This document shows positions 1 through 64,000 of a DNA stretch of 64,000 bases, piece by piece. Below the pieces are notes generated by a model. The model made no database searches. It worked only from the letters and a program-made list of their open reading frames with translations, and was not told the origin of the DNA. The position numbers and the translations under genes are program-made. Source of the stretch: Bacteroidota bacterium (GTDB lineage: Bacteria > Bacteroidota > Bacteroidia > B-17B0 > Aurantibacillaceae); NCBI GenBank assembly GCA_003153315.1, contig PLYA01000033.1, positions 1 through 64,000 on the forward strand. Direction: 5' to 3'. Position 1 is the first letter of the stretch, and each line of letters begins with the position of its first letter.

Positions 1-127
1 CGTTTTGAAAAGCAAGTTCCTTGTTAGCAATTACTAATTCAGCCGCCCGCTTTTCTTTCTCTTTATCCTGAAAGGCGATTTCTTTATTAGCAATAACTAA
101 CTCATCCGATTTATTTTTCTTTGCCAT
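1..127 (-). CDS. 5' end of a truncated CDS (MAKKNKSDELVIANKEIAFQDKEKEKRAAELVIANKELAFQN...), resembles the N-terminal linker of Bacteroidota sensor histidine kinases
   Basis: ATG at 127 on the minus strand, open to the window edge; repeated ELVIANKEL(I)AFQ motif. Confidence 0.6.
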   Translation of the reverse strand, partial: MAKKNKSDELVIANKEIAFQDKEKEKRAAELVIANKELAFQN

Positions 128-138
128 TTTATTTCTTA

Positions 139-720
139 CTAATTTATATCACTTGAGTTTCCAATTTCTTCAATAGGGCTTCGCCTTTTATCTTTTAACT
201 GTTTATAATGTGATGGGGAAAGCCCCGTTACTTTTTTAAATTGATTAGATAAATGCGCCACACTACTGTAATGCAGTTTATAGGAAATCTCAGTAAGGTT
301 AAGTTCATCATACAAAAGCAATTCTTTTGCTCTTTCTATTTTATGTATAATAATAAATTGCTGGATGGTGATGCCTTTTACCTCTGAGAATATATTTGAC
401 AAATAGGTATAATCATACTTTAATTTCTCACTTATAAAATCAGAATAATTCATTTTAGGCAATTCATCCGTATGATGAACCATTTCTGTAATTACGTTTT
501 TTATTTTTTCAATTAATACTGCCCGCTTATCATCCATCAATTCAAGCCCCGAACTATGCAAGGCTATCTTCAATTCTTCCAATTGTTCTATGGAAATAGT
601 TTCCATAATCTCAACTTCACCCAAATCAACAATTATAAAATGTAATCCCAGTTTTGTCAACTCTTCTTTAACCGCTATTTTGCAGCGGTTACTTACCATA
701 TATTTAATGTATAATTTCAA
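139..720 (-). CDS. AraC-type helix-turn-helix transcriptional regulator
   Basis: C-terminal IERAKELLLYDELNLTEISYKLHYSSVAHLSNQFKKVTGLSPSHYK is an AraC HTH. Confidence 0.88.
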   Translation of the reverse strand: MKLYIKYMVSNRCKIAVKEELTKLGLHFIIVDLGEVEIMETISIEQLEELKIALHSSGLELMDDKRAVLIEKIKNVITEMVHHTDELPKMNYSDFISEKLKYDYTYLSNIFSEVKGITIQQFIIIHKIERAKELLLYDELNLTEISYKLHYSSVAHLSNQFKKVTGLSPSHYKQLKDKRRSPIEEIGNSSDIN

Positions 721-821
721 AATAAACTACCTTTAAATGAGATTGAGACGAAGTTGAACAATGTTAAGCAAGTATGCTTATATAACTTTAGAAAAGAGTT
801 ACATAATTCACACATTTAGGT

Positions 822-1349
822 TTATCGCTTCACAAACTGTAAAGCAATAACTACTACAATTCCCATTGTGATGAATGTTGTGAGGAAAATAGCCATGTAT
901 TTTGATATACGAAACTCATCTACCATAAGCCTGATAGGTGCTGTAACTATATGGTTAACCAATTTACTTATTTTTGACCAAGAATTAGACCCTTTTACCA
1001 CATAATCTATAGCTCCGGCTCTAAAGGTTTCTATGGCTAAAGCCATATTTTCGTTGTTTGATAACATGATAACCTCTGTTTTAGGGTTAATGACTTTGAT
1101 TGATTTCAAAACTTCAAGACCATTTTTACCCTCCATAAAATAATCGAGAATAACCACATTAGTATCTTTGTCAACTTTTGCTAAACAACTGTCTCCATCA
1201 TTAAAGGTTGATATTCTTATATCAAGGCCAAACCTATTTTGAAGATACTGTTTAAGTGTTGTAACCATTAACTTGTTGTCGTCAACAATAAATAGATTTA
1301 ATCCTTGTGTTTTCATTTGTTGTTTTTTATTTAAGTAATCTGCATGCAA
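822..1349 (-). CDS. Response regulator receiver domain protein with a C-terminal transmembrane helix
   Basis: LFIVDDNKLM...VVILDYFMEGKNGLEVLKSI; hydrophobic C-terminus IFLTTFITMGIVVVIALQFV. Confidence 0.82.
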   Translation of the reverse strand: MHADYLNKKQQMKTQGLNLFIVDDNKLMVTTLKQYLQNRFGLDIRISTFNDGDSCLAKVDKDTNVVILDYFMEGKNGLEVLKSIKVINPKTEVIMLSNNENMALAIETFRAGAIDYVVKGSNSWSKISKLVNHIVTAPIRLMVDEFRISKYMAIFLTTFITMGIVVVIALQFVKR

Positions 1350-1424
1350 AGGTGGAGATACATAAGCTTTAAAGTGTTACACATTTTAAAAGGAATCTTA
1401 CATGTATCACATGTTTTGTAATTT

Positions 1425-1655
1425 TAACTTTTTTCCGCTAAGGGCTATGCAATTTTTCGCCATTTTTAAAAGAGATTCCAGCTCAAATGGCTTTGTAATA
1501 TAATCGTCGGCGCCTAGTTTCATTGCTGTTGCTCTATCAATTCATTCAGACATGGAAGAGCTAAATATAAAAGGGATTTCAGAAACTTCGTCTGTATCTA
1601 TAATTATACATAAAACCTCAAGCCCATTCATTTCAGGCGCTGCAATTCCTAACGT
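1425..1655 (-). pseudogene. Decayed response-regulator receiver domain with in-frame stop
   Basis: Minus-strand reading GIAAPEMNGLEVLCIIIDTDEVSEIPFIFSSSMSE*IDRATAMKLGADDYITKPFELESLLKMAKNCIALSGK; no N-terminus. Confidence 0.7.
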
Positions 1656-1658
1656 AAA

Positions 1659-2207
1659 TTAGCTGTATATCCAGACTATAGTACCAGGCTTTAAATAAGG
1701 TTCACAGGTTTTTAAAGCATTTGTCGATATGGCAGGGCATCCCCAACTGTTGCCACAACGGCCATAATTAAATATAAAATCATCATCTGCATACCATGCA
1801 GAATGAATTATAATGCCGCGGCTCATTGCGTTTTTGTTGTTCTTTTCCAGCCCGTCAAGTATATAGCTTAGCCCATGTTCTCCAGTACATCTTCCTTTAA
1901 TTTTATAAATCCCCAGGGCAGTGCAATAGCTTCCCGGCCGGTCAGAAAAACTTGTGGCTTGTTTTCCTTCTCCGCTACCTTTTCCATGAGCTACATAGGT
2001 TTCATATAGTATCTTCTTAGCTTCAAGGTCAACTACATACCACCTCTTCTCATTGGAAGGAAGGGACATATCTATAAAAATAGCATAATTATTGGAACAA
2101 TCCTGCTTCAATGTAAAATCTTTTGCCTGTCTGATACGATCCAAACTTATTTTTGGGTTTGTAGCAGAAAGATAATATAAACAAAATATGACCAAAAATA
2201 TTCGCAT
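1659..2207 (-). CDS. Murein L,D-transpeptidase catalytic domain family protein (YkuD_2-like)
   Basis: SRGIIIHSAWYADDDFIFNYGRCGNSWGCPAIS matches HxxxY...SxGC(P/I) catalytic pattern. Confidence 0.8.
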   Translation of the reverse strand: MRIFLVIFCLYYLSATNPKISLDRIRQAKDFTLKQDCSNNYAIFIDMSLPSNEKRWYVVDLEAKKILYETYVAHGKGSGEGKQATSFSDRPGSYCTALGIYKIKGRCTGEHGLSYILDGLEKNNKNAMSRGIIIHSAWYADDDFIFNYGRCGNSWGCPAISTNALKTCEPYLKPGTIVWIYS

Positions 2208-2321
2208 ACCTTAATATTATTTCAAAGGTATTCAAAAATTTCAGTACTAGTAAAAAGAATCTCTTCCGCATAGAAAGTAATTTTTTTAACTATAATTAAA
2301 AACAGAAAATAATATCAGCAG

Positions 2322-3569
2322 TTAAATGTTTTCTTTATGAAAGCGAGCGATTGGGATTCTATATTGTTTCCACAAAAGCCAAGCTTGAAGTATAACTGCA
2401 AATATTCCATTTATTAGCAGGGCAGTAGAAATATTAAATTGTGTAACGGTAAAACCTGTAAAAAGAGCACCAATAGAAATCCCCCCTGAAAGAGCTAATT
2501 GATATAAACTAACTATCCGGCCACGAATATTCTCCTCTACATCTTCCTGCAAAAAAGTATTAATAGAGATATTACTTGCTGTAAGGGCTGCGCCGGCAAA
2601 AACAAGTAAAGCAATTAAAATATAAAGTGAGCGGTTTAAGGCAATTGACACTATTACCAACCCTAACAAAATAGCTAAAATAGATGCAAATCTATTTCTC
2701 TTTAAAGACTTAGGTAAGGTAATAAAAGTGATAGAAGCTCCAATCAATCCACCTATTCCAAAGGCCGTCATTGCTCCGCCAAAGTGTTCTACCTGTGCAT
2801 GAAAAATATTTTTGATTAGCACCGCACAGAAAGTAATGAGTGGGGCACAAAACATACTGGTAACTAAAACAGTCAGTAAAGAAATTCGCACTTCAGGATT
2901 ATGTAAAAGATTTTTGAATTCTTTTAATTGATGAATCGGTTTTGTCTGAATTGATTCTTTATGTTTTATAAATTTTCCACGGGGGAAAATAAAATAAATG
3001 GAAAGAAAAAATGGAATGTAAGAAGCCGCGTTGGCACTAAAACATACTAAAGCTCCATAACGAACTATTACAATACCAGCTATTGCCGGCCCCAGAATTC
3101 TTGAGAGGTTGAATTGTGTGGAATTAAGAGAAACTGCTATGGGAATATCTTTCTTTCCTACCAAAGAGGGTGTAATGGATTGAAAGGCAGGCATAGAGAG
3201 TGAGTCTGTAAGCCCAACAAAAAAAGAAATAATTACAATCATCCATACTTTCAACCAACCGGCTATCAATAATAGTATCATAGTTAATACGCATACAAAT
3301 TGAATGGCCTGAAAAAACAATATTACTTTCTTTCGATCATAATGGTCTGCTAATACACCGCCTAAAAGCGTAAAAAGCAAGCCGGGAGCATTTAATGCAA
3401 AACTATCAAGTCCCACCCAAAAAGGAGAGTTAGTTAAACTAAGTACTACCCATGGCTCTGCTATTTGTTGCATCCAAGCGCCTATATTTGAAAACAAACT
3501 CCCTACCCAAAAAAGGATGTATCTGCCTGAACGAAAAAAGCTTTTTGAAGTTTGTAATGTATCATTCAT
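2322..3569 (-). CDS. MFS transporter (MFS_3 / enterobactin exporter-like family)
   Basis: 12-TM pattern; LFSNIGAWMQQIAEPWVV, GGVLADHYDRKKV, motif A. Confidence 0.9.
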   Translation of the reverse strand: MNDTLQTSKSFFRSGRYILFWVGSLFSNIGAWMQQIAEPWVVLSLTNSPFWVGLDSFALNAPGLLFTLLGGVLADHYDRKKVILFFQAIQFVCVLTMILLLIAGWLKVWMIVIISFFVGLTDSLSMPAFQSITPSLVGKKDIPIAVSLNSTQFNLSRILGPAIAGIVIVRYGALVCFSANAASYIPFFLSIYFIFPRGKFIKHKESIQTKPIHQLKEFKNLLHNPEVRISLLTVLVTSMFCAPLITFCAVLIKNIFHAQVEHFGGAMTAFGIGGLIGASITFITLPKSLKRNRFASILAILLGLVIVSIALNRSLYILIALLVFAGAALTASNISINTFLQEDVEENIRGRIVSLYQLALSGGISIGALFTGFTVTQFNISTALLINGIFAVILQAWLLWKQYRIPIARFHKENI

Positions 3570-3776
3570 ACCGTGATACTTTAATCGAATGCATTTTTTT
3601 TCGATAATAGCTTTACGATTATAATATAAGTCATGCTCATATTATAGGAGTCTTTATAGAGTTTTCTATAATGGCGTTTAAATTCTTGTGCTTATTAGAT
3701 TTACTTGCCTTTGGGCACTTTTTCTTTCTTGTTCTTTTTACTTCTTTTTTCTTTGTCATAAAATAATAGCAATGAA

Positions 3777-4049
3777 TTAAAAGGACAAACCAAAAAATGA
3801 TGTGGCGCTATTTTGTCTTTTGAATTCAAGAATAGATTTTGATTTAGCTTGTAAGGCACCATTAATTTTTTGTTTGTATCGTATAAGAGAAGAACGGTTT
3901 TGTGGGGTTGTTAAAAATTTATTTGTACAGGCAGGGCAAAGAGTAAGACAAATAGCATTCTCCATGCTTACATATAGGATATTATCATAATCTATTTCTC
4001 TCCAATTATGATGATTTGAACAACCCGAACATACATCAAATGTTTTCAT
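3777..4049 (-). CDS. Small protein with two CxxC motifs, putative zinc ribbon
   Basis: VCSGCSNHH...LCPACTNKF. Confidence 0.55.
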   Translation of the reverse strand: MKTFDVCSGCSNHHNWREIDYDNILYVSMENAICLTLCPACTNKFLTTPQNRSSLIRYKQKINGALQAKSKSILEFKRQNSATSFFGLSF

Positions 4050-4425
4050 GGTAGTATTTTTTAAGAATTACATACACTATTATGAATCTAACTATTACTA
4101 AGAACTAATTTTCAATACTTCAAACATAATCGCATATTTAATTGTAATTCCAAAGTATAATCATGTATTCATCTGATTTAAGTCAGATTTCTAATAAAAA
4201 AACCTCTTGTATCCTTGTATTCTAAGATGGAGAATTAATAAAAATTATAAAATCAATTATACAGTTTCGCTAAAATGATTATTTCAAGGGGTGTAAATAA
4301 AAATGATGCTATAATCGAATGGTTAGCAATTTCATTTGCTATATCAATGATGTTATATAAAGGATATTTATTATTCTATTAAGAATGCTGTTGTTTATAA
4401 GCCTTATAAAAAGAAAGGAAAAATA

Positions 4426-4796
4426 ATGGCGACTACTAATCTAAATCAATCTCGGAGTATAATTATTATTGCATCTTTAATGGTTCTCTTTGGTTTAGCT
4501 GAAATAGTAACAGGAGTTACTCATTGCTTATAACTTTACAAACATTCATCTCCACCTATATAGGTATTGCTCTTGGTGGATGCTATTTAATAGGTGGAAT
4601 ACTTCTATTTACCAAAAAGAAATGGGCTTCATTCATAGCAATTGTTTTGCTGTATATAGATATATTTGGGCGTATAGGAATGATATTAACAGGCTTATAC
4701 CCTGTTAATACTTTATTTTAGATTACAGGAATAACAATTGGCACATCCATTGTTGTTTTCTTTGCTTTATTTGTTGGGTCTGCAAATGGAACCTAA
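4426..4796 (+). pseudogene. Small multi-TM protein broken by a frameshift and an in-frame stop
   Basis: MATTNLNQSRSIIIIASLMVLFGLAEIVTGVTH (frame stops at 4531) continues in another frame as LITLQTFISTYIGIALGGCYLIGG...NTLF*ITGITIGTSIVVFFALFVGSANGT*. Confidence 0.65.
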
Positions 4797-4979
4797 TTGT
4801 TTTTCATATCTCCCATCTGTATAAGTATTAAAGGAACAACTATTAAGTATGAGGAAACTTCTTGCTTTTTTCATGCTGACAATTATCATCTTAATGTCTG
4901 ATGCCAATCAGTTACCACTATAATTCAGCTACCTACTTTTGAAAAAATTAAAACTGCAATAAATTTAAAATTTAAGCGT

Positions 4980-5867
4980 ATGAAAACTAAAACACATTTC
5001 TATTTCTATATGGTACTCGCTATATTAATAGGTGGTTGTAAAAATAATCCTGCTACTAATGATGCAGAGATAAACAAGGTTAGTAAACAACGAGATTCCT
5101 TAATGGAATTATCAATTAGAAAAGATTCCGCAATTAATGCCTTTGTTTCTTCTTTTACTGAAATTGAAAATAATCTGGTAAGTATTAAACAAAAAGAAAA
5201 TCTCTTATCGGTGCATTCTAAAAAAAATGCCGAGTTGAGTGGAAGTATAAAAGATGAAGTGAACGAAAATATTAAAATTATAAACGATTTGATGGATAAA
5301 AATCGTCAGAAAATAACTTCACTTAATTCAAAATTAAAAGAAGCTAACTTTACGATTGGTCAGCTAGCAGGGTTAGTTGATATTCTTATCACAAATATTA
5401 ATTATAAAAACCAAGACCTTATTTTATTAAGCGACGTATTAATGGCCAATGGTAAGACAACTGTAAAACTAAATACGGCAATGATTAATTTTGGTATGCA
5501 AAGCGCAAACAAAACGGATACTATTAATCAAAAAAACACCCTCTTAAATACAGCGTATTATATCATAGGAGAAATTGGTGAACTTAAGGAAAAGAAGATT
5601 GTAGAGGAAAGAGGAGGTTTTTTCAGCCCGAATCAGTATGAAAAAGTTAATCCTGATTTTAATAGAGATTATTTTACAAAAATAGATATTAAGCAAACAA
5701 CAAATATTCCGATTTCAGGTAAGAATGCTAAGTTTATAAGTACGCATCCAAGTGATTCCTATAAACTGGAAAAACAGAATAAGAATAATTCTATCGCGAA
5801 TCTTATTATCACTAACCCTATTAAATTTTGGAGTGAATCCAAATTTTTGATTGTATCAGTAGATTAA
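4980..5867 (+). CDS. Hypothetical lipoprotein, coiled-coil N-terminal half
   Basis: Signal peptide with lipobox-like IGGCK. Confidence 0.7.
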   Translation: MKTKTHFYFYMVLAILIGGCKNNPATNDAEINKVSKQRDSLMELSIRKDSAINAFVSSFTEIENNLVSIKQKENLLSVHSKKNAELSGSIKDEVNENIKIINDLMDKNRQKITSLNSKLKEANFTIGQLAGLVDILITNINYKNQDLILLSDVLMANGKTTVKLNTAMINFGMQSANKTDTINQKNTLLNTAYYIIGEIGELKEKKIVEERGGFFSPNQYEKVNPDFNRDYFTKIDIKQTTNIPISGKNAKFISTHPSDSYKLEKQNKNNSIANLIITNPIKFWSESKFLIVSVD

Positions 5868-5925
5868 AATATAGATAGAAGGGAATTATTATAAATGTTA
5901 TAAAAAAGACTAGAAATAAATAATC

Positions 5926-6330
5926 ATGAAAGGATTTCACACCAATATAGAGGCAGTTACATTAGTAAATGATAATTTCAGAAAGGTATTATATACTTCT
6001 AGCCATAGTCAATTGGTATTAATGAGTCTCAAACCAAAAGAAGAGATTGGCGAAGAAATCCATGCTGAAAACGATCAGTTCTTTCGTTTTGAAAGTGGTC
6101 ATGGTAAATGTATAATAGATGGGAATGAGTATAAGGTTCAAGATGGAGATGCTGTAATTGTCCCGGCGGGTGCTAAACACAATATAATTAATACAGACGA
6201 CAAAAAATATTTAAAGATGTATACAATTTATTCCCCCGCTCATCATAAGGACGGTATCATTCGAAGCACGAAAGCGGAGGCAGATGCAAAGGAAAATGAG
6301 GAAGAGTTTGATGGGAAAACAACGGAGTAA
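5926..6330 (+). CDS. Cupin domain protein
   Basis: GHGKCIIDGNEYKVQDGDAVIVPAGAKHNIINT. Confidence 0.88.
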   Translation: MKGFHTNIEAVTLVNDNFRKVLYTSSHSQLVLMSLKPKEEIGEEIHAENDQFFRFESGHGKCIIDGNEYKVQDGDAVIVPAGAKHNIINTDDKKYLKMYTIYSPAHHKDGIIRSTKAEADAKENEEEFDGKTTE

Positions 6331-6478
6331 ATTTAGTTTGATGTTTTTATGGTAAAAAGAACTGATTTCATATATTGATTTCTTTGTTCTTATTATTACG
6401 TTGGTTATTTCAAACCTTACATCTTTGCTGCAAAAGGATTCACTGAAGAAGAAATAAATATTACAGTTAAAAAACATT

Positions 6479-7015
6479 ATGAAAAAGAAAGTGTTTCCAT
6501 TAGCTAAAGTTTATCAACTACTTGAACCTGGGTCAGTCGTTATGATGACAACGGCTAACAAAGGGAAATTAAACGTAATGACCATGTCATGGCATACTAT
6601 GCTTGATTTTGAACCACCACTTATAGGATGTGTGGTGAGCAACCGTGATTATACATTCAATATTCTGAAGAATACAAAGGAATGTGTCATTGCCATTCCT
6701 ACTATTGAGCTTGCTGCAAAAGTCGTACACGTTGGCAATACATCTGGCCGAGATATTGATAAGTTCAAAACATTCGGGCTTACAACTGAACCTTCCCAAT
6801 ATATTAAGGCGCCACATATCGCCGAATGCTATGCAAATCTTGAATGCAAAATGGTAGATTCATCCATGTCAGCCAAATATAATTTCTTTATACTTAAAGT
6901 TCTCAAGGCTTGGATTGATCAGACAAAAAAGCATCCGCGAACAATTCATCACATGGGTAAGGGTATTTTCATGGTTGCAGGTAAAACGATTAAGTTTCCG
7001 TCAAAAATGAAGTAA
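6479..7015 (+). CDS. Flavin reductase-like (FMN-binding split barrel) protein
   Basis: VVMMTTANKGKLNVMTMSWHTMLDFEPPLIGCVVS. Confidence 0.82.
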   Translation: MKKKVFPLAKVYQLLEPGSVVMMTTANKGKLNVMTMSWHTMLDFEPPLIGCVVSNRDYTFNILKNTKECVIAIPTIELAAKVVHVGNTSGRDIDKFKTFGLTTEPSQYIKAPHIAECYANLECKMVDSSMSAKYNFFILKVLKAWIDQTKKHPRTIHHMGKGIFMVAGKTIKFPSKMK

Positions 7016-7057
7016 AAATTATTATTATCCCAACAAGTTTTTTTAACTAATAAGGCT

Positions 7058-7714
7058 TTATAAAATAGATAGTGGTTTTTGCAGGGGGCAATCAGTTTTT
7101 AGTAGTTCCTTTTTATTTCTTTTCAATACCCAATAAATGCCTTTTACGTTTGCCTCCCATTGTTTCAAAATGAGAACAAGAATTATTTCTTCTGCTAAAT
7201 CCAATATAGTTATTACTGCTGCTACATAAAATAAAACACCAACCGGTTCAGGCAAAAAGAAAATTAGAATAAGAAATGAACCCTGAAGGATTGCTGCCAT
7301 CTTTGCAAGATAGGTATGAAAACTGCTAATTTTTTTATAACGGAAAAGAGCAAAAATAGTTTGTAAAATAAAAAGAAGGAGGAGTATACCTACCATCCAT
7401 ATTTCTTCCTTGACAAATTGGAATTTAAGTACAAACACACCTATTATGGCTGCTGCGATAGTCAGATCATCGCCGATTGAATCTAATTTTGATCCCAAAA
7501 TACTTGTTACTTTAAACCGTCTGGCAAAATACCCATCTATAATATCAGTAAAGAAACTTATAGCCAAAAGCCATTTAAACAAATCCTGTTTTCTTATAAA
7601 AATCAAATAAACCAAAAACGGGGTTGCAATAATTCTATAAATAGTAATACTGTTTATTATTCTGTAACTTAGTTTTTGCATATGGAAGTTCGACACTCTT
7701 AGAGAAACATACAT
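7058..7714 (-). CDS. CDP-alcohol phosphatidyltransferase family protein
   Basis: FFTDIIDGYFARRFKVTSILGSKLDSIGDD = CDP-OH P transferase motif DGxxAR...GxxxDxxxD. Confidence 0.88.
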   Translation of the reverse strand: MYVSLRVSNFHMQKLSYRIINSITIYRIIATPFLVYLIFIRKQDLFKWLLAISFFTDIIDGYFARRFKVTSILGSKLDSIGDDLTIAAAIIGVFVLKFQFVKEEIWMVGILLLLFILQTIFALFRYKKISSFHTYLAKMAAILQGSFLILIFFLPEPVGVLFYVAAVITILDLAEEIILVLILKQWEANVKGIYWVLKRNKKELLKTDCPLQKPLSIL

Positions 7715-7824
7715 TATATTTCAAAAAAAGGCAGGTTATTTCACCGCCTTTCAATTGATAAGAAACTCGTGATATTCTTTCTCAACTTGCGCTTGATTAG
7801 ATTTCATCTGTATCAAGAACACGA

Positions 7825-7867
7825 CAAAGGTACATGGATGATTGAAATTTTTAAATGATTCAAATCA
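7825..7867 (-). promoter_or_regulatory. Crp/Fnr-type box TGATtcaaATCA (7856-7867) plus -7-like TACCTTTG on the minus strand (7825-7832)
   Basis: Palindromic arms AAATGAT/ATCATTT; centre-to-centre spacing 33 bp. Confidence 0.6.
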
Positions 7868-7998
7868 TTTAAGTTTATAATTTAAATCACTCTTCAATTC
7901 TTCCTTGCAAAGGAAATTGAATGATAAAAATACTTCCTTCATTTTCTTTATAAAATGAATATCTCCTCCATTAATTATAAATAATCATTATCAACTGT

Positions 7999-8041
7999 GA
8001 TATACATCATTGAAAACGATTTATGACTAGTATACATTTGT
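7999..8041 (+). promoter_or_regulatory. Crp/Fnr-type box TGATatacATCA (7999-8010) plus -7 box TACATTTG (8034-8041)
   Basis: Palindrome; spacing 33 bp; upstream of ORF starting at 8062. Confidence 0.65.
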
Positions 8042-8061
8042 GCCACTTCAAGTGGGGAGTT

Positions 8062-8727
8062 ATGAAAACAAGTGAAATAGATATTCAAATCAGTGACCAT
8101 ATAAGTTTAAAGGGAAATCTTAATATACCTGATAATTCAAAAGCTTTTGTTGTCTTTTCGCACGGGAGTGGTAGTAGTCGTTTCAGTTCAAGAAACAGGC
8201 ATGTAGCCGAAATATTAAATAAGCACAATATTGCTACGCTTCTTACTGATTTGCTCACTGAAGAGGAAGATAGGAATTATGAAAATCGCTTTAATATTGA
8301 TTTGCTAACTGACCGCCTTGTTATTGTTACAAATCAGGTGGTACAACTTTTAGGTATAAAGAACCTGCCTGTAGGTTATTTTGGGGCAAGTACAGGCGCA
8401 GCATCGGCACTTAAAGCTGCAGCTCGCCTTAAGGGAATTATTCAGGCCGTTGTTTCTCGTGGTGGACGACCTGATCTTGCCGGTCATTCATTACCGGAAG
8501 TAAAAGCACCCACTTTATTACTAATTGGCAGTTTGGATACAGATGTTATTACTTTAAATCAGCAAGCGTATTATAAATTAAATTGTGAAAAGGAAATACA
8601 AATTGTAAAGGGAGCAGGCCATTTATTTGAAGAGCCAGGAAAGTTAAATGAGGTGGCTAAATTGGCAACGGAATGGTTTAATAAACACCTTGTATTAAAA
8701 ACTAAACTGATAAAATTAAATGAATAA
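8062..8727 (+). CDS. Dienelactone-hydrolase-like alpha/beta hydrolase
   Basis: VFSHGSGSSRFSSRN, GYFGASTGAASAL nucleophile elbow; start 8062 preferred over 8023 because the predicted promoter overlaps 8023. Confidence 0.85.
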   Translation: MKTSEIDIQISDHISLKGNLNIPDNSKAFVVFSHGSGSSRFSSRNRHVAEILNKHNIATLLTDLLTEEEDRNYENRFNIDLLTDRLVIVTNQVVQLLGIKNLPVGYFGASTGAASALKAAARLKGIIQAVVSRGGRPDLAGHSLPEVKAPTLLLIGSLDTDVITLNQQAYYKLNCEKEIQIVKGAGHLFEEPGKLNEVAKLATEWFNKHLVLKTKLIKLNE

Positions 8728-9370
8728 CAGATTTATACGTTTTAAAGACAGGCGGGATGCAGCAATGAAATTGATCCCTTATTTGAATAAATATAAGAAT
8801 GAGCATGGTGTCGTTTTAGCGGTACCAAGAGGAGGAGTTCCGTTGGCTTATTACATTGCAAAAGAATACAATTTTCCTTTGGAATTATTAATGACAAAAA
8901 AGATAGGGCATCCGGATAACCCGGAGTTTGCCATTGGAGCGGTAAGCCTTGAAGATTATATTGTTGATGAGTATTCTAATGCGCCTCAATCTTACATTGA
9001 TAAAAGTGTAGTAACTATACGAAAGAATCTTGAAGAACAATATAAGCGGTTTATGGGTAACCACAAACCAGTTGATTTAGAAAATAAGATTGTAATTATA
9101 GTAGATGATGGGGTAGCTACAGGCAATACTATTTTGTCTTCCATTAAAATGTTAAGGAAAAGAAAACCTAAGAAGATTGTTGTAGTTGTTCCTATTGCCC
9201 CACCTCAAACCGCCGTTAAAATTAAAAAGGAAGTAGATGATTTTATTTGCTTATATATGCCTGAAGATTTTATGGGTGTTGGTTTTCACTATATGGATTT
9301 TTCCGAAGTAAGTAATGAGGAGGTTATGCGATTACTTAATGAAATTAATCGTTTTGAAAAGGCGGCATAA
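8720..9370 (+). CDS. Phosphoribosyltransferase family protein
   Basis: PRPP loop KIVIIVDDGVATGNTILSSI; overlaps previous CDS. Confidence 0.9.
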   Translation: MNNRFIRFKDRRDAAMKLIPYLNKYKNEHGVVLAVPRGGVPLAYYIAKEYNFPLELLMTKKIGHPDNPEFAIGAVSLEDYIVDEYSNAPQSYIDKSVVTIRKNLEEQYKRFMGNHKPVDLENKIVIIVDDGVATGNTILSSIKMLRKRKPKKIVVVVPIAPPQTAVKIKKEVDDFICLYMPEDFMGVGFHYMDFSEVSNEEVMRLLNEINRFEKAA

Positions 9371-9526
9371 TTATTAATATTTAATATAATCACCTAAACA
9401 CTCCTTCGTGAATATCCTTCAGAATTACAAGTTCTTTAAGTACTTTTTTAATAAGTTATATTATTACGTGTATCCTGAAAACAGCAAAATGTATTTATGA
9501 CTTTGCTTAGAATCATTATGTTTCAG

Positions 9527-9569
9527 TGATGTATATCATTTTCTATAACTAAAAAGTATGATAGTTTCG
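9527..9569 (+). promoter_or_regulatory. Crp/Fnr-type box TGATgtatATCA (9527-9538) plus -7-like TAGTTTCG (9562-9569)
   Basis: Same 33-bp centre spacing as the other sites. Confidence 0.55.
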
Positions 9570-9576
9570 CAACATT

Positions 9577-9630
9577 ATGAATAAAAAAATAATTCTATTC
9601 CTAATTTCAATATGTGTTGCAATTAGATAA
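9577..9630 (+). pseudogene. Truncated signal-peptide-encoding remnant MNKKIILFLISICVAIR*
   Basis: ATG 9577, stop after 17 codons; good promoter but no downstream coding sequence. Confidence 0.5.
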
Positions 9631-9727
9631 TCTTAGAGACTAATACTACCTACCTCACCGCAAAATTCCGCTTTTTTAAAGAAACCTCCCCATTTCCACC
9701 AAAAAACACCCTATATAAGCGCCTAAG

Positions 9728-9937
9728 GTGCATACCTTAGGGTTTAATGTGCATACCTTAGGATTTAATGTATGTACCTTAGAAATTAATGTATATACCT
9801 TAGAGTTTAATGTACCTACCTTAAAGTTTAATGTACCTACTTTAGAGTTTAAAGTGCATACCTTAGCGTTTAATGTACCTACCTTAGAACCTAATGTACC
9901 TACTTTAGAGCCTAATGTACCTACTTAAAAGCATCAT
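9728..9937 (+). repeat. Array A: ten 21-bp degenerate tandem units, consensus GTRCMTACCTTAGAGTTTAAT
   Basis: Units at 9728, 9749, 9770, 9791, 9812, 9833, 9854, 9875, 9896, 9917, all 21 nt with no indel; a weaker unit at 9707. Confidence 0.95.
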
Positions 9938-10012
9938 GTAGGGTGTTAATTGCTTCTCAAAGGCAGAAGAAACGCTACATAATGCCTGTTAATGCTTAAT
10001 TAAGGGTGTTGT

Positions 10013-10160
10013 TTAGCCCATAGCCGGAGGTGTGGTACCCGTAGTGGTAGTTGGTGTGGTTGTAGGGTGCGGAGAGGCTGATGTGCGCGAGGTATAGTTT
10101 ACAGTAGCACTCCAGGGACTTTTTAGTTTGCCGTCTTCGGGATTGCAGTGAAAAGCCTTT
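10013..10160 (-). pseudogene. C-terminal remnant of a secreted or adhesin-like protein (...NTSKAFHCNPEDGKLKSPWSATVNYTSRTSASPHPTTTPTTTTGTTPPAMG*)
   Basis: Open minus-strand frame with Pro/Thr-rich tail, preceded by a stop and lacking a start; tail resembles the C-terminus of the CDS at 35038. Confidence 0.5.
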
Positions 10161-10229
10161 GAAGTGTTTTTTTATATTTGGCGAGACAAAAATTCATAAC
10201 TAAAATAGTAATGACCGAAATAAACAACA

Positions 10230-10259
10230 AAAGCCGCTCGTAAAAAACAGAGCGGCTTT
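10230..10259. terminator. Hairpin AAAGCCGCTC...GAGCGGCTTT
   Basis: 10-bp perfect stem. Confidence 0.7.
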
Positions 10260-10282
10260 AATTAGAAAAAAGCTATATTAAA

Positions 10283-10390
10283 CTAGATAGCCAAACCTTC
10301 GGTATCAACCATAATTCTGTTATCAACCGTAATAATACCGGGGGCATTCCATGCAGCATTCTCGGCATCATTTCTTTCTGTCCACAGAGA
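10283..10390 (-). pseudogene. 3' remnant of a BON-domain protein gene
   Basis: SLWTERNDAENAAWNAPGIITVDNRIMVDTEGLAI versus intact copy SWAERDDAEDAVWNAPGISSVDNQLEIENE at 14141-14809. Confidence 0.75.
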
Positions 10391-10436
10391 ATGATTTAGT
10401 TCAAAAAAAACATAAGATATCTGAGTATTTACTTGG

Positions 10437-10448
10437 TGATGAATATCA
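10437..10448. promoter_or_regulatory. Crp/Fnr-type box TGATgaatATCA
   Basis: Palindrome upstream of the alcohol dehydrogenase; no clear -7 box at 33 bp. Confidence 0.45.
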
Positions 10449-10506
10449 ATATCCTTAGTGCACAAAAACATTAATTAAACCTGGTATTTAAGTTTTCTTT
10501 GTTGTA

Positions 10507-11574
10507 ATGGGGAAAATGAAAGCTATGTTATTGAAAAAAGTCTGTGATATGACAACTAATGATTCTCCATTAGAATTAGTAAGCATTGCCATTCCTGTTA
10601 CAAAGGACAATGAAATTCTTATAAAAATTTCCTGCTGTGGAATTTGTCATACGGAATTAGATGAAATTGAAGGACGAGTTCGCCCTTCTATAATGCCAAT
10701 CATACCGGGGCATCAGGTAATTGGATATGTAGAAAAGAAAGGGAAGAAAGTAAGCTTATTTAAAGAAGGTGATAGAGTTGGCGTAGCATGGATATTTTCT
10801 TCTTGCGGCAAATGTGAATATTGCGTTAATGGGAAAGAAAATCTTTGCCCTGATTTTAAAGGAACCGGTAAAGACGCCAATGGCGGGTATGCAGAATACA
10901 TGACTGTTTCTGAAAACTTTGCTTATTTGATTCCTGCTGCATTGTCAGACACAGAAGCAGCTCCTTTATTATGTGCGGGTGCAATTGGGTATCGCTCGCT
11001 AATGCTTACAAATATTAAAAACGGACAGACACTGGGATTAGCCGGTTTCGGCGCATCGGGCCACTTAGTTTTGAAAACTGCCAAGTATTTATTTCCCGAT
11101 TCAAAAATTGTGGTTTTTGCAAGAAGCAGGGAAGAAAGAGATTTTGCACAATCATTAGGTGCATCATGGGTTGGTGATTTTACTGATTCCCCGTTAGATA
11201 TACCACAAGCTATAATTGATACTACACCTGTTTGGAAAACAATTGTTCATTCACTTGAAAATATTAAACCCGGTGGACGTTTGGTTATTAATGCGATAAG
11301 AAAGGAATCCATAGATAAAAGTGAGTTATTGAACATAAATTATGAGAAGCATTTATGGATGGAAAAGGAAATTAAGAGTGTAACTAACATTACACGTAGT
11401 GATGTGAAAAGTTTTTTGGAACTGGCAGTCAAAATAAATATCAAACCCGAAATAGAAATATATCCCTTTAATCAAGCCAACAACGCATTATTTGATTTAA
11501 AAAACAAACGTATTAAGGGAGCAAAGGTTTTAATGATAAATGAAATGAAGAGTGAAATACAAAATTTGCACTAA
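10507..11574 (+). CDS. Zinc-dependent alcohol dehydrogenase
   Basis: CGICHTELDEIEGRVRPSIMPIIPGHQVIG; structural zinc CGKCEYCVNGKENLC. Confidence 0.92.
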   Translation: MGKMKAMLLKKVCDMTTNDSPLELVSIAIPVTKDNEILIKISCCGICHTELDEIEGRVRPSIMPIIPGHQVIGYVEKKGKKVSLFKEGDRVGVAWIFSSCGKCEYCVNGKENLCPDFKGTGKDANGGYAEYMTVSENFAYLIPAALSDTEAAPLLCAGAIGYRSLMLTNIKNGQTLGLAGFGASGHLVLKTAKYLFPDSKIVVFARSREERDFAQSLGASWVGDFTDSPLDIPQAIIDTTPVWKTIVHSLENIKPGGRLVINAIRKESIDKSELLNINYEKHLWMEKEIKSVTNITRSDVKSFLELAVKINIKPEIEIYPFNQANNALFDLKNKRIKGAKVLMINEMKSEIQNLH

Positions 11575-11643
11575 AAAAAGTTAACTATTTTAATCAAGCC
11601 AATTAGATGTACACCTTCAGAAATACCACTTTTTTTGATTTAT

Positions 11644-12933
11644 TTAATGTGAGGGAAGTAAAAGTTTCACTATTGCTAAAACCATACCAACTATACCTCC
11701 AACTATTGCTCCATTTAGCCTAATATATTGCAAATCATTGCCAACTTGTTCTTCAATTTGTGCTACCAGTTCAGTATCATCAAGTTTTGAAAGACTCTGT
11801 CGAACCATATTCCCAATTTCATGATGATATTTTGAAACCAGTTTCAAGATGGTTTCTTTCAGCCAAATATCTATTTTTTGCTGCGTGGATTTATCTTGCT
11901 GTAATTCGTCAAGATAGCCGTTCAAATAATTTATTAAGAGAACCATAAAGGATGTATCATTACTTTTTAATTCGTCTTTTACAGTAGATTTAAAGCGGGT
12001 AAGTATTCCTTGAATTAATTGCCGGGCATCAGTATTTTCTATCAATTTCTTCTTTAGATCATTAACTATATTATGTGTTTTCTCATCACCTATGGTAAGG
12101 TTATGGGCAAATTCGAGAATGGATTTATCAAATCGTTGACGTACCTGATGATTGGGGTTGTTTTTAGCCTCATTAATAAAATTATTTATTGACTCGATTA
12201 TTTTATTTACAATGGATGATTCATCTAATGCACCTACCTTTTCGGCCATCCAAAGAAATGCCCTTTTTAAAACGCCTTCACTTTTATACTCCTTAGCTTT
12301 CTCTTTTACCATGTCTAATAGTATTTGACGTGTTTGATTATCATTTATTGTCCGTTGAGCAGTTTCTAAAATCATTTCCCATAATTGATTATGATCTCCG
12401 CTCTTAACTGATTTTTCCAGCCAACGCCCCAGTGGAGTTGCCATATCAATTCCTTCTATTTGATCCTTCAATATTTTTTGAAGTAAAGAAGCCACCTCAG
12501 GTTTATCAAGACTATCGGCAAGCCTATTTAAAATATCTCTTAAAAAATCAATTGCACGGGTTTTATTTTGTGGTTCCTGTAAGACTTTTAAAATATTTTC
12601 TGCAATAGACAATCCCGATATTTTTTCTTTAATAATATCAGGAGTCAACCATTTATTTGTTATCAAATCAACAACTCCATCTGTTAATTGTTTTCTATTA
12701 TTCACGATTATGTTCGTATGTCTTCGTACAAGCGGGATTGGTATCTCATGAAACAAAGCACTTACTGCAAACCAATCTGCCAAACCACCAATGGTGCCAG
12801 CTTCAAAACCAGCTAAAACTATATACCATAATTGGCTCTTAAGTAATCCGGAATGGATTCCAATTAAGGTAATTATGAAACCAACAATTGTAATAACTAA
12901 AGAAATAAGCCCAACTCTATTTTTCTTTTTCAT
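11644..12933 (-). CDS. DUF445 domain membrane protein
   Basis: GTIGGLADWFAVSALFHEIPIPLVRRHTNII...; C-terminal TM. Confidence 0.88.
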   Translation of the reverse strand: MKKKNRVGLISLVITIVGFIITLIGIHSGLLKSQLWYIVLAGFEAGTIGGLADWFAVSALFHEIPIPLVRRHTNIIVNNRKQLTDGVVDLITNKWLTPDIIKEKISGLSIAENILKVLQEPQNKTRAIDFLRDILNRLADSLDKPEVASLLQKILKDQIEGIDMATPLGRWLEKSVKSGDHNQLWEMILETAQRTINDNQTRQILLDMVKEKAKEYKSEGVLKRAFLWMAEKVGALDESSIVNKIIESINNFINEAKNNPNHQVRQRFDKSILEFAHNLTIGDEKTHNIVNDLKKKLIENTDARQLIQGILTRFKSTVKDELKSNDTSFMVLLINYLNGYLDELQQDKSTQQKIDIWLKETILKLVSKYHHEIGNMVRQSLSKLDDTELVAQIEEQVGNDLQYIRLNGAIVGGIVGMVLAIVKLLLPSH

Positions 12934-12979
12934 TTCCTTTTTATTTATGGTTAATATAACAAGAAGAAATACCAGCTTT

Positions 12980-13240
12980 CTATGGGAGAGAAAAAGAAAT
13001 CAGGAAAACTTTAAAAGTTAGTAGTTGCGCAAAAAGGAAAGTTATTGCTATAATTCCTAAGAAAAGAAGATAGGTATATGGATTTGCAAAATTTATTGTC
13101 CAACCAAAAAAATGGAACCTTTTAGGAGAAAAAATACGCGTATCATTTTTGTTATAATAAAATATGCCATATCTCCAGTTAGAAGGATCATCATGCCATT
13201 GATCCAATGTCTCTCTGCTTGGTTTTTCTTTTCTTTTCAT
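12980..13240 (-). CDS. DUF5808-like small membrane protein
   Basis: DPSNWRYGIFYYNKNDTRIFSPKRFHFFGWTINFANP. Confidence 0.7.
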   Translation of the reverse strand: MKRKEKPSRETLDQWHDDPSNWRYGIFYYNKNDTRIFSPKRFHFFGWTINFANPYTYLLFLGIIAITFLFAQLLTFKVFLISFSLP

Positions 13241-13353
13241 ATTTTAAAGATAGTATTAAATCAGCTACTTGAGAATTGTTAAAGAGATTAAATGCAAGTA
13301 ACACTTTATGTAAATACAGCTCAAAATTTAAAAGGACAAACTCCAAAACGAAA

Positions 13354-13388
13354 TGTAAGAAAAGCGGGCTAAACCCGCTTTTCTTACA
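13354..13388. terminator. Hairpin TGTAAGAAAAGCGGG-ctaaa-CCCGCTTTTCTTACA
   Basis: 15-bp perfect stem. Confidence 0.75.
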
Positions 13389-13411
13389 TTTTACTAAGCA
13401 TCCGCTTTTAA

Positions 13412-13913
13412 CTACAATTCAATACTTTCTTTTTTTGCCGCTGTTGAATTATTACGTTCATAAAGTGCCGAAATTGTTCTGGCCAAATTTTCTTCATTTG
13501 AAGTAATATGACCTATATCCTCCTTCTTGGTAATTGAATTGGAAAGTATTTTATTCACGGATAATATTCCGCTTAATTTCCCTTCTTTATCTGTTACCGG
13601 TAAACGGCCCACTTTATTTTTTCTCATTTCCTGCAAAGCATGTGTAATAGTGTCTTCAGCTTTTACACTATGGATGTTTAAACTGGAAATAGCATCTTTT
13701 ATACTTAGTTCGGCAATTGGTTTTGCACTTTTAGTTGCCAAAGAAAGGCAAATATCTCTGTCTGTTACCATACCAATTACCTTGTTGTCTTTGTCAACAA
13801 CGGGTAAGACTCCATGATTTGAATCTTTCATGGTTTTTGCAACATTTTGCAATTTTGTTTCAAGAGTGCAGTGCTTTTATAGCTTCTGCAGTCATTAGAT
13901 CTTTTACTTTCAT
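13412..13913 (-). pseudogene. CBS-domain-pair protein with N-terminal frameshift
   Basis: ATG 13913 reads MKVKDLMTAEAIKALHS*; removing one base near 13870-13876 restores ...AIKA-CTLETKLQNVAKTMKDSNHGVLPVVDKDNKVIGMVTDRDI. Confidence 0.7.
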
Positions 13914-14002
13914 AATTTAAAATTTAAGGTTTAATATTAATTTACATAACAAAGGAACTTCAACAATCAGGTTTATTAAATGAGCTTATACATAAAGCTT
14001 AT

Positions 14003-14014
14003 TGATATCCATCA
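14003..14014. promoter_or_regulatory. Crp/Fnr-type box TGATatccATCA between divergent CBS and BON genes
   Basis: Palindrome. Confidence 0.5.
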
Positions 14015-14067
14015 CTGATATGTGTATCTCATCTTTTTAAATGGTTGAAATAAATCACGCATTATTT

Positions 14068-14110
14068 TGATTTCAATCATTGAGAAAAAATAATGCCTGA
14101 TATTACTTTG
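14068..14110 (+). promoter_or_regulatory. Crp/Fnr-type box TGATttcaATCA (14068-14079) plus -7-like TTACTTTG (14103-14110)
   Basis: 33-bp centre spacing; upstream of BON gene. Confidence 0.6.
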
Positions 14111-14140
14111 TTATGTTATAAACCTTAAAAACAAAATAAA

Positions 14141-14809
14141 ATGAGAACAGATTTAGAAATTCAAAAGGATGTAATGGAAGAACTTAAATGGGCACCATTA
14201 TTAAAAGCAACAGAAATTGGAGTGGCAGTAAAAGATGGTGTAGTTACCCTTTCAGGAACTGTGGACTCTTATACAAAAAAAATGGAGGCTGAAAAAGCGG
14301 CCAAACGTGTGACAGGCGTAAAAGCTATTGCAGAAGAGATAGAAATAAAGTTTTTCTCTTCCAGTATAAAAAACGATACAGAGATTGCACGTACAATAGC
14401 TGATTCATTGAGATGGCACTCTTCTGTACCGGAAGACAAAATTAAAGTGAAAGTAGAAGGTGGATGGGTAACCTTGGAGGGAGAAGTAGATTGGGATTAC
14501 CAAAAGGGGGCTGCTGAAAATGCAATTATAAATCTTACAGGGGTGAAAGGGATTAATGATCTTATGACGGTTAAACCGCAGGTTGTAGCAAAGGACGTTA
14601 AACAAAAAATTGCTGCTGCTTTTCACAGAAATGCTACTATCGATTCTGAAAAAATCAATATTGAAATTGCAGGGAACAAGGCAACTTTAAAAGGGGTTGT
14701 TCGTTCTTGGGCAGAAAGAGATGATGCAGAAGATGCCGTTTGGAATGCTCCGGGTATAAGTAGTGTAGATAATCAGCTGGAAATTGAAAACGAGATTTTT
14801 GTTTATTAA
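14141..14809 (+). CDS. Protein with three BON domains
   Basis: Repeated VKDGVVTLSGTVDSYTKKMEAEKAAKRVTGVKAI / VEGGWVTLEGEVDWDYQKGAAENAIINLTGVKGI / IAGNKATLKGVVRSWAERDDAEDAVWNAPGI. Confidence 0.92.
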   Translation: MRTDLEIQKDVMEELKWAPLLKATEIGVAVKDGVVTLSGTVDSYTKKMEAEKAAKRVTGVKAIAEEIEIKFFSSSIKNDTEIARTIADSLRWHSSVPEDKIKVKVEGGWVTLEGEVDWDYQKGAAENAIINLTGVKGINDLMTVKPQVVAKDVKQKIAAAFHRNATIDSEKINIEIAGNKATLKGVVRSWAERDDAEDAVWNAPGISSVDNQLEIENEIFVY

Positions 14810-14825
14810 ATTCTTATACTTATAA

Positions 14826-14876
14826 AAAACATCCTCTTTTGAGATAAGTATCATTATCAAAAGCAGAGGATGTTTT
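14826..14876. terminator. Hairpin AAACATCCTCTTTTGA...AAAAGCAGAGGATGTTT
   Basis: Long imperfect stem. Confidence 0.65.
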
Positions 14877-14911
14877 AGTTTAGTGGCAGAGTATAAATTA
14901 TATTCTTTCGC

Positions 14912-14947
14912 AGCCGGGTGTAAAAGAATCCTCTTTTACACCCGGCT
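14912..14947. terminator. Hairpin AGCCGGGTGTAAAAGA-atcc-TCTTTTACACCCGGCT followed by T-run
   Basis: 16-bp perfect stem. Confidence 0.8.
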
Positions 14948-15040
14948 CGTTTTTTTATTATAGTGTGTGTACCATTGGAAGCTCTGGTTATTTAAAGAAT
15001 TAAAATAGCGGTATCTAAGGGTTTTAAGGATGTACAGCCG

Positions 15041-15772
15041 TTATTTCTTAAGAGCCTTTTCTTCTCCAAGAATCCAAATTGGTTTTTGTGGCGCTTTGAT
15101 ATTTGCTGATGCGTATTTCTGAATATGATTAACTGCCTCATCCATATTATCAGTAAACAAAATTAAGCCAAGGTCATCTTTATGAATTGTTTTATTTACT
15201 ACCATAGTATTAAGATGTTCAATTAAGTTTTTGTGATAATCCAATCCCATAACAACCACAGGAAAACTTTCTGTCTTCTTTGTTTGAATGAGTGTTATCG
15301 TTTCAAAGAATTCATCCAATGTTCCAAAGCCACCCGGCATAACCACAAATGCAAAAGAATATTTTCTAAGTAACTCTTTTCTTACAAAGAAATACTCAAT
15401 ATTTATAAACTTATCTAAGTAAGGATTTGCATATTGTTCTAGTGGTAAAATAATATTACAGCCAATTGAAAGCCCCCCGGCATCTTTTGCACCACGGTTA
15501 GCCGCCTCCATTATTCCGGGGCCGCCACCGGTTACAATAGTAAAACCAAGCTTTGATATTCTAAACGACACCTCTCTTGCCCGGGCATAGTATGGGTGCT
15601 CTTCGGTAAACCTTGCCGAGCCAAAAACTGTTATAGAAGGGCCTATAAAGTGCAGGGTTCTAAAACCCTTAATAAATTGGGCAACTACACCAACCGCGTA
15701 TTTTAACTCTCTCCATCTGGCTCTTGGGCCTCTTAAAAAACTTCTTTCTTCGTTAAAAAACGCTTTATTCAT
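15041..15772 (-). CDS. LOG family (TIGR00730) Rossmann-fold protein
   Basis: VVMPGGFGTLDEFFETITLIQTKK. Confidence 0.92.
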   Translation of the reverse strand: MNKAFFNEERSFLRGPRARWRELKYAVGVVAQFIKGFRTLHFIGPSITVFGSARFTEEHPYYARAREVSFRISKLGFTIVTGGGPGIMEAANRGAKDAGGLSIGCNIILPLEQYANPYLDKFINIEYFFVRKELLRKYSFAFVVMPGGFGTLDEFFETITLIQTKKTESFPVVVMGLDYHKNLIEHLNTMVVNKTIHKDDLGLILFTDNMDEAVNHIQKYASANIKAPQKPIWILGEEKALKK

Positions 15773-15889
15773 TTGCTTTTCTTAATTGCATAAAGGTATA
15801 AAAAGCCTGAGTTAATTGAAGGAAATTACTTTTTATCAAAATCATCAAATTAGCCCTGGTTGGTTTTTTTGGCGTTTCGGCGGGCTTTA

Positions 15890-15973
15890 CGCGCTGCAAT
15901 CCTATAAGAATTAGGCGCAAATGGCAACTAATTTGCCATAAGGTTTTGAGTTTTTAAAAGAAATAAGTCTGGT
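15890..15973. repeat. Array B': four 21-bp units
   Basis: cgcgctgcaatcctataagaa / ttaggcgcaaatggcaactaa / tttgccataaggttttgagtt / tttaaaagaaataagtctggt; aligns unit by unit with 17505-17588. Confidence 0.8.
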
Positions 15974-15981
15974 TTTAGAAT

Positions 15982-17376
15982 TTATCTTTTATAGATATTC
16001 TTCCACTCGGCAACCACCTGTTCATAGGTAAAAAGTTGTTTTGTCAGGGGTTCTCCCTTGTCGTCTGCCAGTTGGTTCAGTATACTGGTTTGCAGCAGGT
16101 GGGCAATGTGGGCGCGCGTATCAATAGGGGTGGCATAGCAGTATTCTACAAACATAATGCAGGCGTTATACAGGCGGTCGCATAGAATTTGGAGGTGCTC
16201 TGTTTTAAACCCTATCATCTCCATTCGCTGGTCGGGCATGTTTTCCATAGTGGTTTGTTCCATCAAAATAAGGTCGGCATAAAGTGCAGCATTGCGTAGT
16301 TCAGCCGATTGTAAAAAAAATGACCACAAAGGGTTTTCGCCAAATTTTGCCATCCAGGCAAGTACTTTCTTATTGCTCATAATATGTTGGTGCGATAGCA
16401 TAGGCTCTGTATCCGGCATATCATCAAAGGTTAAATTAATGCCGAATATCAGGTTGTTTATCCATTCGGTTTTGTGCTGCGATACGCATATAATTTCAAT
16501 GGGGTTGGTAATATCCTTTTTTTCTACCATGGCCCAGGCAATAGGCAACAGCAACCCTTTTTGTTTAACGGCGGCAACCTCCAGTTCTTTTTCATACCGG
16601 GCAATTACTTCATGTCCTTTTGGGTAATAATATTGTTTCAATGTCTTTACCCCTGGTTCTGCTTCTTTAGCAGCAGGCACCTCGTTGGGGTTATACATTT
16701 TAAAGTGGTTGCTTTTATAATTGCCTATGCTGGTATTTAATTGCTCCATAAGTTTTCCAACTACGTTGTACTCATTTTCAATCAAATCAGTAGCCTCGCC
16801 TTTTTGTTTTTCCCAAGCATCAAAGGTTTTTTTACACAAGGTACCATGCAACATTACATCCGTCCGAAACGATTCAAGTTCAATTTCATATTTTTCCGGA
16901 TGCTCGTCAAATTCTTTTACCAAAACATTAAACTCCTTGGTAAAGGGTACAAGATCATCGTTTATTTTGTCAATTTCAGTCCATTGTAAATCTATAATAT
17001 CGTACATGGTTTTACTGCGTTTATTGTTGTCATTCAATAGCTTGGTTTGCTTGTCTAATTCTTTCAACAGCTTGTGTACTTTAGTGTACTCTTTACTGTC
17101 CTGCTTAGCCCATGCATACAAGGTATCTAACTCCATAATATGATTCCATTTTAGCTTTAATTGTTGCACCATTCGTTTCCCTTCTTTTACATAGCCACTT
17201 AACTGCGCTTTATTTTTTATAAACAAGCTCACTTCATCCATATATATCTTATGTCGGGCATGCAATTGCTTATACTTATCAATCAGTTTTAATTCATACA
17301 GACTTAATTCGGCTTGGTTTTTATAGGCTAAAGTAATGGTGCGAAAACCCGCATCTATTCCGGTTGGCTTATTCAT
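15982..17376 (-). CDS. Hypothetical 464-aa coiled-coil-rich protein, family not recognised
   Basis: Long ORF, charged, no signal peptide. Confidence 0.75.
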   Translation of the reverse strand: MNKPTGIDAGFRTITLAYKNQAELSLYELKLIDKYKQLHARHKIYMDEVSLFIKNKAQLSGYVKEGKRMVQQLKLKWNHIMELDTLYAWAKQDSKEYTKVHKLLKELDKQTKLLNDNNKRSKTMYDIIDLQWTEIDKINDDLVPFTKEFNVLVKEFDEHPEKYEIELESFRTDVMLHGTLCKKTFDAWEKQKGEATDLIENEYNVVGKLMEQLNTSIGNYKSNHFKMYNPNEVPAAKEAEPGVKTLKQYYYPKGHEVIARYEKELEVAAVKQKGLLLPIAWAMVEKKDITNPIEIICVSQHKTEWINNLIFGINLTFDDMPDTEPMLSHQHIMSNKKVLAWMAKFGENPLWSFFLQSAELRNAALYADLILMEQTTMENMPDQRMEMIGFKTEHLQILCDRLYNACIMFVEYCYATPIDTRAHIAHLLQTSILNQLADDKGEPLTKQLFTYEQVVAEWKNIYKR

Positions 17377-17504
17377 TTGTTCTTATTTTTTTATATTATA
17401 TTCATGTATTCGCTTCGCTCGGCTGTTCATCTTCTTATAGTTTAATGGCTAAATTATCAAATTATTAAAATACTAAACAAATCAATACACGAATATGGCA
17501 AAAG

Positions 17505-17798
17505 GGCGCTAATCTTACACCAAAATTTGGCACAAATGGCGGCTAATTTGCCCCAAACCTTTGCGTTTTTAAAACAAGGCAAGCTGTTTTGTAAAGAAGT
17601 AGTAGCTTTTTTGAAGCAAGTGTTTGCTAATTTGAGAAAAATGCATTGAAATTAAGAACAAGTCTATTGGAATTTGAAAGAAATCTATTCGAATTACGAA
17701 TTCTGCTTATCGAATTGCAAATTCAGTAAACAGAATTAGGAAAACACTAAGTCGATTAAAGAAAACAGCTTTGTTTCTTTTAAAAAAACTAAACTACA
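17505..17798. repeat. Array B: about fourteen degenerate 21-bp units, consensus TTTGAAACAAGTNTNTNNGAA
   Basis: Units at 17505, 17526, 17547, 17568, 17589, 17610, 17631, 17652, 17673, 17694, 17715, 17736, 17757, 17778; in phase with no indel, positions 1-2 TT almost invariant. Confidence 0.85.
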
Positions 17799-17857
17799 TG
17801 TGGAAGAATTGTTTGCGCCTTATGTTTGGGCTATTTGTTTTTGTATTTTTTTCAATA

Positions 17858-17886
17858 AAAAAGTCACCCGTTATTGGTGACTTTTT
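17858..17886. terminator. Hairpin AAAAAGTCACC...GGTGACTTTTT
   Basis: 11-bp stem with T-run. Confidence 0.75.
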
Positions 17887-17994
17887 CTAACCGTATCCCA
17901 CCGGTATTTATAAATACGGATGTCGGTTTGTGGTATCTTTAAAAATCGTTCTCTATCAATTACTATTTTTCCTTTTTATGTTTTAGGAGTAAGG

Positions 17995-18092
17995 GTCAGC
18001 CTTACGGGGCTGACTTTATATGCCTATCTTACTTTTTTATAAACCTTACGGGGTTTATTTAGTTTTTTATAATTCAGAGACCTTACGGGGTC
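17995..18092. repeat. Three hairpins with identical loop TTACGG and different stems
   Basis: GTCAGCC-TTACGG-GGCTGAC (17995-18014), ATAAACC-TTACGG-GGTTTAT (18039-18058), GACC-TTACGG-GGTC (18079-18092). Confidence 0.8.
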
Positions 18093-18184
18093 AACTTCAT
18101 TAAATTAGAATTCTATTTGAACTCAACGATACAAACATACAGGCAGAAACTAAAAACAGGTATGACTGCTATCAGCTTTTGAGT

Positions 18185-18226
18185 TGATTAATATCATGGA
18201 TATAGAAAAAAGAAGAATGATTTTTG
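18185..18226 (+). promoter_or_regulatory. Crp/Fnr-type box TGATtaatATCA (18185-18196) with -7-like GATTTTTG (18219-18226)
   Basis: Palindrome upstream of ribonucleotide reductase; centre spacing about 32 bp. Confidence 0.5.
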
Positions 18227-18256
18227 TGTGGCACTTATATTATGTATATTTAAATT

Positions 18257-19996
18257 ATGAACCCGCTACTTTCTGATAATGCCCATACGGTGCTCAACAG
18301 TCGTTATCTGCTTAAAAATGAAGATGGAGTTATAGTAGAAAGCCCTGCCGAGCTTTTCAAACGTGTGGCAAACCATATTGCCAAAGCCGAACTTACATTT
18401 GGTAACGCAGCCGATGCAAAAGCATGGGAGGAAAAATTTTATACACTTATGTGCAAACTGAAATTTATGCCTAACTCTCCTACCCTTATGAATGCAGGTA
18501 TGCCGTTGGGGCAACTAAGCGCCTGTTTTGTATTGCCAGTTGAAGATAGTATAGAATCTATTTTTACTACCCTTAAAAATACCGCAATCATTCAGCAAAG
18601 CGGTGGTGGAACTGGATTTAATTTTTCTGCCCTTCGGCCTGAGGGAGATTTTATTTCTTCCAGTTCAGGTCATGCTTCGGGTCCGGTTTCTTTTATAAAA
18701 ATATTTGATGCCGCTACCCAACATATTAAGCAGGGAGGTAAAAGGCGCGGTGCCAATATGGGTATTATAAATATTGATCATCCGGATATAGAAGAATTTA
18801 TTTCGGTAAAACGGGAAGAAGGTGTGCTTTCTAATTTTAATATCTCAGTTGGCATATATGATACTTTTATGCTGGCGGTAGAGCAGGACCTAAACTGGCA
18901 ATTAAAGCACCCGGGCACCGGAAAGGTTATGAAAGAAATAAAGGCACGTATATTATGGAACACCATAGTAGAAAATGCCTGGAGCAGCGGAGACCCCGGT
19001 TTGGTATTTTTAGATACCGTTAATGAAAGCAATCCTACACCTGTGGTTGGCGCCATTAATTGTACAAACCCCTGCGGCGAAGTTCCTTTGCTTGCTTATG
19101 AGGCTTGTAATTTGGGCTCTATCAATGTTTCTAAATTCATTCTATCTAACAGCAAACAAATTGACTGGAAGAATTTGGAAGAAACCATTCATTATTCCAT
19201 CCGCTTTTTAGATAATGTAATTGAAATGAACAATTACATTATTCCCGAAATAAAAGCCATGGTTAGCGGTAACCGAAAGATTGGTTTGGGCATTATGGGT
19301 TGGGCAGAATTGCTTATAAAAATGCATATTCCGTATGATTCGGAAGAAGCCATACAATTGGCGGAACAGCTGATGAAATTTATAAATGAAAAAAGTAAAG
19401 CAGTTTCGGTTGAACTGGCTAAACAGCGTGGTGTTTTTAAGAACTGGAAAAAAAGTATTTATTACCCGCAAACATCTATCCGCAATGCCACACGCACAAG
19501 CATTGCTCCTACAGGCACCATTTCTATCATTGCCGGAACAAGTTCGTCTATTGAACCTTTGTTTGCTTTGGCTTTTCACAGAGAAAATGTATTGAATAAT
19601 GAAACACTGGATGATATTAATCCGCTGTTCGTTGAATATCTAAAAGAAAACAAGCTATATGCTGAAGCAATCATTCAGCAGGTTAAAAAAACAGGTACAC
19701 TTGCAGAAACTAATTTATCTGCCGAAGTAAAAAGTTTATTTAAAACATCGCTTGAAATAGAACCGCAATGGCATATACGCCATCAGGTAGCTTTTCAAAA
19801 ATATACGGATAATGCTGTTTCAAAAACAATCAACATGCCGGCTGAAGCAACGATAAAGGATATAAATAACGCCTATATGTATGCTTGGAAACAAAAGGCT
19901 AAAGGGGTAACCATTTTTCGTTATGGTTCAAAACAAAAACAAGTACTAAAAAGCGGCATTGATAACCAAGATGCCTGTCATGTTTGTATAAGCTGA
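18257..19996 (+). CDS. nrdJ: Adenosylcobalamin-dependent (class II) ribonucleotide reductase, short form
   Basis: NSPTLMNAGMPLGQLSACFVLPVEDSIESIF, QSGGGTGFNFSALRP, INCTNPCGEVPLLAYEACNLGSINVSKF; C-terminal CHVC. Confidence 0.9.
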   Translation: MNPLLSDNAHTVLNSRYLLKNEDGVIVESPAELFKRVANHIAKAELTFGNAADAKAWEEKFYTLMCKLKFMPNSPTLMNAGMPLGQLSACFVLPVEDSIESIFTTLKNTAIIQQSGGGTGFNFSALRPEGDFISSSSGHASGPVSFIKIFDAATQHIKQGGKRRGANMGIINIDHPDIEEFISVKREEGVLSNFNISVGIYDTFMLAVEQDLNWQLKHPGTGKVMKEIKARILWNTIVENAWSSGDPGLVFLDTVNESNPTPVVGAINCTNPCGEVPLLAYEACNLGSINVSKFILSNSKQIDWKNLEETIHYSIRFLDNVIEMNNYIIPEIKAMVSGNRKIGLGIMGWAELLIKMHIPYDSEEAIQLAEQLMKFINEKSKAVSVELAKQRGVFKNWKKSIYYPQTSIRNATRTSIAPTGTISIIAGTSSSIEPLFALAFHRENVLNNETLDDINPLFVEYLKENKLYAEAIIQQVKKTGTLAETNLSAEVKSLFKTSLEIEPQWHIRHQVAFQKYTDNAVSKTINMPAEATIKDINNAYMYAWKQKAKGVTIFRYGSKQKQVLKSGIDNQDACHVCIS

Positions 19997-20065
19997 CTCT
20001 CAGGCATTAGCTAACAAATGTTGACATAATTTAAATGACTGGTAATAATAACACAATAATGCTAA

Positions 20066-22195
20066 ATGAATAATTTAAAACAAATTTTAGAACCAAAATC
20101 AGTTGCTGTAATTGGCGCGTCGGAAATAAAAGGAACCATTGGCTATGCTGTTTTTTTTAATATACTCACATCAGATTTTCAAGGGGTTGTCTATCCGGTA
20201 AACCCAAAGTATAACAATATTATGAGCGTAAGATCCTACAATAATGTAGGTGAAATTCCGGATGAGATTGATCTCGCTATTTTATGTATTCCTAAAAATG
20301 CCGTTAAAGAAGTTATAGAACAATGCGCCTTAAAAAATATAAAAGGTGCGGTGGTAATAACCGCCGGCTTTAAGGAAACAGGAAATGAAGGAAAAAAGCT
20401 GGAAGATGAAATTGCAGCTATTGCAAGAGAGCATAATATTTTATTAATAGGCCCTAATTGCCTTGGTTTAGTTAATACTGCTGTAAACTGTAGCCTTAAT
20501 GCAACCTTTGCTATTGGCATGCCTCATAAGGGCAAAGTGGCATTGGTATCTCAAAGCGGGGCAGTTGGAATTGCAGCGCTTGATTATGCACAACAGCATG
20601 AACTCGGAATTTCAAAATTTATATCCATTGGCAACAAAGCTGTGGTAGATGAAAGTGATGTGCTGGAATATTTAATTGATGATAACGATACCACCGTGAT
20701 TACCATGTATGTTGAAGATATTACCAGGCCAACCCGTTTCTTTGAGATGGCAAAAAAGGCAAACGCAAAACAAAAACCTATCATTGTAATAAAAACGGGT
20801 AGGTCGATACGTGGTGCACAAGCCATTCATTCTCATACGGGGGCACTTTCAAGTTCTGATACAGCCTATGATTCGCTTTTTGCGCAATGTGGTGTAATCA
20901 GGGTAACGGAACTTTCAGAATTATTTGAGTATGCTAAAGGTTTTACCTGCCGGGTAGAACCTAAAGGAAAGCGTGTAGTTATTCTTACCAATGCCGGCGG
21001 AATGGGGATTATTACAACAGATGCTATAGAAAGAAATCATTTGGAAATGACCTCTTTTGAAGAAAGCATATCAAAAGAATTAAAAAGAGTTTTACCTGCT
21101 GAAGCTAATATACATAATCCTGTAGATGTTATTGGAGATGCGGATGCTAAGCGTATTGCAGATACATTAGCCATTATAGTAAAAGATAAAAATATGGACG
21201 CCTTAATTGTTTCTATTGTACCTACTATTAAAACAAATATGGATGAGATAGCTTTATCACTTTGTAAAATAGCAAAAGAAAATCCTCAAATACCTATACT
21301 CTCTAATCTTATGTCGTTGGAACCTGAACCTGCTTTTGAGAAAGTATTGGAACAGGCTAATATTCCCAACTTTAGTTTCCCCGAAATTAATGTCCGCACT
21401 CTGTCGGTTATGATTAACTATTATGAAAGCATAAAACAAACAGAAGAATTGCCGGCCAGATATCCTGTAAATGAAGAACAGGTAAAAGCTGTATTACAGT
21501 TGGTTAGGAAAGAAAAAAGAATTCGTTTGTCAGAAGCAGAGGGATATAAAATTCTTGAAGCTTATGGATTTAAAGCCCTGGATTACCGTGTGGCTAAAAA
21601 CATGGAAGATATTCTTGCTGCAACTAGCCAGATAGGCTACCCCATTGTGATGAAAATACTCTCTTCTGATATTTTACATAAAGTAGATGTGGGAGGAGTA
21701 CAGATAAATCTGAAAAACGAAGATGATGTAAAAAAAGCTTTTACAACCATTAGTGATAACATTAAAAAACTTAAAACGGGAACAAACATACAAGGCTTCC
21801 TGATACAGAAATTCTTTACGGGTAGCGGTATTGAAGTTATTATTGGGGCCAATGCCATTAAAGGTTTTGGTTCATTGATTATGTTTGGTCTTGGAGGAAC
21901 ATTGGTTGAATTATTTAAAGATGTTTCTTTTCGTTTAACTCCTTTAACAAAACAGGATGCTTTAAATATGATAATGGAGACAAAAGGCTATCAGATATTA
22001 AAGGGCTATAGGGGACACGCTCCTTATAATATGGAAGGTATTGTAGATTGTCTTTTAAGGTTGTCGCAACTTGTAACAGACTTCCCTGAAATTCAGGAAC
22101 TGGATATGAACCCGGTAAAAGTACTTGAAGATGGCACTAGCGTTGTTGTTATGGATGCAAAAGCAATTCTTTCTGGTGAACAACAAATTGTTTAG
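20066..22195 (+). CDS. ADP-forming acetate--CoA ligase / acyl-CoA synthetase family (fused alpha-beta)
   Basis: PKSVAVIGASEIKGTIGYAVF, ATP-grasp GYPIVMKILSSDILHKVDVGGV. Confidence 0.92.
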   Translation: MNNLKQILEPKSVAVIGASEIKGTIGYAVFFNILTSDFQGVVYPVNPKYNNIMSVRSYNNVGEIPDEIDLAILCIPKNAVKEVIEQCALKNIKGAVVITAGFKETGNEGKKLEDEIAAIAREHNILLIGPNCLGLVNTAVNCSLNATFAIGMPHKGKVALVSQSGAVGIAALDYAQQHELGISKFISIGNKAVVDESDVLEYLIDDNDTTVITMYVEDITRPTRFFEMAKKANAKQKPIIVIKTGRSIRGAQAIHSHTGALSSSDTAYDSLFAQCGVIRVTELSELFEYAKGFTCRVEPKGKRVVILTNAGGMGIITTDAIERNHLEMTSFEESISKELKRVLPAEANIHNPVDVIGDADAKRIADTLAIIVKDKNMDALIVSIVPTIKTNMDEIALSLCKIAKENPQIPILSNLMSLEPEPAFEKVLEQANIPNFSFPEINVRTLSVMINYYESIKQTEELPARYPVNEEQVKAVLQLVRKEKRIRLSEAEGYKILEAYGFKALDYRVAKNMEDILAATSQIGYPIVMKILSSDILHKVDVGGVQINLKNEDDVKKAFTTISDNIKKLKTGTNIQGFLIQKFFTGSGIEVIIGANAIKGFGSLIMFGLGGTLVELFKDVSFRLTPLTKQDALNMIMETKGYQILKGYRGHAPYNMEGIVDCLLRLSQLVTDFPEIQELDMNPVKVLEDGTSVVVMDAKAILSGEQQIV

Positions 22196-22324
22196 CAAAT
22201 TCATAGGAAAGAAATTGTAAGTGTATGAAAGCAATTAGGTGTTTGGAGTAAGGAAGCACAGTTTTTTTATATAAAAGTAAGTAAATAAAATGCAACGAAA
22301 TTTAAAAATATCTTCTAACTAAAA

Positions 22325-22357
22325 AAATCCTTGTAAATTATTTCTTTACAAGGATTT
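22325..22357. terminator. Hairpin AAATCCTTGTAAA...TTTACAAGGATTT
   Basis: 13-bp perfect stem. Confidence 0.75.
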
Positions 22358-22636
22358 GTTTTAATTTTCGTGACCGATGTTGGTGACGATCTAAACCAAA
22401 TTTACGAAGATTTACGAGACTTATACGTTTTGAAGGCTATCATCAAATTACCGTAGAAAACCGCAACGTGGCGTGAATTTGCGGTAAATTAGGGTAGATT
22501 TTGACAGGGACTTGATGGTAATTTTGGTTGTAGGGTTTAGGGCGGCTACGAACACCGGAATGTTTTTAATTTATGAGTCCGAAACCTTGTTGATTAACCG
22601 CTGCTATTTACAGTATAGTTTCAAATTCGAACCTCG

Positions 22637-23287
22637 TCAATTTCTTACAAATAACCACTTAACTGTTTTATATACGCCTACAAAAACATAACCTAGAATA
22701 CCGAGTTTTACTTTCTCTTGGTAATAAACAGTAATGGTAGAATAGTCTACTAAATGAGAGATACGGCTCATTTTCCCTTTCAATAAATCAATTTCGCCAT
22801 TCAATCTTTCAAGCTCTTTTTCGACCTGTAATGTTTCACCTACCGTACTCGCTTTTTCCAATAATTCTAAATAGCGCTTACGCGCTCTTTCCGCATTTTC
22901 TAAACGTATTTGGTAATCGGTAAATTCGTCAGTAACATCTGTAGCCGAAATAGTTTTATTTTTCACTTTTCCTGATGTGGAAATATCGCTTAGTGCATCT
23001 TTTAACGAAGAAGATTTTACCCGTATAGTTGTATAGTTATTACTTGACGTTAACACATATCCATTGTATTTTTTTGCTACCGCCGCTACATGTGCATCTA
23101 CTGAATCGGGAAGTTTTGCTTCAACAGTTAAAGTAGCATTATAGATCATCATTCGCGTGTCTTCTTTATCCTTTTTTTCATTGTCATCTAAATAACGAAC
23201 GTTATAATGAGCAGACGATCTATGCTTAGTTGCGCATCCTGTAAAAACTAAGACACAGGATAGCATGATTAATATTTGCTTTTTCAT
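22637..23287 (-). CDS. DUF4349-like lipoprotein
   Basis: Lipobox FTGCATK; RARKRYLELLEKASTVGETLQVEKELERLNGEIDLLKGKM. Confidence 0.8.
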   Translation of the reverse strand: MKKQILIMLSCVLVFTGCATKHRSSAHYNVRYLDDNEKKDKEDTRMMIYNATLTVEAKLPDSVDAHVAAVAKKYNGYVLTSSNNYTTIRVKSSSLKDALSDISTSGKVKNKTISATDVTDEFTDYQIRLENAERARKRYLELLEKASTVGETLQVEKELERLNGEIDLLKGKMSRISHLVDYSTITVYYQEKVKLGILGYVFVGVYKTVKWLFVRN

Positions 23288-23374
23288 ACTCTGATTTTAT
23301 TTAATACTGTATGGGACTATTCCGGATCAAGTAACAATTCAATCAATAATCAAACAACTAAAAAAACAGAAACA

Positions 23375-23962
23375 ATGAAAACAGAACAATTAAATAATCA
23401 ACAAACCGAAACTCAATTAAAAATTCCCGTATTAGAATTCGATAACGATCAATTTTATTTAATTGAAAACCCGGAGTCAACTAATGCAGATGATACCGAA
23501 AATTTGTTGCCAAAAAAATCTTACACCGATTTATTTGAAGAAGAAAAACAAAACGTAAATTTCTTATTAAAAAACTTCTGGGAGTTCTATAAATCAGATA
23601 AGGGAGCAAAAGCTATTGTCAATAAATTTTGTCAAAAGATAAAACCGTATTTCAAATCATTAGCATCAATGGATCAAAAGCCTGTTACATTTAAGACTTT
23701 AACCATACTTCAAAATGATATGGAGAAAATCGGTAATGCTACGTTACCCATTATGAACTGCCCGGTATCTTTTCAGCCAATTGGGTACTATGAAAGAGTA
23801 GTAGAGCATCGTTTGAAAGTATTTATTTCGGATACCGATTCCAATATTTGTAAAACGGTTCGTTTAAATTTTTCGAATGAACAAAGGGTGAGACATGAAC
23901 TTATGCTGAAACTTATGGAATCCTTCAGCGGAAATACTCCGGACAATTGGCTATTACCCTAA
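23375..23962 (+). CDS. Hypothetical protein in the recombinase-associated region
   Basis: ORF with internal ATG at 23375 (MKTEQLNNQQTETQLK...). Confidence 0.6.
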   Translation: MKTEQLNNQQTETQLKIPVLEFDNDQFYLIENPESTNADDTENLLPKKSYTDLFEEEKQNVNFLLKNFWEFYKSDKGAKAIVNKFCQKIKPYFKSLASMDQKPVTFKTLTILQNDMEKIGNATLPIMNCPVSFQPIGYYERVVEHRLKVFISDTDSNICKTVRLNFSNEQRVRHELMLKLMESFSGNTPDNWLLP

Positions 23963-24282
23963 TAATACGCCAGTTTTAGGAGTGCAGAATTGACTTGAAC
24001 GTGCCGAATAATGTACTTATACTTGTCCTGTAACGGGGTTGAAAGTATCGTCGTTATTCGGCTTTACGTTTTTAAATAAAATAAGAAAGGAGAAAAAAAT
24101 GTTACCACTTGAAGAAAGTAAAAAGTTACTTAATAAATACGGGCATAATTATACCGATGAAGAAATAAAAATAATTAGAGAGTTTGTGTCAACCCTGATT
24201 GATATCGACTATAAATTATTTAAGCGAAGGTTAGATGATGAACTTTCAAAAAAAGAAGAAGAAAATGAACAAGCAAAAATAA

Positions 24283-25890
<1,608 letters not shown>

Positions 25891-26018
25891 ATTTTTCTGA
25901 GCGCAAAAGTACTTTTTTATTATTAAATAAACTATTACTTTTTTAGGTGCATAAGATTAAAAGAAGGGGTAGTATTAACTTACTATTCCTTTTTTATTTA
26001 CAAATTACATTTATTGTT

Positions 26019-26429
26019 CTATGGGGCTACATCAATATTAAAATTACATTTTTGTTTTCTGGAAGTAATTTTAACCTTAATTCCACCAGTTACAGGAACT
26101 GAACTATTTTGAGAATCAATATAATTACCCGCAGCTAACAAATAATAATCGCCTTCGTACATTGTTCCAAAATCATAATTGCCATTTGAATCTACACTAA
26201 CAAGGGTATCATATTGCGTAACATCACTACCGGCGTATGAAGTAGCCCCATATTTCATATATACATTGGTGTTACTATAAATTCTAACATTATTAATGTA
26301 CGTCCCCTTAACATTACCAGTAAGTTCTACATACCCATAAATTTGGGCTTTTCAACCTTTAGCAAATTTATCTGTTCTGCATCCAATAAATAAAATACAT
26401 ATAAGAGCTATAAAGAGAATTTTAAACAT
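26019..26429 (-). pseudogene. Lipoprotein gene with an in-frame nonsense codon
   Basis: MFKILFIALICILFIGCRTDKFAKG*KAQIYGYVELTGNVKGTYINNVRIYSNTNVYMKYGATSYAGSDVTQYDT...; TGA at 26352-26354. Confidence 0.7.
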
Positions 26430-26583
26430 GTTTAATTTTCTTCTTCAAAAGTAGAATTGAAATTCACATAAAAGCTAAAACAAAAGGTGTTTTTAGATTA
26501 TTTAACAGAATATAAAATGCATTCATTATTTCTTAAAACTCAGTTTTAAAACAGAATGTTCCTCTAATTTTGAATTAATAGAA

Positions 26584-26703
26584 ATGAAAACAACTAAATT
26601 TATAGTGTGGTTTGCAAGTCATGAGAATGCTTGTAAAATACTTGCGTTTTTAATTGCCGCTGTTATATCAGCTTGTTTAGCAAAAATTTCTGTAAATATT
26701 TAA
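26584..26703 (+). CDS. Possible 39-aa single-TM peptide
   Basis: MKTTKFIVWFASHENACKILAFLIAAVISACLAKISVNI*. Confidence 0.35.
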   Translation: MKTTKFIVWFASHENACKILAFLIAAVISACLAKISVNI

Positions 26704-26794
26704 GAAATAAAATTTTGTTCTGCAAGTGTAAATCAATAATACACCGGTTGCATGAGTTTTGTTTTTACATTTGTCACAATCTAATTAAATAAAA

Positions 26795-28111
26795 ATGAGA
26801 AAATTATTACCCCTATTTATATTAGCGATAAGTTTTAATTTCTATGGACAATTAGCCGAAGATTATTACAATAAAGGTTTCTCTAAAGATGAATCCGGCG
26901 ATTATCAAGGAGCCATTCAGAATTATAGTAAAGCTATTGGACTAGACACTAATTTTGCCAAGGCTTATTATACTCGGGGTATTTGCAGAGACAAATTAGG
27001 AGATAAAGAAGGCTCTGTTAAAGATTTAACAAAAGCAATTAACTTAAATCATAAATCTCCAAAGGCTTATTTTGTGAGAGGTAATTACAAGTATGAGTTA
27101 AGAGATAAAGAAGGGGCTATACAGGATTATAGCCAAGCTATTGAGTTAGATCCTAAATCTGCCTCTGCTTATTATAATAGAGGAAATTGTAAACATGAAT
27201 TGGGAGATAAAGAGGGAGCATTAAAAGATTATAGCCAAGCTATTGAATTAGACCCTGTACCAGCTAAAACTTATTACATAAGAGGTGTTTGCAAATATGA
27301 ATTAGGGGATAAAGAGGGGGCTTTAAAGGATTTCACTAAAGCTATTGAATTGAATCCAAAATACGAAGCGGTTTATCATAACAGAGGGATTTGCAAATAT
27401 GAGTTAGGAGATAAAGGAGGGGCTATTCAAGATTATACCAAAATGATTGAGTTAGATTCAAAAAATATTACAGCTTATTATAACCGAGGAGCTTGTAGAG
27501 ATGAGATAGGGGCTGAAGAATATGCCATACAAGATTATACAAAAGTAATTGAGTTAGACCCTAAAAATGCAGATGCTTATTATAATAGAGGAAATTGTAA
27601 AAGTCAATTAAAAAATTACAAAGGAGCTATTGAAGATTTTAATAAAGTAATAGGATTAGATTCCAATTATATGGATGCTTATTATAGCAGAGGCTCTTCT
27701 AAAATAGAATTGAAAAATTATGCAGATGCCATAAAAGATTTTAATAAAATCATCCAGTTAGATGATAATTATCCTAAAGCGTATTATATCAGAGGTATTT
27801 GTAAAAGTAAATCTGCAGATAAAGAAGGTGCGATACAGGATTATACAAAAGCTATCAATATAGATCCTAAATATGATGAAGCTTATAGCAATAGAGGATT
27901 ATCTAAATCTGCACTCAGTGATTATAAGGGTGCTATAGAAGATTTTACTAAAGTAATTGAATTAAAACCAAAAAATGCTACGGCTTATTACAATAGAGGA
28001 GTATCAAAAAGTATTTTGCAAGATAATGATGGTGCTTGCGCAGATTGGAAAAAAGCGGTTGAATTGGGAAAAGATGACGCTTTTGAGTTTATAAAGAAAA
28101 ACTGTAAATAA
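26795..28111 (+). CDS. TPR repeat protein with signal peptide
   Basis: About twelve AYYNRGNCKxELGDKEGAIQDYTKAIELDPK repeats. Confidence 0.92.
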   Translation: MRKLLPLFILAISFNFYGQLAEDYYNKGFSKDESGDYQGAIQNYSKAIGLDTNFAKAYYTRGICRDKLGDKEGSVKDLTKAINLNHKSPKAYFVRGNYKYELRDKEGAIQDYSQAIELDPKSASAYYNRGNCKHELGDKEGALKDYSQAIELDPVPAKTYYIRGVCKYELGDKEGALKDFTKAIELNPKYEAVYHNRGICKYELGDKGGAIQDYTKMIELDSKNITAYYNRGACRDEIGAEEYAIQDYTKVIELDPKNADAYYNRGNCKSQLKNYKGAIEDFNKVIGLDSNYMDAYYSRGSSKIELKNYADAIKDFNKIIQLDDNYPKAYYIRGICKSKSADKEGAIQDYTKAINIDPKYDEAYSNRGLSKSALSDYKGAIEDFTKVIELKPKNATAYYNRGVSKSILQDNDGACADWKKAVELGKDDAFEFIKKNCK

Positions 28112-28220
28112 ATTACCATTATTTTTACCTAACAATAACCAATTTCTTATTTATAACGCCAAAAGATGTATTAATACTAATATTATAAACTCCGTACTTG
28201 CATCTGCATTCGTTTTACCT

Positions 28221-28259
28221 CTTAGAAGCTGATGCTCTATCCAGCTGAGCTATGGGACT
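28221..28259 (-). pseudogene. 5'-half fragment of a tRNA-Arg-like gene
   Basis: cttagaagctgatgctctatccagctgagctatgggact aligns with 25851-25890 with one deletion and a few substitutions; homology ends at the anticodon loop. Confidence 0.75.
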
Positions 28260-28267
28260 GCAGGCAA

Positions 28268-28750
28268 TTACACTTCTATGCGTTTAAGTAATGGCAAAGA
28301 ACTTAGCTTAGCTATATGCTCTGCCAGTGAATTCCCTTCTTTAGTAAATGGCCATACAAAAAGTGATTTAATAGGATGTTGTTTTTTTATACTTTCTATA
28401 GCTTCTAGGGTTAGCTTTTTTGCAATACCTTTATTTCGATATTCCGGCAATACCATAGCCGAACAAAGATAAATGGCTTCATACGGAATATTAAGGGGTG
28501 TAAGGTCTAAGAGTTCCTGTTCGGTAATACTTTTATTAATAAATCTGTTCATTAAATCACGTGTTGTGGGTATTACCAAAATCCAAACAACAGGTCCCTT
28601 ACCATCATCATATTCCGACAAGGTTGAAGGATGTAAGTTTTTTAAACGCTTAATTACTTCTTCATCTACACTTAGTTGGTTTGCGTCGTTTCTCACATCA
28701 AAAACCTCTTCTGCCAACTGTATCATTCTTTCAAAATTACTTAAAGCCAT
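28268..28750 (-). CDS. GNAT family N-acetyltransferase
   Basis: LCSAMVLPEYRNKGIAKKLTLEAIE. Confidence 0.85.
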   Translation of the reverse strand: MALSNFERMIQLAEEVFDVRNDANQLSVDEEVIKRLKNLHPSTLSEYDDGKGPVVWILVIPTTRDLMNRFINKSITEQELLDLTPLNIPYEAIYLCSAMVLPEYRNKGIAKKLTLEAIESIKKQHPIKSLFVWPFTKEGNSLAEHIAKLSSLPLLKRIEV

Positions 28751-28764
28751 AGGTGAAATTATAA

Positions 28765-31578
28765 TTAAACTCTGTTACAAATACTTTGATAAGCACATAA
28801 CTGACACGCTTCTATTTCTTCTGTAGGATTAAATTTTGAAGTGGGGTTAAACATTCCTTCAATAAAATTTGCCAGTTCATCTTCAAACTCTTTCAAAAAA
28901 CCATCGCTTAAAACCAAGGGTTGCTTATTCATTGTTATGTTATACATCCTCTCTTGTGCGCGAAAAGGAATAATACACGGACTTATTTTTTCTGCTGCGG
29001 CAACCTTATTCTTCCATACAAGCCATGCATAAACCAATAGTTGCAATACTTTACCGTATTTTTTTTCTGTAAACAATTCGCTCAAACTATGTATGTCAAA
29101 ACTATCATATTCCTTTTTTACAGATGATTTATAATCTATAATTCTAAAAGTACTTGGGGTAAAATCAATTCTGTCTATAGTACCGCTTAAATTTACCGGA
29201 ATGATTTTATTATCTTTTCTTACTAATATTTCTGCAGATAAAAACTTCTCTAAATGCTTAATAGTAATGCTCTCTTTTTTCTTTTCAAGTTCTGCAATAG
29301 CTTCTTTTTCCTGAGCCAGTAAATTAGCGATATACTTTTTTATTACATGCAGTGCTATAGTTTTCTTTCCGTTTTCATTTAAGGGTTCTTTATAATATTC
29401 CGTGAAAGATTCTTCAGCAGCTTGAGGATATGTCTTCTCTAGCTGAGAGATAATTTCTTTGCTAAGTACTTTATCTATAAAAGGTTTATATATTCTCTCC
29501 AGTGTTGCATGAATAATATTACCAACTGCCGATGCTTCAATATCCTCATCTACTTCATCAGGCTCTCTGATGTTGGCGATAAAACGGAAGTAGAATTTAA
29601 GCTTGCATTCTTTATAGGTGTTTAATGAAGTAGGCGATAATCCCTTTTCTGATTGTACTTTTTCTGTGAGCTTATCCAGTACACTTTCTGTTTTTTCTAT
29701 ATCAACCTGAAAAGCTTCTTTCTCCTGGCTTACAGGCAAGGATAAAATTCTTTCTTCTATAATAGCCTGTTTATTCTTTATAACAAGCTCAGATAATAAT
29801 TGCGTAATAAACCTGCTTTTCTCTCCTTTACCAAATGTATCTGTTTCTGTATTGTATATTAGTGTTACATTTTTTGCCCGTTGCAAAAGCCTGTAAAAGT
29901 GGTAAGCATAAATTGCATCCTTCTCTCCATATAATGGCATTTGGAGAAAACGTTTCAAATCATCGGGTATAAAAGATGCGCCCGATTTACCTGCCGGCAA
30001 CACATTTTCATTTACCGAAAGCATAATGATGTTATCAAAATCAAGTGTACGTGTTTCCAATACACCCATAATTTGCAAACCACTTAAGGGCTCACCATAA
30101 AAAGGTATCCCACTTTGAGCAAGGGTTTGCTTCACTAAAGTTTTTAATGCTTTTAAACTGGTTTGCGGGTATGTTGAAAGAACCTGTTGCAATGTATTTA
30201 ATTGCTTCTGAAAAATTAGTGCAATCTCTAACTCTAAAGAACGATTTTTTGTATCATGTATCTTTTGGATAAGCTTTTCGTTAAAACTGCATAAGCGCGA
30301 AACAAAACCTTCTGTACTTGTAAAAGGAGAAAGTAAAAACTCCACATCACTATAGATATTGCCCAGCCAAGTCTTCAACAACTCAATACGGAGATAAATA
30401 ATATTGCTTTGGTTTATTTTTTTAATAGCCTTAGAAAGCGCAGCGATATCTGAAACCAATGTTGCTATGATGGGGTTATAAAGAATAGATAATATATCTT
30501 TAAAGTAAAAAGCATCTCCGGGTTTTTTGTTGAGGTGTGCTTGTATAATTTCTTCATACAAACCAAAAAGAGGAGTAATACGTGTAGGATATTCTAAAGT
30601 AATATTTACCGATTGTATTTGCTTGGGAAGGGCACTAAGCACTGGCAATAATAAAGTTTCATCTGCTAATACAATAGCTGTTTTTTGCAGTTGTGTATCT
30701 TTTTCTATTATTTTATTCAAAGCCTGCATGGCTGCAGTTATCTGTGTCATTCTGCCTGCAACTCCAGTAATTTGAATGATTTTAGGTGTACTGCTTAACT
30801 CATCCGAAACAAAGTTTGTTTGCCCGATGTAATGTTTAAAATGTCTCCGTAAAAAAGTACCCGCTTCCTGTGCCTCATCTTTTACATAATACATGTCGGC
30901 GTCCCACAATATTTCAGCAATATTGTTTTCTACTAAGTAAGAAATGATTTTTTCCTCTGCCAGATTAACTGCATTAAACCCGCAGAAAAGAACTTTTTTA
31001 TAAGGTAGTTTAAATCCATCTTTCAAAATGTTTTCATAAGCTACTCTGTATGATAATCCCTGCCAGGCTTGTTTATCTCTCAAAGCAACCTCTTTCATCA
31101 GCATGTAAACCTTACCTAAGTTCTTCATAAAGGCAAGGTAGTTTTCCTGCATGGCAGAAAGTTTTTCTTCGGCTAAACTCCAGCTTTCAATTTCCTTTAT
31201 CTCCCTTAGGTTTTCAAAAACTGTTTGGTGGTTTATTAAGTAACGATCTATCTCATTAAAATCCTGCATTACCTGCGGTGCCCATCTCAGGAATTGTTCA
31301 AACGAAACAGCGTTTGATTCTGTCACCTTGCAATAGGCATCATATAAACCAAAGGTAATGGTAAGCTCTGAAGCCGTTGGTAAACCGGATACCTTTTCGA
31401 TAAAATCTTCAGCAGATATAATATCCGGTATCCAGGCAGGTTTGTTTAATATATTGGCTAAATGTTTCTTTAAGTATAAGCCACCACGTTTGTTAGGTAA
31501 CACCACACATAATGAGTCTAATTGCTCAGCGTAGTTTTTGTGTATGTGTTGCGCTACTAATTCTAAAAAATAGGACAT
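28765..31578 (-). CDS. PD-(D/E)XK nuclease family protein, AddB-like with C-terminal Fe-S cysteines
   Basis: SPTSLNTYKECKLKFYFRFIANI, RIIDYKSS, EACQLCAYQSICNRV. Confidence 0.85.
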   Translation of the reverse strand: MSYFLELVAQHIHKNYAEQLDSLCVVLPNKRGGLYLKKHLANILNKPAWIPDIISAEDFIEKVSGLPTASELTITFGLYDAYCKVTESNAVSFEQFLRWAPQVMQDFNEIDRYLINHQTVFENLREIKEIESWSLAEEKLSAMQENYLAFMKNLGKVYMLMKEVALRDKQAWQGLSYRVAYENILKDGFKLPYKKVLFCGFNAVNLAEEKIISYLVENNIAEILWDADMYYVKDEAQEAGTFLRRHFKHYIGQTNFVSDELSSTPKIIQITGVAGRMTQITAAMQALNKIIEKDTQLQKTAIVLADETLLLPVLSALPKQIQSVNITLEYPTRITPLFGLYEEIIQAHLNKKPGDAFYFKDILSILYNPIIATLVSDIAALSKAIKKINQSNIIYLRIELLKTWLGNIYSDVEFLLSPFTSTEGFVSRLCSFNEKLIQKIHDTKNRSLELEIALIFQKQLNTLQQVLSTYPQTSLKALKTLVKQTLAQSGIPFYGEPLSGLQIMGVLETRTLDFDNIIMLSVNENVLPAGKSGASFIPDDLKRFLQMPLYGEKDAIYAYHFYRLLQRAKNVTLIYNTETDTFGKGEKSRFITQLLSELVIKNKQAIIEERILSLPVSQEKEAFQVDIEKTESVLDKLTEKVQSEKGLSPTSLNTYKECKLKFYFRFIANIREPDEVDEDIEASAVGNIIHATLERIYKPFIDKVLSKEIISQLEKTYPQAAEESFTEYYKEPLNENGKKTIALHVIKKYIANLLAQEKEAIAELEKKKESITIKHLEKFLSAEILVRKDNKIIPVNLSGTIDRIDFTPSTFRIIDYKSSVKKEYDSFDIHSLSELFTEKKYGKVLQLLVYAWLVWKNKVAAAEKISPCIIPFRAQERMYNITMNKQPLVLSDGFLKEFEDELANFIEGMFNPTSKFNPTEEIEACQLCAYQSICNRV

Positions 31579-31582
31579 CTTT

Positions 31583-31840
31583 GTGGGGATGAATTCTTCG
31601 CTTGAAAGTATAAAATATCCGCAATATAGGCGTTATAAAAACGGCTTGAGTTATTTTAAAATACTATCTCCTGTTTTATTTGAAGAAATTAAAGTAGTAG
31701 GTAGCAAACGTTTTATTTATTCCATTGAAGCAAAGCAATATCCGGAGAAGGTTTTTGTAAACGATTTGCTTTTAAATTATACCTTATTTGCAGATGAAGT
31801 TACTGAAGCTGTATACGAAGAACAAAGACATCTTAATTAG
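31583..31840 (+). CDS. Hypothetical protein
   Basis: ORF between convergent/divergent neighbours. Confidence 0.5.
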   Translation: MGMNSSLESIKYPQYRRYKNGLSYFKILSPVLFEEIKVVGSKRFIYSIEAKQYPEKVFVNDLLLNYTLFADEVTEAVYEEQRHLN

Positions 31841-32330
31841 CCCCCGCTTTTTCAATAGAGATACCCACATCCATAATAAGCGGTAATGGGTCTATTTCAT
31901 TTTGGTTTCCATAGCGCATGGTTTGTTCAAAGGCAAACGTATACTTACCCGCTTGTTTAAAGCGCGCATTCTTTTTGAAAAGAATACTATTGTCATACAA
32001 ATCGCCCATACCCTTACCCAACCAATGGCCCTGCTCATTCGCTAAAATACATTCTATGGTATCAATCGACATATCTCCGTTGGGATACCTAGTATGCAAG
32101 AACATAAATAAGTTTCTATAAGGGTAGCTTTCTGCATTGCGCACATTTATGTATACATCATATAGTTGAGTAGTATCTTTCATCTCTACTTCAAAGTTTA
32201 TAAGCTGCTTGGCAGGCCAACCTTTATTTTCATCAATACGCTCATATTTACTGTAAAAAACATTCTTATTGCATGAAGTAAAAAAACAGAGTGATAAAGC
32301 ACACAGACTTATTTTAAAAAGTAACCTCAT
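31833..32330 (-). CDS. gldH: Gliding motility lipoprotein GldH
   Basis: Lipobox FTSCNK; INFEVEMKDTTQLYDVYINVRNAESYPYRNLFMFLHTRYPNGDMSIDTIEC. Confidence 0.88.
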   Translation of the reverse strand: MRLLFKISLCALSLCFFTSCNKNVFYSKYERIDENKGWPAKQLINFEVEMKDTTQLYDVYINVRNAESYPYRNLFMFLHTRYPNGDMSIDTIECILANEQGHWLGKGMGDLYDNSILFKKNARFKQAGKYTFAFEQTMRYGNQNEIDPLPLIMDVGISIEKAGAN

Positions 32331-32333
32331 TTC

Positions 32334-33557
32334 TTACTTAGTATCCTTTTTTCTTTGGTTCTGATTATTGTTTCTCCTGTTATTTTGCTGGCTGTTCTGC
32401 GGCTTGTTTTGTTGCCCGCCTTGCTTAGCACCTTGTGGCCTTCTGCCTGTATTACGATTATTATTGCTACGGGAAATAGGACGTTCAAAGTCAGGGTGCT
32501 TCATTGGCTGTACCGGTGTTTTTATTTTCACTTCCTCTACCAATGTTTCAGGCTGCACTCCTTGCTTGTTCATCTCAGCAATTTGTTTTACCCTGTCAAC
32601 CGTCATGGCTACAAATACTGAGGGACTGTCTTCATAAGAGAACCACATCTGTCTTTTAAAGATATCTGTCTTCTGATGAAAAGCTCTTCCCTTTTGGGTA
32701 TTCAGTTTCAAATTATCTGTTTGCGGAAAATCTTTGATGGCATCCAAATAAGAATCCAGTTCATAATTCAAACAACATTTTAGTTTACCGCATTGTCCGG
32801 CTAACTTTTGTGGGTTTAAAGACAGTTGCTGATAACGTGCTGCGCTTGTGTTAACAGTCCTGAAATCTGTAAGCCAGGTAGAACAACATAACTCCCTTCC
32901 GCAAGAACCTATACCACCCAATCTTGATGCCTCCTGACGGGCACCTATCTGCTTCATTTCAACCCGTATATTAAACTGAGAAGCCATGCTTTTAATCAGC
33001 TCCCTGAAATCAACGCGTGCATCGGCTGTGTAATAAAATACGGCTTTGGTTTTATCTCCCTGATATTCCACATCGCTGATCTTCATTTGCAAACCATGTG
33101 CTATGGCAAGTGTGCGGGCTTTATACATGGTTTCAACTTCCATGGCTTGTGCCTCACGCCACTTATCAATATCGGCAGGACGGGCTTTTCTGTAAACTTT
33201 TCTTACTTCAGGGCTATCATGCTTAACTTCCTTCTTTTTCATTTGTATGCGCACCAATTCTCCCGAAAGAGAAACCACACCCACATCATGTCCCGATGTT
33301 GCTTCTACCACAACCAAATCGCCAACATGAAAATTCTGATCAATAGTGTTTTTATAAAATTCTTTGCGCGAGTTCTTAAAACGAACCTCCAGTATATCAA
33401 AAGGCTTATCGCCCTGTGGCAACCGCATATCAGCAAGCCAATCAAAAACACTTAGTTTGTTGCAACTATCTGTAGCGCAACTGCCCGATGAGCCACAACC
33501 CGCAGGCTTTTCTCCTTCTATTGTTTTATCTGTTGAACATCCGCTACTGCAACCCAT
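32334..33557 (-). CDS. PSP1 domain / RicT-like protein with Cys-rich N-terminus
   Basis: GARQEASRLGGIGSCGRELCCSTWLTDF; N-terminal MGCSSGCSTDKTIEGEKPAGCGSSGSCATDSC. Confidence 0.9.
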   Translation of the reverse strand: MGCSSGCSTDKTIEGEKPAGCGSSGSCATDSCNKLSVFDWLADMRLPQGDKPFDILEVRFKNSRKEFYKNTIDQNFHVGDLVVVEATSGHDVGVVSLSGELVRIQMKKKEVKHDSPEVRKVYRKARPADIDKWREAQAMEVETMYKARTLAIAHGLQMKISDVEYQGDKTKAVFYYTADARVDFRELIKSMASQFNIRVEMKQIGARQEASRLGGIGSCGRELCCSTWLTDFRTVNTSAARYQQLSLNPQKLAGQCGKLKCCLNYELDSYLDAIKDFPQTDNLKLNTQKGRAFHQKTDIFKRQMWFSYEDSPSVFVAMTVDRVKQIAEMNKQGVQPETLVEEVKIKTPVQPMKHPDFERPISRSNNNRNTGRRPQGAKQGGQQNKPQNSQQNNRRNNNQNQRKKDTK

Positions 33558-33619
33558 ACCTTTTTTCTAAACCTCAAATATACTATATAGCTGCAATCTT
33601 ACAAGGAAGATTATTTAAG

Positions 33620-34423
33620 TTAAAACTTCAAACAAATTCCAATCCCTCTGGAAGCCACACCCAATTCAAACTTTGGGATATTTGCAGCCGCAACGCCGGG
33701 TTTAGCATTATAAAACTTTACAGATTTATCAATATGTATGTTGCAAGTCTGTTTTAATGTAATGGCAATAGCCGTAAGCAAAACGCTGCTTCCGCCAACT
33801 ACCCAATGAAAATTACCATTTGATACCGCATCTGCCACAAATACGCCTGCTAAAACCGCAGCTCCCAAACCTAAAGGTATAACAGGTGCAAAATATCCAC
33901 GCGCCTTTTTCATTTCCTGATAGGCTTCCATATTTCCTTTCATTAATGCAAGAGCTTCTCCACGGGTTATTAATTCCCCTCTATAAAAACATTTATAATT
34001 GGCATTTAAAGCAATGGTATCGCCCTGAGGTTTTAAGTCAATTGCTTTTTGTTGAAGTGTGTCTCTTTTAATTTGAATAGTATCTTTTTTAGGAGTTACC
34101 GCAACTACTTTTGTTTGAATGGTATCTTTTTTAATTTGAGAAGAATCTCTCTTTGCTTGAACAAGAGCTAAAGAATCGGCACGGTTAAGTTCGTTTTTTA
34201 TAAGGGCACTTCTATTATAATAACTTAAAACATCCGTTTTATAAATGTTTGATTCCGTAGTCTGTTCGCCTTTACTTTGCCTGAAATAAATAGAAAGACT
34301 ATCTTCTTTAATTATTCTGCAAAATATCACAGAGCTGTCTCGTTTCAAAATCATATCTTGAGAGTAGGATAAGAAAGAAGCTATAACAAATAAAAAGCTA
34401 AACAGCAGTTTGTTGTTTTTCAT
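33620..34423 (-). CDS. Hypothetical secreted/membrane protein
   Basis: Signal peptide; repeated KKDTIQIKRDTLQ linker; hydrophobic segment. Confidence 0.65.
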   Translation of the reverse strand: MKNNKLLFSFLFVIASFLSYSQDMILKRDSSVIFCRIIKEDSLSIYFRQSKGEQTTESNIYKTDVLSYYNRSALIKNELNRADSLALVQAKRDSSQIKKDTIQTKVVAVTPKKDTIQIKRDTLQQKAIDLKPQGDTIALNANYKCFYRGELITRGEALALMKGNMEAYQEMKKARGYFAPVIPLGLGAAVLAGVFVADAVSNGNFHWVVGGSSVLLTAIAITLKQTCNIHIDKSVKFYNAKPGVAAANIPKFELGVASRGIGICLKF

Positions 34424-34482
34424 AAGTTCAAATATATCTAATTTATGGTATCCTGTTCATGCAGCTATACAACAATAATTAG

Positions 34483-34944
34483 TTACAAATGTGTTTTCAG
34501 CCACTCTTTAGCTTCCTTTTTATTTGGAAACTGACAAATAGGAAGCCCCGACCAGCTTAGTTTTATAAATGTGGAAGTTACGGTTCCTTGTAAGGGTTGT
34601 TCTGAAATCATAGCATGTGCTTTTATATATTTTGGTAGTTCGGCTGCAAAATATTCTTTAATTTCTTTATTAGTTTGTGCCACTTTAGATGCGTCGGTTA
34701 AAAGACAAAGTTTATTCTTCCCATCGTTGGTAAGCTTGGCAAACAATCCTATTATTTCTTTATACTGCTCCATTGTCCGCTCTATATTTTTAGGAGACGA
34801 GCATAATATTCCATCCTCATCAATCCACAAAGTTGATACCTCAATATCATAAAGCTCCCTATTATCAGGTATTTTAAGATATTCCTCTTTCTCCTGGTTT
34901 TCTCTCAACATAAAATCCATCTTTTTAGCGCACCCAAAATACAA
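34483..34944 (-). CDS. STAS/SpoIIAA-like protein, paralogous to 47705-48106
   Basis: C-terminal NKKEAKEWLKTHL vs DREEALIWLNEKVKAYL, comparable size and layout. Confidence 0.55.
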   Translation of the reverse strand: MYFGCAKKMDFMLRENQEKEEYLKIPDNRELYDIEVSTLWIDEDGILCSSPKNIERTMEQYKEIIGLFAKLTNDGKNKLCLLTDASKVAQTNKEIKEYFAAELPKYIKAHAMISEQPLQGTVTSTFIKLSWSGLPICQFPNKKEAKEWLKTHL

Positions 34945-34947
34945 AAA

Positions 34948-34976
34948 AACCTCCCCGCTTGCGCGGAGAGATTTTT
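34948..34976. terminator. GC-rich hairpin CTCCCCGC-ttgc-GCGGAGAG with T-run
   Basis: Imperfect inverted repeat. Confidence 0.5.
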
Positions 34977-35037
34977 ACTTCCTTAAACCAAGGCTTAGTT
35001 ATGAGCCTTATCAAAGAACGTTTTTTTATATTTAGGT

Positions 35038-36012
35038 TTAAGAAGTTGCTGGTGTTGTTCCGGTAGTACCTCCGGTAGGTGCAGTGCCTGTTATAGCTGC
35101 CATTATAAAATTATGAGTAATGGTTTTAGCGGCATTTTGGTTCACTGTAAAAGTTTGGGTTACATAACCGCTCAATACAACTTCAATAGTATAACTAGTA
35201 TCTATATGCAAACGTATATACCTGTATTTTCCGGTAGCATCCGTTACATGCTTATGACGTTTAGGTAATTCAATTATGCGCAAAACCGCGTTAGGCAAAG
35301 GATTATTATGCGCATCAGTAATAAAACCCGTAACGATTAACCCATGATGTACTGTATTCCTTTGCGGGTGGCGAGCCGCATCATACTGTTGCATAAAACT
35401 AACGTTACTGCTGTATTGAGTCAACAAAGGGTCTATAGTGTAGTTAAGCAAATTTTTAATATTACTAATCTGCTGGTCAATAGTTAAAGATGCTGTTCGG
35501 GTAGCACTGCGTTGTGCCTGAGGCGTACCTACCAATCCGTGATAATTATTAAGCGATGTATTAAACGTAGCCATACTGGTAGCAGTGGCTCCGTATAAAG
35601 TCATACTACCTATATAAGGTTGCACTGCGTTATAAATGTTTCTGCAAAATGGCTCCAAATCAGCTTCTTTCATTTTATTAAGAATGCTTGGTGTTACCTT
35701 GCATATCTGTTTCAACGCTGGCAAATTGTTATTGCTTGCATAAGCCAAACCCACCCGGGCATGGCTTAGCGCAAAGCTTATCAGTGTATTTCGCCCCAGG
35801 TTTTTGGTTGCCGTGGTGGGCTTAGTACCCGTTAGTTTCACTCCGTCGGCAAGCAACAGCGTGTTTAAGTAGGCTGTAAAATTGGCTATGGCAGCGCTAA
35901 CAACTGTGTTACTGCTCCATACGCTGCTAAAACTGTTTAATACCGCTACTATAGCATTAAAAATTAGCAACTGGGTCGATTGTTTTGCATTCATTTTATT
36001 TGTTTTTTTCAT
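35038..36012 (-). CDS. Hypothetical protein with C-terminal carboxypeptidase-regulatory-like beta-sandwich and Gly/Thr-rich tail
   Basis: GLIVTGFITDAHNNPLPNAVLRIIELPKRHKHVTDATGKYRYIRL...GYVTQTFTVNQNAAKTITHNFIMAAITGTAPTGGTTGTTPATS. Confidence 0.75.
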   Translation of the reverse strand: MKKTNKMNAKQSTQLLIFNAIVAVLNSFSSVWSSNTVVSAAIANFTAYLNTLLLADGVKLTGTKPTTATKNLGRNTLISFALSHARVGLAYASNNNLPALKQICKVTPSILNKMKEADLEPFCRNIYNAVQPYIGSMTLYGATATSMATFNTSLNNYHGLVGTPQAQRSATRTASLTIDQQISNIKNLLNYTIDPLLTQYSSNVSFMQQYDAARHPQRNTVHHGLIVTGFITDAHNNPLPNAVLRIIELPKRHKHVTDATGKYRYIRLHIDTSYTIEVVLSGYVTQTFTVNQNAAKTITHNFIMAAITGTAPTGGTTGTTPATS

Positions 36013-36095
36013 CTCTGCATTCCTTGCAGTCGGTTTTTATTTATGTTTTTATTTTATCGTTTTTCTTTCTTTTATCTTTGTTTCGCATTCCTACT

Positions 36096-36368
36096 CGTTC
36101 GATTTACTTTATACCTTGTTCGATTTATTTTCCAAGCCCTTCAATTTATTTTCCAACTTGTTCGATTTGTTTTCTGGGTTGTTTGAACTACTTTTCAATA
36201 CGTTCGATTTGTTTTCCAAGTTGCTCGATTCACTTTCCAAGTCGTTCGATTCACTTTCCAACTTATTCGATTTGTTTTCCGGGTCGTTCGAACTACTTTC
36301 CAACACGTTTGATTTACTTTCCAAGTCGTTTTCTCAGCTAACCAATACGTTTTCTTGGCTTTTCTTTC
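36096..36368. repeat. Array C: thirteen 21-bp degenerate tandem units, consensus CGTTCGATTTRYTTTCCAAGT
   Basis: Units at 36096, 36117, 36138, 36159, 36180, 36201, 36222, 36243, 36264, 36285, 36306, 36327, 36348; no indel. Confidence 0.95.
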
Positions 36369-36659
36369 AAACTACTATAAAGTAATTCAGGCTTTAGCTT
36401 CTGCTTTCTTCATATAAATAAGATTAGCATAGCTTTCACCTCATCTGTGGCTCATAACTAAATGCTTAGACGTAGATTTTGAAAAAAAGTTTCATTTTTC
36501 TTCAAAAAAAAAGCCCTAAATTTTTTAAACGGTCATTTTTAACAATTAAACGGTCAAATCGGGCTTAGGTTTTTGCCGTGAATTATATAAAAAGTTTCAA
36601 AAATCATGTAACATTTTATTCTACAGCATACCTCATCTTTGTCATATAAATCAAAAACT

Positions 36660-36854
36660 ATGAAAAAATTAATATTAGCAGCATGTGCGGCAATTATGCT
36701 CTTATCTTCCTGCGAAGTGGAGTATAGAGGCGGGTATAGATACCACCATTATAGAGGATATGAACATGCTCATTATCCCGAACATCATGAGGCATACAAT
36801 CATGGGTACCATCATGATGAACATGGTGGCGAGATTAACGCGCCCAGGAGGTAG
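36660..36854 (+). CDS. Small His-rich lipoprotein-like peptide
   Basis: MKKLILAACAAIMLLSSCEVEYRGGYRYHHYRGYEHAHYPEHHEAYNHGYHHDEHGGEINAPRR. Confidence 0.65.
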   Translation: MKKLILAACAAIMLLSSCEVEYRGGYRYHHYRGYEHAHYPEHHEAYNHGYHHDEHGGEINAPRR

Positions 36855-37239
36855 TAAAACATGAATCCATATAAAACCCCTGTTTAAGAGGTTTTTGAAG
36901 GTGGTGAACTCCACGGACGAAATATCGAACTCTTTAATTCAAGATTTACAATCTTTATCTAATTTAAAGTCTTATTTTAATAACTGTTTAATATTTTGAA
37001 AACAGTTTAGAGAAATATCTCTTAAATGAGTAAAACAAAAGGGGGGGCAATTTTAAGCCTCCTCTTTTTATTGTACTGTTAGGCAATCGGTATTTGTGTT
37101 GTATGTCGGGGCTAGAAAAAACCAAAAGAGTTGGCTGAACAATCAGAATCCCAATATAAAATGCGAGTATGTATGATACTAATTTCACTACCATGAAGAT
37201 ATGAAATTTAAAATATTAAAAAAGGGAAAAAACATAACT

Positions 37240-39033
37240 TTATTTTTTGAGTATTAATGCAGTATCATTTTCATATATCGAAAGGATTGCAGGTAATAAC
37301 TTTTCATCAGGTAAGAATGGAATCAAGTAGGTTCTTTTAGTTAAATTTTCCTTTATGTTCTTTATTATAGCCCCTTCATTGGAAGCTCGCTTTTTTAACA
37401 AGGGGTCTTTAATGCCTTTAACGGCTGATAAGCATTGATTAATTACCCATCCATAAGGAACAATGCCCGCTCTTTTGAGGTCATTTTGCAAAGCTTCTGC
37501 TTCTCTCATAGGTGTTGTTTCAGGCAATGAAATCAAAAGGATTTTAGCAAATTTATTATCCTGTAATGACATATATGGTGTGGTAATTCTATCAGGACTG
37601 ATGTTTGTTGTTTTCAAGATTTCCTTATGATACTTGCCAGTTGTATCAAGTAAAAGTAGAGTATGTCCTGTTGGGGCAGTATCCATCACAACAAATTGTC
37701 GTTTGGCTTTATTAATGGCTTTTGAAAATGCGTGAAAAACAGCAACCTCTTCATTACATGGCGATTTTAAATCTTCTGCCAGTAATTTTTTTGCTTCTTC
37801 GCTTATGTTTTTACTCTTCTGCTCAAATATTTTATCGGTATAAACTTTTGTTTCAACTTTCGGGTCAATTCTTTCTACCGTTAAATTCGCAGGTAGTTCA
37901 GATAACTGATTAATAAAATCTTTTACATGTGCTGCCGGATCAGTAGTGGTTAAAAGCACATTATGCCCTCTTTTAGCCAACATAACAGCAACAGAAGCAG
38001 CAACGATTGTTTTACCAACGCCGCCTTTACCCATCGTCATTATTAAACCACTATTCCCTTCTCCCTCTAATGAATCTACTAACTCATGTAAATTACTTAA
38101 AGAAAAAACAGCCTCCGCATCTACCGATATTTCTCTACTAATAATAGTTTTTTGTAAATCCTTATCAAAAAGAGAACGCAGTTTTTCTAATCCTAAAACG
38201 TTATATGGCAACAAAGGATACTCCGATTTTTCAAGACTTTTAAGGACTTCTGGCATAGCAGTCATTTCCTTTTTAGCTATTTCTTCAATTTTAATCCCAA
38301 GTTTATCGGTCTTATCAATAGCATCATAAACACCATTGATTAATAATTTTTGATTCGATAACCCTAAAGCAGTCAATTCAGCATTTGTTCTTGCTGCTTC
38401 TTTTAATGTTGATGTTTCAGGTCGTGATACAAGAAAGATAGTTGTTTGTTTTTCGTCTCTTAAACTATCCATTACTTTTTTGTATCGCTCTTTACTGCTT
38501 TTAAGTGCCGTTGAAGGCCCAATACAAGATGCGCCTTGCGGATTCTCTTCTAGGTAACTATCCCAAGCAGCAGGCAATTCTAATAAACGAATAGTATGAC
38601 CAGTAGGAGCAGTATCAAAAATAACGTGGTCAAAACTCTCCGGATTTCCTTCCCCTGTTATAAATCTTGAGAACTCATCGAAGGAAGCTATTTCGGTAGT
38701 GCATGCGCCTGATAACCCCTCTTTAATTTTATTGTACTCTTGATTGGAAACAACATTTTTAATTGGTGCTAAGGCTCTAACTCGATACTCATCTGCTGCC
38801 GAATCAGGATTAATATTGATAGTAAAAAGGTTACTGAGGTCTTTATGTGGAGTTATTTTGTCTTGCACATTATAACCTAAAACATCTTCAAGATTGGATG
38901 CAGGGTCTGTACTAATTAAAAGTACTTTCTTTCCTTCATCAACAAGTTTAATAGACGTAGCACAAGCAAGAGATGTTTTTCCAACGCCCCCTTTACCTGT
39001 GAAAAATAAAAATTTGGTGTAGGAAGCGTTCAT
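37240..39033 (-). CDS. arsA: ArsA-type anion-transporting ATPase, duplicated (A1-A2) form
   Basis: Two P-loops: FFTGKGGVGKTSLACA and MTMGKGGVGKTIVAAS; two DTAPTGHT(I/L)(R/L)LL motifs. Confidence 0.92.
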   Translation of the reverse strand: MNASYTKFLFFTGKGGVGKTSLACATSIKLVDEGKKVLLISTDPASNLEDVLGYNVQDKITPHKDLSNLFTININPDSAADEYRVRALAPIKNVVSNQEYNKIKEGLSGACTTEIASFDEFSRFITGEGNPESFDHVIFDTAPTGHTIRLLELPAAWDSYLEENPQGASCIGPSTALKSSKERYKKVMDSLRDEKQTTIFLVSRPETSTLKEAARTNAELTALGLSNQKLLINGVYDAIDKTDKLGIKIEEIAKKEMTAMPEVLKSLEKSEYPLLPYNVLGLEKLRSLFDKDLQKTIISREISVDAEAVFSLSNLHELVDSLEGEGNSGLIMTMGKGGVGKTIVAASVAVMLAKRGHNVLLTTTDPAAHVKDFINQLSELPANLTVERIDPKVETKVYTDKIFEQKSKNISEEAKKLLAEDLKSPCNEEVAVFHAFSKAINKAKRQFVVMDTAPTGHTLLLLDTTGKYHKEILKTTNISPDRITTPYMSLQDNKFAKILLISLPETTPMREAEALQNDLKRAGIVPYGWVINQCLSAVKGIKDPLLKKRASNEGAIIKNIKENLTKRTYLIPFLPDEKLLPAILSIYENDTALILKK

Positions 39034-39060
39034 GTTTTAAGGTTTAAAATTTTAAATGAA

Positions 39061-39594
39061 TTAGTTCTTTTTGTCTCCGCATTTTAATGAATCACAAGTT
39101 GAACCACATGCTGTTGTATCTGTCGCCTCCGTTGAACATTCGCCCGGAGCGCATCCTGAAGAGGAACATTCTGTTTGAGCTGGAGCTGTTGCTGCTTGAT
39201 ATTTTTGATATTCAAAATAACTAAGAAACCCAATACTTAAAACTAAGCCAAGCCAAAAAATAGCTTTTGTAATTTTAATCTTTCGTTTCTCTTTATCTGT
39301 TGGTGCACAGCCACAAGCTCCTTCTGTATTACAACTACTGTTTAGTTTTGGTAACACATACAATGAATAGTAAGAGATTGTAAATGAAACAGCACTAATC
39401 GCAATCAATAAGGGTTCAATAGCACTGACTATTGGAGAAGCTGCAATAGTTGCAGATGATATGCCAAATAATGAAGCAACAGGACTAACGCATACTCCTA
39501 CACAAGCACCTCCTTTGCATACTGAAAATAAAATAGGAGCTACTGAAGCAAGTCCACCTGTAATTGTTGTCCAAATTGTTTTTTTCTCTTTCAT
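39061..39594 (-). CDS. Cys-rich three-TM protein, MerT/MerC-like layout
   Basis: VCKGGACVGVCVSPVASLFG; NTEGACGCAPTDKEK; C-terminal SSSGCAPGECSTEATDTTACGSTCDSLKCGDKKN. Confidence 0.65.
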   Translation of the reverse strand: MKEKKTIWTTITGGLASVAPILFSVCKGGACVGVCVSPVASLFGISSATIAASPIVSAIEPLLIAISAVSFTISYYSLYVLPKLNSSCNTEGACGCAPTDKEKRKIKITKAIFWLGLVLSIGFLSYFEYQKYQAATAPAQTECSSSGCAPGECSTEATDTTACGSTCDSLKCGDKKN

Positions 39595-39792
39595 AAATTA
39601 GTTTTTAATTGATTTTATTTTTAACGCAGACCAAATTATCACCTTTCTTCATTTCATCAACAGCTTAAAAATACAAGATTAAATAAATTTGGCTGTTTAT
39701 TAACTATTTAAGTATTAATGGTTTAAAATAAATGGTTCGACATTCCCTTAGAGATGAAAAATAAAACCCTTGATTAGCAAGGGTTTTAGAGG

Positions 39793-39868
39793 TGGTGACC
39801 CCGGGGAGGCTCGAACTCCCGACCCGTTGATTAAGAGTCAACTGCTCTACCAGCTGAGCTACGAAGTC
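39793..39868 (-). tRNA. tRNA-Lys (anticodon CTT), CCA encoded
   Basis: GACTTCG TAGCTCAGCTGGTAGAGCA GTTGA CTCTTAA TCAAC GGGTC GGGAGTTCGAGCCTCCC CGGGGTC A CCA. Confidence 0.92.
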
Positions 39869-39939
39869 AGGCCGCAATATTAGGTAAGTTTTTTGTATCT
39901 TAGCTATTCCTATGTAAACATCGGCTATAAGTTTTAAAC

Positions 39940-40305
39940 ATGAACATCGAAACCATCCGAACCATCTGCACAAAACTTCCTTTAGTAACCGAAGATATCA
40001 AGTGGGGCAACGACCTTTGCTTTTTAATTGCCGAAAAAATGTTTTGTGTAGTAGGGCTTAGCGCCCCTTTGCAGGTTTCGTTTAAAGTAAAAGATGAAGA
40101 ATTTGATGAATTGTCCAGCCAACAAGGCATTATACCCGCCCCTTATGTTGCCCGCTACAAATGGATATTGGTAAAAAATGCAAATGTGTTAACAACTAAA
40201 CAGTGGGAATACTATATTTGCCAGTCATATAATCTTGTAAAAGCAAAGCTTCCTAAAAAAGCATTGGCACAATTAGATAAAATAAATATAAAAAAGAAAA
40301 AATGA
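39940..40305 (+). CDS. MmcQ/YjbR family DNA-binding protein
   Basis: VTEDIKWGNDLCFLIAEKMFCVVGL...APYVARYKWILVKN. Confidence 0.82.
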   Translation: MNIETIRTICTKLPLVTEDIKWGNDLCFLIAEKMFCVVGLSAPLQVSFKVKDEEFDELSSQQGIIPAPYVARYKWILVKNANVLTTKQWEYYICQSYNLVKAKLPKKALAQLDKINIKKKK

Positions 40306-40796
40306 AAGCCTTTAACTGGACATCCTTTACCCGCAAAATTGCAGTAAAAGCCAAATTGGAAACCATATATGATGCATGGGCTAATCCTGCCGAAATTGAG
40401 AAATGGTTTTTAAGCAAAGCAAATTATTATGATGCCAACCGCCACCGTTTAAACAGAAGTGAAAACTTTGAAAAAGGTTTTACCTACGAATGGAGTTGGT
40501 TTAACCATGATATAGCCGAAAACGGAAGCATAAAACTGGCCAATGGTAAAGACAGAATTCAATTCTCCTTTGCCGGCAATTGTTTGGTTGATATCAAATT
40601 AAGCGCCAAGGGCGAGTATGTGATAGTAGAACTATCACAAAAAAATATCCCAACCGACGAAGAATCAAAAGAAAAGATAAGACTTGGTTGCGATAGCGGT
40701 TGGTCGTTCTACCTCGTAAACCTAAAATCTGTTTACGAAGGCGGGCACGACCTTCGTAATAAAAATGCCGCCTTTAAAGGAATGGTAAATAGTTAG
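40302..40796 (+). CDS. SRPBCC/AHSA1 domain protein
   Basis: AKLETIYDAWANPAEIEKWFLSKANY...GCDSGWSFYLVNLKSVYEGGHDLR. Confidence 0.85.
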   Translation: MKAFNWTSFTRKIAVKAKLETIYDAWANPAEIEKWFLSKANYYDANRHRLNRSENFEKGFTYEWSWFNHDIAENGSIKLANGKDRIQFSFAGNCLVDIKLSAKGEYVIVELSQKNIPTDEESKEKIRLGCDSGWSFYLVNLKSVYEGGHDLRNKNAAFKGMVNS

Positions 40797-40813
40797 GGCA
40801 TAGAATTTTATAT

Positions 40814-42118
40814 TTGCTCATGCATACTAAGAGAATGAAAGGGTTGAGAAAACAACACGCATCATTCTTCTTACTAAAAATTCTTACCATCAGCCTTTTG
40901 GTTTCTTTAAACACCAAGGCACAATCATATTCCCAAATTATTTTTGACGAAAATCAGTCGCAAAACTTTGGCTCTGCCAACCTGATTACTTTGCACAAAG
41001 CCCTTTATTTGTTTGAGGATAAGCATTTAAGAGACACCCTTTTCAAAGAAAATAATTTTATAAAAAAAACAGGTGGCTTTGGCTACAGAATGGCAAAGCT
41101 TTTACTATTGGATGCTCAAATAGATTGCTTTACAGCCCTTTTGCAGCATGAGGTATTTGGGCATGGAGCCCGTTATAGAGAGTATGGATACAAAGGAAAT
41201 TCCTTTAACCTTAATTTATATTTTCCGTTTGGCGATGGGAGTGGTTTTGCCCAGCGTGGAGTATTGCGTCCGGGTTATAAATCTCCTACATATCAGGAAA
41301 ATATATCCATAGCTATTGGCGGAGTAGATGCCGAAATGCTGCTTGCCAATAATATTACCAATCAAATGCTGCTGGATGATACCTTGCACTATAGGCAGGG
41401 ATTGCTTTATCTTATTTCGCAAAATAACGGGCTGCTCTACTTGTGGTCAACCCGCCTGGAAAACCCCGCAAAGATTAAGTCTAATAACGATATGGTTGCT
41501 TATATAAACGATATGAATTTTTTTTATGCAAAACCAAATACAGAAAAATATAACCTCAATACACTTTCCAATCAAAGCCTTATTTCTTTTGCAAACCCCA
41601 TTCAAATTTATTCAGCCCTTTCTATTCTTTATACTTATGGTATTAAAGGACAAAAACAATTAAGTAAAATACCTATGATTAAATTGGGTAATGTGCGCTA
41701 CCTGCCTGCATTTAATTATTCACTCACCCCCTTTGGCAGCCAATATCATTTTATTAATTATGTTCGCTTTAAAAGCATGTTGCTTAATGCCGATTTTATG
41801 TTGGGAGATAATGCATTCAATAACTTTTATGGCATTTCTTTAAAAGGATTTAATCTTATCAATAAAAAAAGAATTACCCTAAATTTTCATCTCGATATTT
41901 GGAATCAGCCAAACCTTGAGCTTGATAATTATTCAAAACCAACCGGGGCAAATCAAACAGGCGGGGCATGCAAAGTTGATATCATGCTAAGGCCATTTAG
42001 TAAACAAAACAAACTGGGACTGTTTGTACAAACAGGTTATAAAACAAAAGGATACATTACAGGTGAGGCTCTGGCAGAATCTTTTATACTACGTTATGGT
42101 ATTAGTTTGCATTTGTAA
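40814..42118 (+). CDS. Hypothetical secreted/outer-membrane protein
   Basis: Signal peptide (ISLLVSLNTKAQS); HEVFGHGARYREYG. Confidence 0.65.
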   Translation: MLMHTKRMKGLRKQHASFFLLKILTISLLVSLNTKAQSYSQIIFDENQSQNFGSANLITLHKALYLFEDKHLRDTLFKENNFIKKTGGFGYRMAKLLLLDAQIDCFTALLQHEVFGHGARYREYGYKGNSFNLNLYFPFGDGSGFAQRGVLRPGYKSPTYQENISIAIGGVDAEMLLANNITNQMLLDDTLHYRQGLLYLISQNNGLLYLWSTRLENPAKIKSNNDMVAYINDMNFFYAKPNTEKYNLNTLSNQSLISFANPIQIYSALSILYTYGIKGQKQLSKIPMIKLGNVRYLPAFNYSLTPFGSQYHFINYVRFKSMLLNADFMLGDNAFNNFYGISLKGFNLINKKRITLNFHLDIWNQPNLELDNYSKPTGANQTGGACKVDIMLRPFSKQNKLGLFVQTGYKTKGYITGEALAESFILRYGISLHL

Positions 42119-42151
42119 CATGCATAAAGGCATGGTGAATAGTCAAGTAAC

Positions 42152-43504
42152 CTATTTATGTGTGTTTTTCAGAGACTTAGAATGGAGAATAGGAGGGGTA
42201 TAGTAAGGATGATGAGGGTCATTCATCCAAGGATCAACTAAAAAAGTCCATATATCAAAAGATCGGGTATAAAACTCTACCTTCTCGGTTCCGTTACTTA
42301 TTTTATAATAGGTATAATAAGGCTCAGGAGTATTATAACAATAATGAGCCAAATTCGCCAACCTGCGCCTGAGAGCATCGAACTTTTTTGAATCAAGCCT
42401 TGCTTCATCAACCAGCTTAGTGGGTTTATCAGAGTTTTTTAGTTTATAGCGGTATTCCATTTTCCAGGTTTCATCGGGTTTACTAAATGTATATTCACCT
42501 TGCCCTTTATTGTCTTCTACATTAATCGTAAAATTTCTGGAAGATAGAATATCATATACTTGTTGTACCCGTGTTTTTGAGAGAGAATCAACTGTAGTGT
42601 CCTTAGCCCTAGCAGGTGCATACTTTATATCTTTCCCGTCTATCAATATTTTAAAATCATCTACCCATAATTTACCACGTCCTGAAAGTATAGCACCTAT
42701 ATAAAACGTAGCTGCTTCTTTTGGAATAGATTGTTTAACCGAATACAACCTCCATTCATCTGTGCCTTGCATATCCTCCTGCATCATGTTATCAAAGGCT
42801 ACTATGTCACCGGGTATTTTACTGTCAATCCGTATCATAAGTCCAACGGGCATATTCATATTTTTTGTTTTAATGTAGGCTTCTACCACAATCTCTTTCC
42901 CTTCATAATCAGCAGGAATGGCACAGGCAACACAACCAAAAGCATGATGTGCAACATCTTTTGGTGCCTCAATCAGCATCGAATATTTACCGCTGTGTTT
43001 TTGTGTAGAATCAACCTTCAGTATATAATCTTTACTTCCCCATTGAAACCAGGGATGTGGCAATGCTCCGAAATCATTTACTCGTTCAAAACCTAAATTA
43101 AACTCCTTACTTTGTTTCATAAGGTCAAGAAGTCTGTCCCATCTGTAATCACCATGCAGAGATTCAAAATCTTCCTCATTAGTAACGCGGTTATAATCTT
43201 TAAAGAATGCTTTCTCTACTATATGAAAAAGCTCTAAAAATGCGCTGTCGTTATTAAATGCCCTTGCCCACGAACGGGCTGCATTATAGCGGTCATGGCT
43301 AATTCCTTTTCCTCCAATACTTTTAAATGCTTTCTCATAAGCACGGGCAGAACTAGTATACTCTTTGGTGTTATATAAAGAATCTGCCAGTTTAATATAA
43401 TTAGGGTATTGTGCTGCTTGTATGGAATTAGGTTGTCCGTAACTAAAATGCGTAGTCAGAAAAATAAACAAAGTAGCAGAAAGTATCTTCTTAAAAAGAT
43501 TCAT
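42152..43504 (-). CDS. Hypothetical secreted protein
   Basis: Signal peptide; tetratricopeptide-like N-terminus, beta-rich middle. Confidence 0.7.
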   Translation of the reverse strand: MNLFKKILSATLFIFLTTHFSYGQPNSIQAAQYPNYIKLADSLYNTKEYTSSARAYEKAFKSIGGKGISHDRYNAARSWARAFNNDSAFLELFHIVEKAFFKDYNRVTNEEDFESLHGDYRWDRLLDLMKQSKEFNLGFERVNDFGALPHPWFQWGSKDYILKVDSTQKHSGKYSMLIEAPKDVAHHAFGCVACAIPADYEGKEIVVEAYIKTKNMNMPVGLMIRIDSKIPGDIVAFDNMMQEDMQGTDEWRLYSVKQSIPKEAATFYIGAILSGRGKLWVDDFKILIDGKDIKYAPARAKDTTVDSLSKTRVQQVYDILSSRNFTINVEDNKGQGEYTFSKPDETWKMEYRYKLKNSDKPTKLVDEARLDSKKFDALRRRLANLAHYCYNTPEPYYTYYKISNGTEKVEFYTRSFDIWTFLVDPWMNDPHHPYYTPPILHSKSLKNTHK

Positions 43505-43511
43505 TTATAAA

Positions 43512-45023
43512 CTATTTATTCCTCATTAATTTATTTAACGCGTTCTCAATATATTTTTCAGATGTAATTAAAGCTTGTTGTATTCTGCGGGCATAAAGAA
43601 TACTGTCCGTTACCTCCTTGTTCTTTTCCTGCAAACTGTCATACGCTTTGTCAACCAATATTTTTTGTTCTTCTATAACCTGCTTTTGTTTCTGCGTTAT
43701 TTTAAATCGCTGATACATAACTACCGAGAATACTACTACCAGTATCAGAATACAGCTAACAAGTATCAGAAATAATTGTTGTTTTTGTTTTGCTTCTGCG
43801 GAAAGGGCGTCTTTTTTATCCTGTTCGGCTTTAACAGCTAATTCTTTCTTTTCATATTCATAGTTCATCTCCTTACGCATCAATTGTTTTTTGCTGTCTT
43901 TGTTAAACAACGTATCGCGCACAGCCACAAAACGTTTATGGTAATATAAAGCCCTAAGGCGCATACCCTCCATATTTAAAAGCTTTCCGCCCATACTGTC
44001 GGGCAGAGTTATATTCGATTTCTCATAAAGCGTACTCAAATGATAATACACTTCTTGTAAATTATCTTTTGCGCCTATGCTGTCGTCAATAGCAAGCGCC
44101 CTGTATAATTTAGCAAAAGCATCTTTATATTTAGTTTGCGTGATATAAACCGAACCAATGTTATCAAGCCATAAAGCAGCGCTGTTTTTATCTCCAATCT
44201 CTTCTTTTATTTGCAATGCCTTAAAAAGATACTCCAAAGCAACGGTGTAATTTTTCATGTCAGAATAAATAGTACCCATATTACCCAGTATAGATGCTTT
44301 GCCATCCCTGTCTCCCAGCTCATCCATCATTTTTAATACCTTAACATAATAGTCTAATGCTTTTGGGTAATCAGCTTTGTAATAATATATGTTCCCGATA
44401 TTACCAAGCACCGATGCGATACCACCTTTCATGTTCATTTCTTCCGCCATTTTCAGGGCTTTAAAATCATAATCTAACGATGTTTGATATTCTCCCTCAT
44501 ACATATAAACATTGCCAATATTGGCAAGATGCCTGGCCATCTCTTTTTTACTACCAATCTCTTCGGCTATTTTTAATGCTTTAAAATAGTAGTCTAATGT
44601 CTTCAAAAAATCACCCTGATTAAAATATACAACACCTATGTTACCCAATGTTGATGCAATTTCTGTTTTATCTCCCCATCCCTCTACCATTTTCAATACT
44701 TTAGCGTAATAGTCCAAAGCTTTTTCATAATTACCCTGATCTACATACGCATTTCCTAAATTAGTATAAGCCGCAGCTACTCCTTTTTGGTAAGGTGTAT
44801 TTAATTTCTCGGCGTTTACAAGAGCTTGATTAGCATAATATAGTGCCGTATCATATGAGCCTAAGTTTCTGTATTGGCGGGATAATTTATTTAAGTGAAT
44901 TACCTTAGTAGTATCTTCCTTATTTGTTTTTAGAAGATGAAGAAGAGAGTCTACATCTTTGTTTTGAGCAAAAGAAAAGCATAAACCACTTGTTAGAAAT
45001 ATAAAGAATATGCATCTTTTCAT
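43512..45023 (-). CDS. TPR repeat protein with one TM and coiled coil, output domain absent
   Basis: Repeats GNIGNVYYYKADYPKALDYYVKVLKM; ends KEVTDSILYARRIQQALITSEKYIENALNKLMRNK. Confidence 0.88.
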   Translation of the reverse strand: MKRCIFFIFLTSGLCFSFAQNKDVDSLLHLLKTNKEDTTKVIHLNKLSRQYRNLGSYDTALYYANQALVNAEKLNTPYQKGVAAAYTNLGNAYVDQGNYEKALDYYAKVLKMVEGWGDKTEIASTLGNIGVVYFNQGDFLKTLDYYFKALKIAEEIGSKKEMARHLANIGNVYMYEGEYQTSLDYDFKALKMAEEMNMKGGIASVLGNIGNIYYYKADYPKALDYYVKVLKMMDELGDRDGKASILGNMGTIYSDMKNYTVALEYLFKALQIKEEIGDKNSAALWLDNIGSVYITQTKYKDAFAKLYRALAIDDSIGAKDNLQEVYYHLSTLYEKSNITLPDSMGGKLLNMEGMRLRALYYHKRFVAVRDTLFNKDSKKQLMRKEMNYEYEKKELAVKAEQDKKDALSAEAKQKQQLFLILVSCILILVVVFSVVMYQRFKITQKQKQVIEEQKILVDKAYDSLQEKNKEVTDSILYARRIQQALITSEKYIENALNKLMRNK

Positions 45024-45115
45024 AGACCAAATCTATGTAAATTTTATTGAAAGTAACCACACGAATTATTGCAAGTAGATTATGTGAGGCTAATAATTAT
45101 AGCGCCTTCCTTGTT

Positions 45116-45448
45116 TTATTTACTGTTTAATTTTTCAAGTACACCGGTATAAATCTCTTTAAGCTTTTTAGGATTATGAGAGTAATAAGTAAAACTGGAA
45201 TCAAACCTTTGTATGCTGATATGGTATTTGCTTAATACATTTATCTTTTTCAGCGTATCATTTAGTACGCCATTATTTAAAGCGGCTTCCGTAAGTGTTA
45301 AATCAGTAATAATAAGTTGCATGGTATCACCATCTATTGTACCTGATGGGGGAGGAAGCACTTTATTAAATGAACAGGAGGAAATAATTAAGAATGAAGA
45401 ATACAGAATGGAGAATTGTAAGAATAATTTAGAACGTTTAGTTCCCAT
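45116..45448 (-). CDS. DUF4296-like lipoprotein
   Basis: Lipobox IISSCSF; short helical protein LTEAALNNGVLND...YHISIQRFDSSFTYYSHNPKKLKEIY. Confidence 0.8.
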   Translation of the reverse strand: MGTKRSKLFLQFSILYSSFLIISSCSFNKVLPPPSGTIDGDTMQLIITDLTLTEAALNNGVLNDTLKKINVLSKYHISIQRFDSSFTYYSHNPKKLKEIYTGVLEKLNSK

Positions 45449-46247
45449 TAAATACAGGTTTTCGCTTCTCTAAAAATGCTTTTACACCTTCTTTAAAATC
45501 GTGTGTACCAAACATTTTTCCAAACTCTTCAATCTCCACATCATAACCGTTGTACTTATTATTGTATCCGGCGTTAATAACCTTAATAGCCGTTTTAACC
45601 GAAATAGGAGAACGGCTTGCAATTTTAGCGGCAATTTCTTTACATTTTTTAAGCAATTCTTCAGGAGTAACTACATAGTTTACCAAACCCCATTTATAAG
45701 CATCCTGTGCGTTAATCATATCGGCAGTGGTAATCATCTCAAAAGCTTTGCCTTTACCTACCAGCTGCGCCAAGCGCTGTGTGCCACCATATCCGGGTAT
45801 TACGCCTAAAGATGTTTCAGGTAATCCCATTTTAGCATTATCGCTGGCAACACGTATATGACTTGCCATAGCCAACTCTAATCCTCCGCCTAAAGCAAAT
45901 CCATTAACGGCTGCAATTACAGGCTTGGAGTAGTTCTCAATAAAATTAAACAGTTTAAAATGTCCGGTAGCGCTTAATCTCTTGCCTTGCTCAATATCAT
46001 AATTGGCAAACTCGGCAATATCAGCGCCTGCTACAAATGATTTAGTGCCTGCGCCTGTAATAATAATGGCACGGATTTCTTTATTGTTTTCGGCTTCTAT
46101 TAAAGTTTCATGAAGTTCTTCAATGGTTTTAGCATTCAGTGCATTCAGTTTATCCGGACGATTAATGGTAATCGTTAATACCTGATTTTCTATTTCGGTT
46201 AAAACGTTTTCAAGAGTCATAGTTAGCATAGGATTATTTTTAAACAA
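45438..46247 (-). CDS. Enoyl-CoA hydratase/isomerase family protein
   Basis: SFVAGADIAEF, AVNGFALGGGLELAMASHIRVA, LPETSLGVIPGYGGTQRL; true start probably downstream of 46247. Confidence 0.93.
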   Translation of the reverse strand: MFKNNPMLTMTLENVLTEIENQVLTITINRPDKLNALNAKTIEELHETLIEAENNKEIRAIIITGAGTKSFVAGADIAEFANYDIEQGKRLSATGHFKLFNFIENYSKPVIAAVNGFALGGGLELAMASHIRVASDNAKMGLPETSLGVIPGYGGTQRLAQLVGKGKAFEMITTADMINAQDAYKWGLVNYVVTPEELLKKCKEIAAKIASRSPISVKTAIKVINAGYNNKYNGYDVEIEEFGKMFGTHDFKEGVKAFLEKRKPVFNGN

Positions 46248-46298
46248 CGAATATATAGGCTAAATAGTATTTAAGACTTTTTATTTATCCAAAGGTTT

Positions 46299-46730
46299 TT
46301 AACAAACCTCTATTTTGTTAACCCTGTCTTGATGCCTGCCACCTTCAAACGTATGGCTTAAAAAGGCATCTGTACATTCTATAGCAATTTCATAAGAAAT
46401 AAAACGGGCGGGTAAAGCCATGATGTTGGCATTGTTATGCTGGCGCGCCAGACTTGCTATTTCAGGTAACCAACACAGTGCCGAACGGATACCAGGATGT
46501 TTATTTGCCGTAATATTGATACCATTGCCACTTCCACAAATAACAATACCTAAAGCATCTTTATCAGCTAAAACACCTTCAGCAACTTTATGTCCGTAAT
46601 CAGGGTAATCAGCCCGCTCGGCAGTATAGCAACCGCAATCCGTTACATCATGATTCTTTTCCAATAAATATATTTTTAGTTTCTCTTTCAGTTCAAAACC
46701 TGCGTGGTCGCTGCCAATGTATAATTTCAT
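46299..46730 (-). CDS. rpiB: Ribose-5-phosphate isomerase B
   Basis: IGSDHAGFELKEKLK, IVICGSGNGINITANKHPGIRSALC. Confidence 0.95.
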   Translation of the reverse strand: MKLYIGSDHAGFELKEKLKIYLLEKNHDVTDCGCYTAERADYPDYGHKVAEGVLADKDALGIVICGSGNGINITANKHPGIRSALCWLPEIASLARQHNNANIMALPARFISYEIAIECTDAFLSHTFEGGRHQDRVNKIEVC

Positions 46731-46791
46731 GTTTCTTTTTTATTTTAATAATGGTAACATGGTGTTCGCCTGAAGGCTCGGGTCATTTTAT

Positions 46792-47610
46792 TTATATTGA
46801 AATAGTAAAATTATCTGCATCTAAGCCAACAGGGAATTTCTTACGGAATGAAACAAGAAATTCATAATCTAAAGAAACCGTTTCTGCACTTTCTTTGCTG
46901 GCTTTTGTATTACTGATTACTTCCCCCATAGGGTTTATTACCATACTATCTCCTGTATGATTGAACCCATTTCCATCCACACCAATTCGGTTAACACCTA
47001 CAACATAACATTGGTTTTCTATAGCGCGTGCAATTAATAATTGTTTCCAGGGATGGCTGCGAACTTCGGGCCAATTGGCAACATATATCAGCATATCATA
47101 ATCGGCAGTTAATTCATTGTTCTTTACCTGCCATTTATTTCTGCTCCATACAGGAAAGCGTAAATCATAACATATCAATGGTAAAATTTTCCAACCCTTT
47201 ATAGTAGCAATTATCTTTTCTGTTCCTATTGTATAGTGTTGGTCCTCGGCGCCGATTCTAAACAAATGGCGTTTATTGTAAGATAAGTAATTTTTATCTG
47301 CACCAACCCAATACAAACGGTTGTAATGTTTGTTGTTTTCTTCCACACAAATACTTCCTGTAATGATAGCATTCTTCTCAGCGGCTTTTTGTTTCATCCA
47401 CTGCAAACCTTTACCTTCATGTTTTTCAGCATTGGTTGAGGGTTGCATAGTAAACCCGGTAGTAAACATTTCGGGTAGAACAATCAAATCTGTTTCGGTG
47501 CAAGAAGAGATTAGTTTATCAAAGTGAGCAATATTAGCATCCGGGCTTTCCCAAACTAAAGAACTTTGAACAAGTGTGAGAGAAAGTTTTTCCATATTAT
47601 GTGTTGGCAA
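46792..47610 (-). CDS. Nitrilase-family amidohydrolase (omega-amidase-like)
   Basis: LIVLPEMFTTGF, LPLICYDLRFPVWSRN. Confidence 0.9.
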   Translation of the reverse strand: MPTHNMEKLSLTLVQSSLVWESPDANIAHFDKLISSCTETDLIVLPEMFTTGFTMQPSTNAEKHEGKGLQWMKQKAAEKNAIITGSICVEENNKHYNRLYWVGADKNYLSYNKRHLFRIGAEDQHYTIGTEKIIATIKGWKILPLICYDLRFPVWSRNKWQVKNNELTADYDMLIYVANWPEVRSHPWKQLLIARAIENQCYVVGVNRIGVDGNGFNHTGDSMVINPMGEVISNTKASKESAETVSLDYEFLVSFRKKFPVGLDADNFTISI

Positions 47611-47704
47611 ATATAGATAGACTTAACATAAACATAGCAAAAAGATAAAATATGTTTAGTATTTTTCGAGCATTAATCGCTTAATAGATTAGGGGAAATC
47701 AGGT

Positions 47705-48106
47705 ATGGAGTTTTCAGCAGGAACTATCGGAAAAATAAATGAACATGTAATTGAAATATCCTTTATTAAGGATGGAGAGATAGATGAAAAGATGGCTCTT
47801 GATATTTTAAGTAAAATAGTTGAGCTCTCGGGTGGTGGACCGCATGCATTGCTATATAATTTTAATAAAAAGAATGTGATATTGTCTGAAATAGCCAAAA
47901 AGCTTTCGGGGGTTAGGAATTATAAAAATGTAAATCTTATTTCCCGTGCCATGGTATCTCAAAATATGGTTAGTAATATAGAATCATCTCATTATATACA
48001 AAACACCAAACCTCAGGCAGAGACAAGACTATTTAAGGACAGAGAGGAAGCCCTGATTTGGTTAAACGAAAAAGTTAAGGCTTATTTAAAGCCCAGTGAA
48101 AATTAA
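47705..48106 (+). CDS. STAS/SpoIIAA-like hypothetical protein
   Basis: LLYNFNKKNVILSEIAKKLSG...FKDREEALIWLNEKV. Confidence 0.55.
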   Translation: MEFSAGTIGKINEHVIEISFIKDGEIDEKMALDILSKIVELSGGGPHALLYNFNKKNVILSEIAKKLSGVRNYKNVNLISRAMVSQNMVSNIESSHYIQNTKPQAETRLFKDREEALIWLNEKVKAYLKPSEN

Positions 48107-48232
48107 TCCAATCCTTTTCCTCCCATAAGTTATTTAACATAGATTTAAAGTAGGAATCAGTAATAATCACCTTATTGTGTTTAGTTTTGGTGTTTACTAA
48201 AGTTTAATATTCACTATTAATATAAATAACTC

Positions 48233-49414
48233 ATGAAACCTGTTTACGTTGTATCTATGTCGCGCACACCCATTGGACGATTTAACGGAGTATTAGCCGA
48301 ATTTACCGCGCCTCAATTGGGTTCATTTGCTATTAAGAAAGCTATAGAAAAAATAAAGCTATCGTCTGATACCATAGAAGAAGTTATTATGGGGAATGTT
48401 TTAGGCGCTAATCTTGGGCAAAACCCTGCCAGGCAATCGGCTTTGTTTGCAGGCTTATCCGAAAGTGTTATTTGTTCATCCGTTAATAAAGTATGTGCCT
48501 CTTCTGCCAAGTCTATCATGTTTGGTGCAACCAATATTATGGCTGGTTTAAGCAATGTGATTATTGCCGGTGGTTTTGAGAGCATGAGCAAAACACCTTA
48601 TTATTTGGAAAGAACATTGAATCCGACTAAGATTAGCGATTACACGTTATTAGACGGTATAAAAAAAGATGGGCTTTGGGATGTGTATAACGATTATCAC
48701 ATGGCTAATGCAGCCGAAGATGTGGCTGCCAAAATGAAAATTACGCGCCAAATGCAGGATGAGTTTGCAATAGAATCTTATAAAAGAGCACATACAGCCA
48801 ATGAAAACAACTGGTATAAAGATGAGATTGATACAGTAAAGATTATAGATAAAAAGACGAAGGCAGAAACTTTCATTACGCAGGATGAAGAATACAAGCA
48901 TGTGTTTTATGATAAGATTCCTCAATTAAAACCTGCGTTCTCGCCAACTGGAACTATTACCGCTGCCAATGCTTCTAAAATAAACGATGCCGGCATAGCC
49001 CTTATATTAATGAGTGAAGCCAAAGTAAACGAGCTTGGCATAAAACCTCTGGCAAAAATTATTGCTTTTGCTGATGCTGAACAGAAGCCTTCTCAATTTC
49101 CTACTACACCATCAAAAGCTATGATAAAAGCACTGGCATTGAGCGGAAAAAAATTAAGCGAAATGGATGCTTTTGAAATACACGAAGCATTTTCTTGCGT
49201 GGCACTGGCAAATATGCAAGAGCTTGGTATAACACATGCGGTTACCAATTTGAATGGTGGTGCCGTTGCTTTAGGACATCCACTGGGAGCTTCAGGTGCA
49301 AGGGTGGTAACCTCTTTAATCAGTGTATTAAAAAGACTGGGCGGTAAATACGGTGCAGCAGGTGTGTGCAACGGTGGAGGCGGAGCAAGCGCTTTGGTTA
49401 TAGAAATAGTTTAG
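48233..49414 (+). CDS. Thiolase (acetyl-CoA C-acyltransferase)
   Basis: SRTPIGRFNG, NKVCASSAKSIMFG, NGGAVALGHPLGASGAR, CNGGGGASALVIE. Confidence 0.95.
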   Translation: MKPVYVVSMSRTPIGRFNGVLAEFTAPQLGSFAIKKAIEKIKLSSDTIEEVIMGNVLGANLGQNPARQSALFAGLSESVICSSVNKVCASSAKSIMFGATNIMAGLSNVIIAGGFESMSKTPYYLERTLNPTKISDYTLLDGIKKDGLWDVYNDYHMANAAEDVAAKMKITRQMQDEFAIESYKRAHTANENNWYKDEIDTVKIIDKKTKAETFITQDEEYKHVFYDKIPQLKPAFSPTGTITAANASKINDAGIALILMSEAKVNELGIKPLAKIIAFADAEQKPSQFPTTPSKAMIKALALSGKKLSEMDAFEIHEAFSCVALANMQELGITHAVTNLNGGAVALGHPLGASGARVVTSLISVLKRLGGKYGAAGVCNGGGGASALVIEIV

Positions 49415-49437
49415 TTTAAGAAATTTGTAAGAATGGC

Positions 49438-50805
49438 TTACCTCTTACCCCTGCTCCTGTTTTGAATGCTCCTTTCAAGTTTTCTTCTCAGGCTTTCTTG
49501 TCGGCGGGCACCACCTAGGTTTATCTTTTTGTTCTTCTCTTTCTTCTCGGCAAAAGCAGTACCTTTTGTTGGCTCCTGCTTCTTATCTCTTCTGTTTTTA
49601 TTTATGTTCTTGTCTTTTTTAACAGGCATTTCTTCCGGAGTCAGCTCATCCGAAATCTCTACCTCAGCAGGCATTTTCAGTATAGGTATTTCCATACTCA
49701 TCAGTTTCTCAATGGCTAACTGATGTATGTGATCGGCTTTGGTAATAAAGCTAATGGCATGCCCTGTTTTATCGGCTCTGCCCGTTCTGCCAATACGATG
49801 AATATAAACACCGGGTTCATTAGGCAAATCAAAATTTATTACATGGGTAATGTCGGCAATATCAATCCCTCTGGCAATTACATCGGTAGCAATTAATAAA
49901 CGATGTTTACCTTCTTGTAGTTTTTTTACGGCTTCAAAGCGTTGCGATTGAGATTTATTAGAATGAATGATGCCGATGGTTGTTCCAAATTCGGGCTTTA
50001 GGGCTTTAAACAAGTTATCAGCTACTTTTTTATTCTTTACAAACAACAGAGCTTTGCTTATAGTAGTATTGGTAGAAAGTAAGGACATCAGCAAATTGAC
50101 TTTGGTATAAAAATTAGGAACCTTATAAGCCTGTTGTATAATTTTTTCGAGTGGCGTTCCTCTCGACACCATTTCAATATATTCAGGTGTGTGGAAATAA
50201 TCGGCAATCATTTTTTCTACCTCTTCGGTAAGCGTGGCAGAGAATAACAGATTTTGTCGTTTGGCGGGTAGTGCCTCCATTATTTGCAACAGTTGCGGAC
50301 GGAAACCCAGGTTAAGCATTTCATCTACCTCATCTATAACCAGTTTTTTAATGCAGTTTAGTTGCAGTATGCGGCTCAAATACAAGTCCATCAACCTGCC
50401 TGGGGTTGCCACCAATATATCTATACCATCATACACCTGTTGTTTTTGGTCGGTGGTTTTTACACCTCCATATACACCCAAACAACGCACGCTCATATAT
50501 TTGGTAAGCTTGGTAATTTCGTTTACTACCTGCACCACCAACTCGCGGGTAGGCACCACAATTAGTATGCGGGGCTGACGTTGCTCTGAATAGGTTAGTT
50601 GCCTAAGCAAAGGCAATAGATACGAAAATGTTTTACCAGTACCTGTTTGCGCAATGGCAATGGCATCTCTGCCGCTCATAATAATAGGGAATGCTTTTGC
50701 CTGAATAGGAGTAGGGCTTTCAAAGCCTATATCGCTAAGAGCTTTTAGAATTTGTTTAGATAGGTTAAGCTCGCTGAAAGTTTGCACAGGTAAATTTTGC
50801 GGCAA
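49438..50805 (-). CDS. DEAD/DEAH-box RNA helicase
   Basis: AQTGTGKT, VIDEVDEML, SAT, HRIGRTGR; basic C-terminal tail. Confidence 0.95.
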   Translation of the reverse strand: MPQNLPVQTFSELNLSKQILKALSDIGFESPTPIQAKAFPIIMSGRDAIAIAQTGTGKTFSYLLPLLRQLTYSEQRQPRILIVVPTRELVVQVVNEITKLTKYMSVRCLGVYGGVKTTDQKQQVYDGIDILVATPGRLMDLYLSRILQLNCIKKLVIDEVDEMLNLGFRPQLLQIMEALPAKRQNLLFSATLTEEVEKMIADYFHTPEYIEMVSRGTPLEKIIQQAYKVPNFYTKVNLLMSLLSTNTTISKALLFVKNKKVADNLFKALKPEFGTTIGIIHSNKSQSQRFEAVKKLQEGKHRLLIATDVIARGIDIADITHVINFDLPNEPGVYIHRIGRTGRADKTGHAISFITKADHIHQLAIEKLMSMEIPILKMPAEVEISDELTPEEMPVKKDKNINKNRRDKKQEPTKGTAFAEKKEKNKKINLGGARRQESLRRKLERSIQNRSRGKR

Positions 50806-50858
50806 AGGTAGCAGTTATACGTTAGGAGGCGCAAAACAGCACATTTTACTAACCCCCC

Positions 50859-50879
50859 CCTGTTTTAACAGAAAACAGG
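50859..50879. other. Perfect 8-bp hairpin CCTGTTTT-aacag-AAAACAGG abutting array D, preceded by C8 tract
   Basis: Inverted repeat. Confidence 0.7.
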
Positions 50880-50894
50880 CTCACTTTACGAATG

Positions 50895-51188
50895 AGTATA
50901 CCCATACTTGGTTTAAAGATGCCCATACTTGCGCGAAAACTGCCCACATTACAACGTAGTTTGCCCATCTTTGAAGTAAGTATGCCTCGACTTGAATGTA
51001 GTATGCATCGACTCGGAGGAAAGATGCCCTGTTTTTCTCTTGATTTTACGTTTTTTGAAAAAAGTTGGCATCAACTTGAATGAAGTATGCATCGACTACA
51101 ACGTAGTATGGGCAACTTTGAACGAAGTATGCCCATCTTTGTTTCAAGTATGGGCATACTTTTATCAAAAATGCTTCTCTAAATTTAG
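50895..51188. repeat. Array D: fourteen 21-bp degenerate tandem units, consensus AGTATGCCCATCTTTGAANNA
   Basis: Units at 50895, 50916, 50937, 50958, 50979, 51000, 51021, 51042, 51063, 51084, 51105, 51126, 51147, 51168; phase kept throughout, even across two poorly matching units (51021, 51042). Confidence 0.92.
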
Positions 51189-51309
51189 GATTTCCTTACG
51201 GAATTTGCGGGGTAAAGGGAAAGGGTTTGCTATCGGGTACTTTTCATGTTAAGATAATACAAACGTATTGGAAGGAATTTATATCTTTGGAGACTTAACA
51301 ATAAATGTT

Positions 51310-54069
51310 ATGAAGAAACTTTTATTCCTCTTTATCGTTATTGCAAGCATAGCTAAGCAAGCACAAGCGCAAATTATTAACACGATTGCTGGTACTGGAG
51401 TAGGGGGGTACACCGGAGATGGTGGACAGGCAACAAACGCAAAGTTATATTATCCAACCGGAGTAGTTATTGATGCTGTAGGAAATTTGTATATAGCTGA
51501 TTATAATAATCAATGTATACGTAAGGTAACTGCTTCGGGGGTTATAACTACGGTTGCAGGAACCGGAACTTTAGGATATGGAGGAGATGGTGGGGCGGCT
51601 ACTGCTGCAAAATTAAATTATCCATTTGGAGTTGCGGTTGATGCAGCAGGAAACCTATATATTGCAGACTATAGTAATCAACGCATACGTAAAGTAACTA
51701 CTTCTGGCGTTATAAGTACTTATGTAGGTAACGGGACACAAGGAGTGTTAGGTGACGGGGGGGCGGCTACTGCTGCAGAATTAACAAATCCATATGGAGT
51801 GGCGTTTGATGCGATAGGAAACCTGTATATAGCTGATGCGAGTAATCGTATACGGAAAGTAACCACTACAGGTATTATAAATACAATAGCTGGAAATGGT
51901 ACGGCAGGTTACAGCGGAGATGGAGGAGTAGCTACTGCTGCAGAATTAAATTTTCCAGACGGTGTAGCGATTGATGCAATAGGTAATGTGTATATAGCTG
52001 ATTATAGTAATCAACGAATACGCAAAGTAACTTCTGCGGGGATTATAAGCACAGTTGCCGGAACTGGAACAGCAGGATATGCTGGTGATGGGGCTATAGC
52101 TACTGCTGCAGAATTATATTGGCCAAATGGAGTAGCTACTGATGCGACTGGAAATTTGTATATAGCTGATTACAATAATAATCGAATACGCATGGTAAAT
52201 ACATTAGGTATAATAAGCACTATAGCCGGAAATGGTATACCTGGTCACACGGGAGATGGAGGACAAGCAACAGCTGCAGAAATACAAGGTCCAGCTGGAG
52301 TAGCCATTGATGCCGTCGGTAATTTATACATTGGTGATCAAAGTAATAATAAAGTACGTAAGATAGCTCTTGTATTATCGATAACGGCAAATCCAGCTTC
52401 AATATGTTTTGGCGGCACAACTACCCTAACGGCAAGCGGAGCTACTACGTATAGTTGGTCTCCGGCAACAAGTTTAAGTGCTACCACAGGTAGTATGGTT
52501 ACTGCCAGTCCAACGGTTACTACTACGTATACGGTTATGGGTACAACAGGTGCTTCAACCGTAAGCACGGCAGTAACGGTTAGTGTTAATCCTTTGCCTT
52601 CTTATACTTTAGCAGCTAATATTTATACAATATGCGATGGTGGCTCGGTTACTTTTACTGTTAGTGGCGCAAGTACTTATACTTGGGTGCCTGCTTCATC
52701 ATTAACAGGGGCAAATACAGCCAACCCAACAGCAAGCCCAACTACTACAACCATTTATAGTGTAACGGGTACAAATAGTTTTGGTTGTACTAATGCAACA
52801 GCTGCAACGGTTACGGTTAATGTGGTTCCACCACCTAATTTAATTTTAAGTTCAAATTCTTATACAATATGTAATGGCAGTTCGCAAGGTCTTTTCGTTA
52901 GCGGAGCCAGTACCTATACATGGACGCCCGCTTCATCCTTAACAGGGGCAAATACAGCCAACCCAACAGCCAGTCCAACCACCACAACTATTTATACTGT
53001 AAGCGGCACGGCCAGTGGTTGTGCGCCAAGCGCCCCCGTAATTGTTACGGTAGTGGTTAATCCTTTGCCAACGGTATCAATTTTTCTTGGTGGTAGTAAT
53101 CCAATGTGTTTAGGCTCTTTAGATTCCTTAACGGCAAGTCATATGTTACCGGGTACTACTTATAGTTGGATGCCTGCAAATTCTTATACCGTAAATCCAA
53201 CATATCCATATCAGGTTGCTATAAGCCCAACTATAAATACCACCTACACTGTAATAGCTAATTATAGTGGCTGTGTTAGTTCGCCGGCAGTGTTAACGGT
53301 AGCAGTTAAAACGTCACCTGTTAGTACAGGTAGTATTACGGGCACATCACCTGTTTGCCTAGACAACACCATTGGTGGTGGAATACCACCTTACATAGGA
53401 GGACTTACTTACAATTGGAATATTACAGCAGGAGGGGTTATTCTTTCAGGGCAAGGAACTACGTCCGTTACGGTTAACGTGCCAACAAGCGGCACTTATA
53501 CTTTATCTGTAATCTCATCTAATGCATGCGGTATAAGTGCACCGGCTACGTTTCCTATTATTGTAAATCCTTTACCAACCGTTACTTGCTCGGCAACCCC
53601 TGATACAATTTTGGTAGGCTCTTCTTCTATATTAAATGCTTCGGGCGCTACTACTTATTCATGGGCACCGGCAGCAACTTTAAGTGCTGTTACCGGCAAT
53701 TCAGTAGTTGCAACCCCTATTGTTGCAACTTGCTATACCGTTCTTGCAACAGATGGAAACGGATGTGAAGCCACATGTAATATTTGTGTTCATGTGAATA
53801 ATTCAACAGGCATTAGTAAATTGGTGGGTAGTAATGATATTACTATTTATCCCAACCCTGCTAAAGATGTGCTAAATGTTGAATACTTAATGGTAAATGC
53901 AAACAGCACTTTAGTAATGACAGATATGTTGGGTAATACGATAAAGCAAGTTCCATTCCATACACAACACTTAACATTCAATATTAGCGACTTAGGTGAG
54001 GGTGTATATAATATAAGCATCATCAGTAATGAGGGTATAATTAATAAGAGAATAGTAATAGTTAAATAA
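51310..54069 (+). CDS. NHL-repeat beta-propeller plus PKD/Ig-like repeats with T9SS C-terminal domain
   Basis: GTGxxGYxGDGGxATAAxLxxPxGVAxDAxGNLYIADxxNxRIRKV repeats; C-terminal DITIYPNPAKDVLNVEY...IVIVK. Confidence 0.93.
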   Translation: MKKLLFLFIVIASIAKQAQAQIINTIAGTGVGGYTGDGGQATNAKLYYPTGVVIDAVGNLYIADYNNQCIRKVTASGVITTVAGTGTLGYGGDGGAATAAKLNYPFGVAVDAAGNLYIADYSNQRIRKVTTSGVISTYVGNGTQGVLGDGGAATAAELTNPYGVAFDAIGNLYIADASNRIRKVTTTGIINTIAGNGTAGYSGDGGVATAAELNFPDGVAIDAIGNVYIADYSNQRIRKVTSAGIISTVAGTGTAGYAGDGAIATAAELYWPNGVATDATGNLYIADYNNNRIRMVNTLGIISTIAGNGIPGHTGDGGQATAAEIQGPAGVAIDAVGNLYIGDQSNNKVRKIALVLSITANPASICFGGTTTLTASGATTYSWSPATSLSATTGSMVTASPTVTTTYTVMGTTGASTVSTAVTVSVNPLPSYTLAANIYTICDGGSVTFTVSGASTYTWVPASSLTGANTANPTASPTTTTIYSVTGTNSFGCTNATAATVTVNVVPPPNLILSSNSYTICNGSSQGLFVSGASTYTWTPASSLTGANTANPTASPTTTTIYTVSGTASGCAPSAPVIVTVVVNPLPTVSIFLGGSNPMCLGSLDSLTASHMLPGTTYSWMPANSYTVNPTYPYQVAISPTINTTYTVIANYSGCVSSPAVLTVAVKTSPVSTGSITGTSPVCLDNTIGGGIPPYIGGLTYNWNITAGGVILSGQGTTSVTVNVPTSGTYTLSVISSNACGISAPATFPIIVNPLPTVTCSATPDTILVGSSSILNASGATTYSWAPAATLSAVTGNSVVATPIVATCYTVLATDGNGCEATCNICVHVNNSTGISKLVGSNDITIYPNPAKDVLNVEYLMVNANSTLVMTDMLGNTIKQVPFHTQHLTFNISDLGEGVYNISIISNEGIINKRIVIVK

Positions 54070-54141
54070 ACTCTAAAACTAAATCAGCCGAGCAAAGCGA
54101 ATACATGAGTACAATTAAACAATAACTAAAAAAACGAATAA

Positions 54142-56544
54142 ATGAAGAAAATACTATTTACGTCCGCCGTAGCATTTACCATAAATATTTTTGCACAACA
54201 ACATACCGATGCAAGAAAGGCAGAATCAGCCGGTTATTTTATTCACCCATTAAGTACCACAGCAGGTATTGTTGCTGCAGATAACTTTGGCTCTGTTATT
54301 TACTTGGTGCAAAAGCAGGGAGTAAAAAGGCTGGTTACCTCACCCGGATGTGGCAGATACTTTATGTTATCTCCCGATAAATCTAAAATAGGTTTTAAAC
54401 AAATAAACGAAGATGGCACACAAACTCCTTCTCTATTTGATTTAGAAACAAGTAGTATCACTGCTTTGGCAAAACCTGCTTCACTTTGCGGACAGCCAAG
54501 TTTTAGCACAAATGGCAAGATGGTTTTCACCATAGGTAATGAATTGAATATAGTGGATGGCAATAACACAAAAACATTTAATCTGGGTGTTTATGCGAAC
54601 ATTACTCCTGTTTCACCCGAGGGCAATTATGTAATTTATAACAACGATAACGACCGTTTGTTTATGATTGATTTAATAACCGGAGTGTCTAAACAAATTA
54701 CCGACAGTAAGCGCGGGTATGCTTTTCCGCAATGGTCGCCCGATGGCAACAAGGTTGCTTATTCAACTCTATCAGGCACTATACTGGTTTGGAATAAAGC
54801 AACAGGCAAAACCTATACAATAGGCGAAGGACAAAATGTTTCATGGTCTGATGATTCACAATACATTATATATAATCGCACGGAGGTTGCCAACTTTGTA
54901 TATAGCGGGTCTGATATTATTATGGCATCGTTTGATGGAACCAACATGCATAATATTTCAAGCACAACCGATGTAAATGAAATAGCCCCTTCTTTTGGCG
55001 CTAACAATACCATACTATACAGCAACTTTGATAAACAGGAAATAGTAACGGCAACTTTTGATACACAGAACTCATTATTAAAAGATAAAAGGAGTATAAC
55101 CAAATATACACCTGAGTTATCAGGCAATAAAAACTTCCGCCAGTCAAATGCAAATGCAGTTAATTCAACACAATCTATAGTAACTATAGCTGGCACCGTT
55201 CCTTATGTTAATCAGGTTTATGATGCCCCTACATGGGATGATGGTTATTGCTCTTGCGCCCCTACCAGTGCCCTTATGACTATGTTGTATTATAACCGTT
55301 TGCCCAAATGGCCTACGTCGGTGAATCATGGTTTATCAACAGACCCTCATATAAGTAATTATGGTTCTTATGTGGCAGATGAATACAGATATAATACGGC
55401 TTTTTATGATGTTTCTGCTGTTACTTGTCCTAGCTATAATTCTGCATGGGGAGGTCACGGCTATATGTGGAATGGCAGTAATAGTCCTGCAACAATGATG
55501 TCGCCTTATGTTCAGCATCATAATGTAACATCCGTTTATAACGACACCATGACATATGCAGGCATTAAGGCAGAAATAAACAACAACTATCCTTACTCTA
55601 TGTGTAATACGCTTTCAAGCGACGGGCATGTTACAGTTGCTATTGGGTATGTAAATGCACAACATACATTTATATTTAACGACCCTTATGGAAACAAAAA
55701 TACAGGCACATGGCCTAATCCAACCGGACAAAGTTCTTATTACGATTGGCCTGCCTATAACAACGGTTATCAGAACCTGAATACCATAGATTGGATGGTA
55801 ACATCTGAATCAACCCACCTTACCTATAGCGACACCCTTATAGATGATGTTAACTATAATAACGGATTTTATATTTATAACCAGGGTAATGCGCTTATGA
55901 GGTATTATCAGGATAGTGAAACTGGGGGGTATGGTACTTTCTCTCATTGGTGGTGGACCTATTCAACATCTTCTGCTACAGTTGATACTTGTTATGTAAA
56001 ATGGACACCAAATTTACCAACCACCGGAAACTATCAGGTTTATGCTTATGTTCCGTCTTCGGGTGCAACGGCAACTGCCGCAAAATATAAAGTATACTAT
56101 AGCGGTGGTAACCAAACAGTAGCAGTTAATCAGGCAACTCATGCAGGGCAATGGGTTTCGTTGGGCACATTTCCTTTTTTGATGAATGATACAAATGGAT
56201 ATGTTCGTTTAGGAGACGCTACTGGAACCGGTGGACAGGTACTTGCTTTTGATGCTGTGAAATGGAGTTATAGAGCATCTACAACAGGCATTAGCAAAAT
56301 AGTTGATGCTGATAATCTGATAAACATTTACCCTAATCCAAACAACGGTAATTTTGTTATAGAATCATACAGTAATGAAAAACAAATTATGCAATTATAT
56401 GACATAAACGGAAAGCTTGTTTTAAGTCAAACTATAAACGGTAATACAAGTATAAATGCCAACAGCCTATCTGAAGGTATTTATAATATCAGTATTATTG
56501 GCAATCAAGGTGTGGTGAATAAGAGATTGGTTATTGTAAGATAA
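54142..56544 (+). CDS. Secreted protein: WD40-like beta-propeller, C39-like peptidase domain, golvesin-like domain, T9SS C-terminal domain
   Basis: PQWSPDGNKVAYSTL; DDGYCSCAPTSALMTMLYY...DGHVTVAIGY...NDPYG; GTFPFLMNDTNGYVRLGD; NLINIYPNPNNGNFVIE. Confidence 0.85.
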   Translation: MKKILFTSAVAFTINIFAQQHTDARKAESAGYFIHPLSTTAGIVAADNFGSVIYLVQKQGVKRLVTSPGCGRYFMLSPDKSKIGFKQINEDGTQTPSLFDLETSSITALAKPASLCGQPSFSTNGKMVFTIGNELNIVDGNNTKTFNLGVYANITPVSPEGNYVIYNNDNDRLFMIDLITGVSKQITDSKRGYAFPQWSPDGNKVAYSTLSGTILVWNKATGKTYTIGEGQNVSWSDDSQYIIYNRTEVANFVYSGSDIIMASFDGTNMHNISSTTDVNEIAPSFGANNTILYSNFDKQEIVTATFDTQNSLLKDKRSITKYTPELSGNKNFRQSNANAVNSTQSIVTIAGTVPYVNQVYDAPTWDDGYCSCAPTSALMTMLYYNRLPKWPTSVNHGLSTDPHISNYGSYVADEYRYNTAFYDVSAVTCPSYNSAWGGHGYMWNGSNSPATMMSPYVQHHNVTSVYNDTMTYAGIKAEINNNYPYSMCNTLSSDGHVTVAIGYVNAQHTFIFNDPYGNKNTGTWPNPTGQSSYYDWPAYNNGYQNLNTIDWMVTSESTHLTYSDTLIDDVNYNNGFYIYNQGNALMRYYQDSETGGYGTFSHWWWTYSTSSATVDTCYVKWTPNLPTTGNYQVYAYVPSSGATATAAKYKVYYSGGNQTVAVNQATHAGQWVSLGTFPFLMNDTNGYVRLGDATGTGGQVLAFDAVKWSYRASTTGISKIVDADNLINIYPNPNNGNFVIESYSNEKQIMQLYDINGKLVLSQTINGNTSINANSLSEGIYNISIIGNQGVVNKRLVIVR

Positions 56545-56547
56545 AAC

Positions 56548-58458
56548 CTACAACGCTTCCTTTTTAATAACATCAACCAAAGAAGGGTCTAATAAAGTAC
56601 TTATATCTCCTAAGTTGGATGTATCTCCTTCGGCTATTTTACGCAGTATACGACGCATAATTTTACCAGAACGTGTTTTAGGCAAGCCTTTTACAAATTG
56701 TATCTTGTCTGGTTTGGCTATGGCGCCAATAATATGACTAACGGTTTGCGCAATATCTTTTCTTGTTAAATCATGATCGTGTGTGCCATCATAAATAACA
56801 TAGGCATAAATACCCTGTCCTTTTATATCGTGTGGGTAACCCACAATAGCACTTTCAATAACACCTGAGTGCATGTTTATCGCATTTTCTAATTCAGCTG
56901 TGCCTATACGATGTCCGCTAACATTCAATACATCATCTACTCTACCTGTAATACGGTAGTTACCTTCTTCATCTCTCAAACAACCATCTCCGGTAAAGTA
57001 TAAACCTTTGTAGGTAGAGAAATAAGTTTGTCTGCAACGTTCGTGGTCGTTATAAGTGGTGCGTATAATTCCCGGCCAAGGGAACTTAATACAAAGGTTT
57101 CCGCTAACGCTATTACCTTCTATTTCTTTTCCGGTCTCATCAACCAGACAAGGTTGTATGCCCGGCAAAGGAAGTGTTGCAAAAGATGGTTTCTGTGGCG
57201 TAACTCCTGCCAGATTAGAAATGAGTGTGCCGCCTGTTTCGGTTTGCCACCAGGTATCTACCACAGGGCATTTTTCTTTGCCAATGTTTTTATAATACCA
57301 CTGCCAAGCCTCTTCATTAATAGGTTCCCCAACTGAACCAAGCACTTGTAGTGAACTTAAATCTTTATTGTTTACCGTATCCAAACCAAAGCTCATTAAG
57401 CTGCGAATAGCTGTGGGCGCAGTGTACAGAATATTTACCTTAAACTTATCTACTACATCCCAAAACCTTCCTGCATCCGGATAGGTAGGAATACCTTCAA
57501 ACATCAAACTGGTAGCGCCTGCACTAAGCGGACCATACACAATATACGTATGCCCGGTTATCCAGCCTATATCGGCTGTACAAAAATGTACTTGTCCGGG
57601 TTTGTATTGAAACACATTTACAAACGTATAGTTAGCCCACACCATATAACCTGCGCAAGTATGTACAACACCCTTAGGTTTGCCTGTAGAGCCCGAAGTA
57701 TACAGAATAAACAACATATCCTCAGCATCCATCTCTACAGCAGGACAAGGAGGATTGCCCTGCGTTTCTACTTTTTTAATTTCATCTTCCCACCAAACAT
57801 CCCTACCTTTAATCATACTCACAGCAGTGCGCGTGCGCGTGCAAACAATAACGCGTTTCACAAACGGACAAGCAATTAGTGCATCATCAATCACACTCTT
57901 TAACGGAATATCTTTTGTGCCCCTAAAAGCTCCGTCGCAGGTAACAATATATTCGGCATGTGCATCCTGTAACCTGTCGCTAATGGCCTGTGCAGAAAAC
58001 CCTCCGAAAATAACCGAATGTATAGCCCCAATACGCGCGCAGGCAAGTGTGGCAATGGCAAGCTCTGGTATCATGCCCATGTATATACAAACGCGGTCTC
58101 CTTTTTTTACGCCGTTGTTTTTTAAAACATTCGCAAAAGCACAAACCTTATCAAACAATTCTTTATAGGTAAGTGTGCGGTGCTGCTCTTTCGGGTTGTT
58201 AGATTCCCATATAATAGCAGGCGTGTTGGCGTTGGTTGCCAAATGCCTGTCCAAACAGTTCTCTGTAATATTCAGCTTTCCGCCCTTAAACCATTTTATG
58301 CTTGGCTCAGTAAAGTTCCATTCCAACACACTGTCCCACTTCTTTTTCCAAGTAAAGTTTTCGGCTACCGATGCCCAAAAGGCTTCAGGCTCTTTTACAC
58401 TTTTAGTATATGCTGCTTTATATTCTTCCAGCGTTTTTATCTGATAGGGGTAAGTCAT
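56548..58458 (-). CDS. acs: Acetate--CoA ligase (AMP-forming)
   Basis: ILYTSGSTGKPKGVVHTCAGYMVWA, VDTWWQTETGG, KTRSGKIMRRILRKIA. Confidence 0.96.
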   Translation of the reverse strand: MTYPYQIKTLEEYKAAYTKSVKEPEAFWASVAENFTWKKKWDSVLEWNFTEPSIKWFKGGKLNITENCLDRHLATNANTPAIIWESNNPKEQHRTLTYKELFDKVCAFANVLKNNGVKKGDRVCIYMGMIPELAIATLACARIGAIHSVIFGGFSAQAISDRLQDAHAEYIVTCDGAFRGTKDIPLKSVIDDALIACPFVKRVIVCTRTRTAVSMIKGRDVWWEDEIKKVETQGNPPCPAVEMDAEDMLFILYTSGSTGKPKGVVHTCAGYMVWANYTFVNVFQYKPGQVHFCTADIGWITGHTYIVYGPLSAGATSLMFEGIPTYPDAGRFWDVVDKFKVNILYTAPTAIRSLMSFGLDTVNNKDLSSLQVLGSVGEPINEEAWQWYYKNIGKEKCPVVDTWWQTETGGTLISNLAGVTPQKPSFATLPLPGIQPCLVDETGKEIEGNSVSGNLCIKFPWPGIIRTTYNDHERCRQTYFSTYKGLYFTGDGCLRDEEGNYRITGRVDDVLNVSGHRIGTAELENAINMHSGVIESAIVGYPHDIKGQGIYAYVIYDGTHDHDLTRKDIAQTVSHIIGAIAKPDKIQFVKGLPKTRSGKIMRRILRKIAEGDTSNLGDISTLLDPSLVDVIKKEAL

Positions 58459-58566
58459 AGTTATTATGATTAAGAAATTACTACCACGAAAGTATAGTAT
58501 TGAATAGTGTTTTTAAAATAAAAAATTACTTATTTTGAAGAATAATATTTACTACCTACTTCAAAT

Positions 58567-59838
58567 ATGGAAAACACGTTAGCTTATGCACAGGCGCAGG
58601 ATAAGAATGATGAACTGAAGGATTTTCGTCAGCGTTTTTATTTCCCAAGACTGAATAACAAGTTTGTGATTTATTTTACGGGCAACTCATTGGGGCTTCA
58701 GCCAAAAACCACGCAAGATTATGTGCTGAATGAGCTGGAAGACTGGGCAAGCTTTGGTGTAGAGGGGCATTTTCATGCACGCAACCCCTGGTTCTCGTAC
58801 CATGAAATTCTTACTGAAAAGACTGCGAAGATTGTTGGCGCCTTGCCGCAGGAGGTAGTGATGATGAACCAGCTTACAGTTAATCTGCATTTGCTTTTGG
58901 TTTCCTTTTACCGTCCTACTAAGCAACGTTATAAGATAATTTGCGAGGCTAAGGCTTTTCCGTCTGATTTATATGCCTTGCAATCGCAGGTTAAGTTTCA
59001 TGGCTTTAATTATAAAGATGCGCTGATAGAAATTGAGCCTCGCGAAGGGGAGAAGAGTTTGCGCACGGAGGATATTCTAAAGGCTATTGAAGAGAACAAA
59101 AATGAATTGGCGGTAGTTTTATTTGGTGGCATAAATTATTACAGCGGACATGTATTGGATATGAAAACCATTATTGAAGCGGCTCATAAAGCCGGCGCCT
59201 ATTGTGGTTTTGATTTGGCACATGCTGCCGGAAACATAAAATTGCATCTGCACGACTGGCAGGTTGATTTTGCCTGCTGGTGCAGTTATAAATATTTAAA
59301 TGCAGGTCCGGGTTCTGTGGCAGGAGCATTTGTACACGAAAAGCATTTACGCAATTTTGATTTGCCTTTGTTTGCCGGTTGGTGGGGACATGATAAGGAA
59401 ACCCGTTTTAAAATGGAACCTGAGTTTATACCCATGCCTACTGCAGAAAGATGGCAGTTAAGCAATGCGCCGGTTTTATCTATGGCGGCTTACAAAGCAT
59501 CGTTGGATATTTTTGATGAAGCAGGCATGGATAGACTAACCGCTAAAAGTAAGCGACTTACTGGTTATTTAGAGTTTATAATTAATCAGGTAAATGGCCT
59601 AACAGATACACCCGAGAAATACTTTGAAGTGATAACACCTGCTGAAGAAAGAAGCTGTCAGCTTTCTATGGTGCCGCATGGCAGAGGAAAAGAATTGTTT
59701 AACCAACTTACTGCACATGGCGTTATTGCCGATTGGCGCGAGCCTGATGTAATTCGCATGGCGCCTGTTCCTTTATACAATTCCTTTGAGGATGTGTTTC
59801 AATTCGGACAAATTTTGTTGCATCTTTGCGCTAAATAA
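58567..59838 (+). CDS. kynU: Kynureninase
   Basis: YFTGNSLGLQPKTT, GFDLAHAAGNI, DFACWCSYKYLNAGPGSVAGAFVHEK. Confidence 0.95.
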   Translation: MENTLAYAQAQDKNDELKDFRQRFYFPRLNNKFVIYFTGNSLGLQPKTTQDYVLNELEDWASFGVEGHFHARNPWFSYHEILTEKTAKIVGALPQEVVMMNQLTVNLHLLLVSFYRPTKQRYKIICEAKAFPSDLYALQSQVKFHGFNYKDALIEIEPREGEKSLRTEDILKAIEENKNELAVVLFGGINYYSGHVLDMKTIIEAAHKAGAYCGFDLAHAAGNIKLHLHDWQVDFACWCSYKYLNAGPGSVAGAFVHEKHLRNFDLPLFAGWWGHDKETRFKMEPEFIPMPTAERWQLSNAPVLSMAAYKASLDIFDEAGMDRLTAKSKRLTGYLEFIINQVNGLTDTPEKYFEVITPAEERSCQLSMVPHGRGKELFNQLTAHGVIADWREPDVIRMAPVPLYNSFEDVFQFGQILLHLCAK

Positions 59839-59844
59839 ATAGTC

Positions 59845-60231
59845 ATGAAGAAGTTCTCAATTTTGTTTTTATTTACTGTTATTCTATTTGCCTGTGGCGA
59901 ACATAAAGAACAAGAGCAAGCAAAAGATTTGGGTATTATAGAAACACATCCAGTGCATGGGTCTATTACGCAGGCAAGTTTTAAAGTGTGGGGCAATTGC
60001 GAAACCTGTAAAGACAATATTGAAACAGCAGCTCGTTTTAAAGGAGTTACTTTTTGCAGTTGGGATACTGCCACTAAAGTTTGTATCGTAACATACGATA
60101 GCAGAGAAACTAATATAGATGCCATTGAAAAAGCCATTGCCGCTGCCGGATATGATAACATGGCATATAAGGGTGATGATAAGGCATATGAGGAGCTACC
60201 TACCTGCTGCCAGTATGAGAGAAAGAAATAA
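59845..60231 (+). CDS. Heavy-metal-associated (HMA) domain lipoprotein
   Basis: Lipobox FACGE; WGNCETCKDNIETAA; C-terminal CCQY. Confidence 0.85.
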   Translation: MKKFSILFLFTVILFACGEHKEQEQAKDLGIIETHPVHGSITQASFKVWGNCETCKDNIETAARFKGVTFCSWDTATKVCIVTYDSRETNIDAIEKAIAAAGYDNMAYKGDDKAYEELPTCCQYERKK

Positions 60232-61537
60232 AGTATTTCTTATTATTTTACTCATACTAGTAATAAGTAAAATAAAAGCTCAACAACAAGATTCAATTAA
60301 ACTACCTTTTGTCATTGCAAAAGAAAAACGCTTACCTGATGATGAGCTTGCTGAGAAAAAGGAAGGCATTTACATTACCGGTGTACCCGATTTAAGCTCT
60401 GACCCCATTAACGGATTTGGGGCAGGGGCAGAGGGCTCTTTGTTTTTTAACGGCAAGAAAAAAGATCCCTTTTTTGCTTATACACCTTATAGAGCTGAGA
60501 TTGATTTAGCCGTATTTGTAACAACCAAGTTGCAAAGAGAAGTTAAGTTGACTTGGGATATCCCTTACATCTTTAATACCAAATGGCGTTTGCGTGGCGA
60601 AGCAGCCTATGAAGTAAATCCTAATCTATTATACTTCGGCATTACCGAAAAAAGCCTTATCCCATTGGTTAATCCGCAAACAGGTACTGGATATTCTTCT
60701 TATAATGATTATAATAATAGTTTAAAAAATATTAGTGCTTATTATAATACCTATACCAAAAAGGAAGCTGTGTTAAATGTCAGCATGGAGCGTTCTTTTT
60801 ATGAAGGCCGATTGCGCACGCTTGTGGGATATGAAATTGGAAGCGTTAATCTTTCAACTCCACTTAATTCAAATTCTTTCTTAGAACAGGATGCTAACGC
60901 AAAAAACATAGTCGGTTTCGGACAGAACTTAATAACCTTTGCACAGCTTGGTTTAATTTATGATACCCGCGATTTAGAAACCGACCCCAGTAAAGGTTCT
61001 TTTGCAGAGTTAACAAATGAGTTATCTTTAATAGCATTAGGTTCTCAATATAACTTCAATAAAACCTTTTTCCATTATAATATCTATCAGCCTGTTTTAC
61101 CAAAAATATTTAAACGTGTAACTTTTGCAGGACGAATTGCCATGGGTTATACACAAGGGAATGCCCCTTTTTATGAATATCAGGATGAGTGGAGTTCTGA
61201 AGGAAGTATTGAGGGTTTGGGCGGAGGCTCTACGCTACGGGGTTATAAGCAAAGCCGCTTCTTAGGGCGAGTTATGAATTTTAACAACTTTGAATTACGT
61301 TGCCGTTTTGCTCAATGCAAAATATTAAAACAATATCTTGCTTTTAGTGCTGTTCCGTTTTTTGATGTAGGTGGTGTGTGGGATAATTTAAGCCGTTTAA
61401 ATCATACAGAGAATTTCAGATACTCTGAAGGACTTGGACTGCGCATTGCCTGGAACGTAAATACAATACTTCGTTTTGATTATGCACTTTCTCAAGAAGA
61501 CAGACAATTCTTCTTTTCCTTAGGGCATGCATTTTAG
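60215..61537 (+). CDS. BamA/TamA-family outer-membrane beta-barrel protein
   Basis: LGLIYDTRDLETDPSKGSFAELTNEL, GGGSTLRGYKQSRFLGR, terminal FFFSLGHAF; start 60215. Confidence 0.85.
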   Translation: MRERNKVFLIILLILVISKIKAQQQDSIKLPFVIAKEKRLPDDELAEKKEGIYITGVPDLSSDPINGFGAGAEGSLFFNGKKKDPFFAYTPYRAEIDLAVFVTTKLQREVKLTWDIPYIFNTKWRLRGEAAYEVNPNLLYFGITEKSLIPLVNPQTGTGYSSYNDYNNSLKNISAYYNTYTKKEAVLNVSMERSFYEGRLRTLVGYEIGSVNLSTPLNSNSFLEQDANAKNIVGFGQNLITFAQLGLIYDTRDLETDPSKGSFAELTNELSLIALGSQYNFNKTFFHYNIYQPVLPKIFKRVTFAGRIAMGYTQGNAPFYEYQDEWSSEGSIEGLGGGSTLRGYKQSRFLGRVMNFNNFELRCRFAQCKILKQYLAFSAVPFFDVGGVWDNLSRLNHTENFRYSEGLGLRIAWNVNTILRFDYALSQEDRQFFFSLGHAF

Positions 61538-61552
61538 CTGCAAGTAAATCCT

Positions 61553-61897
61553 CTACAATTCAACCATAGGATCCCAGTAGTGTTTTGCAAAATCAATTAT
61601 TTTATCATCCACTACTTTTATCTTTTCTTTCGCGAGCAATTCCTCCATTTCATATGGATTAGCGAAATGATGTTTGCCTGTAAGCAAGCCATTACGATTA
61701 ACTACACGGTGTGCAGGCACTTTTGGTTTTTGATTATGTGCGCCATGCATAGCATAGCCTACTAAACGGGATGAACCTGCTGCACCTAAATATTTTGCAA
61801 TAGCACCATAAGAGGTAACCCTGCCTTTAGGAATAAGGCGCACCACCTGATAAACCATATCGAAAAAATCGGGAGGAGTGCTTGATTCGGGTTTCAT
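61553..61897 (-). CDS. Alkyltransferase-like protein (ATL), MGMT fold with catalytic Cys replaced by Ala
   Basis: IPKGRVTSYGAIAKYLGAAGSSRLVGYAMH...KVPAHRVVNRNGLLTGK (PAHRVV instead of PCHRVV). Confidence 0.88.
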   Translation of the reverse strand: MKPESSTPPDFFDMVYQVVRLIPKGRVTSYGAIAKYLGAAGSSRLVGYAMHGAHNQKPKVPAHRVVNRNGLLTGKHHFANPYEMEELLAKEKIKVVDDKIIDFAKHYWDPMVEL

Positions 61898-61898
61898 G

Positions 61899-62885
61899 TT
61901 ATTTACTACGTTTCATTAAACTTTGAGCAAACAAAGCAAAAGTTTCTATTTTTTTATTTGAAGCCGAAGATGTTTTTAAAAGTTTAATAGCCTGGTGATA
62001 GTAAGAATCAATTTGCTTTTGTAAACTGTTATTTAATTTAAGCGAAATGAAAATATCTTTTACGGCAGCCACTTTCTCTTTGGGATTAAACTGTTTTTTA
62101 GTTAGCCAGTTTTGTAGTTCCTTTTTTTGTTTAGCACTACTTGTTTCAAGTGCTTTTAAAAGCAGCCATGTTTTTTTATTAGCAATAATATCACCACCTG
62201 TTTGCTTGCCAACTTTTTCGGCGACACCAAATACATCTAAATAATCATCAGTTAACTGAAAAGCAATTCCTAATTTTTCTCCTGCTCTGTAAAACAAGTC
62301 CGCATCTTCTTTTGAAGCCTTAGCACATATAGCACCCATTTGCATACTGCAACCCAATAACACAGCTGTTTTTAAGCGTATCATTTCAATATACTCATCA
62401 ATGCTTACGTTGCTTCGGGTTTCAAAATCCATATCCAGTTGCTGACCTTCGCATAATCCAATAGCAGTGGTAGAAAAAATGCGTTGCAATTGAATAGAAG
62501 TTTCTTTTTTGCATTTGGCAAGTTCCTGATAGGCTTTTACTAACAAAACATCTCCGCTTAAAATAGCAATGTTTCTATTCCATTTTTCATGAACGGTTTG
62601 TTTTCCGCGCCGCAAAGGTGCATTATCCATAATATCATCATGGATTAAAGAAAAATTATGAAACAACTCTACTGCCGCAGCCGCAGGTAATACTTTTGTT
62701 ATTTTAGCATCAAAACAATCAGCAGCAATTAAGGCAAGTAATGGACGAATACGTTTGGCATCCAAGCCTAAAAAATAAGTTACAGGCTGATATAAATTTT
62801 GTGGGTGCTTAGGTAATTCATTTACTAAAGGTGTAAAGTAATCATCAAAGACGGCCGCTAATTTTTTGTAGGGGTTTTCGTTCAT
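61899..62885 (-). CDS. Polyprenyl synthetase
   Basis: LIHDDIMDNAPLRRGKQTVH, LTDDYLDVFG. Confidence 0.95.
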   Translation of the reverse strand: MNENPYKKLAAVFDDYFTPLVNELPKHPQNLYQPVTYFLGLDAKRIRPLLALIAADCFDAKITKVLPAAAAVELFHNFSLIHDDIMDNAPLRRGKQTVHEKWNRNIAILSGDVLLVKAYQELAKCKKETSIQLQRIFSTTAIGLCEGQQLDMDFETRSNVSIDEYIEMIRLKTAVLLGCSMQMGAICAKASKEDADLFYRAGEKLGIAFQLTDDYLDVFGVAEKVGKQTGGDIIANKKTWLLLKALETSSAKQKKELQNWLTKKQFNPKEKVAAVKDIFISLKLNNSLQKQIDSYYHQAIKLLKTSSASNKKIETFALFAQSLMKRSK

Positions 62886-62915
62886 AGTTTGGTTTCAATA
62901 CCCAACAAATTTCCT

Positions 62916-63770
62916 TTACAATTTCAGCAGATAGGTTCCATAACCACTCTTAGTTAGGGGTTGAGCTATTCTATGTAATTGCTCTTTGTTGATGTAGCCC
63001 ATGTTGTAAGCAATTTCCTCAATACAACCAATCTTTAATCCCTGACGTTCTTCTATAACCTGCACAAACTGCCCTGCCTGCATAAGCGATGCAAAGGTGC
63101 CCGTATCAAGCCAGGCGGTACCCCTGTCAAGTATACGTACTTCCAGTTTCTTTTGCTCTAAGTATTTTTTATTTACATCGGTAATTTCATATTCGCCACG
63201 TGGACTTGGTTTTAAGTGCTTGGCTATTTCTACCACCGAGTTATCGTAGAAATACAAACCCGGTACTGCATAATTAGATTTTGGCTTAGCAGGTTTCTCT
63301 TCAATAGAAAGCACTTTATGGTTCTCGTCAAAATCAACTACACCATAACGCTCAGGGTCGCTTACGTGATAAGCAAACACAATTCCTCCATTGGGGTTTT
63401 TACAGGTTTGTAATTGGCGGCCTAATCCTATTCCATGAAAAATGTTATCGCCTAACACCAGCGCTACATTTTCTTTACCGATAAATTTCTCTCCTATAAC
63501 AAATGCCTGCGCGAGGCCGTTTGGAACTTCTTGTACTGCATACGAAAACTTACAACCTATTTGAGAACCATCTCCCAAAAGCCTTTCAAAGTTGGGTAGA
63601 TCAGTAGGGGTAGAAATAATTAATACTTCGTTAATACCTGCCATTAACAAGATAGATAGGGGGTAATAAATCATCGGTTTATCATACACAGGCATCATTT
63701 GTTTGCTCATGGCAAGTGTAAGCGGGTGCAAACGTGTACCGGAGCCTCCGGCTAAAATTATTCCTTTCAT
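62916..63770 (-). CDS. rfbA: Glucose-1-phosphate thymidylyltransferase
   Basis: [38 protein letters not shown]. Confidence 0.97.
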
Positions 63771-63873
63771 CGTATTTAAATTAAATGCTTAAAAGACAAA
63801 TGTAAGAAAGCCATACTAATAAGCAAAAGCAAAGTATTTTAAAAATAAGTATATTTACTGCTCAATAAACCAC

Positions 63874-64000
63874 ATGAGAATAAAAAGTATTCTGCTTTTT
63901 TCCGCCTTATTAGTTTTGGTAGTTGCAACGCTATCCTGTAAAAAGAAATCCCCTGCTCCCACACCTACCCCTACTGCTATACCCCCTACTTTTTCTTTTA
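63874..64000 (+). CDS. Lipoprotein, N-terminal part only
   Basis: MRIKSILLFSALLVLVVATLSCKKKSPAPTPTPTAIPPTFSF; runs off window. Confidence 0.6.
   Translation, partial: MRIKSILLFSALLVLVVATLSCKKKSPAPTPTPTAIPPTFSF

Follow-up and report, generated by a model that had tools for sequence, protein, structure and literature searches.

CsrB and RsmZ are RNAs that titrate CsrA, and FnrS is a short, FNR-activated enterobacterial small RNA that depends on Hfq and acts by base pairing. To our knowledge, the textbook RNA regulators are largely missing from Bacteroidota. Within this phylum, FopS and GibS of Bacteroides are multi-copy paralogous small RNAs with TAnnTTTG-type promoters and an RRM protein as partner or antagonist, and in FopS a single-stranded 5' seed leads into one terminator hairpin (PMC11697453). 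A GUCCY-hairpin motif of Bacteroidetes and Proteobacteria, marked "RNA ?" and without an Rfam entry, is listed in Weinberg 2010 (PMC2864571).

Here we analysed a 64,000-nt stretch of DNA from a bacterium of the family Aurantibacillaceae (the window), in which three hairpins with one common loop lie close to nrdJ. Sequence, fold and alignment together provide good support for a predicted stand-alone gene for a small non-coding RNA, running from about 18127 to 17857 on the minus strand, to which these hairpins belong. Like CsrB/CsrC and RsmX/Y/Z, the predicted RNA stands alone, repeats one invariant loop on differing stems from a few to many times, ends in an intrinsic terminator, appears to be controlled by a signalling regulator and has several paralogues per genome. 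Unlike in CsrB and RsmZ, the loops read CCGUAA, CUGUAA or CUCCAA with no GGA (ANGGA) motif, FNR-type boxes are found where those RNAs have GacA/UvrY sites, a search of this genome and 40 relatives gave no CsrA, and no mRNA target sites were found in 0.89 Mb. With FopS and GibS the RNA shares the phylum, membership of a paralogous small RNA family, a TAnnTTTG-type promoter and the occurrence of an RRM protein in the genome, but it differs in having serial loop hairpins, as judged by fold and alignment, and in matching no Rfam model. The predicted FNR-type control of a small RNA resembles that of FnrS, whereas the repeated-loop architecture does not, and Hfq was not found in this genome. Flavo-1 RNA (RF01705) is also a hairpin-type RNA motif of Bacteroidota; even at relaxed thresholds its model did not match the hairpin RNAs, and no Rfam family matched the RNA at gathering thresholds or at E <= 10.

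The commonest unselected form of the hairpin, GUC-CYGUAA-GAC, contains GUCCY, and the single hairpin may therefore have been seen before as the GUCCY-hairpin of Weinberg 2010, the two being compared by name only (PMC2864571). In the literature searched, we did not find the loop sequence described, nor the arrays, the RNA genes, their promoter geometry or their strand.

A predicted small RNA gene divergent from nrdJ

The preliminary description reported three hairpins with a TTACGG loop on differing but complementary stems, and the sequence was exactly as claimed at all three positions (loop hairpins 1 to 3 in Table 1). The window contains three copies of the motif CCTTACGGGG in a stretch of 91 bp, compared with 0.04 expected from dinucleotide shuffles, and three copies were reached in none of 100 such shuffles. 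Because terminators follow the arrays on the strand that reads CCGUAA, and the window copy has both its promoter and its terminator on that strand, we assigned the RNA to the minus strand of the window, with the loop CCGUAA (generally C-Y-GUAA). Of the earlier reading, the conserved loop and the location of the hairpins outside the nrdJ leader stood, whereas the loop as UUACGG did not, the RNA being the opposite strand.

The inferred RNA start lies 12 nt past the first T of the -7 element, whose predicted promoter function comes from its match to the known Bacteroidota consensus, and the RNA end was placed at the U-run of the terminator. The window RNA folded with a z-score of -3.8, and none of 200 dinucleotide shuffles was equally good; the other scores obtained for RNA genes were -3.7 and -2.2. 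The loops were unpaired in the predicted fold, and the longest open reading frame of the window copy had 23 codons. The divergent neighbour nrdJ lies outside the RNA and has the box region in common with it.

Table 1. Features of the predicted RNA gene in the window and its copies elsewhere in the genome (contig:position).
Feature	Position	Strand	Basis
Predicted non-coding RNA gene, ~270 nt	17857..18127	-	fold, homologue alignment, no long ORF
Distal FNR-type box TGATATTAATCA (+ strand: TTGATTAATATCAT)	18185..18196	-	spacing kept in paralogues and relatives
Proximal FNR-type box TGATAGCAGTCA	18163..18174	-	spacing kept in 4/4 paralogues and L236
Predicted Bacteroidota-type -7 promoter element TATGTTTG (TAnnTTTG)	18132..18139	-	sequence
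5' hairpin GAGTTC-AAATA-GAATTC	18108..18124	-	sequence and fold; also in L240
Loop hairpin 1 GACC-CCGUAA-GGUC	18079..18092	-	sequence and fold
Loop hairpin 2 AUAAACC-CCGUAA-GGUUUAU	18039..18058	-	sequence and fold
Loop hairpin 3 GUCAGCC-CCGUAA-GGCUGAC	17995..18014	-	sequence and fold
3' structured domain (CCGACATC..TATTTATA..GGGATACGG)	17891..17921	-	fold; conserved in L240
Intrinsic terminator AGTCACC-AATAACG-GGTGACT then TTTTT (AGTCACC-AATAACG-GGTGACTTTTTT)	17857..17882	-	sequence and fold
nrdJ (adenosylcobalamin-dependent ribonucleotide reductase)	18257..19996	+	TIGR02504 NrdJ_Z, 713 bits
Full RNA paralogue	C29:31605-31924	-	
Full RNA paralogue	C46:36235-36553	+	
Full RNA paralogue	C64:7313-7594	-	
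Partial 3' copies	C58:35710, C64:5815, C105:16968		

A search of the whole genome (4.14 Mb) for CCTTACGGGG, as suggested in the preliminary description, returned 13 matches, whereas the reversed control gave 9; ten of the CCTTACGGGG matches fell into four clusters. These clusters are four paralogous RNA genes, namely the window copy and three full-length paralogues; the genome also carries three 3' fragments. Similarity between the C29 and C46 copies begins at the upstream boxes and ends at the terminator, indicating that the conserved unit is the gene from promoter to terminator, and the TAnnTTTG element is present in all four paralogues. The C64 paralogue (L016:7313-8052) adjoins a single-domain response regulator and is near a PAS histidine kinase.

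Rarity elsewhere in the genome and a lack of conservation in relatives had been named beforehand as arguments against the motif. Judged by hairpins with stems of >=5 bp in 0.89 Mb of the genome, it is indeed rare in the literal sense, yet this does not refute it, because relatives have retained both the RNA genes and the motif, which recurred there with complementary arms. A suggested link to a further copy near 51192 was left without support. The 8-mer CCTTACGG at 51194-51201 sits in AT-rich atttCCTTACGGaattt, no array, promoter or terminator was seen around it, and it is most likely a chance occurrence, since this 8-mer is expected 0.8 times per window.

In another genus of the family (locus L240, genome G049), 336 nt could be aligned with the window RNA at 61% identity, with an alignment score of 126 compared with a maximum of 47 in 200 shuffles. 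The 5' hairpin is found there as AAATTC/GAATTC, the stem of hairpin 1 is GGUC/GGCC where the window has GACC/GGUC and still forms a hairpin, hairpin 3 differs in sequence and is a hairpin in both, and the terminator has a different stem in the same place. BLASTN with the C29 RNA in 150 relatives recovered no true homologue, so that the loop pattern succeeds where a search by sequence homology does not.

The loop module across Bacteroidota

Scanning 84,980 genomes for two CCCCGTAAGG within 18-48 nt gave at least 116 stretches; among the matches listed, 63 stretches were from Bacteroidota or close to them and 53 from other phyla. Stems of >=4 bp were present at 182 of 225 distinct Bacteroidota sites, with 86 distinct 5' arms among the 182, and at 19 of 112 sites in other phyla, in each case among the matches listed. 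Since sites were picked by their ten core bases only, pairs 3-6 provide an unbiased test of stem formation. At the 225 Bacteroidota sites among the matches listed, these pairs were Watson-Crick at frequencies of 0.86, 0.81, 0.77 and 0.61, compared with 0.44, 0.53, 0.32 and 0.27 in the shuffled control (z 12-15), and the 112 sites listed from other phyla gave no pairing signal comparable to that of Bacteroidota. By this measure, the earlier proposal of a conserved RNA loop on covarying stems was borne out and holds across the phylum. The double pattern was found in 24 of 395 genomes of the class (63 matches) versus 2 genomes (6 matches) for the reversed control, and in 10 of 87 genomes of the family (38 matches) versus none for the control. 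Arrays in Rhodothermales (L143, L128) extend the range beyond Bacteroidia.

Among the matches listed, unselected hexaloop hairpins near arrays carried CCGTAA in 35 of 222 cases and CTGTAA in 15, the next best loop reaching 8, while far from arrays CCGTAA accounted for 3 of 617 hexaloop hairpins. CUCCAA is a second recurrent loop, seen in the paralogues and also in L173. A GNRA-tetraloop register (GUAA closed by CC/GG) with stems of >=6 bp was tried and rejected; it returned mostly Streptomyces and other non-Bacteroidota loci.

The arrays consist of 2 to 13 hairpins, the window copy having just three CCGUAA hairpins. In L173 and L174, a TAGATTTG/TAGTTTTG promoter is followed by 12-13 hairpins and a terminator, while in L077 and its relatives there are two hairpins, of which the second is the terminator. 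In one lineage (L122, L183, L185), a second type of hairpin, GGAGC-CAACCC-GCUCC, alternates with the arrays, which are located there between panB and a conserved 187-aa gene. The terminator itself carries the loop in 12 arrays, as would suit a purely structural role in which the hexaloop is a favoured, stable or nuclease-resistant cap that binds no ligand. We consider such a role quite unlikely, because the surroundings of most array hairpins are A-rich linkers that lack U-runs, the closing pair varies freely (GUC-GAC, AUC-GAU, ACC-GGU, GCU-AGC) while the loop does not, and the nearest-neighbour model, which is ignorant of special hexaloops, assigns the loop no special stability.

In 24 of 67 cases a strict terminator came after the array when the CCGTAA strand was read, compared with 4 cases for the opposite strand, and discordant cases were divided 20:0 (p = 2e-6). 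A strand test based on G.U versus A.C pairs gave 26:21 for strict stems and 27:12 for loose stems, the latter with some non-Bacteroidota loci included, and the strand assignment makes no use of it. The terminator bias also bears on whether the hairpins could be a dispersed DNA repeat or mobile element (REP/RAYT, MITE or attC-like) that is recognised as DNA, a possibility raised by the four full and three partial copies that this genome carries. This seems very improbable to us: unlike for REP/RAYT, no Y1 (IS200-type) transposase (PF01797) was found in the genome, and the stems are free rather than copied, as the many distinct arms among the matches listed attest. In addition, the borders of the copies are the boxes and the terminator, and neither a target duplication nor a terminal inverted repeat was seen by eye.

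Among 55 arrays classifiable on both sides, a sample that includes some non-Bacteroidota loci, the upstream gene was divergent in 27, no neighbour was co-directional in 19, and co-directional genes flanked the array on both sides in another 19. The last group would fit a leader or 3' UTR element of neighbouring mRNAs in place of a separate RNA. That the arrays are such elements is nevertheless highly doubtful, given that the remaining arrays are not so flanked, that the window copy has its own promoter and terminator with the divergent nrdJ upstream, and that neighbours are unrelated between lineages. Neighbour function was for the same reason discarded as a clue (ribBA, FAH, TamB, truA, panB, thyA and YchF were among the neighbours).

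FNR-type boxes and promoter geometry

Upstream of the RNA gene are two boxes of the form TGAT-N4-ATCA. Measured from the first T of the -7 element, their centres are exactly 51 and 29 bp upstream in all four copies, a spacing that is constant in the paralogues despite their sequence divergence. The same spacing was found in another genus of the family, in a five-hairpin array with boxes at -51 and -29 from TATATTTG (L236, genome G067) and in a two-hairpin RNA with the distal box at -51 (L079, genome G083). FNR-type boxes were clear only in the Aurantibacillaceae and in one orthologous group of Chitinophagaceae arrays. If the first T is at -12, as implied by the Bacteroidota consensus, the boxes would be centred near -63 and -41, which would put two helical turns between them and match the usual position for an activator; the proximal centre at about -41 would thus agree with a TTGAT-N4-ATCAA-like site near -41.5.

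The genome encodes three CRP/FNR-type proteins, of which L233 and L234 have the recognition helix E-x-x-S-R, as in FNR, and L232 has E-x-x-I-R. CRP/FNR proteins of this genome are encoded at C57:68484, C105:9518 and C16:23269, the last two loci carrying response regulators fused to CRP/FNR domains. Tandem boxes occur as well upstream of genes for a CcoI-like P-type ATPase, a cytochrome c, an alcohol dehydrogenase, an old-yellow-enzyme-like protein and BON and CBS proteins, and upstream of nrdJ. This gene set fits an oxygen-limitation regulon, with both the regulator and the signal predicted from the boxes and the genes that follow them.

Further box regions were seen in the window and elsewhere. 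At 14046-14079, tandem FNR-type boxes lie between a CBS-domain gene (13852, minus strand) and a BON-domain gene (14141, plus strand); taken with nrdJ (18257) and, at 20066-22195, an acetate-CoA-ligase-like ADP-forming protein, these look like an oxygen-limitation gene cluster. Tandem boxes at 4877-4910 precede a coiled-coil lipoprotein gene, relatives of which follow such boxes at C98:10509 and stand beside the FNR-box hairpin RNA in L079. At C99:23228 (L031:1466-1560) and C31:101851 (L032:1500-1672), the box region (TGATATTAATCAA..AAACTGATA) alone is in common with the RNA genes; at C31:101851, what may be a short RNA with its terminator comes after it.

A possible sponge RNA

Identical loops on unrelated stems point to a ligand that would bind the loop, and from the invariant loop, the free stem and the variable copy number we propose a sponge or scaffold for a loop-binding protein. 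According to this model, an FNR/CRP-type regulator would switch on the RNA gene, together with nrdJ, at low oxygen, each hairpin would offer its hexaloop to a putative RNA-binding protein, and the RNA, acting as a sponge or scaffold, would titrate that protein much as CsrB/RsmZ do with CsrA. An FNR-controlled, CsrB-like sponge or scaffold of this kind has, in our estimate, about an even chance of being correct. More tentatively, and at somewhat below even chance, Bacteroidota may possess a Csr-like post-transcriptional system of their own, in which a predicted protein recognises C-Y-G-U-A-A hexaloops and is titrated by arrays of 2-13 per RNA, with FNR-type control here during oxygen limitation.

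The putative protein partner is not CsrA (PF02599), which was found in none of 41 genomes, comprising this genome and the 40 relatives, whereas control genomes were positive. One RRM protein was found in this genome and is a possible candidate partner. The invariant-loop module would be a concrete bait for finding the missing RNA-binding protein, and also a marker with which to annotate regulatory RNAs where sequence homology alone finds nothing.

The main rival to the sponge reading is base pairing through the loops, in which the C-rich loops would be seeds for mRNAs or for the loops of other RNAs and the copies would raise avidity or dose. Paralogous families of base-pairing small RNAs are known in Bacteroidota (FopS/GibS, PMC11697453), the loops are unpaired in the fold, and the CUCCAA loop resembles an anti-Shine-Dalgarno sequence. 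We nonetheless judge this mechanism unlikely, though deserving of serious attention: the CCGUAA, CUGUAA and CUCCAA variants would each require a target of their own, a seed has no need of as many as 13 identical 6-nt loops per RNA, six base pairs are short, and Hfq is among the proteins not found in the genome.

Three observations speak against the sponge reading. The window copy has only three of the hairpins, clear FNR-type boxes are confined to some lineages, and 0.89 Mb of the genome contained no isolated target hairpins with a CCGTAA loop on a stem of >=5 bp. With one exception, hairpins of this type in that sequence lay inside the four RNA genes, and hence no class of mRNA sites such as CsrA has was seen. 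In the same 0.89 Mb, two other kinds of hexaloop hairpin were strongly over-represented, GATTAC/GTAATC (12, stems >=5 bp) and CTTGAC (5, stems >=7 bp), apparently from other repeats.
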